This document shows, in pieces, positions 1 through 64,000 of a stretch of 64,000 nucleotides of DNA (positions are counted from its first letter, which is position 1; every line of letters starts with the position of its first letter). Location of the stretch: NCBI RefSeq assembly GCF_900109885.1, contig NZ_FOBS01000001.1, positions 124,001 to 188,000 of the forward strand, in the 5' to 3' direction. A program made the position numbers and the translations under genes. This DNA is from Syntrophus gentianae (GTDB taxonomy: Bacteria > Desulfobacterota > Syntrophia > Syntrophales > Syntrophaceae). The notes below the pieces were generated by a model that was not told the origin of the DNA, searched no databases, and saw only the letters and a list, made by a program, of their open reading frames with translations.

Positions 1-2
1 AG

Positions 3-272
3 GTGGTGATCTTTTCGAACTGGGTTCCCAGCCGCTTTATGGATTCCGCGGATATCCTGGTGAATCTTGCCGTTTCCGAACCCAGGCGATTATCGAGACT
101 CAGGAAAAGAGAGAGGAAACATCCGGAAAAATTCGAAATCCAGCAGAAAAAGACGACCCTCCCCGTTGAACCGCCCTTTTCCGCCAACCTGACGATGACG
201 CTGATCCACGATAACCGCATCTCTTTTCTCTGGGGCCTCTTCTGGAAAGTGCGCCGAGGTCTTTCCCTATGA
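3..272 (+). CDS. C-terminal part of an unrecognised protein, cut by the window edge
   Basis: The reading frame is open from the first full codon to a TGA at 270-272, so the gene very likely begins before the window. The visible 89 residues are basic, with a stretch rich in Arg and Lys in the middle, and contain no motif I recognise. The stop overlaps the ATG of the next gene (ATGA arrangement at 269-272), which supports real translation and membership of the surface-glycan operon that follows. No function can be assigned from this fragment. Confidence 0.55.
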   Translation: MVIFSNWVPSRFMDSADILVNLAVSEPRRLSRLRKRERKHPEKFEIQQKKTTLPVEPPFSANLTMTLIHDNRISFLWGLFWKVRRGLSL

Positions 273-1276
273 CGCGAAGCAGGTCGGAGAATAAAACCGT
301 CCTTTTCTGCGGTCCCATCGATCAGCCGCTCAATTCGGGCCGGTACATGATCGCCGGGATGCGGCAACTTGGCTATGAAGTGATCGGTTATGACTACCGT
401 TCTCATGAGTCCTATGAAAACGAGTTGAAGGGGATCGTCGAAAGCAGGAAACCGGGATATATCCTCACCTTGAAGGGAGAAAGGCTGTCTTCCCCGTTGA
501 TCGAGTTTTTTAAGCAGACAGGCTGCACCACGATCCTCTGGCTGACAACCAGTGTCCTGGAAGACTGGATGCTTCCCTTCGCAAAGGCCCATGATTTCGT
601 CGTTACCAATACGGAGGACATCGAGATATTTTTCTCCCGGAACGGCGTCAAGAACACCCGATGGATACACCAGGGTTTTGCGCCGGAGTTCTTCGGCATT
701 TCCGGCCGGGAATCGGGCGGAAGGGACATCGCCTATGCCGAAGCGGCCATGATCGGCTCCATGGGCTATCCGATCTATAAAAAACGGTGTGAACAGGTTA
801 TGCTTTTGAGAAAAATTTCCGTGGACATCAAATGGTGGGGGCCTCGCCTCTCCAGGCAGTGGAAAAACCTCCCCTATTTCCTCGGCGGGGTCCATCGGGC
901 CTGGGCGGGGAAAGAAGCCTATATGGAAGATTTCGCCGATATCGTTAGAAATGTCAAAATCTTCATCGGACAGGATGCGGACATTCCGATATCAGGCCGT
1001 TACCTCAGCAACCGGATCTTTGCCGTTGCCGGTTGCGGCGGTTTCTATCTCGGCAGAAAGACGCCGGGAATCGAATCCGCCTTTGAAATCGGCAAGGAGG
1101 TCGAGGTTTTCGATTCCGATGACGAGTTGCTCGAAAAGGTGAATTTCTATCTTAAAAATGATGCGCGAAGAAAAGGCGTTGCTGCAGCGGGACAGAAGAA
1201 AGTCCTGGAGCACTACACCTACAGGCAGCAGATGAAAAAGATATTTGACTGGATTACAGAAACGGGTCAGGAGTAA
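269..1276 (+). CDS. CgeB-like glycosyltransferase
   Basis: This 335-residue protein resembles the CgeB/DUF3880 type of GT-B glycosyltransferase. The N-terminal half opens with a Rossmann-like strand (KTVLFCGP) and contains ILWLTTSVLEDW followed by DFVVTNTED, which fit the acceptor-side domain. The C-terminal half, from about residue 155, has IGSMGYPIYKKR and the segment SNRIFAVAGCGGFYLG ahead of an acidic stretch, as expected for the nucleotide-sugar side. No signal peptide or membrane helix is visible, so it probably acts in the cytoplasm on an envelope glycan. It overlaps the upstream frame by 4 bp and is followed 2 bp later by a methyltransferase. The sugar and acceptor cannot be told from sequence. 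Confidence 0.75.
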   Translation: MTRSRSENKTVLFCGPIDQPLNSGRYMIAGMRQLGYEVIGYDYRSHESYENELKGIVESRKPGYILTLKGERLSSPLIEFFKQTGCTTILWLTTSVLEDWMLPFAKAHDFVVTNTEDIEIFFSRNGVKNTRWIHQGFAPEFFGISGRESGGRDIAYAEAAMIGSMGYPIYKKRCEQVMLLRKISVDIKWWGPRLSRQWKNLPYFLGGVHRAWAGKEAYMEDFADIVRNVKIFIGQDADIPISGRYLSNRIFAVAGCGGFYLGRKTPGIESAFEIGKEVEVFDSDDELLEKVNFYLKNDARRKGVAAAGQKKVLEHYTYRQQMKKIFDWITETGQE

Positions 1277-1278
1277 CG

Positions 1279-1923
1279 ATGGGCAAGCCGGGCATTTCCG
1301 ATTATAATGATTACTGGGACGATCGAATTGAAAGGAAACATTATCAATATACGGACGTCCACCGAAAGATTGTTGAGGTCGTCGAAGGGGTCCTTGGGAA
1401 AGAAAAAGCGCGGGTTCTGGATTGCGGCGTCGGACCGGGTCATGTTTTCAAGGAGCTCTCCGGACTTTACGAGACATACGGACTTGAAATCTCGGAAAAG
1501 GTTTTCAGTCTATACACCTTTGACACCTCCCGCATCCAGATCTGGGATCTCAATCATGGACTGCCTGCCTTCAATCCACCGCTGGATCTGATCATCGCCA
1601 GCAGAATCATCCACCATCTTGCAGACCCTGTCGGTTTTCTGGGGCATGTGAGAAGAAGCCTCAACCGGAACGGATGGTTTATCGGCGTTATCCCGAACAT
1701 CTGCTATTATCATCACCGGCTGAAATTTCTCCTCGGCAAGTTTCCTCCGATCTCCGGCGCCCATGTTAATTTCCAGACAGGCCCGACCTTTGAGAAGATG
1801 GTCGTTGAGCAGGGATTTATCCTCCGTCAGTTGACCACGCCAAAAAAAACGATCCGGGCCAAAATCTGGCCCACGGTATTCAGTCAGGACCTCATTTATG
1901 TCTTCCAGAAATCAGAGACGTGA
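1279..1923 (+). CDS. Class I SAM-dependent methyltransferase
   Basis: The 214-residue product has the class I methyltransferase signature. Motif I is VLDCGVGPGH at about residue 45, followed by an acidic strand end (YGLEIS) and LDLIIASRIIHHLADP, which is the usual post-II/motif III area of a Methyltransf_11/23-type protein. A following segment, RNGWFIGVIPN, fits the strand after that helix. It sits between a CgeB-like glycosyltransferase and a kinase-like protein, so methylation of a surface sugar is a reasonable inference, but the substrate is unknown. Its 3' end overlaps the next gene by 26 bp. Confidence 0.8.
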   Translation: MGKPGISDYNDYWDDRIERKHYQYTDVHRKIVEVVEGVLGKEKARVLDCGVGPGHVFKELSGLYETYGLEISEKVFSLYTFDTSRIQIWDLNHGLPAFNPPLDLIIASRIIHHLADPVGFLGHVRRSLNRNGWFIGVIPNICYYHHRLKFLLGKFPPISGAHVNFQTGPTFEKMVVEQGFILRQLTTPKKTIRAKIWPTVFSQDLIYVFQKSET

Positions 1924-2755
1924 TTTCCTGGGCCGGTTGGCCTCTTACGCCTTGAAGTCCCTTCACAGTAATGATGCCTTTCGAATACCTTATCAAGGCA
2001 AATCCGTGTTTGTGAAGGTCTACGGCCCGAAGAAGCCTCGTTTTTTGTATGAAATCCGGACGCTGCTGAACCGGATCGGAATGTGCCAGCCGATCGAGTA
2101 CCTGTCCCCGCGGAAGCGGAAAGATTGTGAAGAGGCCTATCTGAAATCCTGGAGCGAAAAGGGTTTCTGTGTTCCGCAGGTTCTCGCCTCTCCCTTTCCG
2201 GAATACGAAGAGATACCCCATCTCTGCACGACCTTCGTTGAAGGGGTCACCCTGCGATCGATTCTCCGCAAGGGTTATGCTTCATCCAGAGAGATCCTGA
2301 GGGGTTTTTTTGAAGACCTTTCCAGCCGGCATACCCTTGCCTTTCGGACGAAGGACATTTTTCTCTTTCATATCGATGCCAATACCCAGAACATCCTTGT
2401 GGCTGAAAAGGCCTTTTATCACGTCGACTTTGAAATGGGCCGTCCCTGGGAGCAACCGATGGAATGCGCCTGCCGGGAAATCTCAAAGCTTCTTGTTTCC
2501 ATGGGAGAAGACTTGAACCCCGATGAAAGAAAGCCCCTGTATCGGCTTTTCAAAAGCATCTACCGGGACAGGGATGTCCTCGAGTATCTCGACCGGAGCG
2601 TCACCCGGCGGCCCTTTCAGAAGCTCCACCGATGGCGGAATGAAAAGAAGAAAGCGAAAAACCCCCAGCGGGTGACGCTCTACGACCTGGTCGATGCATT
2701 ACAGCACATCGAGGGCGAACTTCCATTCCCCCCGCATGAAAAACAGAATCGCTGA
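1898..2755 (+). CDS. LPS/sugar kinase-like phosphotransferase
   Basis: The protein (285 residues) looks like a protein-kinase-fold phosphotransferase of the lipopolysaccharide kinase/RIO-like group. An early Lys lies in SVFVKVYG, at the usual ATP-binding strand. The catalytic loop reads FHIDANTQNILV, with the expected His-x-Asp and Asn. The metal-binding Asp is in HVDFEMG. Such enzymes phosphorylate Kdo or core heptose in Gram-negative bacteria, which would fit this glycan cluster, but the substrate is an inference. The start chosen gives a 26-bp overlap with the methyltransferase; no strong ribosome binding site precedes it, so translational coupling is likely. The C terminus is rich in Lys and Arg. 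Confidence 0.68.
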   Translation: MSSRNQRRDFLGRLASYALKSLHSNDAFRIPYQGKSVFVKVYGPKKPRFLYEIRTLLNRIGMCQPIEYLSPRKRKDCEEAYLKSWSEKGFCVPQVLASPFPEYEEIPHLCTTFVEGVTLRSILRKGYASSREILRGFFEDLSSRHTLAFRTKDIFLFHIDANTQNILVAEKAFYHVDFEMGRPWEQPMECACREISKLLVSMGEDLNPDERKPLYRLFKSIYRDRDVLEYLDRSVTRRPFQKLHRWRNEKKKAKNPQRVTLYDLVDALQHIEGELPFPPHEKQNR

Positions 2756-2767
2756 CGAAAGACTTTT

Positions 2768-5380
2768 ATGAACGTTCCTGACGACATTTCACGAATTGTT
2801 GAGACAATGCTCTGCTGCAGTTGCGGCGCCTGTGCCGCCGTATGCCGGCGGGAGGCCATCTCTTACCGGGAAACCCTGGGAGGGCATCTTTTCCCCATTA
2901 TTGACAGAGAACGCTGCACGGCTTGCGGACTCTGCTGTAAAGTCTGTCCCAGCGTATCCGTTTCCAAAGAAATGTCTGCCGCTTTGCGATCCTCACCCTT
3001 TGAAGGGACGGCTCTTGAATGCTACGTTGGAAAATCCGCCGATGGTGAAATTTATGCCAACAGCCAGAGTGGAGGCGTTGTGTCCGCCTTGCTGCTGCAT
3101 CTTTTGGAGACGCGCCAAATCGGCGCTGCTGTGGTGAGCACCATGGTTTCCGGAAATCCGCCGCGACCAGTTGTTCTTTGCGCGGAGTCACGGGAACAGC
3201 TTCTTGCCGCTCAGAAATCGAAGTATTGCCCCATCCCTGTGCTCAGCATTTTAGGCGAAGTGAGGAAAAGAAATCTCCCGATTGCCCTGGTTGGGCTGCC
3301 CTGTCATTTGCACGGCCTGAGTTCTCTGACGGACATCGATGCGACCCTTGGCGGGCTGGTAAAGTATAAAATCGGCTTGGTCTGCCAACATGCTTTGACA
3401 TACTGTGCCATGGATTTTTTGATCAGGCAGGCAGGTCTTGCAGAAAAAGAGGTGCTGAATTTTGAATTCAAGAACAAAGCATATCCGAGATATCCAGGAA
3501 ATGTCGTGATTGATTCTCCCGGTACGGAGTCTATTGTGTTGCCTGACGGTTCCAGGGATCGTATCAAGAAGGCCTTTACGCCGGCACGTTGCAGGGTGTG
3601 TTTCGACAAGATGAATGTCCTAGCCGATATTACTGTAGGTGATCCGCATGGTCTCAAGGGTATCGACCGGCATCACGGCGAATCGGAAGTCGTCGTGCGG
3701 ACGGAGCAGGGTCGAAAATTGATTCGGGAAGCTCTCTTGGGCAAGCGTCTGAACCTCAGGAAAGTTGCTTATGGTGAAATAACCAAAGGACAAAAAATCG
3801 AGCGGAAGCGGCGTGACTGGAGGGGCTATGCAGAGGCCTGGCAGGGCCTCGGAATGGATCTTCCCGCCTTTTATGCTCATCTTGCAGGGGTCACCGAACA
3901 CGTTCCCGACGACATGTACAAGGCGAATCTCCTCTCCGCTCTAGCCCTTGATCGCCACGACTCGCGGGAAGCGCTTCTGGCATCGGTGGAGGCCCTGCTG
4001 AAGGAAGAAAAGCCCGGTAAAAAGGGGCACAGAACGCTTCCGCAACGGATAGGGCATACCCTTGGAAGGGTTTTTGCGCCCTGGAAGGCCCCTTCAAAGC
4101 CTGACGTCTCCAGGAATATCCAGGCCGCTCCCACTGCCGATGTCCGGCCGGACTCGCCGCGCCGGGAAGGAGAGCAGCAGGAAGATAAAATCGTCAAGGG
4201 AGGGGGAGCACCCATGCTCATCGAGATCAAAGGGGCCGGTTTCACGAACAAGGGGGCGGAATTGATGCTCCACGCGGTCCTGCAGGCGGTGCAGCCCGCC
4301 ATCCCGGAAGCTTCCTTTGCGATGGCGCCACGGTATGGGCAGCCGTCCTACGGCGCCCGGGCGAGACTCGGCCTCCTCCAGAAGGCCACCCTGAGCAGGC
4401 ACGGCATTTCGTGGGATTTCATCGGGAAAATGTTTCCCCCAGAAATACGGGAGATGTACGGCATCGTTCTCGATGACGAGATCGACGTCATCCTCGATGT
4501 TTCCGGCTATGCCTATGGAGACGCCTTCGGGGAGCACAAGACGATCCTGATGGCGAAGCAGACGGCGGAATGGAAAAATCAGGGGAAAAAGGTCATCCTT
4601 CTCCCCCAGGCCCTGGGTCCCTTCAGCAGCCAGCGCATTCGGGACGCCTTAAAGAGACTCGTCGACAACGCCGATCTCATCTTTGCCCGCGACCCCGTTT
4701 CCTATGCTTACGTGAACGATGTGGTCGCAGCGCCCGCAAACGTAAAGATCGCACCGGATTTTACGAATCTCGTCTCCGGCGCGGCTCCGAAGAATTGGAA
4801 CGCAGGGGAACACCGGGTCTGCATCATTCCGAGCCACCAGATGACGGACAAAACGTCCAAAACCGAAGGAACGCGCTATATCCCCTTTCTTCTGCAGTGC
4901 CTGGAACAGCTGGCGGCAAAGGGGATCACCCCCTTTCTTCTCATCCATGGGGGGAAAAAAGACCTCCCTGCTGCACGGCAACTGCAGGAAGCGGCCTCGC
5001 GCACAATCGAAATCCTTTCCGAGCAGGACCCTTTAAAGATCAAGGGGATTCTGGGCCAGTGCGATCTCGTCATCGCCTCCCGGTTCCATGCCCTCGTCAG
5101 CTCCCTCTCGCAGGGAGTTCTCTGCATCGGCGCCGGCTGGAGCCACAAATACGAGACGCTCTTCGCCGACTACGGGTGTCCAGAACTTTTGCTTCCCATT
5201 GATGAAAGGGACCTAAAAATCGGGGAGGTCATCAATAAGGCCCTGGAGCCGGAAAGTAGCGAGGCCATCCGAATGAACCTCCGTTCCGCAGCGGAGCTTC
5301 AACGGCAGCGGGCGGCGGGGATGTGGGAGGAAGTCCTGGAAATGATCAGACCCGAAATGGGAAAAAAGAAAACGCAATAA
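2768..5380 (+). CDS. Fusion: FrhB-like FeS protein with polysaccharide pyruvyl transferase
   Basis: This 870-residue protein joins two domains usually encoded by separate genes. Residues 1 to about 420 match the coenzyme F420 hydrogenase/dehydrogenase beta-subunit (FrhB) family. Two ferredoxin clusters come first (CCSCGACAAVCRR and CTACGLCCKVCPS), then the FrhB core with PARCRVCFDKMNVLADI and TVGDPHG. After a Pro/Lys-rich linker, residue 483 onward is a polysaccharide pyruvyl transferase (WcaK/CsaB type) with GFTNKGAELML, VILLPQALGPF, DLIFARDPVSY and VIASRFHALVSS. FrhB-like proteins and pyruvyl transferases often lie side by side in exopolysaccharide loci. An in-frame ATG at 4214 is preceded by a purine-rich AGGGAGGGGGAG, so the second domain might also be made separately. 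Confidence 0.82.
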   Translation: MNVPDDISRIVETMLCCSCGACAAVCRREAISYRETLGGHLFPIIDRERCTACGLCCKVCPSVSVSKEMSAALRSSPFEGTALECYVGKSADGEIYANSQSGGVVSALLLHLLETRQIGAAVVSTMVSGNPPRPVVLCAESREQLLAAQKSKYCPIPVLSILGEVRKRNLPIALVGLPCHLHGLSSLTDIDATLGGLVKYKIGLVCQHALTYCAMDFLIRQAGLAEKEVLNFEFKNKAYPRYPGNVVIDSPGTESIVLPDGSRDRIKKAFTPARCRVCFDKMNVLADITVGDPHGLKGIDRHHGESEVVVRTEQGRKLIREALLGKRLNLRKVAYGEITKGQKIERKRRDWRGYAEAWQGLGMDLPAFYAHLAGVTEHVPDDMYKANLLSALALDRHDSREALLASVEALLKEEKPGKKGHRTLPQRIGHTLGRVFAPWKAPSKPDVSRNIQAAPTADVRPDSPRREGEQQEDKIVKGGGAPMLIEIKGAGFTNKGAELMLHAVLQAVQPAIPEASFAMAPRYGQPSYGARARLGLLQKATLSRHGISWDFIGKMFPPEIREMYGIVLDDEIDVILDVSGYAYGDAFGEHKTILMAKQTAEWKNQGKKVILLPQALGPFSSQRIRDALKRLVDNADLIFARDPVSYAYVNDVVAAPANVKIAPDFTNLVSGAAPKNWNAGEHRVCIIPSHQMTDKTSKTEGTRYIPFLLQCLEQLAAKGITPFLLIHGGKKDLPAARQLQEAASRTIEILSEQDPLKIKGILGQCDLVIASRFHALVSSLSQGVLCIGAGWSHKYETLFADYGCPELLLPIDERDLKIGEVINKALEPESSEAIRMNLRSAAELQRQRAAGMWEEVLEMIRPEMGKKKTQ

Positions 5381-5506
5381 GCATCGGCAAGGACAGTATC
5401 CTCAATCGGAATTGGTTTCTTCAAAGCCCTCCAGCACCCGCAGCGATGGGAATCCCTTGCATCATCCCTTGCCGACCGTAACATTTGAATTGAAAAGAGG
5501 ATCATC

Positions 5507-6994
5507 TTGAAAGAACGTTTTAACTCGGCATGCTCTGAGAATTGCTCCGGCGATCGGCTGTACCGCATCTTTTTCTGGCTGCTGGCCATCGGATCCCTTC
5601 TTGTTTTCTTCTGGGGGATCTGGTCTATTCCCTTGCTGACCCACAATGAAGGACGACGGCTCGTCGTGCTTCGGGAAATGATGGCCAACAACTCCTGGCT
5701 CATCCCGACAATGAATGGCCAAGTCTATCTGGAAAAACCCCCCTTGTTCTACTGGTCCGGCGCCCCCTTCGCCCTTCTTGCCGACAGTACTGCCGAATGG
5801 GTGCTCCGCCTGCCCTCGGGAATCAGCGCAATGTGCCTGGTCTGGATGCTCGTTTTAGGTCTCAAGGAACAGATCGGACGCTGGGCCGCTCTCTTTGGCG
5901 TTCTGATCCTGATTACGTCATCGTTCTTTACCGCACAGGCCCGCCTGGCGGAGCTGGAGATGCTGCTGACCTTCTGTGTCTTTTCCTCGCTGCTCTTTTA
6001 TTTCAACTACATCCAGCATGGAGGGCGCTCCCGTCTTTATGGGGCCTATGCCCTGATAGGCCTTGCCTTCCTGACGAAAGGACCGGTCGCCCTGTTGTTT
6101 TTCCTGCCTCCGATCTTGTGCTACGGTCTTATGACGCGCGATCGAACCGCCCTGAAAGGTTTAAGTGACTGGCGCGGCTGGTTGCTCTTTGCCGCGGTCG
6201 CCTTCCCCTGGTTCCTCTATATCAATGTGAAGTTGCAGAGAGCGCCGCTCCTCTCGGTCATTTCGAGAGAGATGTCCGATAAGATCGCAGGGGGAGAATC
6301 CGAACCGTTTTACTTCTATCTCCAGGCATTGGCAAAAGGCTTCGTCCCGTGGATCCTTGTGCTGCTCTGGAAGCCCCGGCAACAATTCAAGAAGTTGTTC
6401 GCCACGGATGCGGGACGGTTCTTCGGTCTGGCCACCCTGCTTCCCCTGATCCTTTTTTCCCTCATGGCCTTCAAGAGGGACAAATACATCCTCCCCCTGT
6501 ATCCGGCTTTGGCCGTGTGGCTTGGCATGGCCCTGGCGAACGTCCTTGAACAGGTTAAACAGCGCAGACAATCTGTCACCCTTGTCCTGACCGCTTTCAG
6601 TGCCCTGTTGATTGGCGGTTTTATCGTTTATTACGCCGCGATCCAGGCACACACGATGTCCTACCGGTACAGCGCCTTCCCGCCTTTCGCAGCCAGACTG
6701 GACCGCCTGCGCGGAAACGTCCCGGTCTATTTTTTCAAGGAGGAAACGATTCAGCTTGTCTACTATTACGGCAAGCCGATTCCCGTCATGCAAAAGGAGG
6801 GGCTGGAAAAAATGCTCGCTGAAGGCAAACCGTTCCTGCTTCTGGCAACAGACAAACGGATAATGGATGCAATGGCTCCCGGAGTCTGTCTGCTCGAATC
6901 GATCAAACCCTTTGGAGAAACCAACAAAGTGCTGCACATCGCTGCCAGCGGCCCCCTCTGCCGGCCTGCGGCGCCAGGGACTTTATCCTCATAG
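5507..6994 (+). CDS. ArnT-like integral membrane glycosyltransferase
   Basis: The 495-residue protein is a polytopic GT-C/GT83-type glycosyltransferase like ArnT or PMT, which moves sugars from undecaprenyl-phosphate carriers onto lipid A or other envelope acceptors. Characteristic features are an early periplasmic loop with HNEGRR and VYLEKPPLFYW, many hydrophobic segments between residues 20 and 380, and a soluble C-terminal tail. The start is TTG at 5507, chosen because AAAAGAGG lies 6 bp upstream and no better start exists before the first membrane segment. A terminator hairpin overlaps the stop codon. A polyprenyl-phosphate sugar synthase-like GT2 gene follows, which could supply the lipid-linked donor. 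Exact sugar unknown. Confidence 0.8.
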   Translation: MKERFNSACSENCSGDRLYRIFFWLLAIGSLLVFFWGIWSIPLLTHNEGRRLVVLREMMANNSWLIPTMNGQVYLEKPPLFYWSGAPFALLADSTAEWVLRLPSGISAMCLVWMLVLGLKEQIGRWAALFGVLILITSSFFTAQARLAELEMLLTFCVFSSLLFYFNYIQHGGRSRLYGAYALIGLAFLTKGPVALLFFLPPILCYGLMTRDRTALKGLSDWRGWLLFAAVAFPWFLYINVKLQRAPLLSVISREMSDKIAGGESEPFYFYLQALAKGFVPWILVLLWKPRQQFKKLFATDAGRFFGLATLLPLILFSLMAFKRDKYILPLYPALAVWLGMALANVLEQVKQRRQSVTLVLTAFSALLIGGFIVYYAAIQAHTMSYRYSAFPPFAARLDRLRGNVPVYFFKEETIQLVYYYGKPIPVMQKEGLEKMLAEGKPFLLLATDKRIMDAMAPGVCLLESIKPFGETNKVLHIAASGPLCRPAAPGTLSS

Positions 6995-7020
6995 GATTTT
7001 GAAGGTCCCTGTGTTTTTTT
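6975..7020 (+). terminator. Rho-independent terminator overlapping the stop codon
   Basis: CAGGGAC at 6975-6981 pairs with GTCCCTG at 7005-7011, with a smaller ATCCT/AGGAT hairpin nested between them, and the right arm is followed by TGTTTTTTT. The stop codon of the ArnT-like gene (6992-6994) lies in the loop of the inner hairpin. It would end transcription of the glycan genes before the GT2 gene. Confidence 0.6.
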
Positions 7021-7085
7021 GCTTATGTCGAATGGATGGACAGTCGGAATAAGGGCGTTCACCCAGGAAAGGATATAAACGGTTC

Positions 7086-7841
7086 ATGCGAGAAATGACC
7101 GCTGAAAAGAATCATCGTTCGGTTGAGGTGTCCGTCGTTATTCCTGTTTTTAATGAAGAAGACAACATCGAACCGCTTGTGGACGAACTTCAGACCGTTC
7201 TCGACAAAGTCGGGAAGTCTTATGAGATTCTTCTGATCGATGACTGCAGTTCGGACGACAGCTTTCCGGTGATGAAGAAGCTCCGGCAGACGCGACCGTT
7301 CCTGCGTATACTCCGGCATCGTGTCAATGCCGGTCAAAGTGCAGGCCAGGCAACGGGATTCACTTATGCCAGCGGGGAAATCATCATCACCATGGACGCC
7401 GATCAGCAGAATGATCCGGCAGACATTCCAGCCCTCCTGGATTCCTTGAAGGGCGAAGTGGCAGCCGTCTGTGGCATCCGCAGGAAAAGAATGGATTCCC
7501 TGGTGAAGCGGTATTCATCGAAAATTGCCAACGCGTACCGGAACTTTATCACAGGCGATTCGATCACCGACGCCGGCTGTACGTACCGGGCGATCCGTCG
7601 AAACGCACTCGGGGAGCTCCCGGTGTTCAACGGTATGCATCGCTTTCTGCCGACACTCCTCAGGCTGCAGGGATATCAAGTGGTTGAAATACCGGTCAAC
7701 CATCGTCCCCGGACGCGGGGCTATACGAAATACGGAATCGGGAACAGGTTATGGCGCGGGATTCTCGATTGCTTCGCCATGCGCTGGTTGAGAAAACGGG
7801 CCGTCCCGGGGAATAGAGTTGAAAGAGAATCTCAATCATAA
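7086..7841 (+). CDS. Family 2 glycosyltransferase (polyprenyl-phosphate sugar synthase-like)
   Basis: This 251-residue protein is a GT-A fold family 2 enzyme. It starts with VSVVIPVFNEEDNI, has LLIDDCSSDDS in the nucleotide-binding area, and carries the metal-binding DxD as TMDADQQNDP near residue 105. The segment RNFITGDSITDAGCTYRA and the downstream basic NHRPRTRGYTKYG resemble dolichol-phosphate mannose synthase and ArnC relatives. Unlike ArnC, no C-terminal membrane pair is present. It would make a polyprenyl-phosphate-linked sugar, possibly the donor for the ArnT-like enzyme just upstream. That pairing is inferred from position only. The 3' end overlaps the longest version of the next gene by 23 bp. 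Confidence 0.8.
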   Translation: MREMTAEKNHRSVEVSVVIPVFNEEDNIEPLVDELQTVLDKVGKSYEILLIDDCSSDDSFPVMKKLRQTRPFLRILRHRVNAGQSAGQATGFTYASGEIIITMDADQQNDPADIPALLDSLKGEVAAVCGIRRKRMDSLVKRYSSKIANAYRNFITGDSITDAGCTYRAIRRNALGELPVFNGMHRFLPTLLRLQGYQVVEIPVNHRPRTRGYTKYGIGNRLWRGILDCFAMRWLRKRAVPGNRVERESQS

Positions 7842-7908
7842 TCACAAGCCGGTTAATGACGAAGGTTTTTCATCGGACCGCTGCACCGGCAGGGATTTAG
7901 AGGTTTCG

Positions 7909-8586
7909 ATGAAAAAACCGGATCCGAGATCCTTTCTGTCCATGCGGAAGGATCTTCTCTTCATTGCAGCTTTCTTCCTGATGGTTCTTGTCCTGAATTT
8001 AACGCCGCTCAAGGAGCACTGGACAGAGGTCCTGGCTTTCTTCGAAGGGCTCAAACGGTACGGGGCGCTGGCCCCCTTCATCTTCACGGTCAGCGTAGCG
8101 GCGCTGGTCTGTATCGGGATTCCCAGACTGTTCCTCTGCACTCTCGGCGGGATGCTCTTCGGCTTTTACAGGGGATTGCTGTTCAGCCTCATCGGGACGA
8201 TGGTCGGGTACTATCTCATTTTCTCCGGGGTAAGGAAGGTGGGCGGGGCTTTCATCGTTCGCCGCTACCACAAGATCAACCGCTTTACCAAACTCCTTGA
8301 ACGCGGGGGAATTCCCGGCGTCATTCTGGCCAGGCAGCTGCCCATTCATGGGATGGTCATCAACCTGGTCCTCGGTTTGTCTCCGGTAAGAAGGCGCGAT
8401 TTTCTCGTCGGAACGGCCATCGGACTGATTCCGGAAGCCATTCCCTTCACCCTCATCGGCAAAGGAATCAAACAGGACACTCTGCAGGCGAGCATCGCCT
8501 ATCTCGTGATTGCCGTGGTAATTCTCGCCGTTCTGTGGCTTGGGCTGAAGATCTGGAGCGAAAAGAAAAGGATGGCCAGGAAATGA
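7909..8586 (+). CDS. VTT/DedA-family membrane protein (TVP38/TMEM64-like)
   Basis: The protein has about six hydrophobic segments and the VTT (SNARE-associated) family pattern. Key signs are TLGGMLFGFYRGLLFSLIG in the first half, followed by a basic stretch and the loop GIPGVILARQLPIHG, then GLSPVRRRDFLVGTAIG. These proteins are implicated in membrane lipid transport or homeostasis. I chose ATG 7909 because AGAGG lies just upstream and the first membrane helix begins soon after; a longer form from TTG 7819 would overlap the GT2 gene and add 30 polar residues. It closes the + strand glycan block and faces a convergent gene 11 bp away. Confidence 0.75.
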   Translation: MKKPDPRSFLSMRKDLLFIAAFFLMVLVLNLTPLKEHWTEVLAFFEGLKRYGALAPFIFTVSVAALVCIGIPRLFLCTLGGMLFGFYRGLLFSLIGTMVGYYLIFSGVRKVGGAFIVRRYHKINRFTKLLERGGIPGVILARQLPIHGMVINLVLGLSPVRRRDFLVGTAIGLIPEAIPFTLIGKGIKQDTLQASIAYLVIAVVILAVLWLGLKIWSEKKRMARK

Positions 8587-8597
8587 TCCGCCATTTT

Positions 8598-9326
8598 TTA
8601 CTCCTTTGCCGCCGATGGCTTTATTCGAGAAGGAGAAAATTGGCAAAACAGGCCATAGGCATAAAACAGGATAAAAAGGGCCAGAAAGCACTCCTTAAGT
8701 TCCCCGGCGTCATTGCCGAGCTTGAGCCATGTCGGCATCTCCGACAGAAGATGCTCCCCGATCTTTTCGGGAACGGCCACCAGATTGGCAGACACGGCGA
8801 CAAAGAGGGTGTGCCCGGAGGGGATCAGCCGCTGTAGCATGGGATTCTTCGGCCAGTTTCCTTTAAGGTCAGCCAATAATCCCAACAATCCGCCAATAAC
8901 GGTTCCTATGGACAGGAGCTGCCTCGGCAGCTTGTCAAAGAGAATCTCCCATATTCCCTTCAGATTGTGCAGGTTCGGCTCTTTCTGATCATTCAATGTG
9001 CGCCATGAATCGTCAACACCGTAATGGAAGTAATGATATCCCCAACTGGTTTCTTCCCCCAGAAAATAGAAGGATCCGGCGGCAAGGATCAACAGCCACC
9101 CTTTCTCCCAGAGCGATTCGGCCTTTTTCAGGCACAGCAGGTATAAGAGGAATGCAAGAAGCAGCATGAGATTGGTTGCATTCTCAACCAGGCCGTACTC
9201 CCGATAGAGGTGCACACCGCCCGATAGAGACCTTGCTTTGTCAAGATAGGTGTATACCCAGAAAAAGAGCGTAACCCCATAAACGAACCATGGAGAAAAA
9301 TTCAGTTTCTCCTTCATTGCAAACAC
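8598..9326 (-). CDS. Conserved multi-spanning membrane protein of unknown function
   Basis: I do not recognise a named function. The 242-residue product has about five hydrophobic segments. It has a conserved-looking motif, GEETSWGYHYFHYG, followed about 25 residues later by EPNLHNLKG. That pair (GEE-SWG then NLHN) is typical of a family of uncharacterised bacterial inner-membrane proteins. The conserved acidic, Trp and His residues lie in what should be a loop, so an enzymatic or metal-binding role is possible but unproven. Translation may start at the second Met (residue 4). It lies 4 bp downstream of the LpxL-type acyltransferase gene, so the two are probably co-transcribed and an envelope role is likely. 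Confidence 0.6.
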   Translation of the reverse strand: MFAMKEKLNFSPWFVYGVTLFFWVYTYLDKARSLSGGVHLYREYGLVENATNLMLLLAFLLYLLCLKKAESLWEKGWLLILAAGSFYFLGEETSWGYHYFHYGVDDSWRTLNDQKEPNLHNLKGIWEILFDKLPRQLLSIGTVIGGLLGLLADLKGNWPKNPMLQRLIPSGHTLFVAVSANLVAVPEKIGEHLLSEMPTWLKLGNDAGELKECFLALFILFYAYGLFCQFSPSRIKPSAAKE

Positions 9327-9330
9327 CCCC

Positions 9331-10221
9331 TTAATTCTTAGCTTTCCTTAATTGATGCGGTTTTGTCTTCCACCGTTGATGAATCCAGAACCACTGCTCA
9401 GGGTGTTGCCTGATGATTCCCTCGATCACGCTGGTGTAGCACTGCGTATTCGCCACAATATCCGAATCCATGTCCCCTGTATCGATGATCTCCAGTTCGG
9501 CGCCGATCTGCAGAAGATATCTTCCATCCTCCTGCCGGGTCATGAAGGTAGGCAGGACCGGGGCGCCCGTGCGAAGGACGAGATAGGCCAATCCGGATGA
9601 CGTACAGGCAGGTCTGTTGAAGAACTGGACAAAGCAGCTTTCCTTCCGCGCCCAGTTCTGGTCAATGAGCAGTCCGAGGGTCCCTTTTCCCCCCAGACAC
9701 CTCATCATCGCGAACAGGGCGCGCTTCGCAGAAATGAACCGATTGCCCTTGGATGATCTGACCCAGGAAACGAGATTTTCAACCATGGCGTTATCAAAGG
9801 GTCTATAGAGCACCGTCATGGAGTCTAGTAGAACGGGAAATACAGCCGCCATTAATTCCCAGTTGCCGTAATGACCGGTCAGCATGATCACGCCCTTGTT
9901 TTTCGCCCTGGCCTTGTAATAATTCTCCATCCCCTGAATCTCCATGAGTCTATTGACCCGCTTCTCATTGAGACGGGGAATCTCTGCAAATTCAGCGAGC
10001 AGGATACCGAAGTTCCGGTAAACCCCTTTTGCGATTTTAATGAGTTCATCCATGGATTTTTCCGGAAAGGCATGGTGCAGATTATCGAGAGCAACAAGGC
10101 GTCTGTCCGGAATCAGGTAGTAGACGAAAAGGGCAAGCTGGGAGAAAACGAATCTCCTGACCGGCAGAGGAATGCTCTGCAGCAGGAACAAAACCACGGT
10201 TGTCACCAGGGATTTTTTCAT
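9331..10221 (-). CDS. Lipid A biosynthesis acyltransferase (LpxL/HtrB family)
   Basis: At 296 residues this matches the usual length of lipid A late acyltransferases. An N-terminal hydrophobic segment precedes the catalytic H-x4-E signature, seen as LTGHYGNWELMA near residue 120. Other family blocks are VLYRPFDNAMVE, RGSK-like SSKGNRFISA, GTLGLLIDQNW and, near the C terminus, PEQWFWIHQRWK. It would transfer an acyl chain from acyl-ACP to Kdo-lipid A on the inner face of the cytoplasmic membrane. The window also holds the Kdo transferase gene (around 27-28 kb). An extended -10 promoter-like site lies about 30 bp upstream. Confidence 0.88.
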   Translation of the reverse strand: MKKSLVTTVVLFLLQSIPLPVRRFVFSQLALFVYYLIPDRRLVALDNLHHAFPEKSMDELIKIAKGVYRNFGILLAEFAEIPRLNEKRVNRLMEIQGMENYYKARAKNKGVIMLTGHYGNWELMAAVFPVLLDSMTVLYRPFDNAMVENLVSWVRSSKGNRFISAKRALFAMMRCLGGKGTLGLLIDQNWARKESCFVQFFNRPACTSSGLAYLVLRTGAPVLPTFMTRQEDGRYLLQIGAELEIIDTGDMDSDIVANTQCYTSVIEGIIRQHPEQWFWIHQRWKTKPHQLRKAKN

Positions 10222-10656
10222 TTCCAGATACCCAGCATAAACCTATTAAAATATACCATCGAATCGGGGAGAATAAAACAAAGATGCGGCACGCGACAAG
10301 TTATTCCCATTCTGGCTCACAATATGGCGGCCAAGCAGAGGAAATACCGGTATATGCCGACTTACGCCGAGGAGACGATAAAGAACCCGTGGTAGAGTAT
10401 GCATCGGTATGGAATTGGAATCAACTCTTCCGGACCTTTCCAATTACTGTCCTCCAAATTGCGGTCCATCTATCTTAAATGCTTATTTTTGTCAACCGGA
10501 ACCACGGCACGCAAAAAAAGCACAAGATGTCATCGTTCTATTTTTCACCCAGAAATTTCTGACCTCATCACCAAACCCGTCATTTTATTTTATTGAAAAA
10601 ATTGGTCTTGCTGTGCTAAGAGGGGTCACGATTCTGAGGCATATTGGGGTTTAAAG
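10222..10656. other. Divergent intergenic region without a supported gene
   Basis: This 435-bp stretch separates the leftward acyltransferase and the rightward acyl-CoA ligase-like gene. It is relatively AT-rich. Short open frames occur here, but they lack family motifs and convincing start signals, so I call no gene. On the minus strand, TGGTATATT (complement of 10250-10258) is a good extended -10 element for the acyltransferase gene. No clear -35 match accompanies it. No convincing promoter was found for the rightward gene. Confidence 0.5.
10250..10258 (-). promoter_or_regulatory. Possible extended -10 promoter element for the lipid A acyltransferase gene
   Basis: Read on the minus strand, this is TGGTATATT, a TGn followed by a hexamer with five of six matches to TATAAT, about 30 bp before the acyltransferase start codon. 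The -35 region is poor, as is common for extended -10 promoters. This is a pattern call only. Confidence 0.35.
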
Positions 10657-12138
10657 ATGAATTTAGGACAGATGCTGGAAGAGACCTGTCATCGTGATCC
10701 GGACCGCCTTGCGATCTCTTCCGAAGAACGGCGGATGACCTATGCGGATTTGAATGCGGCAGTCAACGCCCTGGGTAACGCCCTGAAGAACCGGGGCGTG
10801 GGGAAAAACGACAAGATCGCCATTGTTCTGCACAACTGTCCCGAGTTTGTCATCGTCTATTTTGCCGCTCAGAAGATCGGCGCCGTAGCGGTAACGATCA
10901 ACACGGCGTCAACGGTTCACGAGATCCAATATCTTCTGAGTGACAGCGATGCGACGACCCTCATCACTACGACCTCCTGTGCCGTCCGCTTTGAACCGAT
11001 CCTGAAGAATGTTCCTCTCTGCCGGCATCTGATTGTCACCGACAAGGTGGAGGATGCCCAGCTCTCTGCACCGGCTTTCGTTTCCTTCTGGGCGCTGATC
11101 GAAAATTCTTCCACGACTCTGGAAATCCCGGAGCTGGCCGATGACGATCCCGCCGTCATGATTTACACCTCCGGCCTTACGGGAAGACCCCTGGGGGCCA
11201 TGTTGACTCAGCGCAATCTCGTCTCACAGTCCGCCCTGCTGGGAAATCTGTGTCATGTCAACCATTCCGATCTGGGCCTCTCGGTCATTCCTCTGTTTCA
11301 TTCTTTCGGTGCGGTCGCCAACATGCTGGGCGCCATTCGTGTCGGAGCGGGCCTTGTTCTGATCGATCATTTCAATCTCGACGAAATTTTTTCGATCATC
11401 TGCCGGGAGAAGGTATCGTTTATCGCCGCCGTACCGCGTGTGTTCCTGGGGATGCTCCTTTACGATGAAGCGGACCGTTATGATATCCGTTCCCTGAAAT
11501 TCTGCATCACCGGCGGGGCATCGATGCCGCCGCAGTACATTCCCGAATTCAACGGGAAGTTCCACACAACCCTTGTCGAAGGGTACGGTTTAACCGAATC
11601 CTCACCGGTCTGTACCCTCTGCCGACCCGATGGCCCTCAAAAACCCGGCTCCATCGGAACCGCAATCCCCGGCGTGGAAATTCGCATCGTCAACGAACAG
11701 GGCGAGGATTGTCCGCCAGGGGAAGTCGGCGAAATGGTCCTTCGCGGGGAAAATTTGATGAAGGGCTATTACAAAAATGAGGCGGAAACCGGGAGCGTGA
11801 TTGTGAACGGCTGGCTTTTTACCGGTGATCTCGCCTATCGAGATCCCGATGGGTTCTTTTTCCTCACCGGCCGAAAGAAGCGGATGATCATCACCAGCGG
11901 CTTTAACGTCTATCCCCGCGAGGTTGAGATGGTCCTGGAAAATCATCCCGCCGTTCTGGCCGCTCGGGTTGAGAGCAAGCCGAATCTGCTGCGGGGAGAA
12001 ATTGTCAAGGCTTTCATCGTCCGAGATCCCGCCATCCAAATCGACAATAAACAGATTCTCCGGCATTGCCGGACCTACCTCTCTGCCTACAAGGTGCCAC
12101 GGGAGGTCGAATTTGTGGAATCCCTCCCGGAACCTTAA
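10657..12138 (+). CDS. AMP-binding acyl-CoA synthetase-like protein with altered catalytic motifs
   Basis: The 493 residues cover the ANL (acyl/aryl-CoA ligase) fold. Conserved parts include the A5 motif GYGLTESSP near residue 310, and TGDLAYRDPDGFFFLTGRKK with ITSGFNVYPREVE before the C-terminal domain. Two key parts are abnormal. The phosphate-binding loop reads YTSGLTGRPLGA, where the family normally has Thr and Lys at the two Leu positions. The protein also ends at ESLPEP, just before the usual LPK-x-GK segment that carries the adenylation lysine. The neighbour downstream is a thiolase, with a 51-bp gap and its own ribosome binding site, suggesting fatty acid metabolism. Activity as a normal ligase is doubtful. 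Confidence 0.78.
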   Translation: MNLGQMLEETCHRDPDRLAISSEERRMTYADLNAAVNALGNALKNRGVGKNDKIAIVLHNCPEFVIVYFAAQKIGAVAVTINTASTVHEIQYLLSDSDATTLITTTSCAVRFEPILKNVPLCRHLIVTDKVEDAQLSAPAFVSFWALIENSSTTLEIPELADDDPAVMIYTSGLTGRPLGAMLTQRNLVSQSALLGNLCHVNHSDLGLSVIPLFHSFGAVANMLGAIRVGAGLVLIDHFNLDEIFSIICREKVSFIAAVPRVFLGMLLYDEADRYDIRSLKFCITGGASMPPQYIPEFNGKFHTTLVEGYGLTESSPVCTLCRPDGPQKPGSIGTAIPGVEIRIVNEQGEDCPPGEVGEMVLRGENLMKGYYKNEAETGSVIVNGWLFTGDLAYRDPDGFFFLTGRKKRMIITSGFNVYPREVEMVLENHPAVLAARVESKPNLLRGEIVKAFIVRDPAIQIDNKQILRHCRTYLSAYKVPREVEFVESLPEP

Positions 12139-12189
12139 AGATTTTGCATTACCAAAATTCAGAACTTAACATCCAGAAAGGAGATTAAC

Positions 12190-13482
12190 ATGAAAGATGT
12201 TGTCATCGTAAGCGGCGCCAGAACCGCCGTGGGAGCTTTTGGTGGTTCATTGAAAGGCGTGAGAGTCACGGATCTTGGCGCACTGGTCATCAAGGAGGCC
12301 ATCAAGAGAGCTGGATTGCGGCCGGCCATCAGCGACGCTGTCAAATCCTGCCGTTGCGATACCTTCGGCGATTTCGACATGACCGATATCAACAAGAAGT
12401 ATTATGATTACGATTCATCTCTGAACCCCGTCTATTTCGACGAATGCATCATGGGGAACTGCCTCACGGCCGCCCTGGGACAGAATCCCGGCCGCCAGGC
12501 CAGCATCTATGCCGGTCTGCCCGAGGAAACGAACACGATCACCGTCAACAAGGTCTGCGCCTCCGGTATGAAGGCCATTGTCCTGGCGGCCCAGGTCATC
12601 AAGGCCGGCGACGCCGACATCATGGTGGCCGGCGGCATGGAAAACATGAGCAATGTCCCCTATGCCCTTCCCGATGCCCGCTGGGGATACCGGATGAGCA
12701 TGCCCACGGGTTCCATTATCGACCTCATGGTCCATGACGGCCTCTGGGAAATCTTCAACGGCTATCACATGGGATTAACAGCAGAGAATATCGCCGCCCG
12801 CTATGGCATCAGCCGTCAGGCCCAGGATGAGCTGGCCCTCATGAGCCATCAGCGCGCCCGCGCAGCCATTACCAGCGGCGCGGTTGCCGATGAGATCATC
12901 CCCGTTCCGCTGCCCACGAAGAAAGGTGCCGCCCCGCAGTTCTTCTCCGTGGACGAACGCCCCATGGACACCAGCCTCGAAAAGATGGCCAAACTGGCCA
13001 CCGTCTTCAAGAAGGATGGAACCGTCACGGCGGGAAACGCCTCCGGCATCAACGACGGCGCAGCAGCCGTTGTCGTGATGAGCGCCGACAAGGCCAAGGA
13101 ACTTGGTCTCAAACCCCTGGCAAAGATCAAGGGGTACGCCTCCGGCGGCGTCGATCCGGCGTACATGGGTCTCGGCCCGATTCCGGCAACCCGCAAGGTC
13201 TTCAAGCAGCTTGGCCTGACCATGAAGGATATCGACGTTATCGAGCTGAACGAGGCCTTCGCTTCCCAGGCCCTGGGCTGCGTCCAGGAGCTGGGCGTGG
13301 ATATGGACAAGTGCAATCAAAACGGCAGCGGTATCTCCATCGGACATCCCGTCGGCTGCACCGGCGCCCGGATCACTTACAGTCTGGCCATGCAGCTCCA
13401 GAAAAAGGATGCAAACCTCGGTCTGGCAACGCTCTGCATCGGCGGCGGGCAGGGGATGGCCATCGTCCTGGAGAGAGTGTAA
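12190..13482 (+). CDS. Acetyl-CoA C-acetyltransferase (thiolase)
   Basis: This is a thiolase-fold enzyme that condenses or cleaves acetoacetyl-CoA or longer 3-ketoacyl-CoA. The nucleophilic Cys is in [10 protein letters not shown] (about residue 123), the asparagine/His region in ELNEAFASQ, the catalytic His in [10 protein letters not shown], and the second Cys in [10 protein letters not shown]. The 430-residue length exceeds the usual 390 or so because of an insertion around residues 50-85, rich in Cys, Asp and Tyr, before the normal MGN-type segment. A good ribosome binding site, GAAAGGAG, precedes the ATG. It follows an acyl-CoA ligase-like gene and ends before a strong terminator. Confidence 0.9.
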
Positions 13483-13544
13483 TTTGAGTTTATAACTTGG
13501 AATAAGAACGATTGCTCAACGATTAAATGAAGTGTAAAATTTAA

Positions 13545-13583
13545 TGCAGGGGTGGAGGTTTGTCAGGCCGCCCCTGCATTTTA
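13545..13583 (+). terminator. Rho-independent terminator after the thiolase gene
   Basis: TGCAGGGGTGG at 13545-13555 pairs with CCGCCCCTGCA at 13568-13578, with one G-T pair, a 12-base loop, and a following TTTT. It lies between the thiolase stop and the ribosome binding site of the phosphoglycerate mutase gene. Confidence 0.65.
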
Positions 13584-13600
13584 ACTTTCAGGAGAAGCCC

Positions 13601-14809
13601 ATGAGTTCCCAATGGATGGATAAGCTGGTCATTCCCAGTCAGGCAAAAATGGTTTTTTTGATCATGGATGGTTTGGGTGGACTGCCCATGGAAGGTAAAC
13701 CGGGAACGGAGTTGGAAACGGCGATCACGCCTCATCTGGACGCCCTCGCCAGGGGAGGGGTGTGCGGCCTCCTGGATCCCATCGCCCCCGGTATTACGCC
13801 GGGCAGTGGACCGGCCCATTTTGCCCTTTTCGGTTACGATCCGGTCGACAACAACGTGGGGCGTGGACTTCTCTCCGCCGCCGGCCTCGATTTTCCCATG
13901 ACCGAGCGGGATCTCTTCATGCGGGTCAATTTCGCCACGGTGGATTCCGAAGGCCGGGTCACAGACCGCCGGGCGGGCCGTATCGATACGGAAACCAACG
14001 AGCGACTCTGCCGAAAGCTGGCCGAGGGCATTCGTCCCGCCTCCGGAACGGAAGTTTTTTTTGCCACGGAAAAGGAACACCGGGCCTTGATTGTGCTGCG
14101 AGGGGACAACCTTCGCGAGGAAATTGCGGAAACCGATCCCCAGAAAACCGGACTGCCGCCCCTGTCTCCGAAAGCGCTGATTCCGGAAGCTGCAGGAACG
14201 GCAAACCAACTGACAGACCTGCTGAATCAGGCCCGGACCGTTCTGGCGGATGAACCCAAGGCGAACATGATGCTTCTGCGGGGATATTCCCGGTATCATC
14301 GTTTTGAACCCATGTCGGAGCGATTCGGCCTTTCTCCCCTGGCCATCGCGAGCTATCCCATGTACCGCGGCATTTCCCGTCTTTTGGGAATGACGGTTCA
14401 TGCCCCGACATCCACCTTGGAGGAAGAGATTGCAGCCCTGGAAACAGCTTGGCCGGATTACGATTTTTTCTTCGTGCATGTCAAACCGACGGACTCCCGG
14501 GGAGAGGACGGCGATTTTGACGCCAAAGTGAAAGCCATCGAAACGGTGGACGCCCTTATTCCCAGAATTACGGCCCTTTCGCCGGACGTCCTGGTTGTCA
14601 CCGGCGATCACTCCACCCCAGCGGCCCTGGCCTCGCACAGTTGGCATCCCGTCCCTGTGGTTCTTTCCGCAAAGACCTGCCGGCCCGACCGGGCGGAGCG
14701 CTTCGGCGAAGGGGATTGCCTTTTCGGGGGCCTGGGAAGAATGTCCATGTCGTCCCTGATGACTGTTGCCCTGGCCCACGCGGGACGCCTAACCAAATTC
14801 GGGGCCTGA
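13601..14809 (+). CDS. apgM: Archaeal-type cofactor-independent phosphoglycerate mutase
   Basis: This protein belongs to the alkaline-phosphatase-superfamily aPGM group and would interconvert 2- and 3-phosphoglycerate in glycolysis and gluconeogenesis. Key blocks are VFLIMDGLGG (metal-binding Asp) at the N terminus, TPGSGPAHFALFGYDP with the phosphoryl-accepting Ser, and, near the C terminus, VHVKPTDSRGEDGD and VVTGDHSTP with metal ligands. I start it at ATG 13601 because CAGGAG lies 6 bp upstream and the longer frame from 13544 runs through the terminator hairpin. The length, 402 residues, is normal for the family. It is convergent with an acyl-CoA ligase gene, separated by a 114-bp repeat. 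Confidence 0.88.
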   Translation: MSSQWMDKLVIPSQAKMVFLIMDGLGGLPMEGKPGTELETAITPHLDALARGGVCGLLDPIAPGITPGSGPAHFALFGYDPVDNNVGRGLLSAAGLDFPMTERDLFMRVNFATVDSEGRVTDRRAGRIDTETNERLCRKLAEGIRPASGTEVFFATEKEHRALIVLRGDNLREEIAETDPQKTGLPPLSPKALIPEAAGTANQLTDLLNQARTVLADEPKANMMLLRGYSRYHRFEPMSERFGLSPLAIASYPMYRGISRLLGMTVHAPTSTLEEEIAALETAWPDYDFFFVHVKPTDSRGEDGDFDAKVKAIETVDALIPRITALSPDVLVVTGDHSTPAALASHSWHPVPVVLSAKTCRPDRAERFGEGDCLFGGLGRMSMSSLMTVALAHAGRLTKFGA

Positions 14810-14814
14810 TATCG

Positions 14815-14928
14815 AGTTGCCTTCATTCGCCTAACTGCGTTGGCTTCGTCGTCGGCTCCTCGATGTATCATTTATACGGCTGCGTTGCCTCCTCCTTGCC
14901 GCCTTGTTATCCTTTTGAATCCAACTCA
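14815..14928. repeat. 114-bp dispersed repeat, copy 1
   Basis: This stretch is about 91% identical (104 of 114 aligned positions by eye) to 52604-52717, in the same orientation. Both copies lie in noncoding gaps. The ends are imperfect inverted repeats: GAGTTG with CATTC at the left edge against GAAT-x-CAACTC at the right edge. An internal GTATCATTTATAC is also nearly palindromic. It therefore looks like a small REP/MITE-like element, here between convergent apgM and acyl-CoA ligase genes. It has no T-run of a terminator. Confidence 0.8.
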
Positions 14929-14942
14929 GTCGGAGATAGGCT

Positions 14943-16637
14943 CTAGACCTTCTTTGCTTCGGCGTCGCGCAGCGCACGGCGCAGCGTTTTTCCGACGATG
15001 GATTTCGGCAGTTCCCCGCGGAATTCCACAAGGGATGGACATTTGTAAGCGGCAAGTTTGGCTCGGCAATAGTCCAGCAAATCCCCTTCGGTGACGCTCT
15101 GACCCTCCTTGAGGACAACAAAGACCTTGACCTTTTCCCCCTTTATCTCGTCGGGGACTCCCACGGCACAGACCTCCGCGACCTTCGGATGGCTGGTCAA
15201 CACCTCCTCGATTTCCGTGGGATAAATGTTATATCCCCCGGACAGGATGAGATCCTTTTTCCGGTCCACCAGAAAGACATACCCATCATCATCCATGACG
15301 GCGATATCCCCCGTAAAGCACCATCCGTCCCTCAGGACTTGAGCGGTTTCCTCCGGCCGCCCCTTGTAGCCTTTCATGACCTGAGGCCCTGAAATAATCA
15401 GTTCTCCTCGCTTCCCCAGCGGGACATCCGCCATCCCATTGTCCGAATCTACAATGCGGCAGAGGGTGTCGGAAATGGGCACTCCCACACTTCCCGGCTT
15501 GCGTTTCTTCCTCCCCTCAAAGGGATTGATGAGAGTCACCGGACTGGTCTCCGTCATTCCGTAACCCTCGACGATTGTCACACCGGCCCTATTTTCAAAA
15601 TCCCGGAGCAGGTCTTGCGAAAGGGGCGCACCGCCGGAGAAGGCCCCCTTCAGGCAGCTCATGTCAGTCTTTCCGAAATCAGGGTCTCTCAGCATCCCGG
15701 CAAACATGGCCGGAACAAGGGGGGCAAAAGTCGGACGATACTTCCGTATGGCTTCCAGAATGGACCCTGATTTAGGCCTGGGGAGAAGAATTTGAGACCA
15801 TCCCTTATAGATGGAAAGATTCATGGCCGTTGTCATGCCGAAGGCATGAAAATAGGGAAGAGCACCCAGCATGGTTTCTCCCCCACTTTTGAACTGAGGG
15901 AACCACGCGGCACATTGCTGCACCTGCCGGCTGAGATTGGCATGGGTCAATTCCACGCCCTTTGGAAGTCCCGTCGTTCCTCCCGTATAGGCATACACGG
16001 CCACATCCTTTAAATTCGATGTCCTCCCAGCCAACGGAGCCGTGGCATGGCGAAGGCTCTTTTTCCAGGAAACCACACCGGATGCCGGCTTTACCGGAGC
16101 AGAGAGTTTTTTCCACCGCGCAAAAAGCCGGAAGAAGAGATTTTCTGGAAAGGGCAGATAATCGCCCAGAGAGGCAATCACAATCATCCGAATCTTTGTC
16201 TTTTTTTTCAGGTCAATCACCCGGTTTCCAAACAAATCCAAGGCAATCACCGCTGATGCTTCAGAATCGGCAAGCTGGTATTCCAGTTCCCGGTCCGTAT
16301 AAAGCGGATTGTGCATGACCACGATTCCACCCATCCGCAGGACGGCATAATAAGCAACTACGAGAGGGATGCAATTGGGCAGGAGGAGCGCCACCGCTTC
16401 CCCCCTGCCTATCCCTGAACGCACCAGGAAACCGGATAAATGTTCAATCTCTTCCTGGAGCTGCCGATAATTCATGCGATATCCCTGGTAAATCAGAGCC
16501 GCCGCATCGGAATTCTCCGCTGCTCTCACCTGGAGAATATCGGGCAGGGAAATTTCCTCGTAGGTTAAATGTTCCTGCACTCCCCTCTCATAGGATTGGA
16601 GCCAGGGTTTATCGGAATATCGGATGTGCTCTCCCAA
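14943..16637 (-). CDS. Long-chain fatty acid-CoA ligase (FadD-like)
   Basis: The 564-residue protein is a complete AMP-forming acyl-CoA ligase. It has an N-terminal extension typical of FadD (DKPWLQSYE), the phosphate loop YTGGTTGLPKGVELTH near residue 220, the A5 motif GYGMTETSP, the hinge region TGDIAVMDDDGYVFLVDRKK with SGGYNIYPTEIEE, and the catalytic lysine segment LPKSIVGKTLRR at the C terminus. It activates fatty acids to CoA thioesters at ATP expense in the cytoplasm or at the inner membrane. All catalytic residues are intact, unlike the ligase-like protein at 10657-12138. It appears to be a single transcription unit, with a strong terminator of the next operon 108 bp upstream of its start. 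Confidence 0.92.
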   Translation of the reverse strand: MGEHIRYSDKPWLQSYERGVQEHLTYEEISLPDILQVRAAENSDAAALIYQGYRMNYRQLQEEIEHLSGFLVRSGIGRGEAVALLLPNCIPLVVAYYAVLRMGGIVVMHNPLYTDRELEYQLADSEASAVIALDLFGNRVIDLKKKTKIRMIVIASLGDYLPFPENLFFRLFARWKKLSAPVKPASGVVSWKKSLRHATAPLAGRTSNLKDVAVYAYTGGTTGLPKGVELTHANLSRQVQQCAAWFPQFKSGGETMLGALPYFHAFGMTTAMNLSIYKGWSQILLPRPKSGSILEAIRKYRPTFAPLVPAMFAGMLRDPDFGKTDMSCLKGAFSGGAPLSQDLLRDFENRAGVTIVEGYGMTETSPVTLINPFEGRKKRKPGSVGVPISDTLCRIVDSDNGMADVPLGKRGELIISGPQVMKGYKGRPEETAQVLRDGWCFTGDIAVMDDDGYVFLVDRKKDLILSGGYNIYPTEIEEVLTSHPKVAEVCAVGVPDEIKGEKVKVFVVLKEGQSVTEGDLLDYCRAKLAAYKCPSLVEFRGELPKSIVGKTLRRALRDAEAKKV

Positions 16638-16744
16638 CGTCTCTCCCTTTTTTGAAGCGCTTCATTCCCGAATCTCTTCTGGCTTTTCCAGGGTAACAAA
16701 ACGCATTATCTTGCTTTTACCCTATCCCGGATTCCATGTCATCG

Positions 16745-16782
16745 AAAAAAAGCCCCTGCCTTTTCAAAGGCAGGGGCTTTTC
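16745..16782 (-). terminator. Strong Rho-independent terminator of the etf/EMO operon
   Basis: A perfect 16-bp stem (16748-16763 with 16766-16781) encloses a 2-base loop. Read leftward it is followed by seven T residues (complement of 16745-16751), so it should stop transcription coming from the EMO-type gene. Read rightward there are only four T residues. Confidence 0.85.
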
Positions 16783-16889
16783 CATATCCTTTATTCCTCA
16801 TTTCCGCAACCATTCACGATTGTGGTCGATTTAGAGGAATCAAGTCTTTATTTATTTTAAACTTTCTGAACCTTTCACCGATCTCTCGA

Positions 16890-19010
16890 TTATGCGCCTT
16901 CCTCGGTGCTTGCCGCTTCCTTTGCGGGTTCGAGGTCCATGGCCTTCCAGACGATTTCTGCGATATCCAGGGATACCATCGTTTCTTCCTTTTTGTGATC
17001 CTTGATACCGTCGCTCATCATCGTCAGACAGAAAGGACAACCCACGGCAATGGTGTCGGCCCCTGTCTCGATAGCCTGACCCGTCCGCATATCGTTGATC
17101 CGCTCGCCGATATCCTCTTCCATCCACATCCGTGCGCCACCGGCTCCACAGCAGAAGCTCTTGGCGAGATTCCTCTCCATTTCCGTCAACTTCATGCCCG
17201 GCACTGCCTTCAACACTTTCCTGGGCTCATCGTAAACCTGATTGTAGCGGCCCAGGAAGCAGGAATCATGATAAACATACGTGCCAGTCACAGGCTTCTT
17301 CAGCGTGATCTTGCCTTTTGAGATGAGGTCGGCAAGGATCTCCGTATGATGATAGACTTCGAAATTTCCACCGAAGTGGGGATAATCCTTCTTCAAGGCA
17401 TTGTAACCGTGAGGACAGGTGGCGATGATCTTCTTCACACCATAGCCGTTCATGGCCTCGATGTTCATCTGCGCCAGGGTCTGATAGAGATACTCGTTTC
17501 CGCCTCTCATCGCTGAATCCCCGCAGCAGCTCTCTTCCGTTCCCAGAATGCCGAACTTCACCCCTGCCGCCTGCAGGACCTTGGCCAAAGCGATGGAGAC
17601 CTTTTTGCCGCGGTCGTCAAAGGAACCTGCACAACCCACATAGAAGAGATATTCCACATCCGGGTCTTCCGCCAGGGTTTTCACACCCACTTCCTTTGCC
17701 CAGTCAGCTCGGACATGAGAGCCAACACCCCAGGGATTGGAATTGTTTTCCATATTCCGGTAGGTCAACTGGAGTTCGCCGGCGAAATCGGCTTCCGTCA
17801 GAACCTTGTACTGTCTCATATTGATGATCTTCGGCACATGCTCGATGGAGGCCGAGCAGTTTTCCATACAGTACATACAATTCGTACAGGCCCACAGCTC
17901 ATGCAAATCGATGACCTCGCCCACCATGGCCTTTTCCGCTTCAGGAATCTGCATTTCACCGCCTTCACCCGCAGCTTTCTGAGCCGCGACAAAGAGTGGC
18001 GCCCGCTGTTCCCAGTATGTTTTCAAATCCTGGACAAGTTTTTTCGGCGACAGAGGCTTCCCGGAAAGATAGGCGGGACAGCCGTCCTGGCACCGACCGC
18101 AGCGTGTGCAGGCATCCAGATCAAAATTCTGCTTCCAGGTAAACTCTTCCAGCTGCCCGACACCGAATGTTTCCGCATTCTCGAAATCGCGAATGGGTTC
18201 GATCGTACCGGTCGGTTTCATATCCATGAAGAAGTGATTGGCCGACGTGGTAACGATATGAAGCAGCCGGGAAAAGGGAATGTAACCGATAAACCCGAGG
18301 GCGATAAAGGTATGCAGCCACCAGAAAAACTTGTGTGCCGCCTTCGCTGTATCGGTGTCCAATCCCGTAAAGAAATGCGACAGGGCATAACCCGCAAAGG
18401 ACCAGTATTCCCACGGCGTCTCTTCGACGGTAACGGAGATTCTCAGGGCTTCAATGATGAATCCCGTCACGATGATGCCGCCGATCAGGAGCAGAACGAT
18501 CGCGTCGTCAGGCCGATTGTCCGGCTCGCCCTTGTAACCAAGTCGATCCGGTTTTTTCAAATATCTCCGATCTGCCGCCATGAGAACGCCAGCCAGCACA
18601 GCCAACCCGAAGAGGTCCATAAGGAATGAAAATACCAGATAAAAATTTCCTCTCAGAAAGGCTACGCCTAGGGGTTCGGTAATGTGAAACTCTGTCGCGT
18701 CGAAAGCCGCCCCGAAGATAAGCACAAAAAAACCAAAGAAAATCAATCCATGCATAATGCCAGGATAGGCATCGGCTGAAGTTTTCACCTGCAGCAGCAC
18801 ATTCTGCAGCAGCAGTTTGACCCTTTCGCCCATGTTATCCATTCTCATCTCGGGCTTGCCCATCGCCTTCCACATCTGGTAGCGACGATAAAGTCCGTAG
18901 CCGAGGATGCCCAGGGCTACTGCCGTAAAAAGAAAAAGGAAGGGCTCGAAGTGTTCTGCGTTCCAGAATACTTCCCTTCCTTCATTCCCTATACCTATAG
19001 GCTGTACCAT
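16890..19010 (-). CDS. Membrane FeS oxidoreductase, ETF:methylmenaquinone oxidoreductase (EMO) type
   Basis: The 706-residue protein combines an N-terminal membrane domain with soluble FeS and CCG domains. About five to six hydrophobic segments lie between residues 20 and 265, with His residues suited to b-type haem, as in NarI-like subunits. Two ferredoxin clusters follow: CTRCGRCQDGCPAY near residue 298 and CTNCMYCMENCSA near 375. Two cysteine-rich CCG domains end the protein (EESCCGDSAMRG and SFCCGAGGARMW). In Syntrophus and relatives such proteins pass electrons from reduced ETF to membrane methylmenaquinone. It lies directly after etfB and etfA, which supports that role. A hairpin separates it from etfA and a strong terminator follows. 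Confidence 0.9.
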   Translation of the reverse strand: MVQPIGIGNEGREVFWNAEHFEPFLFLFTAVALGILGYGLYRRYQMWKAMGKPEMRMDNMGERVKLLLQNVLLQVKTSADAYPGIMHGLIFFGFFVLIFGAAFDATEFHITEPLGVAFLRGNFYLVFSFLMDLFGLAVLAGVLMAADRRYLKKPDRLGYKGEPDNRPDDAIVLLLIGGIIVTGFIIEALRISVTVEETPWEYWSFAGYALSHFFTGLDTDTAKAAHKFFWWLHTFIALGFIGYIPFSRLLHIVTTSANHFFMDMKPTGTIEPIRDFENAETFGVGQLEEFTWKQNFDLDACTRCGRCQDGCPAYLSGKPLSPKKLVQDLKTYWEQRAPLFVAAQKAAGEGGEMQIPEAEKAMVGEVIDLHELWACTNCMYCMENCSASIEHVPKIINMRQYKVLTEADFAGELQLTYRNMENNSNPWGVGSHVRADWAKEVGVKTLAEDPDVEYLFYVGCAGSFDDRGKKVSIALAKVLQAAGVKFGILGTEESCCGDSAMRGGNEYLYQTLAQMNIEAMNGYGVKKIIATCPHGYNALKKDYPHFGGNFEVYHHTEILADLISKGKITLKKPVTGTYVYHDSCFLGRYNQVYDEPRKVLKAVPGMKLTEMERNLAKSFCCGAGGARMWMEEDIGERINDMRTGQAIETGADTIAVGCPFCLTMMSDGIKDHKKEETMVSLDIAEIVWKAMDLEPAKEAASTEEGA

Positions 19011-19033
19011 AAATCCTCCCCCTGTTCCATAGC

Positions 19034-19097
19034 GGCCAGCCTTCAGAATTCAGCCGCCTCCTCGCAAGAAAAGGCGGCTGAATAGTAAACGCTGGCC
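19034..19097 (-). other. Large intergenic RNA hairpin between etfA and the EMO-type gene
   Basis: The inner stem TTCAGCCGCC (19049-19058) pairs perfectly with GGCGGCTGAA (19073-19082). An outer stem GGCCAGC (19034-19040) pairs with GCTGGCC (19091-19097). No T-run follows in the leftward direction, so it is not a standard terminator. A processing or mRNA-stability role is an inference. Confidence 0.6.
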
Positions 19098-19108
19098 ACT
19101 ATCTTATG

Positions 19109-20086
19109 CTAACCAAGAAGTTTCTTACACTCTTTTGCCAATTCAGGAACCAGTTTGAAAAGATCATCAACGATTCCGTAATCCGCCTTTGCAAAGATCG
19201 GAGCTTCCGGATCCTTGTTGACGGCCACGATATACTTGGACGAGCTCATTCCGGCCAGATGCTGGATGGCGCCAGAAATGCCGCAGGCCACATACAGATT
19301 CGGGGAGACGACCTTACCGGTCTGCCCCACCTGATCCGTCTGCGGACGCCAGCCGGAATCGACTGCTGCACGAGAAGCACCAACGGTCGCGCCCAGGATA
19401 TTCGCCAGTTCTTCGAGAATGCTGTAACCTTCCGGTCCACCCATCCCGCGACCGCCGGAAACGATGACATTGGCTTCCGTCAGGTCGATCTTGCCGCTGG
19501 TGTCCTTCTGTACTTCAACAACCTTCGTTTTCATCGCCACGGCACCCAACCCGGCATCAACCTTCGTCACGGCGCCGGCCTTTGCATTTTCCACAGCCGG
19601 GAAGACATTGGGCCGCAGAGAAGCCATCTGCGGGAATGCGGAGATCACCACTTCACCGAAGCATTTTCCTGCGTACATCGGACGAATGGCTACCATCTTG
19701 CCGTCAGCAATTTTCACATCCGTGCAATCCGTGGCCAACCCAGTGGCCAGCTTGCCGGTCAGGCGTGCGGCCAGGTCCTTGCCCTGTGCCGTGGCACCGA
19801 AGAGCAGAATCGCCGGATCGTTTTCTTTGACGATTTTTTCTACTGCTGCTGCATAGGCATCGGTCGTATAGGGTTCCAGGGCGGCATCATCCGCCACGAA
19901 AACCTTATCCACACCGTATTTTCCCAGTTCGCCGGCAATTCCTTCCACACCTGATCCCAATACGATCGCGCCGACTTCATCACCCAGCTCATCCGCCAGC
20001 TTCCGGGCAGTGCTCGCAAGTTCAAACGAAATCTTGCGGAAGGCGCCGTCCCTCTGCTCTGCTACTATAAATACACCTTTTGCCAT
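19109..20086 (-). CDS. etfA: Electron transfer flavoprotein alpha subunit
   Basis: The 325-residue EtfA has the family order of an N-terminal domain ([14 protein letters not shown]) and a C-terminal FAD domain. The FAD-binding half shows [35 protein letters not shown] and [13 protein letters not shown], which are standard. With EtfB it forms the soluble heterodimer that takes electrons from acyl-CoA dehydrogenases. Here it lies 26 bp after etfB and before a membrane EMO-type protein, so it very probably feeds methylmenaquinone. The ribosome binding site GGAGGAAAAT precedes the ATG. Confidence 0.96.
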
Positions 20087-20112
20087 GTTAATTTTCCTCC
20101 GCTAATCAATAA

Positions 20113-20883
20113 TTAGATGACCTTCGCCTCTTCTCTCAGCAGTTTGGCCAGTTCTGCAGCCTTTGCCGCCGGTTCGTCACCGCTGATGATCTTTCCAGGA
20201 GGTCTGGCCGGAGGCGGCACCATTTTGGCGACCTTGGACTTTGATTCTACACTCACGCCCAGGTCGGCCGCTTTTTTCACGTCGACCGGCTTCTTCTTGG
20301 CCTTCATGATGCCGGGCAGCGAGGCATAGCGGGGTTCGTTCAAGCCTTTCTGCGCCGTAACCACGGCCGGCAGGGCGGCTTCAATGACAAAATTTGCGCC
20401 TTCCACCGGACGGACAACCTTTACGGTCTTCCCATCTGATTCCGCCTTCGTGACAACCGTCAACTGGGGAAGATCAAGCATATCCGCCAGAATAGCCGCT
20501 ACCTGGCCGGAGTCATCATCAATGGCCCGCTGACCGCAGAAAATGACGTCATAGGGGATCGTCTTGATCGCCGCAGCCAGCACGGAGGCGGTGGCATAGG
20601 CATCAGCCCCGTCATAAGACGGATCATCGATATGGATACCCTTGTCGGCGCCCATCGCCAAGGCGGTACGGATGGATTCCATCGCTCTTGCCGGTCCAAA
20701 GGTTACGATGGTGACGTCCCCGCCGAACTTCTCTTTGTATTTTAAAGCTTCTTCCACGCCGAATTCATCATAGGGGTTCATGACCCACTTGATGCCGGAT
20801 TCATCAATGCCTGAACCGTCCGGCTTTACCTTGATCTGTGCTTCCGTATCCGGAACCTGCTTTACACATGCAACAATATTCAC
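20113..20883 (-). CDS. etfB: Electron transfer flavoprotein beta subunit
   Basis: This is EtfB, with the typical opening NIVACVKQVPDTEAQIKV, the segment NPYDEFGVEEALKYKE, and CGQRAIDDDSGQV near the adenine-nucleotide site. I place the start at GTG 20883, because GGAAGGAGG lies 4 bp upstream and the family normally begins at this residue; the longer frame to 20946 adds 21 atypical residues. The resulting 256 residues fit the family. The protein partners with EtfA. The gap to the upstream acs gene contains a GC-rich hairpin and a possible separate promoter. Confidence 0.95.
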   Translation of the reverse strand: MNIVACVKQVPDTEAQIKVKPDGSGIDESGIKWVMNPYDEFGVEEALKYKEKFGGDVTIVTFGPARAMESIRTALAMGADKGIHIDDPSYDGADAYATASVLAAAIKTIPYDVIFCGQRAIDDDSGQVAAILADMLDLPQLTVVTKAESDGKTVKVVRPVEGANFVIEAALPAVVTAQKGLNEPRYASLPGIMKAKKKPVDVKKAADLGVSVESKSKVAKMVPPPARPPGKIISGDEPAAKAAELAKLLREEAKVI

Positions 20884-20953
20884 ATGTCCTCCTTCCGGGA
20901 TGCTCTCACACCGAACCAATTTTCCGGGATGCGCATCCAACCTCAAATTTTTT

Positions 20954-20981
20954 CTGTTATAGCGTCCGGCGCAACCCCTTC
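20954..20981 (-). promoter_or_regulatory. Possible internal promoter for etfB-etfA-EMO
   Basis: On the minus strand TTGAAG is followed after 16 bp by TATAAC, about 70 bp before the etfB start. The -10 matches consensus at five of six positions and the -35 at four. The site overlaps the right half of a hairpin in the acs-etfB gap. If real, it would let etf genes be expressed apart from acs. Confidence 0.35.
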
Positions 20982-20997
20982 AAAAGGGCTGCGCCGG
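20966..20997 (-). other. GC-rich hairpin between acs and etfB
   Basis: CCGGCGCA (20966-20973) pairs perfectly with TGCGCCGG (20990-20997), and the intervening ACCCCTT/AAAGGGC extends the stem with few mismatches. There is no immediate T-run, so it is more likely an mRNA-processing or partial termination element than a full terminator. Confidence 0.6.
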
Positions 20998-21010
20998 TCG
21001 TTACCTCAAA

Positions 21011-22981
<1,971 letters not shown>

Positions 22982-23833
22982 TTTTACCTCCCTTTAAGGT
23001 TTTGTTTTTTTAAACTCTGGTACTTCCTGAACATTTTTCCAACTGGGCTTTACCCACGCATATTACCAGTCAGGTTAAGGATGATGAGCAAACCTGCACC
23101 TGACTCTGTTCTTTATCTTTGCTGGATTATGGATCAGAAAAAATGGACCATGGATATGACACACGAGGCGCGGACCTCTCCCTGAAAAAAAATAAAGCTT
23201 GGATTAAATAAGGATTTTGCACCCCGGCGAGAATGCACCCGAGGGAAATAATGACTACAAACCACGGTTTTACGCGACTTGCAGTATATCAATGCGCCTT
23301 TGATGTCAAGTAATATTTTCGGAGCCCCGACAGTGGCAAAGATTCACTCTACTTCGATGATGTGTGTCTTTTTTGCCACGCCTTCTTTGCGCCATTCATT
23401 GGAAACCGCGTTGCAATCCTGGCATCCTTATTTTTTTTCAATCCCTGCTTTCTCAATGTGACACGGGGCAAAAGGAACCGGTTATTCCAGCTCTTTTCAA
23501 CGTCCCCGTACGGTTGAAATTGAAAGAAGGCTGGCTCTCGCAAAAGAAACCGGCGGGAATCTTGGTGTTGGTATGTTATCTGCAGTAATCTTTTCATAAT
23601 AGTAAGCGGGGCGAACTTTTTTAAGGTTTACCTTCGTCCTTGACAGAGCCGCATGTTCGATGTTAGTCACGTGCAGTTTTATTAATTAGTTAGAGGGGAA
23701 GGGAGGTGGATACCGGAAAAAATCAGGAGCATAAAGTTGTAAAGAATCAGATTTAGCGGAAATGGAGATGATTTTTCAATGCCCGTTGGAAAATCAGAAA
23801 AATTCAACAAGGTAATTTTTTCAGGAGGATACA
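22982..23833. other. Long divergent intergenic region between acs and the outer-membrane barrel gene
   Basis: This 852-bp stretch has no convincing gene; short open frames on both strands lack family motifs and ribosome binding sites. It is visibly richer in A and T than the neighbouring genes. It holds a promoter-like pair for acs on the minus strand at 23283-23309. Near the right end are a purine-rich leader and the ribosome binding site of the barrel gene (CAGGAGG just before 23834). The size suggests long 5' leaders or a small RNA, but I cannot identify one. Confidence 0.5.
23283..23309 (-). promoter_or_regulatory. Candidate extended -10 promoter for acs
   Basis: On the minus strand TTGACA (23309-23304) is followed after 15 bp by TATACT (23288-23283), preceded by TGA to give an extended -10. 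The predicted leader to the acs start is about 295 nt. The arrangement closely matches the candidate rho promoter at 59721-59747, sharing TTGACATCA and ATTG at the same spacing. Confidence 0.5.
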
Positions 23834-25198
23834 ATGAAAAAATTTTGGGTAGCTTTAATCGCTGTCGCACTGGTCGCCGGGTTTTCCCTGAGCGCCTCGG
23901 CAGCGGATGTAAAGTTCAGCGGCTCCTACTACATCATGGGTGCCACTGCGGATAACTGGGGCCTGGGTGAAGAAGGCACCACTTACTCATCCTACGGCCA
24001 GAGGCTGAGGATCGGAACGGAGTTCAAGGTCGCCGAAGGTTTGACCTTGAACACCCGCTTTGACGCCCTGGAAGGCCGTTGGGGTCAGTTTGGCACCTAT
24101 GGCAAGAATGAAACAGATACTGGCCGTACGTACGGAAAGGACTCTGAGAACATCAGTTTCGACCGTGCCTGGCTCACCTTCGCGGTCCCCTATGGAAAGA
24201 TTGTTGCCGGCCGTAAGAACAGCGCCGCCTGGGGAACGATCTTCGGAAACAGTGATTTCGATTCCGATCAGCTCCAGTACATCATGAACTTTGGTCCTTG
24301 GGAAGTCGGTGTCTTCACGGAGAAACTCTATGAATCCTGGGATAATCCTGATAATGTAAATTATCAGGCCGATGCCGACACGGACGCCTATCACGGTTAT
24401 TTCATTTATCGGTGGGGCGGCGGTGAAGGCGGTTTGAAGATCATGTACACCAACAGTGCGAAAAACAGTGATGAGGTGGATGGCGGTTTCAAGTCCCAGT
24501 ACTGGACATTCCAGCCTTATGCCAAGGCCCAGTTCGGCCCCGTTTTCGTTGAAGCCGAATTAAACTACTATTATGGCGATTACCGGTCATATGAAGACGG
24601 TGTCAATGCAAAAGATCGTGATTTTCGGGCACTCAATGCCTATGTCCACGCCAAGGCGGACATCAAGAATTTCTACGTTGGCGGTCTGTATGCCTTCGTA
24701 CAGGGTGAGTCTTATGACGATGGACACAAGGACGGCGGCGATTATACCGTTGGCGGCACCGGTGGACGCTCCTGGAATCCCACCCTGATCCTGTGGAATG
24801 AATATTCGGCCAGATGGGCCGGTCGATTGGGCAGTGCTAACGGTGCTGCTAACGGGAATGCTCAGGAATATGCCGGGGAAGCCATGTCCAATGCCCATCT
24901 GTTCCAGATTTACGGCGGGTTCAAACCCATCCCGAAACTGGACATCAAGGCTTCCGTCGCCTATGCATTGGCCGATGAGGAATCCAGCAACGCAGTCGGC
25001 GCCGCTGCAGTGGAATATGACGATGACGAGTATGGCTGGGAAGTGGATCTGACTGCCGCGTACAAGATTTACGACAACCTGACCTATACGGTGGGCTTCG
25101 GTTACCTCTTTGCCGGTGACTACTGGCAGGCGGACAACAAGGATAACAAAGTGGATGACACCTATCTGCTGATGCACAAACTGGATCTCGTCTTCTAA
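23834..25198 (+). CDS. Outer-membrane beta-barrel protein (porin-like)
   Basis: The 454-residue precursor starts with a clear signal peptide (KKFWVALIAVALVAGF, cleavage after SASA near residue 24). The mature part is rich in aromatic residues and Gly, with alternating polar and hydrophobic strands such as LRIGTEFKVAEGLTLNTRF. The last residues are LMHKLDLVF: a terminal Phe is the usual outer-membrane barrel insertion signal. It would form a porin or related channel in the outer membrane; its solute is unknown. A strong AGGAGG ribosome binding site and a strong downstream terminator suggest high, monocistronic expression. Confidence 0.85.
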   Translation: MKKFWVALIAVALVAGFSLSASAADVKFSGSYYIMGATADNWGLGEEGTTYSSYGQRLRIGTEFKVAEGLTLNTRFDALEGRWGQFGTYGKNETDTGRTYGKDSENISFDRAWLTFAVPYGKIVAGRKNSAAWGTIFGNSDFDSDQLQYIMNFGPWEVGVFTEKLYESWDNPDNVNYQADADTDAYHGYFIYRWGGGEGGLKIMYTNSAKNSDEVDGGFKSQYWTFQPYAKAQFGPVFVEAELNYYYGDYRSYEDGVNAKDRDFRALNAYVHAKADIKNFYVGGLYAFVQGESYDDGHKDGGDYTVGGTGGRSWNPTLILWNEYSARWAGRLGSANGAANGNAQEYAGEAMSNAHLFQIYGGFKPIPKLDIKASVAYALADEESSNAVGAAAVEYDDDEYGWEVDLTAAYKIYDNLTYTVGFGYLFAGDYWQADNKDNKVDDTYLLMHKLDLVF

Positions 25199-25242
25199 TC
25201 AGGAATTCCTGCTTGGATTTCACCAGTTGAGGTTCGATTGCA

Positions 25243-25279
25243 GGCGCCCCGAAGGCTTGTCCCTCGGGGCGCCTTTTTT
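25243..25279 (+). terminator. Rho-independent terminator of the outer-membrane barrel gene
   Basis: GGCGCCCCGA (25243-25252) pairs perfectly with TCGGGGCGCC (25264-25273), with an 11-base loop, followed by six T residues. It lies 45 bp after the stop codon. Confidence 0.9.
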
Positions 25280-25458
25280 ATTCTTCACTCCTTGACCGGA
25301 TTCCCCCCCCCATGATACCTTTTATCTCCAGTAAAACATCATAACTGGCCCGGATACATGTCGAAAAGGAGATTGCAGCCATTCAGAAGATATATGGGAA
25401 CCTCACCGGCCTGAAGCCGGCACAGATCCGGCGACTGGAACAATTCTACCGGAGGCGG

Positions 25459-27018
25459 GTGCCGCCGGACTCGATCTTCACGCAGGAGATGGCCAGGCAG
25501 CTCACGGAACTCTCCCGGGAGCTCAACCGGCAACTCGGCGTGCTGCTGAGCCGTAAGGGCGAGGTGGCCTATGTGATCGTCGGCACGCATCGAGGAATCC
25601 TGATCCCCAGCCTCGAGGGATTCCGCTCCTCTTCTACCCGTTTCAAGGGACTCCGCCTGATTCATACGCACCTGAATCCCGAGCCTCTGAGCACCGAGGA
25701 TCTCAGCGATCTGGCCCTCCTCCGCCTCGATCTCATCTGCGTCGTGGAAACCGGTTCTGACGGTCTGCCCGGTTATGTCTCTACGGCCCATCTGGTTCCC
25801 GAAAACCCGGACGGAAGCTACTGGCTGGTTTCGCCGCCTCAGCGAATATCCGATTTGACGGCGGACTTTCTGGCCTTCATCAACGCCCTTGAAAACGAGT
25901 TCGCCAAAACCCAGCATTCCCGCAGAGTGGATTCCGCCGACCGGGCCATCCTCATCCGGGTCGAAACGAATCCCCTTTTCGACAGCCAGGGTTCCCTGGA
26001 GGAACTCAAAGAGCTTGCCCGATCCTGTAATGTGGAGGTTTTTGATACGATTCTCCAGCACCGGTCGCAGCTCGACCCCAAATATCTCCTTGGAAAGGGC
26101 AAAATCGCCGATGTCATTATCAAGGCCCTCCAGATGGGGGCCAATCTGCTCATCTTCGACCATGAACTGAATCCAGCCCAGATTCGTTCTCTTGCGGATT
26201 TTACGGAAATGAAGGTCATCGACCGGACCCAGGTCATTCTGGACATCTTTGCCCGCCGGGCCCACAGCCGGGAAGGCAAGATTCAGGTGGAACTGGCTCA
26301 GTTGAAATACCTGCTGCCCCGACTGGCGACGCGCCATACGGGCATGTCCCGCCTCACCGGGGGGATCGGCGGCAGGGGGCCGGGGGAAACCAAGCTGGAA
26401 ATCAATCGGAGGCGGGTGCGGGAGCGGATCCAGCACCTGGAAGAGGACATCCGGAACATCGAGAAGGCCCGGAGTCAAAGGCGTCTGAAGCGGGAAAGAA
26501 CGGGCTTGCCGGTGATATCCATTGTGGGTTATACGAACGCCGGCAAATCCACTCTGCTGAACACTCTCACGAAAAGCCGGGTCTTCACGGAAGATCTCCT
26601 TTTTGCCACCCTGGACCCCAAAAGCTCGCGGCTGCGCTTCCCCAGGGATGCGGAAGCCGTCATTACCGACACCGTGGGCTTTATCCGCGATCTGCCCGCC
26701 GACCTCTTCTCGGCCTTCAAGGCCACCCTGGAGGAGCTTTATGAAGCGGACATCCTCCTCCATGTCATCGACGTGAGCAACCCCAGCTTTGAAAGCCATA
26801 TTACGGCTGTGGAAAAAATCCTGGAAGAAATCGGTATTTCAGGAAAAACCACCCTGAGGGTTTTCAATAAGATCGACCGCTTTACCGATATGGCCCTCCT
26901 GTCGACCCTCTGTCGACGTTTTGAGGCCATCGCTGTCTCGGCCCTCCACCCGGAGAGTCTGGGACCGCTTCTGGCAAAGCTGGAGGAGATTATCGCCCCT
27001 CAAGAGAATCCCCGATGA
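25459..27018 (+). CDS. hflX: Ribosome-associated GTPase HflX
   Basis: HflX is a GTPase that binds the 50S subunit and helps split stalled ribosomes. The N-terminal HflX domain covers roughly the first 330 residues, with the family segment GGIGGRGPGETKLE and a coiled-coil (IQHLEEDIRNIEKAR). The G domain follows with GYTNAGKSTLLN (G1), DTVGFIRDLP (G3) and FNKIDRF (G4). GTG 25459 is the first conventional start in the frame. However, the frame stays open back to 25345, and residues from 25381 (IQKIYGNLTGLKPAQIRR) resemble the N terminus of long HflX proteins, so initiation may be at ATT 25381, where AAGGAG lies 9 bp upstream. The 3' end overlaps the convergent waaA gene by 29 bp. Confidence 0.92.
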   Translation: MPPDSIFTQEMARQLTELSRELNRQLGVLLSRKGEVAYVIVGTHRGILIPSLEGFRSSSTRFKGLRLIHTHLNPEPLSTEDLSDLALLRLDLICVVETGSDGLPGYVSTAHLVPENPDGSYWLVSPPQRISDLTADFLAFINALENEFAKTQHSRRVDSADRAILIRVETNPLFDSQGSLEELKELARSCNVEVFDTILQHRSQLDPKYLLGKGKIADVIIKALQMGANLLIFDHELNPAQIRSLADFTEMKVIDRTQVILDIFARRAHSREGKIQVELAQLKYLLPRLATRHTGMSRLTGGIGGRGPGETKLEINRRRVRERIQHLEEDIRNIEKARSQRRLKRERTGLPVISIVGYTNAGKSTLLNTLTKSRVFTEDLLFATLDPKSSRLRFPRDAEAVITDTVGFIRDLPADLFSAFKATLEELYEADILLHVIDVSNPSFESHITAVEKILEEIGISGKTTLRVFNKIDRFTDMALLSTLCRRFEAIAVSALHPESLGPLLAKLEEIIAPQENPR

Positions 27019-28291
27019 GATCGGCGTGACGCCGGGCCGCGCCGGCATTGGCGGCAATGGCCAATCTGCCCTGCTCGCCCCGTCGCCTCAGCATCTCGGG
27101 ATCGGCCAGCAGCGAGAGCATTCTTTCCCGCAATTCCTCTTCGTCAGCCACGGAGATACCGGCTCCCGCCTCTTCCAGGAGCGCCTTTTCTCCTTCAAAA
27201 TCCTCCATGGACGGTCCGTAAAAGACAACCTTTCCCCAAGCAGCAGCCTCCAGGATATTCTGCCCTCCCCGAGGCACCAGACTTCCCCCGCAATACACGA
27301 TTGTCGCCAGACTGTACACTTTGAACAATTCCCCGATGACATCCACGAGAACAATGCGCTCCCCCACCCGCTTCCGTCCGCCATCTATCTCCGATACCCG
27401 GATGACATCCTGGAAACCCGCCTGCCGGACCAGTTCCGCCACCGCCGAACCCCGCTCGATATGCCGCGGCACCAGGATCAGCTTGAATTCCGGATCGAAC
27501 TCCAGAAGGCGCCGGTAAACGGAAAGACAGACGGCTTCCTCTCCTTCATGGGTGCTCCCTGCCACAAAGACGGGACTGCCGGGACGGATATCCAGTTTCC
27601 GGGCGATTTCCTCCTGCAGGGGGGCAGAAGTCCGTGAGGCCAGACTGTCGTATTTGGTGTTGCCGAGGACCTGGACCTTCTCCGGCAACGCTCCCAAGGC
27701 AAGAACCCTTCGGGCATCGGTTTCCGAAATCATGCCCAGACCGTCAAGGCCTGCCAGCAAGCCTTTCCAGAAAAACCGTGTCCGACCGTACCGGCGGAAC
27801 GAACGGGGAGAGATGCGGCCATTGACCAGAACGACCCTTATCCCCCTTTTCCGGCATTGCGAGAGGAAATTCGGCCAGAGCTCCGTTTCCGTGGGGACGA
27901 AGATGTCCGGTTGCACCCGTTTCAACATCCCGGCCACGACAAAGGGCAGATCGAGGGGATAGTAGATTAGTTCCGTAGCCTGCGAAATCAGTCGCCCGGC
28001 CATTTCCTGACCTGTTTCCGTACTCGTTGAAAGGACAATGCAGGCTCCGGGATATCTTGACCTCAGTTCGGCCACGACGGGAGCGGCCGCGGTCACCTCG
28101 CCCACGGAAACGGCATGGACCCAGATGCGCGGACTTCCCTGGAGGCAGGAGAAGACATTTTCATCGGCGTAATAACCCAGTTTGGGACCAAGGCTCTTCC
28201 GGTATTTCCCCGTTACGAACATCCGGACGGCATAATAGGGAAGACCGATCAGGGCGGCCAGAGGCAGTAACAGATTGTAGAGATACATCAT
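26990..28291 (-). CDS. waaA: 3-deoxy-D-manno-octulosonic acid (Kdo) transferase
   Basis: WaaA/KdtA adds Kdo from CMP-Kdo to lipid IVA at the inner face of the cytoplasmic membrane. A membrane anchor (LYNLLLPLAALIGLPYY) starts the protein and is followed by IWVHAVSVGEV with the conserved catalytic region, then LSTSTETGQEM, FVPTETELWPNFL and VLVNGRIS, all typical of the GT-B N-terminal domain. The C-terminal half contains VAGSTHEGEE and GGSLVPRGGQNILEAAAWG. I start it at ATG 28291, where GGAG lies about 8 bp upstream, giving 433 residues; the open frame continues to 28384 but that part is basic and atypical. Its end overlaps hflX convergently. Confidence 0.93.
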   Translation of the reverse strand: MMYLYNLLLPLAALIGLPYYAVRMFVTGKYRKSLGPKLGYYADENVFSCLQGSPRIWVHAVSVGEVTAAAPVVAELRSRYPGACIVLSTSTETGQEMAGRLISQATELIYYPLDLPFVVAGMLKRVQPDIFVPTETELWPNFLSQCRKRGIRVVLVNGRISPRSFRRYGRTRFFWKGLLAGLDGLGMISETDARRVLALGALPEKVQVLGNTKYDSLASRTSAPLQEEIARKLDIRPGSPVFVAGSTHEGEEAVCLSVYRRLLEFDPEFKLILVPRHIERGSAVAELVRQAGFQDVIRVSEIDGGRKRVGERIVLVDVIGELFKVYSLATIVYCGGSLVPRGGQNILEAAAWGKVVFYGPSMEDFEGEKALLEEAGAGISVADEEELRERMLSLLADPEMLRRRGEQGRLAIAANAGAARRHADLIGDSLEGR

Positions 28292-28491
28292 GGATTCGAC
28301 TCCGTTTCTTCCCTTCCTGCTGAAATTAGGACTTTGATCCTCAATGCGGATCTCCAGGGCCCTTTTCCTTCGCCGCCGAAGCATTTCCCCCGGCCATCTT
28401 CCCTGAATTCCGGCTTTTCCCTTGACGGTCCCGTTGAGATGTTGTAACGGTTTTACCCCAACAAATCTCAGGAATACGGTATTACTTTTTT

Positions 28492-29175
28492 ATGAAAAAA
28501 ATTGCCCCTTCAATCCTCTCCGCCGATTTCAGCCGACTGGGCGAAGAAATCGCCGCCGTGGAGGCCGCCGGCGCGGACTGGATTCATATCGATGTAATGG
28601 ACGGCCGTTTTGTACCCAACCTCACGATTGGACCACCGGTGATCCGATCGCTGCGGAAGATCACCCGTCTTCCCTTTGACGTCCATCTGATGATCGAAAA
28701 ACCGGAAGCGCACCTGGACGCCTTTATCGATGCCGGCTCCGACCTCCTGACGGTTCACCTGGAAGCGGCAAATCACCTGCACCGCACAATTACCCATATC
28801 AAGGAGCGGGGCATCCAGGCCGGCGTCTCGGTCAATCCGGCAACGCCGCTGGCCCTTCTGGAAGAAATCCTTCCTGATATGGATCTGCTCCTGATCATGA
28901 CCGTCAACCCCGGGTTCGGTGGACAGCATTTTATTCCCACGATGCTGTCCAAAATCCGCAAGGCCAAGGCCATGATTTCAGAACTTGCCCCCCACGTTCT
29001 GATTGAAGTGGATGGAGGGGTCAATCTGGATAATCTTTCAACCGTTGCTCAAGCCGGTGCGGATGTTCTTGTCGCGGGATCAGCCGTTTTTTCCAGTGGA
29101 GATTATGGCCACACCCTTGCCGCCATGCATTCCCTGCTGAAAAGCCTCCCGCATCCTTCATCCCCAACCGCCTGA
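28492..29175 (+). CDS. rpe: Ribulose-phosphate 3-epimerase
   Basis: Rpe interconverts ribulose 5-phosphate and xylulose 5-phosphate in the pentose phosphate pathway. The 227-residue TIM barrel has all family signatures: APSILSADFSRLGEE at the start, HIDVMDGRFVPNLT with metal ligands, FDVHLMIEKPE, MTVNPGFGGQHFI, and EVDGGVNLDN near the C terminus, with VAGSAVF at the phosphate site. It is divergent from waaA and probably co-transcribed with the NYN-domain gene 43 bp downstream. Confidence 0.96.
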   Translation: MKKIAPSILSADFSRLGEEIAAVEAAGADWIHIDVMDGRFVPNLTIGPPVIRSLRKITRLPFDVHLMIEKPEAHLDAFIDAGSDLLTVHLEAANHLHRTITHIKERGIQAGVSVNPATPLALLEEILPDMDLLLIMTVNPGFGGQHFIPTMLSKIRKAKAMISELAPHVLIEVDGGVNLDNLSTVAQAGADVLVAGSAVFSSGDYGHTLAAMHSLLKSLPHPSSPTA

Positions 29176-29218
29176 ACTTTCCCCGGAAGCAGGAAATTCC
29201 GTTCGTCTTTCTTTTGCC

Positions 29219-29761
29219 ATGCACATTATCATTGACGGCTATAATCTGATCCGACAAAGTGAAAGCCTCCGCCATGTTGAAAAACAGAGTCTGGAAGCCG
29301 GAAGGCAGGCATTGCTTCAGGCGGTCTCCTTATACCGGCAGCAGAAGGGCCATCGAATATCGGTCGTATTTGACGGCTGGGAAAGCGGCTCCCCCTTCGA
29401 AGAGCGGGATCGCCAGGGAGGAATAACGGTGATTTACTCCCGCAGGGGAGAAAAGGCCGATGAGGTCATTAAGCGCATGGTTCTGCAAAAGGGAGAAGAA
29501 ACCATTGTCGTGACTTCGGATCGCGATGTCGCCGGGTTCGCCCTTCGGAGGGGCGCAACCGCCCTATCCTCGCTGGACTTTGAAGCCGTGATTTCCCGGA
29601 CGACCGTTTCCGCAGCTCCCTCTTCCGGCGCCGACGGTCCTCCTCCTGAAAAAGCGGAAGAAGAGGATTCCCGAAAATACGGAGGTACCCGCAAAAAGGG
29701 ACCCGCCCATCGGCTGTCCCGCCGCGAAAAGGCAGCCATGGCCCGTTTCAAAAAGCTATAA
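29219..29761 (+). CDS. YacP-like NYN-domain (PIN-fold) nuclease
   Basis: The 180-residue protein matches the DUF901/YacP group of NYN domains, related to ribosome-dependent mRNA endonucleases such as Rae1. The motif order is IIIDGYNLIR (first catalytic Asp), VVFDGWESG, SRRGEKADEVIKRMV with acidic residues, and VVTSDRDVAGFA. The C-terminal 50 residues form a charged tail ending in SRREKAAMARFKKL. It probably acts in the cytoplasm on RNA. It follows rpe and converges on holA, 6 bp away. Confidence 0.82.
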   Translation: MHIIIDGYNLIRQSESLRHVEKQSLEAGRQALLQAVSLYRQQKGHRISVVFDGWESGSPFEERDRQGGITVIYSRRGEKADEVIKRMVLQKGEETIVVTSDRDVAGFALRRGATALSSLDFEAVISRTTVSAAPSSGADGPPPEKAEEEDSRKYGGTRKKGPAHRLSRREKAAMARFKKL

Positions 29762-29767
29762 CTCCCC

Positions 29768-31150
29768 TCAAGGCTGGCAGATATCCAGGAGAAATCTTTC
29801 CAGCATTCGATCGGGGTCCCTGGCCGTCGACTTCATGGCCAGATCCATCACCAGCAGATCCTCGAGATGACGCCTCAACCTTTTCTCTGAAAAATTCTCT
29901 GAATTTCTCAGTATATTGAAAACCACATAGGGATGCTGATCCGCCAGCTCAATGTGAACTTCCCCCCCCTGTCCACCCCAGGCCTTTACGGTTGGATAAA
30001 CCTGCTTCGAATACCGCCCGTAATCCATCCGGGGCGAATATCCCGTCAGCGCCCCCTGGTCTCGAAGCCATCTCGCATGCAGCAACAGCCGCATTTCCCG
30101 GACAAGCATGGCCAGAACGACCAGGGGATGGATTCCCTGATCTTTCAAGCTGCGCAGGACAGCAAGCCCCTTCTCCAGGTTCTTATCCCCAAGCGCCGCG
30201 GTCAGGTCGAAGAGTTTATCCTCTCGAGTCCGACTGACGACTTCCTCAACATCAGAGGCCTCGATGGTCTTCCGTTCTCCCGTATAGGTTACCAGCTTTT
30301 CCAGCGCCGCCATGGAAGTCCGTAGCTGAAACCCCGTTTTTCTGCCCAGGACATCCCATGCCCCGGAAGCCATTCCTTTTCCCTTCTCCGCGAGAAAAGT
30401 TCTGGCGGAATCCATCAAAGTGTTTTTTTGCCGGGTTTCTCCTTTCTCAACTTGAAAGGTCAGTACCTTGCCCAGTTCGTTGATCGCCTTGAACAGCTTT
30501 TTCCGCTTGTCCACGGTTTCTGCCGTCAAAAGGAGGACATTGCCCTCCGGAAGGCCGCTTCGCAAAATGTTTTCCAGAAAATCCGCTTCACTGACTGCAG
30601 AACTTTTGCCACTCAGCCCGAGGCCGATACAAATCTCGATCACCCGGGGCAGCCATTTGATCCGGTCCTCTCCCGAGTCTCCCTCTACAGCCTGCTGCCA
30701 GTCCTGATTGGAAATGCTTTTCCAGCCGTCCTCGCGGAAATCATCAAGGTTCCATCCGGCAATCCCCAAAAAAGTCATAAAGTTTTTTGCGGCCTGCTGC
30801 GGCTGGGCATTCATCTGTTCACGAATCCGCTTGACCAGGTCATTGAGCGTTTTACGGGAGTGAAAGAGACGTGTCCTGCGGACCGCAACGATCTTTCTTC
30901 CGGGAAGCAAGGGTAAGGTCAGAAGGTTTTTCCCGATCTGCTCCGGGTCTTCGTCCTCACCGTCCACAATAAAGAGATTCAAAGCCTGATCTTCAGGAGG
31001 GAGCAGTAAGTCAACGATCTTCGAAAAGGCGTCGCGAATTTCGTATTCCGCATCGCCATAAAGCAGATAACAGGGAGCCGGCCGCCCCTTCCGGAGGTCA
31101 GCAAGCACTCTGCCCAACGAGTTACCGGATTCTTCCGTTCGGATGCTCAT
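29768..31150 (-). CDS. holA: DNA polymerase III delta subunit
   Basis: HolA is the clamp-loader subunit that opens the beta sliding clamp. The N-terminal part contains YLLYGDAEYEIRDAF and later LPLLPGRKIVAVRRTRLF, matching the family's modified AAA+ opening. The C-terminal part includes VEEVVSRTREDKLFDLTAALGD and VLAMLVREMRLLLHARWL, the usual helical collar. At 460 residues it is about 100 longer than typical delta subunits, with extra sequence near residues 100-190 between the first and second domains. It lies 24 bp after the LOG-family gene on the same strand. Confidence 0.87.
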   Translation of the reverse strand: MSIRTEESGNSLGRVLADLRKGRPAPCYLLYGDAEYEIRDAFSKIVDLLLPPEDQALNLFIVDGEDEDPEQIGKNLLTLPLLPGRKIVAVRRTRLFHSRKTLNDLVKRIREQMNAQPQQAAKNFMTFLGIAGWNLDDFREDGWKSISNQDWQQAVEGDSGEDRIKWLPRVIEICIGLGLSGKSSAVSEADFLENILRSGLPEGNVLLLTAETVDKRKKLFKAINELGKVLTFQVEKGETRQKNTLMDSARTFLAEKGKGMASGAWDVLGRKTGFQLRTSMAALEKLVTYTGERKTIEASDVEEVVSRTREDKLFDLTAALGDKNLEKGLAVLRSLKDQGIHPLVVLAMLVREMRLLLHARWLRDQGALTGYSPRMDYGRYSKQVYPTVKAWGGQGGEVHIELADQHPYVVFNILRNSENFSEKRLRRHLEDLLVMDLAMKSTARDPDRMLERFLLDICQP

Positions 31151-31174
31151 GACGCCAAGGAAGGGATGAAGAGA

Positions 31175-31828
31175 TTAAAGAATGATAAAACGCTGGATAT
31201 AGCGAACGGCATCATCGGGATCATCGGTAATCCTGATGAGGTCAAGATCTTCAGGCAGGATTTTATTCTCTTTCAGCATGGTGTCGCTCAGCCATTCCAT
31301 CAAGCCTTTCCAGTAGGCACTTCCCAGCAGGACAACGGGGAAACTTTTGATACGTCGAGTCTGAATGAGGGTCAGGGCCTCGAAGAGTTCGTCCAATGTG
31401 CCATATCCTCCGGGGAAAATCACGTAGGCCACGGCATATTTTACGAACATCACCTTGCGGATGAAAAAGTATTTGTAATCAATACTGACATTCGCATAGG
31501 GATTCGGTTTCTGCTCGAAAGGCAAACGGATATTCATCCCCACGGATTTACCGCCGCCCTCCGCTGCTCCTTTGTTGGCGGCCTCCATCACACCGGGCCC
31601 GCCACCCGTAATCACGCTGAACCCTTTCTCCGCAAGGCGCCGAGACAGATATTCCGCCTGTTGATAGCAGGAATCTCCCGGTTTCACCCGCGCAGAGCCA
31701 AAAATACTGACGGCGTTCCCCAATGTGGAAAGTTCTTCGATGCTCTCCACAAATTCGGCCATAATACGAAATATGCGCCACGATTCCTCAATCGAAAGAG
31801 CATCCACAAGATACTGTTTCTCTACCAT
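31175..31828 (-). CDS. LOG family protein (TIGR00730; cytokinin-activating-type phosphoribohydrolase)
   Basis: The protein shows the two signatures of the Rossmann-fold LOG family, often misnamed lysine decarboxylase: VITGGGPGVMEAANKGA and FPGGYGTLDELFEAL. Characterised members hydrolyse nucleoside 5'-monophosphates to free base and ribose 5-phosphate; the natural substrate in this organism is unknown. I start at ATG 31828, with GGAG about 10 bp upstream, giving 217 residues; an open frame extends to 31879 without a better start. It is the gene between rpsU and holA on the same strand. Confidence 0.82.
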   Translation of the reverse strand: MVEKQYLVDALSIEESWRIFRIMAEFVESIEELSTLGNAVSIFGSARVKPGDSCYQQAEYLSRRLAEKGFSVITGGGPGVMEAANKGAAEGGGKSVGMNIRLPFEQKPNPYANVSIDYKYFFIRKVMFVKYAVAYVIFPGGYGTLDELFEALTLIQTRRIKSFPVVLLGSAYWKGLMEWLSDTMLKENKILPEDLDLIRITDDPDDAVRYIQRFIIL

Positions 31829-32019
31829 GGGGACAGACTCCAAACCAAGCCGGGATACCGTTCTCGTGCCGGGCGGCAATAACGATCACAAAGGGTGGAA
31901 TTGCTTTGCCCGATGGAAATCCGGAATAAACTCATTCCGCCTTCCTCTCTAAATAAAAACACAAAGGGAATCCCCGTTTTCATCAGTCGATAACATATCA
32001 GGCCGATTGATGGATTTCG

Positions 32020-32211
32020 CTATGCGCCTCTTCTTCTTTGAACCTTTGCAAAACGACGCCGCGCTTCAATGGCTTTTCTCTTACGTTTGACCGATGGTTT
32101 TTCATAAGCCCTTCGGACTTTCAACTCCTTGAACAGCCCACTTTTGGAAAGCTTGTTTTTCAAAATCTTCAAAGCCTTTTCCACGTCGTTGTCAAACACT
32201 TTGACTTCCAA
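32020..32211 (-). CDS. rpsU: 30S ribosomal protein S21
   Basis: The 63-residue basic protein matches S21: EVKVFDNDVEKALKILKNK at the N terminus, LKVRRAYEKPSVKRKRK in the middle and a basic tail (ARRRFAKVQRRRGA). S21 helps mRNA binding on the 30S subunit. The start is TTG at 32211, since AAGGAG is 7 bp upstream; the nearby ATG is out of frame. It is preceded by a 543-bp noncoding region, so it likely has its own promoter and leader. Confidence 0.93.
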   Translation of the reverse strand: MEVKVFDNDVEKALKILKNKLSKSGLFKELKVRRAYEKPSVKRKRKAIEARRRFAKVQRRRGA

Positions 32212-32754
32212 ATCATATCTCCTTTTTCTAATTTATGAATTTTCTTAAATATTACCGGGAAAACAGAAGACGCTTATCTTATTGTCCTTCAGCTTCGGGT
32301 CGATGGGCAGAACCTGAAATCACATAAGACTTTTAAGGATGAAAGGCGTATTCACGACATCTATGGAAAAAGCAGATCACCTATTTACATTGGCAAAATA
32401 GCTTACCAAATCAAACGCCCCGTTAACTTACCCTTCGTCTCCGTTATATAAAAAAAGGGCAGTACGGTTCATGATTTCTCACGCCGTAAACCACCCTTTG
32501 CTTTTACCAATATGGTTTTACCACACTCCTTACCGGGCAATCCTGCCTTTATCGAATATTAAAATCCTTCATGATCTTATTTAATTTTCTTCGTTTAACC
32601 GCCTGTTGACCTTAATCTGAAGTCGATCTGAATCTAAACGGACCCAACAGGATCGAGTGAATCGGAAAGCAGACAAGCTTTATAAGCAATATTACTTAAA
32701 ATTGCAACCTAAAAAATTTACGGTATCTGAAAAAAAAACATCGGTACTGGAAAA
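32212..32754. other. AT-rich intergenic region between gcvH-like and rpsU genes
   Basis: I see no gene in this 543-bp stretch. It is clearly richer in A and T than its surroundings. No perfect terminator or tRNA-like fold was found by eye. The only local repeat noted is GGTAAAA twice within 25 bases on the minus strand near 32500. It should contain the promoter of the leftward rpsU gene, but no convincing -35/-10 pair stands out. Confidence 0.5.
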
Positions 32755-33147
32755 TCATTCCTCTTCCTGAGCGATGTAATCCTGATAATCCCTGATCTCC
32801 AAAAGATCGTCCAGCTCATCCGAATCTTTCATCTCAATCACCACAATCCACCCTGCATCGTAGGGATCACTGTTCAAGATCGTCACGTCATCGATGATAT
32901 CTTCATTGACGTTGACGATTTCTCCCGACAGAGGCGACACCAGTTCAAACACGTCATTCGATGACTCAATCGTCCCGAAAGGTTCGTCTCTCTCAACAAA
33001 TACGTCCACTTTGGGTAAATCTACCTCATCCACGTCCCCGAGCTTTTCCAGGGCATACTCCGTAATGCCCAGCGTAGCCATATTACCGTCAACAGCTACC
33101 CAAATGTGTTCACGACTATAAAGAAGATCATCCGGAAATAATTTCAT
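32755..33147 (-). CDS. GcvH-like protein lacking the lipoyl-lysine
   Basis: The 130-residue protein aligns throughout with glycine cleavage H protein: YSREHIWVAVDGNMATLGIT, LGDVDEVDLPKVDVFVERDE, SPLSGEIVNVNEDI and NSDPYDAGWIVVIEM. In GcvH the lipoylated lysine sits in the hairpin ESVKA. Here that segment reads GTIESSNDVFELVSP, so Asn replaces Lys, and no other Lys is near. It cannot carry lipoate at the normal site, so it is unlikely to shuttle methylamine groups as a normal H protein. The C terminus is very acidic. No gcvT, gcvP or lipoate ligase gene is nearby; it lies 24 bp after an M24 peptidase gene on the same strand. Role unknown. Confidence 0.85.
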   Translation of the reverse strand: MKLFPDDLLYSREHIWVAVDGNMATLGITEYALEKLGDVDEVDLPKVDVFVERDEPFGTIESSNDVFELVSPLSGEIVNVNEDIIDDVTILNSDPYDAGWIVVIEMKDSDELDDLLEIRDYQDYIAQEEE

Positions 33148-33171
33148 AAATCAACATCCTGTTTTTTTAAT

Positions 33172-34260
33172 TTATAGGATAATGAAATCCTTTGGCATTT
33201 TTGTCAGTATGTCCGCTCCGTTCTCGTGCACCAGGACGGTATCCTCAATCCGAATTCCCCACTGGCCGGGGAGATAAACCCCTGGTTCGATGGTCACAAC
33301 CATGCCTTCGACGAGAATGGTGTCCGAATTCCTTGATATCCTCGGCGCCTCATGAACCTCCAATCCAACGCCGTGACCCGTCCCATGAGTAAAATAGCCA
33401 TCCAGGCCATATTTTGCTAAACAGCTTCTTGCAATCTGATCGATCCGGCTGCAGGGCACACCGGGTCGAATCGCTTCCAAGGCCTGATCATGAGATTCCT
33501 TCACTCTGGCATATATTTCCCGTTTCCTGTCATCCGCAGATCCCAGGCAGAAGGTGCAGGTTTCATCAGAACAATATCCTTCACTGACGACGCCATAGTC
33601 TACAACAATCAGATCGCCATATTCCAGAATTTTCCGACCGGGTTTTGCATGGGGCAACGCGGCATTTGCTCCTGAGGCCACAATTGTTTCAAAGGCCATT
33701 CTTTCCGCTCCGGCCCTCTTCGCCCCGAAATCAATCTCCAGGGCAAGGTCCCTCTCCGAAATACCCGGACGGATCGTTCGAGCTACGGCTTCCAGCACCC
33801 CTCCGGCCAGTTCCGCGGCACGGCGAATGCAGGAAACTTCATCATCATCCTTAACCGCTCGAAGATTATTCAACTCTTCCGACAGGGGTTTCAATCTTTC
33901 TTCTCGAAGTCGATCCGCCAACTTCTGATAGAACTCATAACTGACCGCAGAGGCTTCAAAACCGATCCTGTCCCCATCCTTCGGTTCAAGAACAGCTTCA
34001 ATACCGTCCACCTTGTCCTGATAGTGATAAAGATCCGTGTCTTGCGCTTCTTCCTGAGCCTGTGTCACATATCGCCCATCCACAAGCAATATGGCGGTTG
34101 GCGGTCGAATAACCAAGACCCCGTCGCTTCCGGAAAATCCGGTCAAATAGCGGATATTATTCAGATCAAAAAGGATAAGGGCTTGAATTTCACCTTGAAA
34201 GAAGCTTGAAGAGCACAGTCGAGACAATCGGGTTTGATAAGCCGTCCGTTCAAAAGGCAT
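33172..34260 (-). CDS. M24-family Xaa-Pro aminopeptidase
   Basis: The 362-residue protein is a creatinase-like metallopeptidase. An N-terminal creatinase domain contains NNIRYLTGFSGSDGVL. The catalytic domain holds all five metal ligands of the family: Asp in IVVDYGVV and in GYCSDETCTF, His in THGTGHGVGLEVHE, Glu in VVTIEPGVYLPGQWG and in GIRIEDTVLV. It removes N-terminal residues preceding proline and acts in the cytoplasm. Its start overlaps the end of the TPR gene by 11 bp, so the two are probably translationally coupled. In many deltaproteobacteria a pepP/pepQ gene lies near efp; no efp is present here. Confidence 0.93.
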   Translation of the reverse strand: MPFERTAYQTRLSRLCSSSFFQGEIQALILFDLNNIRYLTGFSGSDGVLVIRPPTAILLVDGRYVTQAQEEAQDTDLYHYQDKVDGIEAVLEPKDGDRIGFEASAVSYEFYQKLADRLREERLKPLSEELNNLRAVKDDDEVSCIRRAAELAGGVLEAVARTIRPGISERDLALEIDFGAKRAGAERMAFETIVASGANAALPHAKPGRKILEYGDLIVVDYGVVSEGYCSDETCTFCLGSADDRKREIYARVKESHDQALEAIRPGVPCSRIDQIARSCLAKYGLDGYFTHGTGHGVGLEVHEAPRISRNSDTILVEGMVVTIEPGVYLPGQWGIRIEDTVLVHENGADILTKMPKDFIIL

Positions 34261-34921
34261 AACGTCTTCTTCTCTGGAGAGAAATCAACCAGCGGTTCAG
34301 CCTTTGAATCACTTTCTCCCGCTGCCGAATTTGAATGGCCTTTTTTTCTAAAGCGCTCTTTGAGGCCAGAACATCCCTCAGCTTTTCCTGAATGACTGAA
34401 TCATCAGGGGCTTTTATCAACATCTGTTTCAGAAGAGCTTCCGCCGCATCCAGGTGCCCCTGCCGGATATACAGGTCAACCATGGTCAAGGTTTGCAGGC
34501 TGGTCGCTATGGGAGGTTCAGGAGCCTTAACGGCCCGGAATTCCTGGATCACCCCCCCTTGTTCTTCCTCAAGAATCCGTAATTTACCGCATACATCCCG
34601 GGAAAGATCAGAATCGGGGTTCAGCACCATGAACCGGCGATAAAATTTAACCGCTTCCTGGTTTAACCCACCCTTGAAACAGATATCCCCCATGCAGGCA
34701 AAGACGCGTGAAAGCCCCAATACCACCATCTCTACATCCTCAACCAAAGAGGTGGCTTCTTCAAGCTTCCCCAACCTCATACAGGCATGGCATTGAATAA
34801 TGAGTGCGTCAATGTCTCCGGGATTTTGGTCAAGCCATTGTTTCGCCGCCCGCAAGGCACTTTCATAAGCGCCTTGATCCAGCAGGGTTTGGGCTTCGGA
34901 AAGAAAAGATGCTCTATCCAT
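34250..34921 (-). CDS. TPR-repeat protein
   Basis: This 223-residue protein is mainly helical. Regular tetratricopeptide-like pairs occur at residues 5-140, for example LLDQGAYESALRAAKQWLDQNPGD and a following GKLEEATSLVEDV, then LNQEAVKFYRRFMVLNPDS. A later repeat reads GHLDAAEALLKQMLIKAPDD. The C terminus is a basic helix ending in LQRRRRYAF. There is no signal peptide. Such proteins act as scaffolds; its partner is unknown, though position just after the type IV pilus genes makes a pilus-related role possible. It overlaps the peptidase gene by 11 bp. Confidence 0.72.
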   Translation of the reverse strand: MDRASFLSEAQTLLDQGAYESALRAAKQWLDQNPGDIDALIIQCHACMRLGKLEEATSLVEDVEMVVLGLSRVFACMGDICFKGGLNQEAVKFYRRFMVLNPDSDLSRDVCGKLRILEEEQGGVIQEFRAVKAPEPPIATSLQTLTMVDLYIRQGHLDAAEALLKQMLIKAPDDSVIQEKLRDVLASKSALEKKAIQIRQREKVIQRLNRWLISLQRRRRYAF

Positions 34922-35052
34922 ATGGAAATATTACCGTATTTAGCTATTTGACGATACGAGGTGTATGATTCGACTTGAACAAGTCTACCTACAATGCTGG
35001 AGGAGCTATCACAGCCTGGATGGCATGTCAAGGTTGATCCAAGGAAGTGAAA

Positions 35053-35517
35053 TTACTTGCCCCGTTTGCCTTGAACGATTTTCGTCAAAATACCGCCCTC
35101 AAAGGAAAGACTGTAAACGAAATCATTGGGGCCTCTATTGTAATACCAGGTTTCCGTCACCTGTTCTTTGTACTCAGTCCTTTGGGCCGTTTGTGTCCTT
35201 TTTCTTGAATGACTCTCGTCATTCGAAATCCCTTTTGAACTCTTTGCGCTTTTCCGAGTGCTTGTCCTCGCTTTCCCTCTGACTCCAGTCGCATGACGGT
35301 AGGTGGGTTCTCCGCAGCGTAACATCACATCCGCCATACCGTCTCCCAGGGATACAAGGTCATTTTCACACCTGAACGTTTCAGATCCGTGCCTGGCAAT
35401 CTCGCCTGAGAATCCCGATTCAAGGGATACGCACATCCATAAAAAGGGCAGGGAAATCACAAAAATACTTTTCAGGATGCTGAAGAATTTATCATTGGTT
35501 GTTGAAAACACTTGCAT
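35053..35517 (-). CDS. DUF2845-family exported protein
   Basis: The 154-residue protein has an N-terminal hydrophobic segment (IFVISLPFLWMCVSL) consistent with a signal peptide or anchor, so it is likely periplasmic. The mature part has the DUF2845 pattern: DLVSLGDGMADVMLRCGEP, a central Lys/Thr/Ser-rich variable part, and ETWYYNRGPNDFVYSLSFEG. The fold resembles small outer-membrane assembly lipoproteins of the SmpA/BamE type, but function is unproven. Its start overlaps the pilQ stop by 26 bp, suggesting it belongs to the pil operon. Confidence 0.72.
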   Translation of the reverse strand: MQVFSTTNDKFFSILKSIFVISLPFLWMCVSLESGFSGEIARHGSETFRCENDLVSLGDGMADVMLRCGEPTYRHATGVRGKARTSTRKSAKSSKGISNDESHSRKRTQTAQRTEYKEQVTETWYYNRGPNDFVYSLSFEGGILTKIVQGKRGK

Positions 35518-37288
35518 TCGCCACTGAAGCGGTATCTTTATCGTGTATAATCTTGGGAGTCACAAAGATCAAAAGCTGTTTTCTTGTCTTATCGATACTT
35601 TCTGATTTGAAAAGCCATCCCAGGACGGGAATCTTGTTAAGCCATGGCACCCCGCTCATCGCCCTGTCATCGGTCGTCTTTGAAACACCGCCAATGACCA
35701 CGGTCGTTCCATTCTCTACGACCACTTTGGAATCCACTTCATTTTTCACGATGGGGACATTTCCATTCAATTCTGAAGCCCTTGAATAATCCCCCCGATC
35801 GTTGGTGGCATTGATCAACATGGAAATCCTGCCGTCAGGCGTGATGGTCGGAGTCACCTCAAGCTTAAGCAGAGCGTCCTTGAAACTGACTTTCGGGTAG
35901 GAAGAGCCTCCCGACGACTCATAGGTCATATAGGGAATCTCTTCACCCTGTTTGATGGTTGCCTTTACACCATCCATCGTGGTCACTTTGGGTGTGGAGA
36001 TTATTTTCCCCGAACTTGTGGTTTCCAGGGCGGCGATCTGCGCCTCTAATACGGCATTTGCCCCACCAATCACAAAACCCAGAGTCGGCGTACCGGCAAG
36101 CGCCCCCGGCAGATTAACGGCTGCCTGCGATCCGCTGTAGCCTATTCCATTGGGATATGAGTAAGAGACCGGATTTGTTTGCCCCTCTGTCGAACTGGTA
36201 TTGGTACCCCATGCCGTCTGGGAAGAATAATTTCCTATCCGGGCATTAAAGGCTCCTCCCCACGTAACCCCAAGGTTCCTGACAAATTCATCACTTGCCT
36301 CAACAATTTTTGCCTCGATCGAAATTTGCCGAAGTTTGCCTTTTTCAGACATGAGCTGTGTTTCCCGAGCTTTGCGGGTCAACTCCGCTTCGATCTGGTC
36401 CTTTTCGGCCTGTTTACGGACCTCTTCATCCTTCTTTTTCTTGTCCAGGGTCATGACACTGATCACGTTGCCCATTTCCTTCTTAGCCATGCCATAGATG
36501 TCCAAGATGGTTTCAAGGGCCTGATCCCAAGGGACATCCCTCATGTGAATGCTGACGGAACCCTTGACATCCGGTCCGGCAACAATGCTGACCCCGCCCG
36601 TTTCCGCCAGAAGGCGAAGAACCGCACGCATGTCGGCATCCTGAAAATCAAGGGAAATTTTCTGCCCCGAATACCTGACGGCCCCGGGTTCGCTTTTGGT
36701 TGCATTCTTCCCCTTTTCCTGATCGACCGCCGCTTCTCTCTTCTTCAGATTTTCGGGCGCCGGGGAAGCAGGTTTTCCCTGAGCCACTTTCTTCAACATA
36801 GAAAAGGTTTCGGTGTCGCCCAAGGTTGCCACATTGAAATCCAGAACGACGTTCTGTCCCTCCTGGCGGACACTATAAGGAACTTCCTTTTCCAGATTAA
36901 CGGTCGCATAAACCCAGGGAACTTCCTTGATCGTCTTCTGCTCCGCGACGACCTGCTGGATATTGATCATTGAATCATCATAAAAAGGCCTGAGAAGGAT
37001 TTCCGGCACGTGCAGATTTTCCAGTTTCAGCAGAACGGAATTCCCCGGTTCTTCTTCCACCTTGAAAGAGGAGATCTTTGTGGCGATAAAGGTAACCCTT
37101 TCTTTGCCTTTTACCCGATCCAGGGTGATGTTTTCCAGGTTGCCGATATCCGCCGCCTTTTTACCGGCAACGTCATTCGCCGTTACAGGCGTTTCCGCTG
37201 CAGCATTCTCTACCGCAACGTACCCTGGAAAAATCCACAGAACACTCACCCATAAAACAATTCCGCATAGTTGCCTGATTATCTTCAT
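35492..37288 (-). CDS. pilQ: Type IV pilus secretin
   Basis: PilQ forms the outer-membrane channel through which type IV pili extend. The 598-residue precursor has a signal peptide, an AMIN-like domain (residues about 40-170), an N0/STN domain (ISLDFQDADMRAVLRLLAE and VKGSVSIHMRDVPWDQALE) and the secretin core. The core has IEAKIVEASDEFVRNLGV, ISTPKVTTMDGVKATIKQG, and near the C terminus VIGGVSKTTDDRAMSGVPW. A charged Lys/Glu helix of about 40 residues lies between N0 and core. It is shorter than many PilQ proteins, which often have two AMIN domains. It follows pilP by 12 bp in the order pilM-N-O-P-Q. Confidence 0.95.
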   Translation of the reverse strand: MKIIRQLCGIVLWVSVLWIFPGYVAVENAAAETPVTANDVAGKKAADIGNLENITLDRVKGKERVTFIATKISSFKVEEEPGNSVLLKLENLHVPEILLRPFYDDSMINIQQVVAEQKTIKEVPWVYATVNLEKEVPYSVRQEGQNVVLDFNVATLGDTETFSMLKKVAQGKPASPAPENLKKREAAVDQEKGKNATKSEPGAVRYSGQKISLDFQDADMRAVLRLLAETGGVSIVAGPDVKGSVSIHMRDVPWDQALETILDIYGMAKKEMGNVISVMTLDKKKKDEEVRKQAEKDQIEAELTRKARETQLMSEKGKLRQISIEAKIVEASDEFVRNLGVTWGGAFNARIGNYSSQTAWGTNTSSTEGQTNPVSYSYPNGIGYSGSQAAVNLPGALAGTPTLGFVIGGANAVLEAQIAALETTSSGKIISTPKVTTMDGVKATIKQGEEIPYMTYESSGGSSYPKVSFKDALLKLEVTPTITPDGRISMLINATNDRGDYSRASELNGNVPIVKNEVDSKVVVENGTTVVIGGVSKTTDDRAMSGVPWLNKIPVLGWLFKSESIDKTRKQLLIFVTPKIIHDKDTASVANASVFNNQ

Positions 37289-37300
37289 CTTATCCTCACA

Positions 37301-37837
37301 TCAATTCGCCTTTTGAAGTTTCAAGGGAATGCGCCTCGTTTTATATTGTCCTTTTCCTGTCACCGCCCTCTCCTCAACGATTACACTATCTTCAAGAATA
37401 TCGGTAACCGTCCCCCCATTAAGACCGATGACGGTCCCTACAGTCAACGGGAAATAATTGCCGCGCGCATTGGTCACAACCGCTGTTCGGCCTTGTTCGC
37501 TCCCTGCAATTCCAACCAATCTGAATTCATTCACCCCTGCTCTCTGCAACGGGAAGATGGATAGAGGCCTGACTTTTTTCATAGCCTTCAGTTTTTTTTG
37601 AGCTAGATCCTTTTCCACAAAGGGCACAAAAGGATCGGGCCTTCCAAGGCGATTGGAACCGTAGCCGATCGGAAGAGTTTCCGTTTTCCCCGCGTCACCT
37701 GAACTGAACTCGGGCGCTGAGGTTGAAGACGCGCCCCATCCCTGAGTTGTTCCGATCAGAAAAACGAAGGAAACGGTGACCAGAATTGCGCCAAAAAATT
37801 CAAGGCTTCTCTTAAATCTTCTTTTTCGCTTGTTCAT
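37301..37837 (-). CDS. pilP: Type IV pilus assembly lipoprotein-like PilP
   Basis: The 178-residue protein is placed and built like PilP, which links the inner-membrane PilMNO complex to the PilQ secretin. It has a membrane/signal segment (FFGAILVTVSFVFLIGT), a Ser/Gly-rich linker, the typical YGSNRLGRPDPFVPF, and a C-terminal beta domain with EFRLVGIAGSEQGRTAVV and NGGTVTDILEDSVIVEE. No lipobox Cys is visible, so it may be anchored by the N-terminal helix rather than a lipid. Its start overlaps the pilO stop by 26 bp. Confidence 0.9.
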   Translation of the reverse strand: MNKRKRRFKRSLEFFGAILVTVSFVFLIGTTQGWGASSTSAPEFSSGDAGKTETLPIGYGSNRLGRPDPFVPFVEKDLAQKKLKAMKKVRPLSIFPLQRAGVNEFRLVGIAGSEQGRTAVVTNARGNYFPLTVGTVIGLNGGTVTDILEDSVIVEERAVTGKGQYKTRRIPLKLQKAN

Positions 37838-38522
37838 CTTTTTTTTCCGAAAACATGTAGGTCTTTATCACACAGGCCGTATTCAGGATGCGGCCCTTTC
37901 CTTTAGCATCCTTGGACTCCTCCATGACAAAACCTTCAATATTCACAATCCGCGGCATGACGGCCATCTTCTCAAAAAAGAGCACCACATTATGAAAACG
38001 ACCGACAACCCCCACTTTCACTGGGATTTCCTTATAGAATTTTTCTGGTTCAGCAGCCTTGCCACCGGAGGGCTTATCGGCCGGCTTATTTTCAGCCGGT
38101 TTGGGCTCATTCCCCTTTGCCGCCCCTTGTTTTTTATCACCAGCCTTCGCATCGGCGGGCTGTTCAACAACGGGTTCAAAAAGTATAGAGTCCACTCCGG
38201 CATTTTTCCCTGCCAAAGCGATCTCGTAAAGCAGGAAGGGCATATCCTTTTTTTCCGGAAGCTTGGCCATCGCCAGCTCGAACTTTTGCTTCAGAAGAGC
38301 AATATCCTTGATGTATTTCTGCTTCTGACTGGCAATGTGCTGTTTCTCATCCACCTTTTGTGAAAGCTCTGCAGACTTCGTCTTCAGATTTCCCCGTGTT
38401 TCCAGCGAAGAAGAAAGGAAAAAAGACCAGTACAGATAACCGACCAACACTAAGACAACCCCTGCCAGAAGCGCTTTTCTCTGCGGGGAGAGTTTCTTGA
38501 TATCATCCAGCGAAATAGCCAT
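37812..38522 (-). CDS. pilO: Type IV pilus inner-membrane protein PilO
   Basis: PilO forms a heterodimer with PilN in the inner membrane. The 236-residue protein has one N-terminal membrane helix (ALLAGVVLVLVGYLYWSFF), a long periplasmic coiled coil, and a ferredoxin-like core with LPEKKDMPFLLYEIALAGK and VPVKVGVVGRFHNVVLFFEKM-like sequence. An insertion rich in Lys, Pro, Ala and Gln (about residues 130-165) interrupts the core and is unusual in composition. The N-terminal residues ISLDDIKKLSPQRKA are cytoplasmic. Gap to pilN is 3 bp. Confidence 0.92.
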   Translation of the reverse strand: MAISLDDIKKLSPQRKALLAGVVLVLVGYLYWSFFLSSSLETRGNLKTKSAELSQKVDEKQHIASQKQKYIKDIALLKQKFELAMAKLPEKKDMPFLLYEIALAGKNAGVDSILFEPVVEQPADAKAGDKKQGAAKGNEPKPAENKPADKPSGGKAAEPEKFYKEIPVKVGVVGRFHNVVLFFEKMAVMPRIVNIEGFVMEESKDAKGKGRILNTACVIKTYMFSEKKDEQAKKKI

Positions 38523-38525
38523 GAA

Positions 38526-39077
38526 TCAGGTTCCTTGTTTTTTGATCTTGCAGTTCAAGACAAACTGATAGAGCTTCATTCCCGAATAATCTTTCTGCGT
38601 GGAAGAAACCAGTTCAACGGCCGAAATAAAGCCTATGCCTTCCAGGTTTCTCATGAAGCGGGACAGAACGATATTATTCCGGGCAACACCTTCCAACTGC
38701 AATTCGGACTCTTTGAAGGTTATGCGGTCGAGCCAGGCATCCCCCATTGGAACGGAGGAATTCAGCTGGTCCAGATAACGAACCGGAGCCAAACGATTTT
38801 CCTCCAGGCGGTTGATAACAGACAGTTTCTTTTCCAGTAAATTTTTGTCTTTCTTAAATACCTCAACTTCTCCGACGATTTTATCCAGCCTGACCAGGGT
38901 CTCTTCTCTTTCTTTGATCTCTTCTTTGAGACTGCTGATGCTCAGGGATAGAAACAACTGAATACCGCCAAGAACAAGAAGAAGGACAAGGAATGAGCCG
39001 CCAAAAATAAGAATCTGCTTTTTAAGACCGGCCTGCTTTTGTTTCTCTCGATAGGGAAGAAGATTGATTCTAATCAT
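38526..39077 (-). CDS. pilN: Type IV pilus inner-membrane protein PilN
   Basis: PilN begins with the conserved cytoplasmic motif MIRINLLPYRE, which docks into PilM, followed by one membrane helix (LIFGGSFLVLLLVLGGIQ), a coiled coil and a small periplasmic domain containing WLDRITFKESELQLEGVA. The 183-residue length is normal. The ATG overlaps the pilM stop by 4 bp (ATGA), so the two are translationally coupled. Confidence 0.94.
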   Translation of the reverse strand: MIRINLLPYREKQKQAGLKKQILIFGGSFLVLLLVLGGIQLFLSLSISSLKEEIKEREETLVRLDKIVGEVEVFKKDKNLLEKKLSVINRLEENRLAPVRYLDQLNSSVPMGDAWLDRITFKESELQLEGVARNNIVLSRFMRNLEGIGFISAVELVSSTQKDYSGMKLYQFVLNCKIKKQGT

Positions 39078-40186
39078 TTATCCTCCACCCGACGCAAGGC
39101 CAAACCCATGCTCACCGCCAAAGCCGGCCCAATCTGCTCGACCAGAGAAGCGTCGACATTTTTGTTGTTGATGGCAATTTTTTGAAAGGGGTTGAAAACT
39201 TCCGTATCAACACCAAGCCTTTGGTGCAGATCTTGAGCGATGCCCGGCAATTTAGCGCCACCTCCCGAGAGCAGGACATTCTTGATGTAATCCCCGCCGA
39301 AGGTCGAGCGGAAGAATTCGATGGACCGCTCAATTTCCGCGCAGATGGGTTCGGCATACTCCATAAGGGTCAGCGCAAATTCATTCGCATCCAACCCGCT
39401 TCCTTCAGGACCTTCTATTTTTATTCGTTCCGCCTCGTCAAAGGAAACGCCAAGTCTTTCCGATAGGGATTCCGTTATGGTATTTCCGCCCAGCGTAAAA
39501 TCCCGGGTAAAAATGGAAGCGTCATTTCTGACGACGTTGATATTGGTGATAGACGCGCCAATGTTGACGAGGGCAACAATATCGTCTTCATCAAAATCAT
39601 AATTTTCCTCATAGACGGTTTCCAGTGCAAAGGAATCCACATCCATGATGACAACCTCCAATCCCGCCGCCTGAAGTGCATCCGTATAGCTATCGATAAT
39701 ATCCTTTTTCGCAGCAACAAGTAGAACATCCAACTGATTGGAATTGTATTCATTTTCTCCAATAATCTGAAAATCGAAGTTCACCTCGTCCATATTATCA
39801 AAGGGCAGATATTGCGCGGCATCTTCACGAATCATATCGCGCATTTCTTCTTCTTCCATCGTCGGAAAGCCGACTTTTTTGATAATAACGGAATGACCGG
39901 AAAGAGAGGTGACAATCCCCTTCCGGAGATTGCCCGATGTTTTAAAAAGTTCTTTGAGCTTTGCCGTCAGCAGGGATGGATCATTGATGATGCCGTCAAC
40001 GATGATGCCCCTGGGAAGGGGTAATTGCGAAAAACGGTTTAGAAGATAGCCTCCCTTAGGGGATTCCACGATCTCTGCAAGCTTCAACGAACTGGAACCG
40101 ATGTCAAGCCCTGCGAGATGCTTACTGTTTGAAAACAAGCCGCTCGAAAAGATACTGCTCGAAAATAAACTCTTAAAATCCAGCAT
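39074..40186 (-). CDS. pilM: Type IV pilus assembly ATPase-like protein PilM
   Basis: PilM is an actin/FtsA-like cytoplasmic protein that binds PilN. The 370-residue protein shows the actin-fold phosphate motifs GLDIGSSSLKLAEI near residue 28, LVNIGASITNINVV, and the C-terminal LLSGGGAKLPGIAQDL. A stretch from about residue 110, VGFPTMEEEEMRDMIREDA, fits the interface of the family. It is the first gene of the pilMNOPQ run; the FtsB-like gene lies 39 bp upstream and may share the transcript. Confidence 0.95.
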   Translation of the reverse strand: MLDFKSLFSSSIFSSGLFSNSKHLAGLDIGSSSLKLAEIVESPKGGYLLNRFSQLPLPRGIIVDGIINDPSLLTAKLKELFKTSGNLRKGIVTSLSGHSVIIKKVGFPTMEEEEMRDMIREDAAQYLPFDNMDEVNFDFQIIGENEYNSNQLDVLLVAAKKDIIDSYTDALQAAGLEVVIMDVDSFALETVYEENYDFDEDDIVALVNIGASITNINVVRNDASIFTRDFTLGGNTITESLSERLGVSFDEAERIKIEGPEGSGLDANEFALTLMEYAEPICAEIERSIEFFRSTFGGDYIKNVLLSGGGAKLPGIAQDLHQRLGVDTEVFNPFQKIAINNKNVDASLVEQIGPALAVSMGLALRRVEDK

Positions 40187-40225
40187 TCTATACCCGGAAG
40201 AAAATCACTAAGTTGTTTTTATCAT

Positions 40226-40492
40226 TCACCTGGCAAACTGATAGACTCTGTCGCCCTCTTTGACCATGCCCAACTCGTTTCTCGCTACGGTTTCCATATA
40301 AGAGAGGTCTCCCCTCAGCAAAACAACCGTATTTTTCAATCTATTATTTTCACGCATGATTTCCTGGTTTTCCTCTTTCAACGATGAAAGCCGCTTCTCC
40401 ATCATATAGTTGTCCAGCAATCCTCGATTGCCGAAGGTAATGAGCAATCCCATGAGAAAAACAAACAAGGTAAGATAACGACCGATTTTCAT
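40226..40492 (-). CDS. FtsB/DivIC-type septum formation initiator
   Basis: The 88-residue product has a short cytoplasmic start, one membrane helix (YLTLFVFLMGLLITFG), a coiled coil (RLSSLKEENQEIMRENNRL) and the family's end motif YMETVARNELGMVKEGDRV. Such proteins link FtsL and FtsQ at the division site. I start at ATG 40492, with AAAGGAG about 8 bp upstream; the longer frame to 40537 adds 15 residues without a good start signal. It lies between the DUF39 gene and pilM. Confidence 0.85.
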   Translation of the reverse strand: MKIGRYLTLFVFLMGLLITFGNRGLLDNYMMEKRLSSLKEENQEIMRENNRLKNTVVLLRGDLSYMETVARNELGMVKEGDRVYQFAR

Positions 40493-40624
40493 TCCAGCAC
40501 ACTCCTTTTGCAGGATGGGAAAGAAACCGAAAGACACGTATCATTCAACGACATGGAATTCGTTGCTGACAATCAACAGGAATAAAACTGTTTCACGAAT
40601 TATGCCACATTGCGCCAGGTTTTC

Positions 40625-41797
40625 TTAATCCCCGGCCGGCAGAAGCTGTTGTGGCTCCCCCAGGAGGAAATCACCCCGTTCGATTTCTTCTTTGAGATGT
40701 TCACAGATCTCCCGGGCTTTATAGTAGCTGGAGAGAGGAGCCGTTGAAATCTTCCTGCCGTTGAGTTCGATGCTCCCGCTACGCAGATCCTTATAGCTGA
40801 CTTCGCCAAGACTTTTAGCCATACCCTTGGGGTAATCCATGCCGTAATCATAAATCTGGGCATAAAGATCCTCATCTTTGACCGCTGTATAACGGGCCAT
40901 TTCTTCATCGAGGATCGGGATCGGAATACCGATTCCGACATATAGAGAAACCCCATAACCCAGGAAACTCGCCCCCGCCAGCCATTCGGGACTCATCTCC
41001 TTCAGGTTGCCGATTGTGGCAATTGTTCCGGCGCCTTCCTTGGGCACACCGTTCTTTCCTCGAAGGACATTGGGATTGTGCTGGGTCCCCGGCCAGGCAA
41101 CATAGCCCTGGGCGCCCCCGAGAAAGATTCGCGTTCCGATTCCGATGGTCCTGTAGTATGGATCATTAAAGAGAGGACTGAGCTGTCCCGATGTGGCATA
41201 ATTCGCATTTGCCATCCGGGGGCGGAGCATTCCCATGTAGGTGTAAATGGTCTTGTCCGACATGTTGACGGCGCAGTTATAATTCTGATAGGCATTCCGA
41301 GGATTAAACAAAAAGGCGTCACGGAGATCATTCAACGTGATGTTTTTTTCGAACTTTCGAGAGGGATAACAATCCGTGCCGTACCCCTCCGCCCGAAGCC
41401 GAATCAGGTTCCCGGAAACGAGATCCTGAATGACATGCCCTCCGCCGTAATTGAATTCGCCGGGATAAACACTGTTCAGCGGATCGCCTTCCACAACTTC
41501 CGTGGCGCCGAGATAACAATCGACGGCCGCAATCCCTCCGTAGGCCGGAACGTCATTAAGCCATACTTTGGAAGCACGAATTTTTGGCGAGGTATGTCCA
41601 AAATTGAGAAAGGCCCCCGAGGAACACATGGGACTGAAGGTACCCGTCGTCACGACGTCAATTCTTCTGGCCGCTTCAACATCGCCATGCCGCTCCACAA
41701 CATCGATCATCTCTTCAGCGGTTATGACGACAGCCTTTCCCTGCTTGATCCTTTCGTTAATTTCCTGATAAGTCTTGTGGACCTTATGCCTCTTCAT
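40625..41797 (-). CDS. DUF39 homocysteine-biosynthesis protein (HcyBio family)
   Basis: The 390-residue protein matches the DUF39 family studied in methanogens as part of a pathway that makes homocysteine from aspartate semialdehyde and sulfide. Conserved blocks are ITAEEMIDVVERHG, VTTGTFSPMCSSGAFLNFG with Cys residues, LGATEVVEGDPLN, YGGGHVIQDLVSG, FLGGAQGYVAWPGTQHNP and SLYVGIGIPIPILDEEM. Homologues are common in anaerobic deltaproteobacteria. The NIL/ferredoxin partner protein known from methanogens is not in this window. It starts 11 bp after dut, so it probably belongs to the pnp-dut transcript. Confidence 0.88.
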   Translation of the reverse strand: MKRHKVHKTYQEINERIKQGKAVVITAEEMIDVVERHGDVEAARRIDVVTTGTFSPMCSSGAFLNFGHTSPKIRASKVWLNDVPAYGGIAAVDCYLGATEVVEGDPLNSVYPGEFNYGGGHVIQDLVSGNLIRLRAEGYGTDCYPSRKFEKNITLNDLRDAFLFNPRNAYQNYNCAVNMSDKTIYTYMGMLRPRMANANYATSGQLSPLFNDPYYRTIGIGTRIFLGGAQGYVAWPGTQHNPNVLRGKNGVPKEGAGTIATIGNLKEMSPEWLAGASFLGYGVSLYVGIGIPIPILDEEMARYTAVKDEDLYAQIYDYGMDYPKGMAKSLGEVSYKDLRSGSIELNGRKISTAPLSSYYKAREICEHLKEEIERGDFLLGEPQQLLPAGD

Positions 41798-41808
41798 GCC
41801 TTCAAACC

Positions 41809-42264
41809 TCAGGATATCCCGGAATGACCAAAGCCCCCGTCTCCCCGGATTGTGGATTCCAGAACGCGGGATTCAAACCACGCTGCCCGGCAGACAGGGG
41901 TAACGACCATCTGAGCGATACGGCTCCCCCTGGAAATCAAAAAAGGTTCTTTGCCATGGTTAATCAGCAGGACGCCGATTTCCCCCCGGAAGTCAGCATC
42001 GATGGTACCGGGAGAATTGACCAGTGTAACGCCGTGCTTTAAGGCCAGACCACTGCGGGGTCGGATCTGGGCTTCGAATCCCTCCGGCAATGCGATGACC
42101 AGACCTGTAGGAATAAGAGCCCTCTCCCCCGGGCCGATCATCACATCTCCCGTTACTGCTGCATAGATATCCATTCCCGCTGCCCCTTCGGTCATATACC
42201 GCGGCAGGGAAAGCCCCGAAAAGTGGGGCAACGTTTGAACGGGAACCCGGATCTCCTTCATCAA
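41809..42264 (-). CDS. dut: Deoxyuridine 5'-triphosphate nucleotidohydrolase (dUTPase)
   Basis: Dut hydrolyses dUTP to dUMP and pyrophosphate, keeping uracil out of DNA. All trimeric dUTPase motifs are present in 151 residues: AAGMDIYAA (motif 1), [11 protein letters not shown] (2), [11 protein letters not shown] (3), [10 protein letters not shown] (4) and [10 protein letters not shown] (5, the C-terminal arm that closes on the substrate). The ATG overlaps the pnp stop by 4 bp (ATGA), so the two are coupled. Confidence 0.96.
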
Positions 42265-44378
42265 ACCTCGGCGCCCAAGGCATCCTTTCGACTCAGGCGG
42301 ATTTTACCCTGTTTGTCCACTTCCAGGACCTTGACGATGACTTCATCTCCTTCGTTGACAATATCCGTCACCTTATTGACCCGTTCCTTCGCCAGTTGGG
42401 AAATATGGAGCAAGCCCTCAGTTCCTGGCAATATCTCAACAAAGGCTCCAAAATCAACAACTTTTTTAACGGTTCCACGGTATATTTTACCGACTTCCGC
42501 ATCTTCCGTCAACCAGCGGACCATTGCGATGGCCCGGGCCGATGCTTCCATATCACTGGAGGCAATCGTTACGGTACCGTCATCTTCGACATCGATGGTC
42601 ACTCCGGTCTCGCTGACGATCTGGCGGATATTCTTTCCTCCCGTGCCGATCACGGAACGGACCTTTTCCGGGCGGACTTTCACCGTGGTGATCCGGGGGG
42701 CATAAATGGATATGTCTTTCCTCGGTTCGGCAATTGTCGCCTGAATCTTTTCGATAATAAAGAGCCGCCCTTCCCGTGCCTGAGCAAGGGCCCTTGTAAG
42801 GATATCCCGATTGATTCCGTCAATCTTGATATCCATCTGCATGGCCGTAATGCCCTTCTTGGTCCCGCAAACCTTGAAATCCATATCCCCGGAATGATCT
42901 TCATCACCCAGGATATCGGAAAGGATGACCACCTGATCCCCCTCCTTGAGCAGCCCCATGGCAATTCCCGCCACCACACCCTTAACGGGGACACCGCCAT
43001 CCATGAGGCAGAGAAGGCCACCACAGACCGTGGCCATGGATGAAGACCCGTTAGAGGAAAGGATCTCGGAAACAATCCGGATCGTATAAGGGAATTCTTC
43101 CTGGGAAGGAAGTACCGGCATCAGGGCCTTTCTGGCCAGATTGCCGTGCCCGATCTCCCGTCGGCCGGGACTCCGCAACGACTTGGCCTCCCCGACACAA
43201 TAGGGGGGGAAATTGTAATGCAGGATGAAGGAACGCGTTTCTTCTCCCGCCACATAGTCCAGACGCTGCTCATCTGACGACGTACCCAGCGTAAGCGCAG
43301 CAAGGGACTGGGTTTCTCCACGGTTAAAAAGACCCGAGCCGTGCGCCCGGGGAAGAATCCCGACTTCTGCGCTGATGGTTCGGATGTCCGTATAGGATCG
43401 ACCGTCAATCCGTTGCCGCTCCTTGACGATCATATCCCGGAGAATGCGCCTCTCTAAAGCTTCCAGAGCCGTTGCCGCCCGGCCGCGCAATCCCGGATCT
43501 TCCGAGGCAATGCTCTTGATCACCCCTTCCCGAATCTCGTCCAGGACGGCATGCCGATCCAGCTTTCTCGGCATCCGATAGGCTTCGCCCATCTTCGCAG
43601 CCGCTTTTTCAGAAACTTCAGCCATCAACGCATCATCTATTTCGAGAGCCGTAAAAGCCCGCTTGGATTTGCCGATCGCCGCACAGATCTGATCCTGCAA
43701 TTCCATGACGGGCCGCATCGATTCCAGACCGAACTCGATGGCGGAAATAACGTGTTCCTCCTCGACTTCCTGGGCATTCCCCTCCAACATCACCAGACTG
43801 ACATCAAAGGGCCGACCGTCCGTCCCCGGTACGACCTTCCTGCCGACAAGAAAAAGGTTCAGATCACTCCGTTCCTGTTCCTCCGTCGTGGGGTTGCAGA
43901 CAAACCGGTCTTCCAGCCGTCCCACCCGGACGCCGGCTATCGGTCCCTTAAAGGGGATATCGGATATTTCCAGGGCCGTCGATGCACCCAGGAGGGCCGC
44001 GACATCCGAGTCGTTTTCGTTATCGACGGAAAGAAGGGTGGCTACGAGTTGGGTTTCATAGCAGTACCCCTTGGGAAACAACGGACGAATGGAACGATCG
44101 ATGACCCGCGACGTCAAAACCTCCCGTTCATTGGGTCGGCCTTCCCGCTTGAAAAATCCGCCGGGTATTTTACCCGCGGCGTAGGTCATTTCCTGATAAT
44201 CCACCGTCAGGGGCAGAAAGTCCACCCCCTCCCGGGCCGTCTTCAGAGAAACCGCCGTCACCATCACAACGGTGTCTCCATAAGTCACCAGGACAGCGCC
44301 GTCTGCCTGGCCCGCAACGTAACCTGTTTTTACGGAAATATTTCTTCCGGCGAATTCCGCACTGAATATTGTACTCAT
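42261..44378 (-). CDS. pnp: Polynucleotide phosphorylase
   Basis: PNPase degrades RNA 3' to 5' using phosphate. The 705-residue protein has two RNase PH domains (residues about 1-220 and 300-530), a connecting helical domain, then KH ([19 protein letters not shown]) and S1 ([19 protein letters not shown]) domains. The second RNase PH domain shows [13 protein letters not shown]-like [11 protein letters not shown] and [18 protein letters not shown] with catalytic acidic residues. GAGAGGG lies upstream of the ATG. The 305-bp spacer to rpsO contains a large hairpin, as in the classical rpsO-pnp arrangement where PNPase controls its own mRNA. Confidence 0.97.
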
Positions 44379-44683
44379 CTTTTAATACCCTCTCTTTTGA
44401 CCCGACCTCAGGAAAATGAACAACCCTCAGCGCACTGCCTGCTTGCACCTGTACTTTCTGAAAAGAGCTACTTTAGACAGATACTCTCATGACATTAAGG
44501 AAGCAACTGAGTTTGCGCACCCCCGGTTTCGGGCGGTCTCTTTCGGTCGGGACACTGCGGATCAGGGAGTAAGGAGTAAAGCCTGGGGTGTAAAGCCGAA
44601 AGAACAACAGGCCAATGCCCGCAGCCTTACACCTCAGGCTTTACCGCTTACTCCACACTTATGCCCCCTCCCGAAAATGTCGG
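44379..44683 (-). other. rpsO-pnp intergenic spacer (pnp leader)
   Basis: This 305-bp spacer holds no gene. Its main feature is the 89-base hairpin at 44566-44654. The part between the hairpin and pnp is about 190 bases and ends with a purine-rich ribosome binding site. No T-run terminator was found, so read-through from rpsO into pnp is likely. Confidence 0.6.
44566..44654 (-). repeat. Large inverted repeat / RNA hairpin between rpsO and pnp
   Basis: The 28-base arms (44566-44593 and 44627-44654) pair at 25 positions around a 33-base loop. Read in the direction of rpsO-pnp transcription, no T-run follows. In E. coli a hairpin in the same spacer is cut by RNase III and mediates PNPase autoregulation. 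A similar role here is an inference; the element could also be a MITE-like insertion. Confidence 0.75.
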
Positions 44684-44950
44684 TTATTTTCTTAAGCCAA
44701 GACGCAAAATAACTTGCCTGTACCGCTCAATATTCTTATTTTTCAGATAGTCCAGAAGCCGCCTCCGCTGGCCAACGAGCTTCAGCAGCCCCCGACGGGA
44801 ATGATGATCCTTTTTATGGATCTTGAAATGATTCGTCAGGTATTCGATCCTGGCACTCAGAAGCGCAATCTGGACTTCGGGAGATCCCGTATCCTTCTCG
44901 TGCAACTGATAATTTCCAATAATGCTTTCTCTTTGATCAGAACTTAACAC
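44684..44950 (-). CDS. rpsO: 30S ribosomal protein S15
   Basis: S15 binds 16S rRNA early in 30S assembly. The 88-residue protein shows the standard sequence order: [39 protein letters not shown] and [16 protein letters not shown]. Start is GTG at 44950, with GGAGGATAG about 7 bp upstream. It lies between truB and pnp, the classical order. Confidence 0.97.
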
Positions 44951-45067
44951 GGTTATCTATCCTCCATAAACAAAATTATCTATATAATCAATGGCATAGC
45001 TATCATCATTTTTCTGCCGCACCTTCTTTCGGCTGGGTCAAAAACTTACCGAACTTCAGGTTCTATT

Positions 45068-46021
45068 TCAGGTACGATCGGAAAAAACCCTCATAATTTT
45101 TACAACCGGCTGTCCCGCGTCGGCATCAGAAAACTCATCCGACGCACAGAGTATCCTGGCCACCGCGACCAGCCCCCCATTGGGAGTGAGAAACCTTACC
45201 ATATCTCCACCCGCAAGGGAAGGAATATGATAATTCCGGAGGCTGTTTCCATCAGGCTGGCACCCTTCCCGGATTTTTCCCGCCAGTTCGCCGCCAATCA
45301 CGATGGCAGCCATTTGCTGCAGACTTTCGCTCAGGGGAATCAACCTGGCCGTCAGGATTTCCCTACGCTCTTTTCCGGAAGTTTCTTCCAGCGAAACAGC
45401 CGCATCGAGAGTAAAACAGCCGCTCCGTAACCTCCTTAACGCGGCGAGACACCCTCCACAACCCAGGCGATCTCCTAAATCGGCACAGAGGGTGCGGATG
45501 TAGGTCCCTTTTGAACAGGCTACCCGAAACGTGACATAGGGAAGGGCAATCTCCTCCAGAATCGAAGAATATACCCTTACAGCCCGAGGAGGGAGGGAGA
45601 TGTCAATTCCCTTCCTTGCCCAGGAATAAAGCGGTTTTCCCTTATACTTGACGGCGGAATACCGGGGAGGCGCCTGGCTGATCTCACCGGTAAAATAGTT
45701 CAGGGCCTCCCGGATCCGGTCCTCATTCACGTCCGGCTCCTGACGGCCTGTAACCTGCCCTTCGATGTCCATGGTATCCGTTGTAATCCCCAACAGCATC
45801 GTGGCACGGTATTCTTTATCATCCAGGGCAAGAAACTGAACCAGCTTGGTTGCCTCGTTCAGGCAGATGGGAAGCACTCCCGTGGCCAGCGGATCAAGTG
45901 TCCCGGAATGCCCGGCTTTCCGGACTCCCAGAATCCGTCTGACCTCCGAAACGGCCTGCTGCGAGGTCTTTCCCGGCGACTTATCCACGATCAGGATGCC
46001 ATCCATAAGCCTAAAAGCCAT
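45068..46021 (-). CDS. truB: tRNA pseudouridine(55) synthase
   Basis: TruB makes pseudouridine at position 55 of tRNA. The 317-residue protein has the family's N-terminal MDGILIVDKSPGKTSQQAV, the catalytic Asp in GHSGTLDPLATGVLP, YRATMLLGITTDTMD and the ISQAPPRYSAVKYKGKPLY block. A C-terminal PUA-like domain covers about residues 245-317 (GGDMVRFLTPNGGLVAVA). Its start overlaps the nrnA end by 11 bp. Confidence 0.96.
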   Translation of the reverse strand: MAFRLMDGILIVDKSPGKTSQQAVSEVRRILGVRKAGHSGTLDPLATGVLPICLNEATKLVQFLALDDKEYRATMLLGITTDTMDIEGQVTGRQEPDVNEDRIREALNYFTGEISQAPPRYSAVKYKGKPLYSWARKGIDISLPPRAVRVYSSILEEIALPYVTFRVACSKGTYIRTLCADLGDRLGCGGCLAALRRLRSGCFTLDAAVSLEETSGKERREILTARLIPLSESLQQMAAIVIGGELAGKIREGCQPDGNSLRNYHIPSLAGGDMVRFLTPNGGLVAVARILCASDEFSDADAGQPVVKIMRVFSDRT

Positions 46022-46970
46022 CCCGAATCACGTCCAGAACCCGAGACCGGACCGTTTCAAAGTCTCCATGAATCCTGCAGGCGGATGCGTTTCGATGCCC
46101 ACCGCCGTCAAAAGCGCGGGCCACCCGCTCCACATCGACCTTCCCCTTGGAACGGAAGCTGACCTTGAAAGGCCCATTATTCTGTTCACTGAACAGGGCC
46201 GAGACCTCCACGCCGGAAATCGACCGGGGAAGGTCAACAAAGCCTTCGGTATGTTCCGGAACAGCGCCCACGGTCTGCATGTCTTTTTGCCAGACCACCA
46301 TGAACCCGAACCGTCCTTCCAGATCGAAGGTCAATGTTTCCAGAGCCTTGGCCAGCAACCGAATTTTAGCCAGAGGGTTGTTCTCGTATATATTTTCTGA
46401 TATTTCCTGGGGGTTCGCACCCCATCCGACCAGATTCCCCGCGGCAAGCAATGTTTCCTTACCGGTGCTTCCATAATGGAACCCGCCCGTATCGGTTAAA
46501 AGGGCCGCATAAAGATTGGTCGCGATCTCTCGGGAAACGGCACACCCCATCCGGGAAATCAAGCGATAGATCAATTCTCCCGCTGAACTCGCCCGGGGAT
46601 CGACATAGGAAAGCTCACAAAATTTCGTATTGGAGATATGGTGGTCAATATTGACGAGCGTTCCGATACGGGCAATCTGCTCAGCCCCCTTGCCCACCCG
46701 GCTCAGATCACTGCAATCCACGATAAACGCCGCATCATACCGACCGGCAATATCCGCGGGGAGATTCTGGCGGATATCCTGGCTGCCGGGCAGAAAGCGA
46801 TAATTCTCCGGAGTTGCGTCCTGGTTGTAAATATCCGCCTCTTTCCCCATTTGCCGGAACAGGGCATAAAGAGCCAGTTCCGACCCCACGGCGTCTCCAT
46901 CCAGCCTTTCGTGGGTCGAGATCAGAAAGGTTTTGGAACGCTCGATAATCTCAAGAATCCGATCTATCAT
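46011..46970 (-). CDS. DHH-family phosphoesterase (NrnA-type oligoribonuclease/pAp phosphatase)
   Basis: The protein matches NrnA, which degrades short RNA oligonucleotides and pAp. DHH-domain motifs are ISTHERLDGDAVGSELAL, AAFIVDCSDLSRVG and LVNIDHHISNTKF; the DHHA1 domain ends with DGGGHRNASACRI. In the first motif the usual His-Asp-xx-Asp has Asp-Gly-Asp, as expected. I start at ATG 46970, because the residues upstream overlap rbfA and look unlike the family; the length is then 319, as usual. It sits between rbfA and truB, a common order. Confidence 0.9.
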   Translation of the reverse strand: MIDRILEIIERSKTFLISTHERLDGDAVGSELALYALFRQMGKEADIYNQDATPENYRFLPGSQDIRQNLPADIAGRYDAAFIVDCSDLSRVGKGAEQIARIGTLVNIDHHISNTKFCELSYVDPRASSAGELIYRLISRMGCAVSREIATNLYAALLTDTGGFHYGSTGKETLLAAGNLVGWGANPQEISENIYENNPLAKIRLLAKALETLTFDLEGRFGFMVVWQKDMQTVGAVPEHTEGFVDLPRSISGVEVSALFSEQNNGPFKVSFRSKGKVDVERVARAFDGGGHRNASACRIHGDFETVRSRVLDVIRDGF

Positions 46971-47322
46971 TCTCTTCTTCTCTGTTAATCTCACTGATGA
47001 GCCGATCAATCCGGCTCCCGTAGGCAAAGGAGGTATCCTGTTTGAAGATCAGATCCGGCACATAGCGCAGCTTCAATCTCGTACCCAGTTCCCTTTTGAT
47101 GAAGCCGCTGGCCTTCTGCAGACTCTCAAGGGTCTCCGGACGGCAGACATCCTCGCCCAGTTCGACGAAATAAATCCAAGCAGTGCGCAGGTCATCGCTC
47201 ATCTTGACCCCGGTGACCGTCAGCCGACTGACCCGGGGATCACGAATCCGCTTCAGCAGAATATCCGCAAGCTCCACTTTCACCAGATCCGCAACCCGAT
47301 CCGCTCTCTTAAACTGCGACAT
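46951..47322 (-). CDS. rbfA: Ribosome-binding factor A
   Basis: RbfA helps mature the 30S subunit and acts on the 16S rRNA 5' helix. The 123-residue KH-like protein has RADRVADLVKVELADILLKR at the start, DPRVSRLTVTGVKMSDDLRTAWIYF-type sequence in the middle and the motif ASGFIKRELGTRLKLRYVPDL. It overlaps the nrnA start by 20 bp and lies 67 bp after the YlxP-like gene. Confidence 0.94.
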   Translation of the reverse strand: MSQFKRADRVADLVKVELADILLKRIRDPRVSRLTVTGVKMSDDLRTAWIYFVELGEDVCRPETLESLQKASGFIKRELGTRLKLRYVPDLIFKQDTSFAYGSRIDRLISEINREEENDRSDS

Positions 47323-47389
47323 CTTTATCCTCAGACCACCTTTTTAAATTAAGATCTCCCCGGACTCCGAAGCCGGCCAAAGATGCCCC

Positions 47390-47728
47390 CTATTCCAGTC
47401 CATATTTACCGGCGGAATCGTCAACATGCGGCATGGCGTCCGATAGGGAAACAATTTCGATCCTGCTGTCCAGGATTTCGGCCAGCTGAAGATCCTCAAT
47501 AAAAGAAAGGATGTGGTCAACCTTTCCATTTATGTAGCGCGTATCGTTCCCCACGACGCAAAATCCGACTTTTGCCCGCTTCCAGGAGTCGTTTTCGCCG
47601 ATTTCAGCAATGGAAACATTGAAGGCATTCCGGGTCCGCTGAAGGATCCGCTTCAAGACCCCCCTTTTTTCCTTCAAAGATCGACTCTCGACAATCCACA
47701 GTTCAATCAGCCCAGATCCAACGACCAT
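47390..47728 (-). CDS. YlxP-like DUF503 protein
   Basis: The 112-residue protein has the DUF503 signature: LIELWIVESRSLKEKRGVLK followed by NVSIAEIGENDSWKRAKVGF. It lies between infB and rbfA, the position typical of ylxP in many bacteria. Structural studies describe a ferredoxin-like fold and link it to 30S biogenesis, though its biochemical role is not firmly known. The gap to infB is 91 bp, with no clear signal in it. Confidence 0.9.
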   Translation of the reverse strand: MVVGSGLIELWIVESRSLKEKRGVLKRILQRTRNAFNVSIAEIGENDSWKRAKVGFCVVGNDTRYINGKVDHILSFIEDLQLAEILDSRIEIVSLSDAMPHVDDSAGKYGLE

Positions 47729-47819
47729 CGCAAAACCTGCCCTTCGGCATCCCTCCTGTATCGCAGCGGTGTTTCTCCCCGAACCAAAGAACTTCTTCTA
47801 ACCCGGGATTTCCAGCTGA

Positions 47820-50582
47820 TTACAGCTTACGCTCCACTTTTTCACTGACATAGGCTTCAATCTGGTCACCCACCCGGAGATCATTGAACCCATCGATGCC
47901 GATTCCGCACTCAAAACCTGCCAGGACCTCCTTGACATCATCCTTGAACCGCCTCAGGGAAGCGATCTTCCCATCAAAAACGGTCACACCGTCCCGAACC
48001 AGTTTGACATTGGCCTTTCGAATCACTTTACCGTCCAACACAAAGCTGCCCGCCACGGTGCCCACTTTGGGAACCCGGAAGAGATCCCGAACTTCGGCGC
48101 GTCCCAGGACGACTTCCTTGTATTCCGGCTCCAGAAGCCCCTCCATGGCCGCCCGGACATCGGCAATCACATTGTAAATGATATCGTAGAGTTTGATGTC
48201 AACGCCTTCCGTCTCCGCCAGTTCTACCACCCGGGCATCAGGGCGGACATTGAAGCCGAGGATGATGGCATTGGACGCCGACGCCAGCATGACATCCGTT
48301 TCCGTGATCGCGCCGGTGGAACCATGAATCACCTTCAGCTTGATATCTTCGGTGCTCAGTTTGGTCAGGGCGTCCGCCAGGGCTTCGAGCGATCCCTGCA
48401 CATCCGCCCGGAGGATGACGTTCAGCTCCTTCACGCCTTCCTTCATCTTTTCATACAACTGCTCCAGGGTGATCTTCGAGGTCGCGGAAAGCTCCCTTTC
48501 CCGCTCTTTCCGCATCCAGTATTCCCCGATGCTGCGGGCCTTCTTTTCATCCTCTACGGCATTGAATTCCGCACTGGCCTGGGGGACCCGGGAAAAACCG
48601 ATCACCTCGACGGGAGTGGCCGGTCCGGCCTCCTTGATCCGCCGTCCCTGGTCATCATTCAGGGCCCGGACACGTCCGTACTCCGTTTTGCTGACGAAGG
48701 CATCCCCCTCGTGAAGGGTTCCTTCCTGGATCAGAACCGTGGCCACCGGGCCGCGTCCGCGGTCCAGCCGGGCCTCGATCACCACCCCTCGGGCCGGCCG
48801 ATCCGGATCGGCCTTCAGCTCCAGGATATCCGCCTGGAGCAGGATAAGCTCCAGTAGCTCCTCGATGCCGATTTTCTGTTTCGCCGATACCTCGCTGAAG
48901 ATGGTCTCTCCACCCCACTCTTCCGGAACAAGGCCGTATTCCGTCAACGCCTGCCTGATCCTTCCCGGATCGGCCTCCGGCTTGTCTATTTTATTGATGG
49001 CCACAATGATGGGCACCCCGGCAACTTTGGAGTGATTGATCGCTTCCTTGGTCTGATCCATCACCCCGTCGTCGGCCGCGACAACCAGCACCACGATATC
49101 CGTCACCTGAGCGCCTCGAGCGCGCATGGCCGTAAAGGCTTCATGTCCCGGCGTGTCGAGGAAGACGATTTCCCGCCCCTTGAGATTCACATGGTAGGCG
49201 CCGATAGCCTGGGTGATGCCCCCCGCCTCTCCCTCCGTAACCCGCGTTTTCCGGATGGCATCAAGCAGCGAGGTCTTCCCGTGATCCACGTGCCCCATGA
49301 TTGTCACCACGGGCGCCCGGGGTTTGAGATTTTCGACAACGGATTCGACTTTGAACATGGACTCGTCATACTCCATCCCGGCCTGTTCCACCTGATAATC
49401 AAACTCCGTGGCAATGAGCGTCGCGGCATCAAAGTCAATCGACTGGTTGATGGTCGCCATCAATCCCATCCGCATCAGCTTGTTGATGACTTCATTCGCC
49501 TTGACCCCCATTTTCTTGGCCAGATCCCCTACGGTAATCGCCTCACCGACCCGGATTCTTCTTTTGATCGCCTTGGGAACGGTGATCTCCGTCTTCTTCA
49601 TCTTGACAGGCGCCGCTTTTTTCTCTTCTTTCCAACGACCCGGTTTGGCGCCCCGTTCGACAGTTTCTTCTTCCAGGACCTTGCGGAAGTCCTTCTTTTC
49701 GGGAGCTTTACGAAGAGTGATCTTCTTTTTGGCAGGAGGCTGCTCCCGCACCGGCACTTCATCGGGAGTTTTTATTTTTTTCTTCGCCTTCTCTCCCTCA
49801 ACCTTCGGGGCTTCCCTTCCTGGAGGCGCAGCCGGCCTGGGAATACCGCCAATCTCAGGTTTTTTGACCGCCTCCCGTTGCGGCGCCTGCCTTGCCGGAG
49901 CTCCGCCTCCGGAAGGAGGACGCGATAACGGCGGCCTGACTTCTCTTCTACCCGGTTGTATTTTTCCTGCCTCTCTGGCAACCGTTCCAGCCGCTTCCAC
50001 CCTGACCGGCGCCTTTTCCCCTGCCGGGACAACCTTTGGCGCGACAGGAGCTTTTTCCGGTTCCGGAACAATAGGCTCTCTCTTAGCTTCTTCCTTGATT
50101 TTCTCCGGAATTTCGACCTTTTCTTCTTTGGAAATTTCAGGAACGGATGGAGCAACGGGTTCTTTCGAGGGGATCACTGGGGTTGGCAGGGGTTTTTTTA
50201 CAGCCGGTGCAGGTTCCTTCTCATGAAGAACCGGCTTGGCTTCGACAACTTCAACGGGCTTCGCCTCTTCCGGAGGAGCAGGTTTCTCCGGCGCTTCAAC
50301 CTGGAGCTCTTTTTCCGTCTCTACAGGGGGCATTTCGGCAATTTCTTCTTCCTGGGAAACGGGAACAGCTCTCCTTCGAATGACGGTCGTCTTGATTCGT
50401 TCCTCGACCATCTCCTTGGAACCCCGGGCGTGAAATTCCTTTGTAACGCGATCCACTTCGTTGTCTTCCAGCGTTCCCGAGTGGGACTTCACGGTGATAC
50501 CGAGTTTCTCCAACCGAGAGATAAGCTCCTTATTGTCGATACCCAGCTCCCGGGCCAACTCGTAAACCCTCTTTTTTGACAT
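47820..50582 (-). CDS. infB: Translation initiation factor IF-2
   Basis: IF-2 brings initiator tRNA to the 30S subunit. Domains in order are an N-terminal IF2_N ([19 protein letters not shown]), a long linker of about 250 residues very rich in Pro, Glu, Lys and Ala, a second IF2_N ([19 protein letters not shown]), the G domain ([37 protein letters not shown]), then the beta-barrel and tRNA-binding C-terminal domains. I start at ATG 50582 rather than TTG 50597, since [10 protein letters not shown] is the usual beginning. The length is 920 residues. It follows nusA on the same strand. Confidence 0.96.
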
Positions 50583-50644
50583 GCTTGAAACCCCCAACGC
50601 TTCTATTTTTTTACTCCGCTGCCTTTTTAATGACTCTCAATTCC

Positions 50645-51907
50645 TCAGGATTCCCTCGGGGCTGCGACCTCTTCATCGATAATCCTGCCTGCCTCCTCAA
50701 TCCAGAGCTGCACCGTTGCATCGCCTACCCCCGTAAGGGACGACAGCATCTCTCGATCTGCCGAAGCGATCATTGCCACACTCTTGATTCCCTTGTTGAA
50801 GAGCAGTTCAGCGGTCGCCTCTTCCATCTCGGAAATCTTCAGAAGGGCCGAATAACCGGGACTTTCTTTCTGGGCATCAGCCGATTCACTTTTCACGTCG
50901 ATTTTCCATCCCGTCAATTTCACGGCCAGACGCACATTCTGCCCATTTTTCCCGATAGCAAGAGACAACTGATCATCCGGGACCACCACCTCCATGGCAT
51001 GATTCGCCTCGTCCATGACCACGTGACCCACTTTCGCCGGTGAAAGGGCGCTGCTGACAAACTGTGAGGCATCGTCGGAATAGGGAATGATATCGATCTT
51101 TTCTCCCCGCAGTTCCTGAACAACGCTCTGGACACGTGCCCCGCGCATGCCGACGCAGGCCCCGACGGGATCGATGTCCTTGTCCTTTGTCCTTACGGCA
51201 ATCTTCGCCCGTTTGCCCGGTTCCCGGGAGACATTGATGACATCAATCAATCCTTCGTCAATCTCCGGGACTTCCACTTCGAAAAGCGCTCTCAGAAAAT
51301 TGGGATGCGTCCGGGAAAGAAGAATCTGCGGTCCCTTGGAAACCTTTTTTACATCATAGATGTAACTGCGGATACGGTCTCCCCGTTTGTAAGACTCCCG
51401 GTGAATCTGTTCGGATACGGGAATCACCCCTTCCGCCCTGCCCAGATTGACAATGATGCTCCCTGCTTCGAAACGCTGAACAAAACCGTTGACCAGTTCG
51501 CCCTTGCGATCTTTGTACTCATCATAGACATTGTCCCGCTCGGCGTCCTTCACCCTCTGCACGATGATCTGCTTGGCGGTCTGAACGGCAATGCGGCCGA
51601 AGGTGCTTGTGTCGATCTTCATCCCCAGACTGTCCCCCAGCTCCGCCTCCTCATCAAGATCCCGGTGGGCCATCTCAATGGAAATCTGCATATCCGGATC
51701 CGTAACCTTCTCCACCACCGTCTTAAACTGGAAGACTTCGATCTCGCCCACATCTTCGTTGTAATGAGCTTCAATATCCACGTGGGGCCCGAGTTTCTTG
51801 CGCGCTGCCGTCAGCATCGCCGTTTCAAGGGCCTCGATGATGATCCCTTTATCCAGTCCTCTATCCTTACCCATCTGTTCGATCAGACGTTTAAGTTCCG
51901 GAACCAT
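50645..51907 (-). CDS. nusA: Transcription termination/antitermination protein NusA
   Basis: NusA binds RNA polymerase and modulates pausing and termination. The N-terminal domain starts VPELKRLIEQMGKDRGLDKG, followed by S1 (KGELVNGFVQRFEAGSIIV), KH1 (PVGACVGMRGARVQSVVQEL) and KH2 (LAIGKNGQNVRLAVKLTGW). It ends with one helix-hairpin-helix-like segment (LSSLTGVGDATVQLWIEEA) and lacks the longer acidic repeats of E. coli NusA. I place the start at ATG 51907, with GGAGG 9 bp upstream; the open frame to 51979 adds 24 unlikely residues. Located between rimP and infB. Confidence 0.96.
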   Translation of the reverse strand: MVPELKRLIEQMGKDRGLDKGIIIEALETAMLTAARKKLGPHVDIEAHYNEDVGEIEVFQFKTVVEKVTDPDMQISIEMAHRDLDEEAELGDSLGMKIDTSTFGRIAVQTAKQIIVQRVKDAERDNVYDEYKDRKGELVNGFVQRFEAGSIIVNLGRAEGVIPVSEQIHRESYKRGDRIRSYIYDVKKVSKGPQILLSRTHPNFLRALFEVEVPEIDEGLIDVINVSREPGKRAKIAVRTKDKDIDPVGACVGMRGARVQSVVQELRGEKIDIIPYSDDASQFVSSALSPAKVGHVVMDEANHAMEVVVPDDQLSLAIGKNGQNVRLAVKLTGWKIDVKSESADAQKESPGYSALLKISEMEEATAELLFNKGIKSVAMIASADREMLSSLTGVGDATVQLWIEEAGRIIDEEVAAPRES

Positions 51908-52085
51908 GAAATTTTCCTCCACCTCTCTATTTAAAACGCTTTTTACGGCCACCTTTCCCGGTAGCAGAGAGCGCAACACGAACGGTTATTCATGCAAGTT
52001 TAAATTTTAATTGATCCGCCCTGACGCCTTATCAGCCGATGGACCGGCAGCGCCGCCTTTGCCGCTTGCCCCAACCGGAAGAATC

Positions 52086-52571
52086 TCAATCGAACCGATA
52101 GACCAGATTCGCTTTGACAACCAGATCCCTCGGGACATGGTAAAGTTTGGAAGCCACCTCGATCACCAGCATCTTCCGGCCCTCCTCTTCCCGGAACGCC
52201 ACCAGCCTTCCCCGGAAATGGCGGATGCCCTCCACCTTCTCTTCCAGCCGGACGCTCACATCACACCCCTGAAAACGGATAAAATCCTTGTCCCGGACAA
52301 GGGGTCGATCCAGACCGGGCGACGACACCTCCAGGGTATACGGACCCGGAGGGAGATCATGAACATCCAGGATATCACCGAGTTGATTGCTGATCCCGGA
52401 ACAATCGTCCAGGGTAACCCCGCCGTCCCGATCCATATAAATCCGAATCAGCCACCGGGTCTTCATTCGCAGACACTCGACCTGGATCAGTTCGAGGCCT
52501 TCAGACTCCAGCACCGGCTCAGCCAGATGCCAGATGTCCTCCCGAAGTTTTTTTCCATATTCACTGACCAT
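52086..52571 (-). CDS. rimP: Ribosome maturation factor RimP
   Basis: RimP is needed for 30S maturation. The family motifs are LESEGLELIQVECLR, RIYMDRDGGVTLDDC, the near-invariant LEVSSPGLDRPL, and a C-terminal SH3-like domain (GRLVAFREEEGRKMLVIE). I start at ATG 52571 by family length (161 residues), although only a weak ribosome binding site is seen; the open frame to 52604 reaches the edge of the 114-bp repeat. Order rimP-nusA-infB is universal in bacteria. Confidence 0.93.
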   Translation of the reverse strand: MVSEYGKKLREDIWHLAEPVLESEGLELIQVECLRMKTRWLIRIYMDRDGGVTLDDCSGISNQLGDILDVHDLPPGPYTLEVSSPGLDRPLVRDKDFIRFQGCDVSVRLEEKVEGIRHFRGRLVAFREEEGRKMLVIEVASKLYHVPRDLVVKANLVYRFD

Positions 52572-52603
52572 ATGTCCGATCGAAAGATGCTGCTCTAATA
52601 CCA

Positions 52604-52717
52604 AGCTGCCTTCATTCGGCTAACTGCGTTGGCTTCGTCGTCGGCTCCTCGGCGCATCATTCATACGACTGCGTCGCCTCCTCCTTGCCGCCTTGTTATC
52701 CTTTTGAATGCAACTCG
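52604..52717. repeat. 114-bp dispersed repeat, copy 2
   Basis: This is the second copy of the element at 14815-14928, about 91% identical and in the same orientation. Here it lies between the tRNA-Gly terminator and rimP, directly upstream of the rimP start region. Being transcribed in front of rimP-nusA-infB, it may form part of that operon's leader or carry its promoter. Confidence 0.8.
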
Positions 52718-52740
52718 GTATGAAGGAGAGCCGCATAAAA

Positions 52741-52764
52741 CAAAAAAGTGGGCGACAGCCCACT
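52741..52764 (-). terminator. Rho-independent terminator after tRNA-Gly
   Basis: A perfect 7-bp stem (AGTGGGC, 52747-52753, with GCCCACT, 52758-52764) has a 4-base loop. In the leftward direction it is followed by six T residues. It lies about 100 bp downstream of the tRNA-Gly gene and should end that transcript before rimP. Confidence 0.8.
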
Positions 52765-52864
52765 CTAGAAGATCCAACAACGATTTACGAAGGTTCCCAA
52801 ACAACACCGCGGCAACAGACACACCTGCTTTCTCCGACATTTCACATCACCCAAAGGGAAATAT

Positions 52865-52941
<77 letters not shown>

Positions 52942-52992
52942 CTAGAAAATCGAGGAAAAAGCTTGCCTATCTTATTCAAGAGGATGCTTTTG

Positions 52993-54291
52993 TCAAGGAT
53001 TTTTTCCAGTTAATCTCAAGGAAATTGAATTTCCATGGGCGTCAAGACCCTCCAGATGGGCAAAGCGGGCTGCCTGCGGCCCGACTTCCTCAAGCGCCTC
53101 CCGGCTGAAAGAAAGGACGCTGATCCGTTTCACAAAATCATAGACTCCCAGAGCCGAGGAAAATCGGGCGGTTCCTCCCGTGGGAAGGACATGATTGGGT
53201 CCGGCGATATAGTCCCCAAGCGCCTCTGGGGTATAATGACCCAGGAAGACCGCACCGGCATGCCGAATGCCCTCCAGCAGAGTCCAGGGATCTGCCACCA
53301 TCAGTTCGAGATGCTCCGGGGCGAAGCGATTGGCCACCGCCACGGCTTGCTCAAGATCCTCCGTAACCAGGATGGCTCCAAAAGCCTCGAGGGATCGCTC
53401 GGCAATCACCCGCCGGGGCAGGCGCTTCAATTGCCGCTCCACTTCCGCAGATACGGCCCGGGCCAGGGCTTCATCCGGCGTCAACAGGATGGCGCTGGCC
53501 ATTTCATCATGCTCCGCCTGAGACAGGAGATCCGCGGCAATCAGGTCAGGTTGCGCCGAGCCGTCCGCAATGATCAGAATTTCACTGGGCCCGGCAATCA
53601 TGTCAATGGAAACCTGGCCGAAAACCATTTTTTTTGCCGCGGCCACATAGGCGTTTCCCGGTCCGACGATCTTGTCCACCCGGGGAATCGTTTCCGTACC
53701 ATAAGCCAGGGCGGCCACAGCCTGAGCGCCCCCGATCTTGAAGATGCGATCGATGCCGCACAGTTTCGCCGCCGCCGCAATCAGGGGCTGGACCTGCCCT
53801 CCCTTGGAGGGGTTGACCAGAAGAATTTCCTGAACACCGGCAATCTTTGCCGGGATAGCCGCCATGAGTACGGTGGAAGGATAGGAAGCCAATCCCCCCG
53901 GCGCGTAAATTCCCACCCGCTCTAAAGGGAGTATCCGCTGGCCGAGGGTGGCGCCGGGTTTCTCGGATACGGTCCAGCTTTCGGCAATCTGGTGACGATG
54001 AAAGGATTCGATCCGCTGCGCCGCCTGTCGCAAAATGGCCAGATCCGAGGCTTCGACCCGGGCAGCCGCCTTTTCCAGTTCGTTCTCTGAAACGGCCACG
54101 GTTTCCGCCGTCAGGACGTAGCCGTCCAGCCGCTCGGTGCATTCAAAAAGGGCCGCGTCCCCCCTCCGGGCCACATCATCGACAATCTCCTTGACCACCC
54201 TCCAGAGATCTTCATCAAAAACCCGACCCCGCCCGGTAATCCGGCGAAACAGGGCCTCAAAATCCGAATCCATTGTTTTTGCAATCTTCAT
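52993..54291 (-). CDS. hisD: Histidinol dehydrogenase
   Basis: HisD catalyses the last two steps of histidine biosynthesis, oxidising histidinol to histidine with NAD. The 432-residue protein shows [79 protein letters not shown] and the C-terminal [18 protein letters not shown] with zinc and substrate residues. Its ATG overlaps the murA stop by 4 bp (ATGA). No other his gene is in the window. Confidence 0.97.
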
Positions 54292-55547
54292 GATGACCCC
54301 GATACTCTCCGAATGCCGGCGCCCAGGGCCGAAAATTTCTTTTCGATATCCTGATAGCCCCGGTCAAGGTGATACACCCGCGACAACTCCGTTGTTCCCC
54401 GGGCCGCCAGGGCAGCCAGGATCAGGGAGGCCGACGCCCGGAGATCCGTGGCCATGACCGGGGCGCCCTTCAGGGCGCTCACCCCTTTGACAATGGCGCT
54501 GTGCCCCTGAATGTGGATGTCGGCGCCCATGCGCATCAGCTCTCCCACGTGCATAAACCGATTTTCAAAGACCGTTTCCGTAATGACGCTGAGCCCCTCG
54601 GCCACGGCCATCATGGACATCATCTGCGCCTGCAGATCCGTCGGAAACCCCGGATGCGGCAGGGTCTTGATGTCCACGCTTCGAATTTTTCCATTGCCCG
54701 CGGCCCGCACTCCCCCATCGACCGGCTCGACGATCATGCCCGCATCTCTCAGCTTCTCGACAAGGGCGCAGAGATGAATCGGGTTACAGTCCATCACCCG
54801 AATGTCCCCCCCGGTAATCCCCGCCGCGATCATATAGGTGCCCGCTTCGATCCGGTCCGGAATGACTTCGGCCTCTACGGAATGGAGACGTTCCACCCCC
54901 TCGATGCGGATTTCATCCGTTCCGGCTCCGGAAATCCTGGCGCCCATTCCGTTCAGGACCTCAGCCAGATTGACGATTTCCGGCTCACGGGCCGCATTCT
55001 TCAAGAGGGTGACTCCGTCGGCCAGCGTCGCGGCCATCATGATGTTCTCCGTGCCCCCGACTGTCGGGATGTCAAAGTAAATGGGCGCTCCCTTCAGCCT
55101 TTTCGCCCTGGCCTCCACATAGCCGTCCGTCAGCGCCACCTCCGCCCCCATCTCCTGGAGGGCCTTGATATGGAGGTTGACGGGTCTGGCCCCGATGGCG
55201 CAACCGCCGGGCAGGGACACGCGGGCGATTCCGAGGCGGGCCACCAGGGGACCCAGGACCAGGATGGAGGCCCGCATCGTTTTCACAAGGTCATAGGACG
55301 CTTCAATATTCGAAATCTCGCTGGCGTTGAGGCGGACGGTTCCCGAGGTTCCTTCAATGACCACACCGAGACTCTGAAGGAGTTTTCTCGTGGTCCGGAT
55401 GTCCATCAGGTCCGGTATATTGGAGAAGGTGTTCCAGCCTTCCGTCAGGAGGGACGCGGCCATGATGGGAAGCGCGGCATTCTTGGCCCCGCTGACCCGA
55501 ACCTCTCCCGTCAGCGGTCTTCCCCCTTCAATGATGATTTTATCCAC
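54288..55547 (-). CDS. murA: UDP-N-acetylglucosamine 1-carboxyvinyltransferase
   Basis: MurA adds enolpyruvate to UDP-GlcNAc, the first committed step of peptidoglycan synthesis and the target of fosfomycin. The fosfomycin-sensitive active-site Cys is present in [15 protein letters not shown]. Other blocks are [17 protein letters not shown] at the N terminus and [14 protein letters not shown] near residue 300. I start at GTG 55547, with GAGG 6 bp upstream; this gives 419 residues, the normal length, and an 8-bp overlap with prmC. The frame open to 55595 would add 16 atypical residues. Confidence 0.97.
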
Positions 55548-56406
55548 AGGCTTCCTCTTTTCTTCTTGCCTTCGCGACCCGCCAGCGGCCCGCATAATCC
55601 TTCCGGAACGTTACATCCCGATACAAACCGGACTGCGAGAACAGTCCCTCGACAAGTTTCTTCTGATCATGCCCGATTTCCAACAGGAGCCACCCTTCCG
55701 GCTTCAGGAAAGAGGCGGCCTGCGGAATGATTATCGCATAAAAATCCAGGCCGTCCTCCCCGGCGAGCAACGCCTCCCGGGGTTCGAAATTTCTCACTTC
55801 CCTGGATAACTGAGAATATTCCCCCGCGGCGATGTAAGGGGGATTGGAAACGATGGCATCAAAGAGACCCTTTACCGGGTCGAAGAGATTCCCCTGGAGA
55901 AATTCAATCCGGCCGGCCGGCAAATTCCGTTTGGCGTTCCCGGCGGCAACGGCAAGGGCCTCGCGGGAAAGATCCGTTGCCGTAATCCGGGCTTCGGGCA
56001 ATTCGGAGGCCAGGGCGATGGCAATCGCCCCGCTCCCCGTTCCCAGATCGAGGATGTCCGGGGAAAATATTCCTTGCAGAGCCAGCGTTTTCAGTACTTC
56101 CTCCACCAGGACTTCCGTATCCGGACGTGGAATCAGGACCCGGGGATCCACGGCAAAATCGAGCGACCAGAATTCCTTATGCCCAACAAGATAGGCCACC
56201 GGTTCCCCCTCCTGCCGTCTTGCCACCCAGCGACGGAACCCTTCCGCCTCAGGAACGCTCAGGTCCCGATCGGAATGGACAAAAAGCCAGATCCGGTCTT
56301 TCTTCAGGTAAGATGCCAGCAGGACCTCCGCATCCAGCCGGGGGGTCGTCAGCCCCGAAGACAGGAAGACTTCTGCGGCGCTTTCAATCTGTTGTCCAAT
56401 CGTCAT
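55540..56406 (-). CDS. prmC: Release factor glutamine methyltransferase
   Basis: PrmC (HemK) methylates the Gln of the GGQ motif of RF-1 and RF-2. The 288-residue protein has an N-terminal helical domain, [18 protein letters not shown], then [15 protein letters not shown], motif [16 protein letters not shown], and the catalytic NPPY in [11 protein letters not shown]. It directly follows prfA, its substrate's gene (33-bp gap), as is usual. Confidence 0.95.
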
Positions 56407-56439
56407 CTTTGCCGTAGAGAAGGGGCCCTTTCGCCAGGA

Positions 56440-57510
56440 TCAACCCGTGGATTGCTTCAGGGCCTCTGCCTGAAAATGAGCCGTCAGGGCATCGACGAAC
56501 TCCTGAATGCCTCCCCCCAGGATATTCTCCAGGCTGTAGAGGGTCAAACCCACCCGGTGATCCGTAACGCGTCCCTGAGGAAAGTTGTAGGTCCGGATTC
56601 TTTCGCTCCGATCGCCACTGCCGACCTGACTTTTTCTGGCCTCCGAGATCTCGTCATTCTGTTTTTTGACCATGATAGCCAGGAGGCGGGCCCGCAGGAC
56701 CTTCATCCCCTTGGCCTTGTTCTTGAGCTGCGACTTTTCGTCCTGGCAGCTTACCACCAGCCCTGTGGGGAGATGGGTAATCCGCACGGCGGAATCGGTG
56801 GTATTGACGCTCTGCCCCCCATGGCCGCTGGAATGAAAGACATCGATGCGCAGATCATTGGGATCGATGGTGACCTCGACCTCATCCGCTTCCGGCAGAA
56901 TCGCGACGGTCACCGCCGAGGTGTGAATCCGCCCCTGGGCTTCGGTCACGGGCACGCGCTGCACCCTGTGGACCCCGCTTTCATACTTCAACTGGCTGTA
57001 TGCGCCCTGACCGGCAAGAGAGGCGATGATTTCCTTGAATCCTCCGACACCGCCGGACGGGGTGCTGCTGATCACTTCCACTTTCCACCGCCGTTCTTCC
57101 GCATAACGGGCATACATCCGGAAAAGATCGCCAGCGAAGAGACCCGCCTCGTCTCCCCCCGTCCCGGCCCGGATTTCCAGAAACACATTCCGTTCATCGT
57201 TGGGGTCCTTGGGAAGCAGAAGGATCTTCATTCTTTCTTCCAGCTGAGTCAATTGCTGCCGGAGTTCCGGCAATTCCTCCCGGGCGATTTCCTTCAGTTC
57301 TTCATCATCCCCGCGCAGAAGCTGCTGCCCTTCCTCAATGCCTTGAGCAACTTTCTCATATTTCCGGTAAGCGTCCACAAGATCGCGAAGATCCGCATGT
57401 TCCTTGGCATACTTCTGATACAGGCTCTGCCGGCTTACAACGGCCGGGTCGCTCAAAAGTTTTTCCAGTTCCTGGTAGCGTGACTCAACATCTTTCAGCT
57501 TACTAAACAT
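56440..57510 (-). CDS. prfA: Peptide chain release factor 1
   Basis: RF-1 recognises UAA and UAG stop codons. The 356-residue protein has the GGQ motif in [18 protein letters not shown], the conserved [17 protein letters not shown] in domain 2/3, and [19 protein letters not shown] preceding GGQ. The N-terminal helical domain is complete. A GGAGG-like site is absent; the start at 57510 lies 361 bp after rpmE, so prfA may have its own promoter. Confidence 0.97.
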
Positions 57511-57871
57511 GATTTCCGTTTCTTTACATTATTTTAGGCGGCATCCGCTGGGATGGATCGATATCCTCCGCAAGAAGCGCTCAGCCTTGCAGGTCTTTTC
57601 AGAGAAATCCAAGAAAATTCACGAAGAGGTATTTTTCTTGCCTAAGGAGGGAAAACTGTTCTACGCTTTGGCGCATTCCCCGAGATCTCCAGAAATCGAG
57701 GAAGTCACCGCACCGTTTTCTTCCAATTTCGGATCGATGCACCCTCCGCACGGACGCCTTCGCCTGTCAGCCCTTGGCTGCACACCGCGGCGCCCCGGCG
57801 TCGCCTCTGCTTATCGGCCTTGAATACCATCTTTGATCTGGAATTGGAATGATAAAGGAAAAAGCTCGCAG
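57511..57871. other. Intergenic region between rpmE and prfA
   Basis: I see no gene in this 361-bp stretch. In many deltaproteobacteria a DUF1385 membrane-protein gene lies here between rpmE and prfA; no trace of its motifs was recognised. The left part is moderately AT-rich, and near 57760-57820 there is a short GC-rich run (CCGCGGCGCCCCGGCG). Neither a terminator nor a promoter stands out. Confidence 0.45.
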
Positions 57872-58087
57872 CTACGCCTTTTTTTCGTTGCGTCCTGCGT
57901 ATTTCTGGTTGAACCGTTCCACACGGCCGGCCGTGTCAATAATCTTTTGCTTCCCGGTGATAAAGGGATGACACTGGGAACAGATTTCCACCTTGATGTC
58001 CTTTTTTGTTGACCGGGTTTCAATCACATTCCCGCAGACGCAGGTAATGGTTGTCTCTTTATAGTCAGGATGAATTCCTTCTTTCAT
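57872..58087 (-). CDS. rpmE: 50S ribosomal protein L31, zinc-binding form
   Basis: L31 of 71 residues, starting [20 protein letters not shown]. The four zinc Cys are partly in CVCGN and CSQCHPF, as in the zinc-binding (C+) type; the C-terminal motif reads [15 protein letters not shown]. The frame opens at TTG 58099, but ATG 58087 is the family start. It follows rho, the usual order. Confidence 0.95.
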
Positions 58088-58224
58088 AATCTTGTCCAAA
58101 CCTCCCTAATTTTGAATTCCGCTGTTTCTCCCGGAAATGCCGGGCATTCAGGCTTCGTACTGCTGTTGAATTTTTGAGGGATTATAATCATCCGGCTTAT
58201 AAATTCAAGGATTTTTATCAATCC

Positions 58225-59472
58225 TCATGAATTCATGGAATCCAGAAAAGCCTGGTTGGTCTCCGTCTTCCGCATCTTGTCGATGATGAACTCCATGGCA
58301 TCCACTGGATTCATCTCCTGGAGAAGCCTGCGCAGAATCCAGATTCGATTGAGATTATTCTTTGCAGTCAGAAGTTCCTCCTTCCGGGTTCCGGAACGGA
58401 TCAGATCAAAGGCTGGAAAGACGCGCCGATCCGCAATCCGGCGATCCAGATGCAGTTCCATGTTGCCCGTCCCCTTGAACTCTTCGAAGATGACCTCATC
58501 CATGCGGCTGCCCGTGTCGATCAGCGCCGTGGAAATGATGGTCAGGCTGCCTCCGTTCTCGATGTTCCGGGCAGCCCCGAAAAACCGTTTGGGTTTGTGG
58601 AGGGCATTGGAATCCACACCGCCGGAAAGCACCTTCCCGCTGGGAGGAACGACGGTATTATAAGCCCTGGCCAACCTCGTAATGCTGTCCAGGAGGATGA
58701 CCACGTCCCGCTTGTGCTCGACCAGTCTCTTGGCCTTCTCGATGACCATCTCGGCAACTTGGACATGTCGGGTCGCCGGTTCATCAAAGGTAGAGGAAAT
58801 CACCTCTCCATTGACGCTTCTCTGCATGTCGGTCACTTCCTCCGGCCGCTCGTCGATCAGCAGCACCATGAGAATGACCTCTTTGTGATTCGCCGTGATG
58901 CTGTGGGCAATGTCCTGGAGGAGAACCGTTTTGCCTGCCCGGGGAGGCGACACGATCAGCCCCCGCTGACCCTTGCCGATGGGGGTGAAAAGATCCATGA
59001 TCCGTGTCGAATAATTTTCAGAATCGCCTTCCAGATTCAATTTGTCATGAGGATAGACGGGAATCAGATTGTCGAAGAGAATTTTGTCGCGGGCGAATTC
59101 GGAAGCTTCATAGTTGATGGTGTCAACCTTGAGCAAAGCGAAATATTTTTCACCTTCCTTTGGCGGCCTGACCTCCCCGGAGATCGTGTCCCCGGTCCGG
59201 AGATTGAAACGCCGGATCTGTGAAGGAGAAATGTAGATGTCATCGGGACTGGGCAGATAATTGTAATCGACAGCCCGGAGGAAGCCAAACCCATCGGGAA
59301 GAATTTCCAGGACACCCGACCCGGAGATCATCCCATTTTTTTCCGCCTGGGCCTGTAGTATTGAGAAGATGAGATCCTGTCTTCTCATTCCGCTGGCGCC
59401 GACTACATTCAACTCCTTGGCAAGATGGGCCAGTTCGCTGATCGGCTGTCTTTTGATTTCTTCAATATTCAT
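58225..59472 (-). CDS. rho: Transcription termination factor Rho
   Basis: Rho is a hexameric RNA helicase that terminates transcription. The 415-residue protein has an N-terminal helical segment ([18 protein letters not shown]), an RNA-binding cold-shock-like domain ([15 protein letters not shown]), and the ATPase core with Walker A in [16 protein letters not shown] and Walker B in [15 protein letters not shown]. The Q-loop region [19 protein letters not shown] is intact. It has no long insertion. A leader of about 240 bases and an extended -10 promoter lie upstream. Confidence 0.97.
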
Positions 59473-59771
59473 ATTCTTATCCTTACGATTATCTTATGAT
59501 TATCCCGAGGGAAATACATAGGCGCTGCACGCGGACAAAGCTCCAACCCTGCAGCTCGCCAATGCTCCATAAATAAAACATTTCTTGTCGGGAAAAGTGT
59601 GACTTTATTTGCAACGAGCGAAATTTGAGGAACGTGGATTAATGTAATAGATTGCTATTCTGAACTCAGGAAATAATCCATGCGGAAGGGCTTGACATAA
59701 TCCTTTCTCAGAGTCGCAGCATTATTACAATCCCCTGGTGATGTCAAGAAATATTTTATATTCCGTATGTT
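59473..59771 (-). other. rho leader and promoter region
   Basis: No gene is seen in these 299 bp. The part near the rho start contains a short imperfect tandem repeat, ATAATCATAAG then ATAATCGTAAGG (minus strand). The right part holds a promoter-like site at 59721-59747. The predicted leader is about 240 bases, consistent with the long rho leaders used for autogenous control in other bacteria, though no leader peptide is obvious. Confidence 0.5.
59721..59747 (-). promoter_or_regulatory. Candidate extended -10 promoter for rho
   Basis: On the minus strand TTGACA (59747-59742) is followed after 15 bp by AATAAT (59726-59721), preceded by TGT. Its layout nearly matches the candidate acs promoter at 23283-23309, including TTGACATCA and ATTG at equal spacing. 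The perfect -35 supports it; the short spacer lowers confidence. Confidence 0.5.
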
Positions 59772-60578
59772 TCAACTTTTTTTCAGCATAATAAAATTTA
59801 CGTGTCGTCCGGTCACCCCTAGATCCCTCCGGTGAGAAAAGAATAAATCGGGATTGCAGAAGGTACACTGGCCGGACGATGCAATATTTTTCCTGCGCAA
59901 CCCTTTTTCGAGAAGCTGATGCAAATTTGCCAGGGGCAAATCCAGGTTCCATTTTTCAGAGCGGGATGCGGTACGGAAAAATTTTTCGGATCCGGCATGG
60001 TGACGCATCGCCAGATAGACCCGACGATCCACTTCATAACAGCACGGCCCGATGGAAGGACCGATAGCCGCCAGAATTTCCGCGGGACGGCATTGAAACT
60101 CCCTGGTCATGACGTCAATGACCCTGGCTGCAATTTGCAGCGCCGTCCCTCCCCACCCTGCATGAATCGCGCCAACAACTCGCCTGCTGGGATCCAGAAG
60201 AAAAATCGGCACACAATCGGCGGTGCGAATACAGAGGGCCACCTCCGGGAGCTGCGTTACGCAGGCATCACAGACAGGAACCGGCCTGTCCGATACCGGA
60301 TCGGGATCTTCCCTGACGACGAGGACCTCATCTTTGTGCACCTGGTCCAGGACCAAAAAGGATTCTCCCGGAATGTCAAAGGAGCGGCTGAGAATTTTCC
60401 AGTTTTCTTCAACCCTTTGCTCTTCGTCCCCCTGTGCTGTGGTCATGTTCAAGGACGAAAAGGCTCCCTGGCTGACACCGCCCCGGCGGGAACAGAAGGC
60501 GTGGGTCAGAAAGTTGAAATCCAGGAAATTCTCAGCTTGCAGAAAGGTTACGGAATTCCTTTGAGCGATCGGGAACAA
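59772..60578 (-). CDS. YfiH-family (laccase-domain) purine nucleoside phosphorylase
   Basis: The family includes multi-copper-oxidase-like proteins shown to act on purine nucleosides and to edit peptidoglycan precursors. The zinc ligands and catalytic area are present: LDQVHKDEVLVV, CIRTADCVPIFLLD and GAIHAGWGGTALQIA, followed by GPSIGPCCYEVDRRVY. I start at TTG 60578, because AAGGAGG lies 7 bp upstream; the open frame to 60791 would overlap the RluD gene and adds atypical residues. The result is 268 residues. It follows the RluD-family gene, a common pairing. Confidence 0.88.
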   Translation of the reverse strand: MFPIAQRNSVTFLQAENFLDFNFLTHAFCSRRGGVSQGAFSSLNMTTAQGDEEQRVEENWKILSRSFDIPGESFLVLDQVHKDEVLVVREDPDPVSDRPVPVCDACVTQLPEVALCIRTADCVPIFLLDPSRRVVGAIHAGWGGTALQIAARVIDVMTREFQCRPAEILAAIGPSIGPCCYEVDRRVYLAMRHHAGSEKFFRTASRSEKWNLDLPLANLHQLLEKGLRRKNIASSGQCTFCNPDLFFSHRRDLGVTGRHVNFIMLKKS

Positions 60579-60666
60579 GTCTCCTCCTTGAAATTCTACT
60601 TGGCGATGCTTTAACGAACGCTGCGTTCCCTTTGACTGAATGGAATTTGAATCGATGAAAAATTTT

Positions 60667-61647
60667 TTACGCCCGGGCAGCACCATGCTCCCGGAGAAAG
60701 GTGCAGAGTTCCGCGATGTCCGGAGGAGGAGGCGCATAAAACTCCATGGTCCTGCCGGTTCCGGGATGGACAAAAGAGAGACGCGCCGCATGGAGGGCCT
60801 GCCTGTCCATCCCTTTCAGAAGGGTCTTGATAACCGGATCCCCGATGGCGGAAAGCCGCCTCGATCCTCCATAAACCGGATCCCCCACCACCGGATGCCC
60901 CATCGCCGCCAGGTGAACCCGGATCTGGTGGGTCCGTCCCGTTTTTATGTCCACGCTCAGGAGCGCCGCCACACCGAACCGTTCGGCAATCTTCCAGGAG
61001 GTTATCGCCTCTTTTCCTCGCCGACTCTTCGTCGACATTTTTTTCCGTTCAACCGGGTGCCGCCCGACCGGCAGGTCAATCAACCCCTGATCCTCCCGGG
61101 GATCGCCATAAACGAGGGCGAAATAGGTCTTTCCGACCTGATGTCTCTTGAACTGGGCCGCCAGCCCCGAATGAGCCAGATCCGTTTTGGCCACCACCAG
61201 AAGACCGGAGGTGTCCTTGTCCAGCCGGTGGACGATCCCGGGGCGCAAAACACCGCCGATGCCCGACAGATCCCGGCAGTGGTACAGAAGGGCGTTGACA
61301 AGGGTGCCCTCGGCATGACCGGCAGCGGGATGGACGACCAAGCCGGCCGGCTTGTCCAGCACGAGCAGGTCATGATCTTCATAAAGGATGGAAAGGGGAA
61401 TCTCCTGAGGAACCAGCCCCAGAGGAACGGCTTGCGGTTCTTCCAGCGCCACGACATCGCCGGCACGGAGTTTCTGGCTTGCCCGGATCGCCGTTATCCC
61501 GCCTATGGCAACCCGACCCTCGTCAATAAGCCGCTGCAGCCGGGCCCGGGAAAGGTCGGTTCTCTGCCGGGTCAGAAAGACATCCAGCCGCAGGCCGCCC
61601 TCCGCTCCGTTCACGGGATAAGTCCGGAATATCGTCCCGTCCTTCAT
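60667..61647 (-). CDS. RluD-family large-subunit pseudouridine synthase
   Basis: The 326-residue protein has an N-terminal S4 RNA-binding domain (LDVFLTRQRTDLSRARLQRL) and a catalytic pseudouridine synthase domain with the catalytic Asp in HRLDKDTSGLLVVAKT. The segments DLLVLDKPAGLVVHPAAGH and GRTHQIRVHLAAMGHPVVGD are typical of RluD, RluC and RluA relatives. It most resembles RluD, which modifies helix 69 of 23S rRNA, but the exact site cannot be proven. It lies 12 bp after selA. Confidence 0.93.
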   Translation of the reverse strand: MKDGTIFRTYPVNGAEGGLRLDVFLTRQRTDLSRARLQRLIDEGRVAIGGITAIRASQKLRAGDVVALEEPQAVPLGLVPQEIPLSILYEDHDLLVLDKPAGLVVHPAAGHAEGTLVNALLYHCRDLSGIGGVLRPGIVHRLDKDTSGLLVVAKTDLAHSGLAAQFKRHQVGKTYFALVYGDPREDQGLIDLPVGRHPVERKKMSTKSRRGKEAITSWKIAERFGVAALLSVDIKTGRTHQIRVHLAAMGHPVVGDPVYGGSRRLSAIGDPVIKTLLKGMDRQALHAARLSFVHPGTGRTMEFYAPPPPDIAELCTFLREHGAARA

Positions 61648-61659
61648 AGCGAGTCCTCT

Positions 61660-63078
61660 TCAGGCGTTTTCAGCAAGAGCGAGCAAGCCTTCGCGGATCA
61701 GCTTCAGTTCATCCTCGGCGATCGTACGGAGATCCAGGAGGAGTTCATTGTTGGCCACCCGGACGATAATCGGGACATCCAGCCGGCGCAGGCGCTCTTC
61801 CAGACGCCCCGCGGAGAATCCGGACATCCGGATCCCCACCATCGTGGTTTGAATTTCCATTCCGGGCAGGGCCCCGCCCCCAACCATCGAGGCCCCCGGC
61901 CTCAATGCAAGAGAGAAAGAAGTCGGCAAAGCCCGCTTCAACATCCCCAACAGTTTCCTGGCCCGCCGGGTTACATCGTTCAGGGGTTCCGTCAGGGCCT
62001 TGAGAATCCGCAGCCGGTTTACCGCCTCCTTCGGATTCAGATAGACCCTCAAGGTTGCTTCCATTGCAGCCAGGGTCAGTTTATCGATCCGCAGGGCCCG
62101 ATTCAGGGGATTCCGCTGAATTTTTTCGAGAAGATTGCGCCGCCCCAGGATGATCCCCGCCTGCGCCCCCCCCAGCATTTTATCGCCGCTGAAGGTCAGG
62201 ACATCCACACCGCTGGCGGCTACCTCCCGGACGACGGGCTCACCGGGCAGGCCATATTCCGCAAGATCGAGAAAGCATCCGCTGCCCACGTCATACATGA
62301 CCGGGAGGGAATGTTTTTTCCCCAGCGCCACCAGTTCTTCCAGGGACGTCTCCTCCGTAAAGCCCACCATTTTGAAATTGCTGGAATGAACCTTCAGGAT
62401 CAGTCCCGTCTCGGGGGAGATGGCCCGTTCGTAATCCGCCAGGCGGGTCCGGTTGGTTGCTCCCACTTCCCGAAGCCGGCCGCCACTCTTTTCCATGATC
62501 TCCGGGACGCGGAATTCTCCTCCGATTTCCACGAGTTCCCCCCGGGATACGATCACTTCCCGCCCCTCCGCCAGGGTATTGAGCGCCAGAAGCACCGCGG
62601 CGGCATTGTTGTTGACCACCAGGGCATCCTCAACCCCGGCCAGGAGACAGAGCAGCTCCCGAACGGCGTCATAGCGTTTTCCCCGCTCGCCCCTGGCCAG
62701 ATCGTATTCCAGATTGGAGTAACCTTCCGCCACGGACAGCAGCTGATCTCTCGCCTCCCGGCAGAGTGGCGCCCGCCCCAGGTTCGTATGCAGAATCACC
62801 CCTGTGGCATTGATGACGCGCTTGAGACGGGGGCGGTGCAAGGCATCCATGCGCCTTTCTACGAGGTCGGCGATTTCCGTGGCCAAGGGGAGGCGCATCT
62901 TTCCCGCATCGCCTTTCCTGGAGAGAATCGATCGGCGCAGATCCTCCACCGCCTCCCGGCAGGCCGCCCGGACCACTTCCCGGGGGGCGCGACCCTCCAC
63001 GTTCCGTTTTTCCAGAATCAGAAGAATTTCATCGATTTTCGGTAGTCCCCGCAGTAATGTCTGGATCTGTTCATTCAT
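61660..63078 (-). CDS. selA: L-seryl-tRNA(Sec) selenium transferase
   Basis: SelA converts seryl-tRNA(Sec) to selenocysteinyl-tRNA, so this organism probably makes selenoproteins. The PLP-binding Lys is in LTFSGDKMLGGAQAGI, the family segment NATGVILHTNLGRAPL is near residue 85, and YDVGSGCFLDL precedes the Lys. I start at ATG 63078; the frame open to 63144 adds residues that overlap the neighbour. The length is 472, normal. No selB, selD or tRNA-Sec gene is seen in the window. Confidence 0.95.
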   Translation of the reverse strand: MNEQIQTLLRGLPKIDEILLILEKRNVEGRAPREVVRAACREAVEDLRRSILSRKGDAGKMRLPLATEIADLVERRMDALHRPRLKRVINATGVILHTNLGRAPLCREARDQLLSVAEGYSNLEYDLARGERGKRYDAVRELLCLLAGVEDALVVNNNAAAVLLALNTLAEGREVIVSRGELVEIGGEFRVPEIMEKSGGRLREVGATNRTRLADYERAISPETGLILKVHSSNFKMVGFTEETSLEELVALGKKHSLPVMYDVGSGCFLDLAEYGLPGEPVVREVAASGVDVLTFSGDKMLGGAQAGIILGRRNLLEKIQRNPLNRALRIDKLTLAAMEATLRVYLNPKEAVNRLRILKALTEPLNDVTRRARKLLGMLKRALPTSFSLALRPGASMVGGGALPGMEIQTTMVGIRMSGFSAGRLEERLRRLDVPIIVRVANNELLLDLRTIAEDELKLIREGLLALAENA

Positions 63079-64000
63079 GGGTTTGCTCCTGAATCTTGGA
63101 CAGAGGCATATCCGCTCCGCGGCCCTCCGCCCGGCAGAAGTCACGGAAATTATTCACCGCCGTAAAGAATTCCCTCATGATAACCACCCAGAGATAGCAG
63201 CCCCACTTGGTCAGCCGCCAGTCCGGCTCCGAGTACCTCAAGGCGCCGACCAGCCGGAAAAGGATGAGATCCAGCCAGAGCCTCGGGGACAGGTGACCGC
63301 CGTATTTTGCCATCAACTGGGAATGGTTCAGTTTTGTCGAAAAGAGCTTCATGACGAAATCGTAGCGCATCCGCTCTTCCAGGGTAAAGGTCCGGGCGGC
63401 CATGAGCGGCAGTTCGCCCCTGTCCAGCCGCCTGCAGTACTCGGCAAGATCAAAGGTGTTGGCATAGCAGACGCCGTCCAGATAGCCGATGGAGCCGCTC
63501 CCCAGGCCCGCGTACTCGTCATAATCCACGATGTACTCATCGATCATGGTCCCCTTGCGGGAAAAGCACCAGGCTGAGGAAAACCGGTACTCCCGGCCTA
63601 ACCTCTCCCGTATCCGTTCGTAGAACGCCTTTTCCCTTCCCTTGCCAACAGCCCCCAATGTCCGGGTGACCAGTTGCCGCGTCGAGTCGGAAACCATGAG
63701 GGGATACCAGGTGACCTGATCCACACCCAGATCGAGAAGGATATCCAGATCCCGGTCCAGCATGGCCATGTCCTGAGAGGGAAAATTGAAGATCATATCG
63801 GCGTTCAGGGTGTCAAAGCGCCCCTGTGCCTGCTGAAGCCTTTCGACAATCTCGGCGCCGCTTCCGTATTTGTCATACCGGTCCATGGCTTTCAGCAGAT
63901 CGTCATTGAAACTCTGGATCCCCACGGAAAGGCGGTTGATTCCGATCCGGCTCAGACGCTCCAGCCGCTCGGGAACGAGATGGTTCGGATTGGTCTCGAC
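63071..64000 (-). CDS. Radical SAM protein of the HemN/HemW (coproporphyrinogen oxidase-like) family, N terminus missing
   Basis: The frame runs off the window at 64000, so the 4Fe-4S CxxxCxxC motif is not seen. The visible part includes VETNPNHLVPERLERLSRIG and INRLSVGIQSFND, diagnostic of the HemN/HemW group, followed by MIFNFPSQ and VDQVTWYPLMVSD. The C-terminal 150 residues differ from typical HemN: GTMIDEYIVDYDEYAGLGSG is followed by a helical region with LMAARTFTLEERMRYDFVM and a Trp/Phe-rich end. Its stop lies 8 bp inside selA. It may be a specialised member rather than the haem-pathway enzyme. Confidence 0.8.
   Translation of the reverse strand, partial: VETNPNHLVPERLERLSRIGINRLSVGIQSFNDDLLKAMDRYDKYGSGAEIVERLQQAQGRFDTLNADMIFNFPSQDMAMLDRDLDILLDLGVDQVTWYPLMVSDSTRQLVTRTLGAVGKGREKAFYERIRERLGREYRFSSAWCFSRKGTMIDEYIVDYDEYAGLGSGSIGYLDGVCYANTFDLAEYCRRLDRGELPLMAARTFTLEERMRYDFVMKLFSTKLNHSQLMAKYGGHLSPRLWLDLILFRLVGALRYSEPDWRLTKWGCYLWVVIMREFFTAVNNFRDFCRAEGRGADMPLSKIQEQTHE

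Follow-up and report, generated by a model that had tools for sequence, protein, structure and literature searches.

A glycine cleavage H-protein paralogue lacking the lipoyl-lysine in Syntrophus gentianae, and its mostly lysine-bearing orthologues

Here, we report GcvHx, a paralogue of the glycine cleavage H-protein (GcvH) in Syntrophus gentianae that carries asparagine in place of the lipoyl-lysine. The gene lies in a 64,000-nucleotide stretch of contig NZ_FOBS01000001.1 (the window). H-protein is a classic cofactor carrier, normally dependent on an attached lipoic-acid arm. In GcvHx the attachment site is relaxed and the remainder of the protein is constrained; we consider it likely that GcvHx is a lipoyl carrier with an additional, lipoate-independent and probably protein-binding role that has outlived the cofactor.

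The window gene, its locus and its genome

The features of the locus were as follows.

32755..33147, minus strand: GcvHx, H-protein paralogue without lipoyl-lysine, 130 amino acids (full-length H-fold)
32956..32958, minus strand: codon 64, AAT (Asn), replacing the lipoyl-Lys codon of Ex2Kx10G (read directly; column aligned to 134 orthologues)
33172..34260, minus strand: pepQ-type M24 peptidase, 24 nt upstream of GcvHx, conserved neighbour (Peptidase_M24, 5.9e-73)
34250..34921, minus strand: TPR-repeat protein, encoded ahead of pepQ at most loci (profile match, gene order)
32212..32754, minus strand: gap, occupied in most Lys-bearing relatives by lipM, often followed by hisC (locus comparison)
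32020..32211, minus strand: small open reading frame matching the rpsU-like gene found in relatives on the other side of the lipM that is lost here (locus comparison)

Residues 8 to 126 match Pfam GCV_H (PF01597) at 2e-33, and in the AlphaFold2 (AF2) model (pLDDT 89.8) both hairpin strands, 56-62 and 66-70, are preserved; over 129 residues it aligns with the structure of pea H-protein 1htp (Z 24.5, 0.8 Å). An earlier note on this DNA, made from the letters alone, had called the gene a full-length GcvH homologue with its hairpin, and by both sequence and fold it belongs to the glycine cleavage H protein family. The lipoylation motif of H-proteins is Ex(2)Kx(10)G (PMC4518038); in GcvHx it reads E61-x2-N64-x10-G75, with Glu and Gly kept and Lys replaced. 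As that note had read, the codon is AAT (32958-32956) and no Lys lies nearby: the protein has only K2, K35, K46 and K107, none inside the hairpin, and it has no Cys. Linkage to gcvT and gcvP was seen at no locus read. GcvHx is a member of the H-protein fold family without the defining functional feature of GcvH. For annotation it is relevant that the NCBI gcvH equivalog model (TIGR00527) accepts it, at 117.2 bits, slightly above the cut-off of 115.85, although its normal site cannot be lipoylated.

GcvHx is the final gene of a leftward run behind the M24 peptidase, again as described before, and its neighbours are pilOPQ, TPR, pepQ, LOG and holA. No remnant of lipM was found in the gap, and the other lipM-less loci gave weak tblastn matches to lipM at most. 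Promoter and terminator scans gave chance-level output.

The genome (3.7 Mb, 71 contigs; window on contig C1) encodes two other full-length GcvH proteins, both with Lys, which answers the earlier suggestion that a normal GcvH be sought. One of them is normal and lies between gcvT and gcvP in a complete glycine-cleavage cassette on contig C13, gcvT-gcvH-gcvP-lipB-lipA, in which the 246-amino-acid, LplA/LipB-family frame after gcvP was taken as lipB. Across the whole genome, gcvP and lipoate-enzyme genes were found on C13 and C28 only, bearing out the earlier statement that none is near GcvHx. The C13 cassette may be a re-acquisition, since the two sister Syntrophus genomes (G001 and G003) are without it. 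Contig C28 carries a self-contained lipoyl island (L206 4568-11048) with a LipM-like protein, a second LipA, a divergent GcvH with Lys, dihydrolipoamide-dehydrogenase-like and OsmC-like proteins, two DGC-domain proteins, an SBF-family transporter and an ArsR-like regulator.

The lysine column and the gene neighbourhood across genomes

Orthologues of GcvHx (E <= 1e-35; canonical GcvH scores clearly below them) were found in 134 of the 155 genomes of the order, and those in a representative set group as a single clade (support 99/95). Lys occupies the column in 123 orthologues and another residue in 11: Asn in the window genome (G000) and G003, Ser in G001, Gly in G016 and G044, Asp in G032, Arg in G013, G029, G023 and G119, and Ala in G043. 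On a tree built from PepQ plus GcvHx with the Lys columns left out, seven changes at this column are needed. Lys is the ancestral state of GcvHx and was lost about seven times, mostly alongside lipM and glycine cleavage and often with all lipoate synthesis.

The earlier note had asked whether Asn is fixed in orthologues. It is not: the genus has Asn or Ser at this position, and other families have Gly, Asp, Arg or Ala. Such variation suggests that constraint has been relaxed at this one site, and it excludes the idea that Asn is a newly acquired active residue held fixed. The same note had named Lys-bearing orthologues together with a sequencing error as grounds for doubt; the former are plentiful, but an error at codon 64 is excluded because the sister Syntrophus genomes carry Ser and Asn there. 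Some orthologues have one additional hairpin residue (L072, L100, L099, L078), with Lys or Arg shifted by one. Two genomes in which GcvHx is Lys-less also have two adjoining, more distant GcvH-like matches within long open frames (G016:C9:13018-14101 and G032:C79:2490-3584).

Downstream of GcvHx, 111 of 120 assessable Lys-bearing loci encode a protein of about 280 amino acids with an LplA-B_cat domain (PF21948), called lipM here from its size and the absence of an accessory domain and regarded as a candidate octanoyltransferase or ligase. This gene is absent at 9 of the 11 Lys-less loci, Syntrophus included, versus 9 of the 120 Lys-bearing ones. When loss of the two traits, Lys and lipM, was modelled on the tree, dependent loss was favoured (LR 18.1, p 1.2e-4), with a suggested order of events that rests on two tips; an independent-pairs test on the tree had few supported pairs. 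The coupling is not strict, as two Lys-less genomes (G043 and G119) keep lipM at the locus and nine Lys-bearing loci are without it. In G051, lipM (L107 6088-7032) has a low-complexity insert rich in Gly, Arg and Ala within the catalytic domain, and split matches point to a like insert in G153.

Upstream, pepQ directly precedes GcvHx in the same direction at all 127 loci with data, every Lys-less locus included (median gap, 28 nt), and is itself usually preceded by the TPR gene. Outside the order, in other families of the phylum, related GcvH genes also lie near pepQ, in pepQ-efp-accB-accC-GcvH-lipM clusters (e.g., L229 1383-6397). By adjacency only, PepQ is the first candidate partner; that GcvHx acts specifically with this M24 peptidase as a subunit or regulator is nonetheless rather unlikely. 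In those other families efp or efp-accB-accC stands between pepQ and the GcvH gene, a housekeeping operon fits the arrangement equally well, PepQ evolves faster than GcvHx (see below) and no pepQ-GcvHx fusion was seen.

The outer proteins are relatives and candidate orthologues; the gene order at L229 links GcvH there to acetyl-CoA carboxylase genes. Their Lys position can hold Gln (L237), Glu (L234, L240) or Arg (L244, L245). Tentatively, and with somewhat less than even confidence, we suggest that the H-fold in this phylum has an ancient, lipoate-independent housekeeping function, encoded with pepQ and elsewhere with efp and acetyl-CoA carboxylase genes, for which lipoylation would be optional and repeatedly losable and the protein essential or nearly so. 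At L240 (4180-6524), the GcvH that has Glu in place of Lys is encoded with lgt on one side and a gene for a fabD-like acyltransferase on the other; four further genomes of that family have a similar-scoring GcvH match, and the one read (G243) also has Glu.

Lipoate metabolism and selection

The locus lipM is the only LplA/LipB/LipM-family match in most Lys-bearing genomes. Among the Lys-less genomes, G001, G003, G016, G023, G029 and G044 gave no match to this family or to LipA, G013 and G032 have one off-locus family match plus LipA, and the window genome has the C13 and C28 lipoyl systems. Of the two that keep lipM at the locus, G119 also keeps LipA, and no LipA was seen in G043 (88% complete). 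GcvHx is also kept in eight Lys-bearing genomes without the LplA/LipB/LipM family and LipA. Several genomes are incomplete, which makes gene absences weaker outside G003; that genome is a single contig of 3,179,300 bases, 100% complete, in which no GcvP, canonical GcvH, LipA, LplA, LipB or LipM was found and GcvHx is retained.

Selection on the protein was strong. Pairwise omega (NG86) among the three Syntrophus GcvHx genes was 0.036-0.056 at dS 0.9-1.3; these pairs gave 0.12-0.165 for pepQ. Between G016 and G044, omega was 0.06 for GcvHx and 0.18 for pepQ. The lowest value, 0.036, came from G001 and G003, so that purifying selection is seen between two genomes that both lack LplA, LipB, LipM and LipA. 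All 11 Lys-less proteins agree at thirty-two positions, which include Met1 and the motif residues E61 and G75.

These values exclude a pseudogene. They also make it very improbable that GcvHx is a decaying relic that lost its sole function with lipoate and awaits deletion. A relic would suit a Lys that varies freely among lineages, as a functionless site does, and the lipoate-free genomes that still retain Lys; omega of 0.036-0.06 at dS near 1, below that of pepQ, disfavours it, as do the absence of stops from all 134 orthologous open frames and the retention of GcvHx in several independent lipoate-free lineages.

GcvP was missing in 9 of the 10 Lys-less genomes examined and in 6 of the 37 Lys-bearing ones (Fisher, 3e-5, relatedness ignored). 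An inactive decoy or regulator of glycine cleavage, competing with canonical GcvH, would fit the coexistence of the C13 cassette and GcvHx in the window genome; where GcvP is missing there is nothing to regulate, which counts against the decoy as a general role and leaves it with hardly any probability. A different covalent cofactor, attached to residue 64 or to another part of the hairpin, is just as improbable. Every Lys-less protein retains the hairpin and E61, but the hairpin offers no other Lys and no single chemistry suits the six residues found at position 64.

Proposed role and relation to known systems

Under the reading that we prefer, a carrier with a second role, GcvHx in genomes with lipoate metabolism would be a lipoyl or octanoyl carrier whose Lys64 is modified by the adjacent LipM/LplA-type enzyme, as the adjacency of lipM and the prevalence of Lys among the orthologues suggest. 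The lipoate-independent role would be carried by the H-fold body, with GcvHx probably acting as an adaptor or as a partner that binds another protein. Once glycine cleavage and lipM are gone from a lineage, in many cases together with the whole of lipoate synthesis, Lys drifts to one of the other residues, and strong selection continues to act on the body of GcvHx and on its position behind pepQ. The window protein is, on this reading, a cofactor-free form of this kind.

We infer the second role from selection and distribution alone: GcvHx most likely does something besides carriage because the site was lost repeatedly, partly in lipoate-incapable genomes, and because constraint exceeds that on pepQ. 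The earlier note had proposed that an H-fold kept without its cofactor serves a new, non-catalytic role, for instance as binding partner, regulator or scaffold. Purifying selection and retention without lipoylation machinery strengthen the first part; the novelty is doubtful, as the role is probably old and common to the family rather than newly evolved in Syntrophus, since most orthologues keep Lys beside a lipM-type gene that Syntrophus lacks.

A clade in which an H-protein remains under strong selection after repeated loss of site and enzymes sets lipoylation apart from a hidden function of the fold, and a lineage without lipoate background makes such a function directly testable. GcvHx may also bear on other H-proteins with unexplained roles, such as mouse GCSH, which is essential beyond glycine cleavage and for which a lipoylation role was proposed (PMC7868403). 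No published precedent for an H-protein acting independently of lipoate, and nothing pertinent on glycine cleavage in Syntrophus, was found in the searchable literature, which leaves out most subscription journals, and the parts seen of a lipoate-assembly survey (PMC10332631) do not mention Lys-less forms.

Compared with known systems, GcvHx shares fold, full-length match, E61 and G75 with GcvH (PF01597, TIGR00527; 1htp, 3ab9) and differs in lacking the lipoyl-Lys and gcvT/gcvP neighbours and in being kept in genomes without GcvP. Most orthologues resemble the Bacillus subtilis-type lipoyl-relay GcvH with LipM (PMC10332631): they carry Lys, and the LipM/LplA-type gene beside them usually encodes the sole enzyme of this kind in the genome. 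The relay in these orthologues is putative, and the window locus, in contrast to that system, has neither Lys nor attachment enzyme.

LbpA of sulfur-oxidising sHdr systems (PMC6067878) is likewise a GcvH paralogue outside glycine cleavage; it has its own attachment enzyme, a strictly conserved Lys and, except in some archaeal LbpA, two Cys, whereas GcvHx has Asn64, no Cys and another gene context, without sHdr genes nearby. GcvH-L of SirTM operons (PMC4518038; 5a35) resembles GcvH and is paired with a ligase specific to its operon; its function needs lipoylated Lys56, and its fold match to GcvHx is weaker (Z 16.6). TIGR03077 (not_gcvH) and NF045810 (GcvH_rel_desulf) are, like GcvHx, GcvH relatives distinct from canonical GcvH; GcvHx scores far below the cut-offs of both (72.1 versus 144.05 bits and 42.1 versus 150 bits, respectively).
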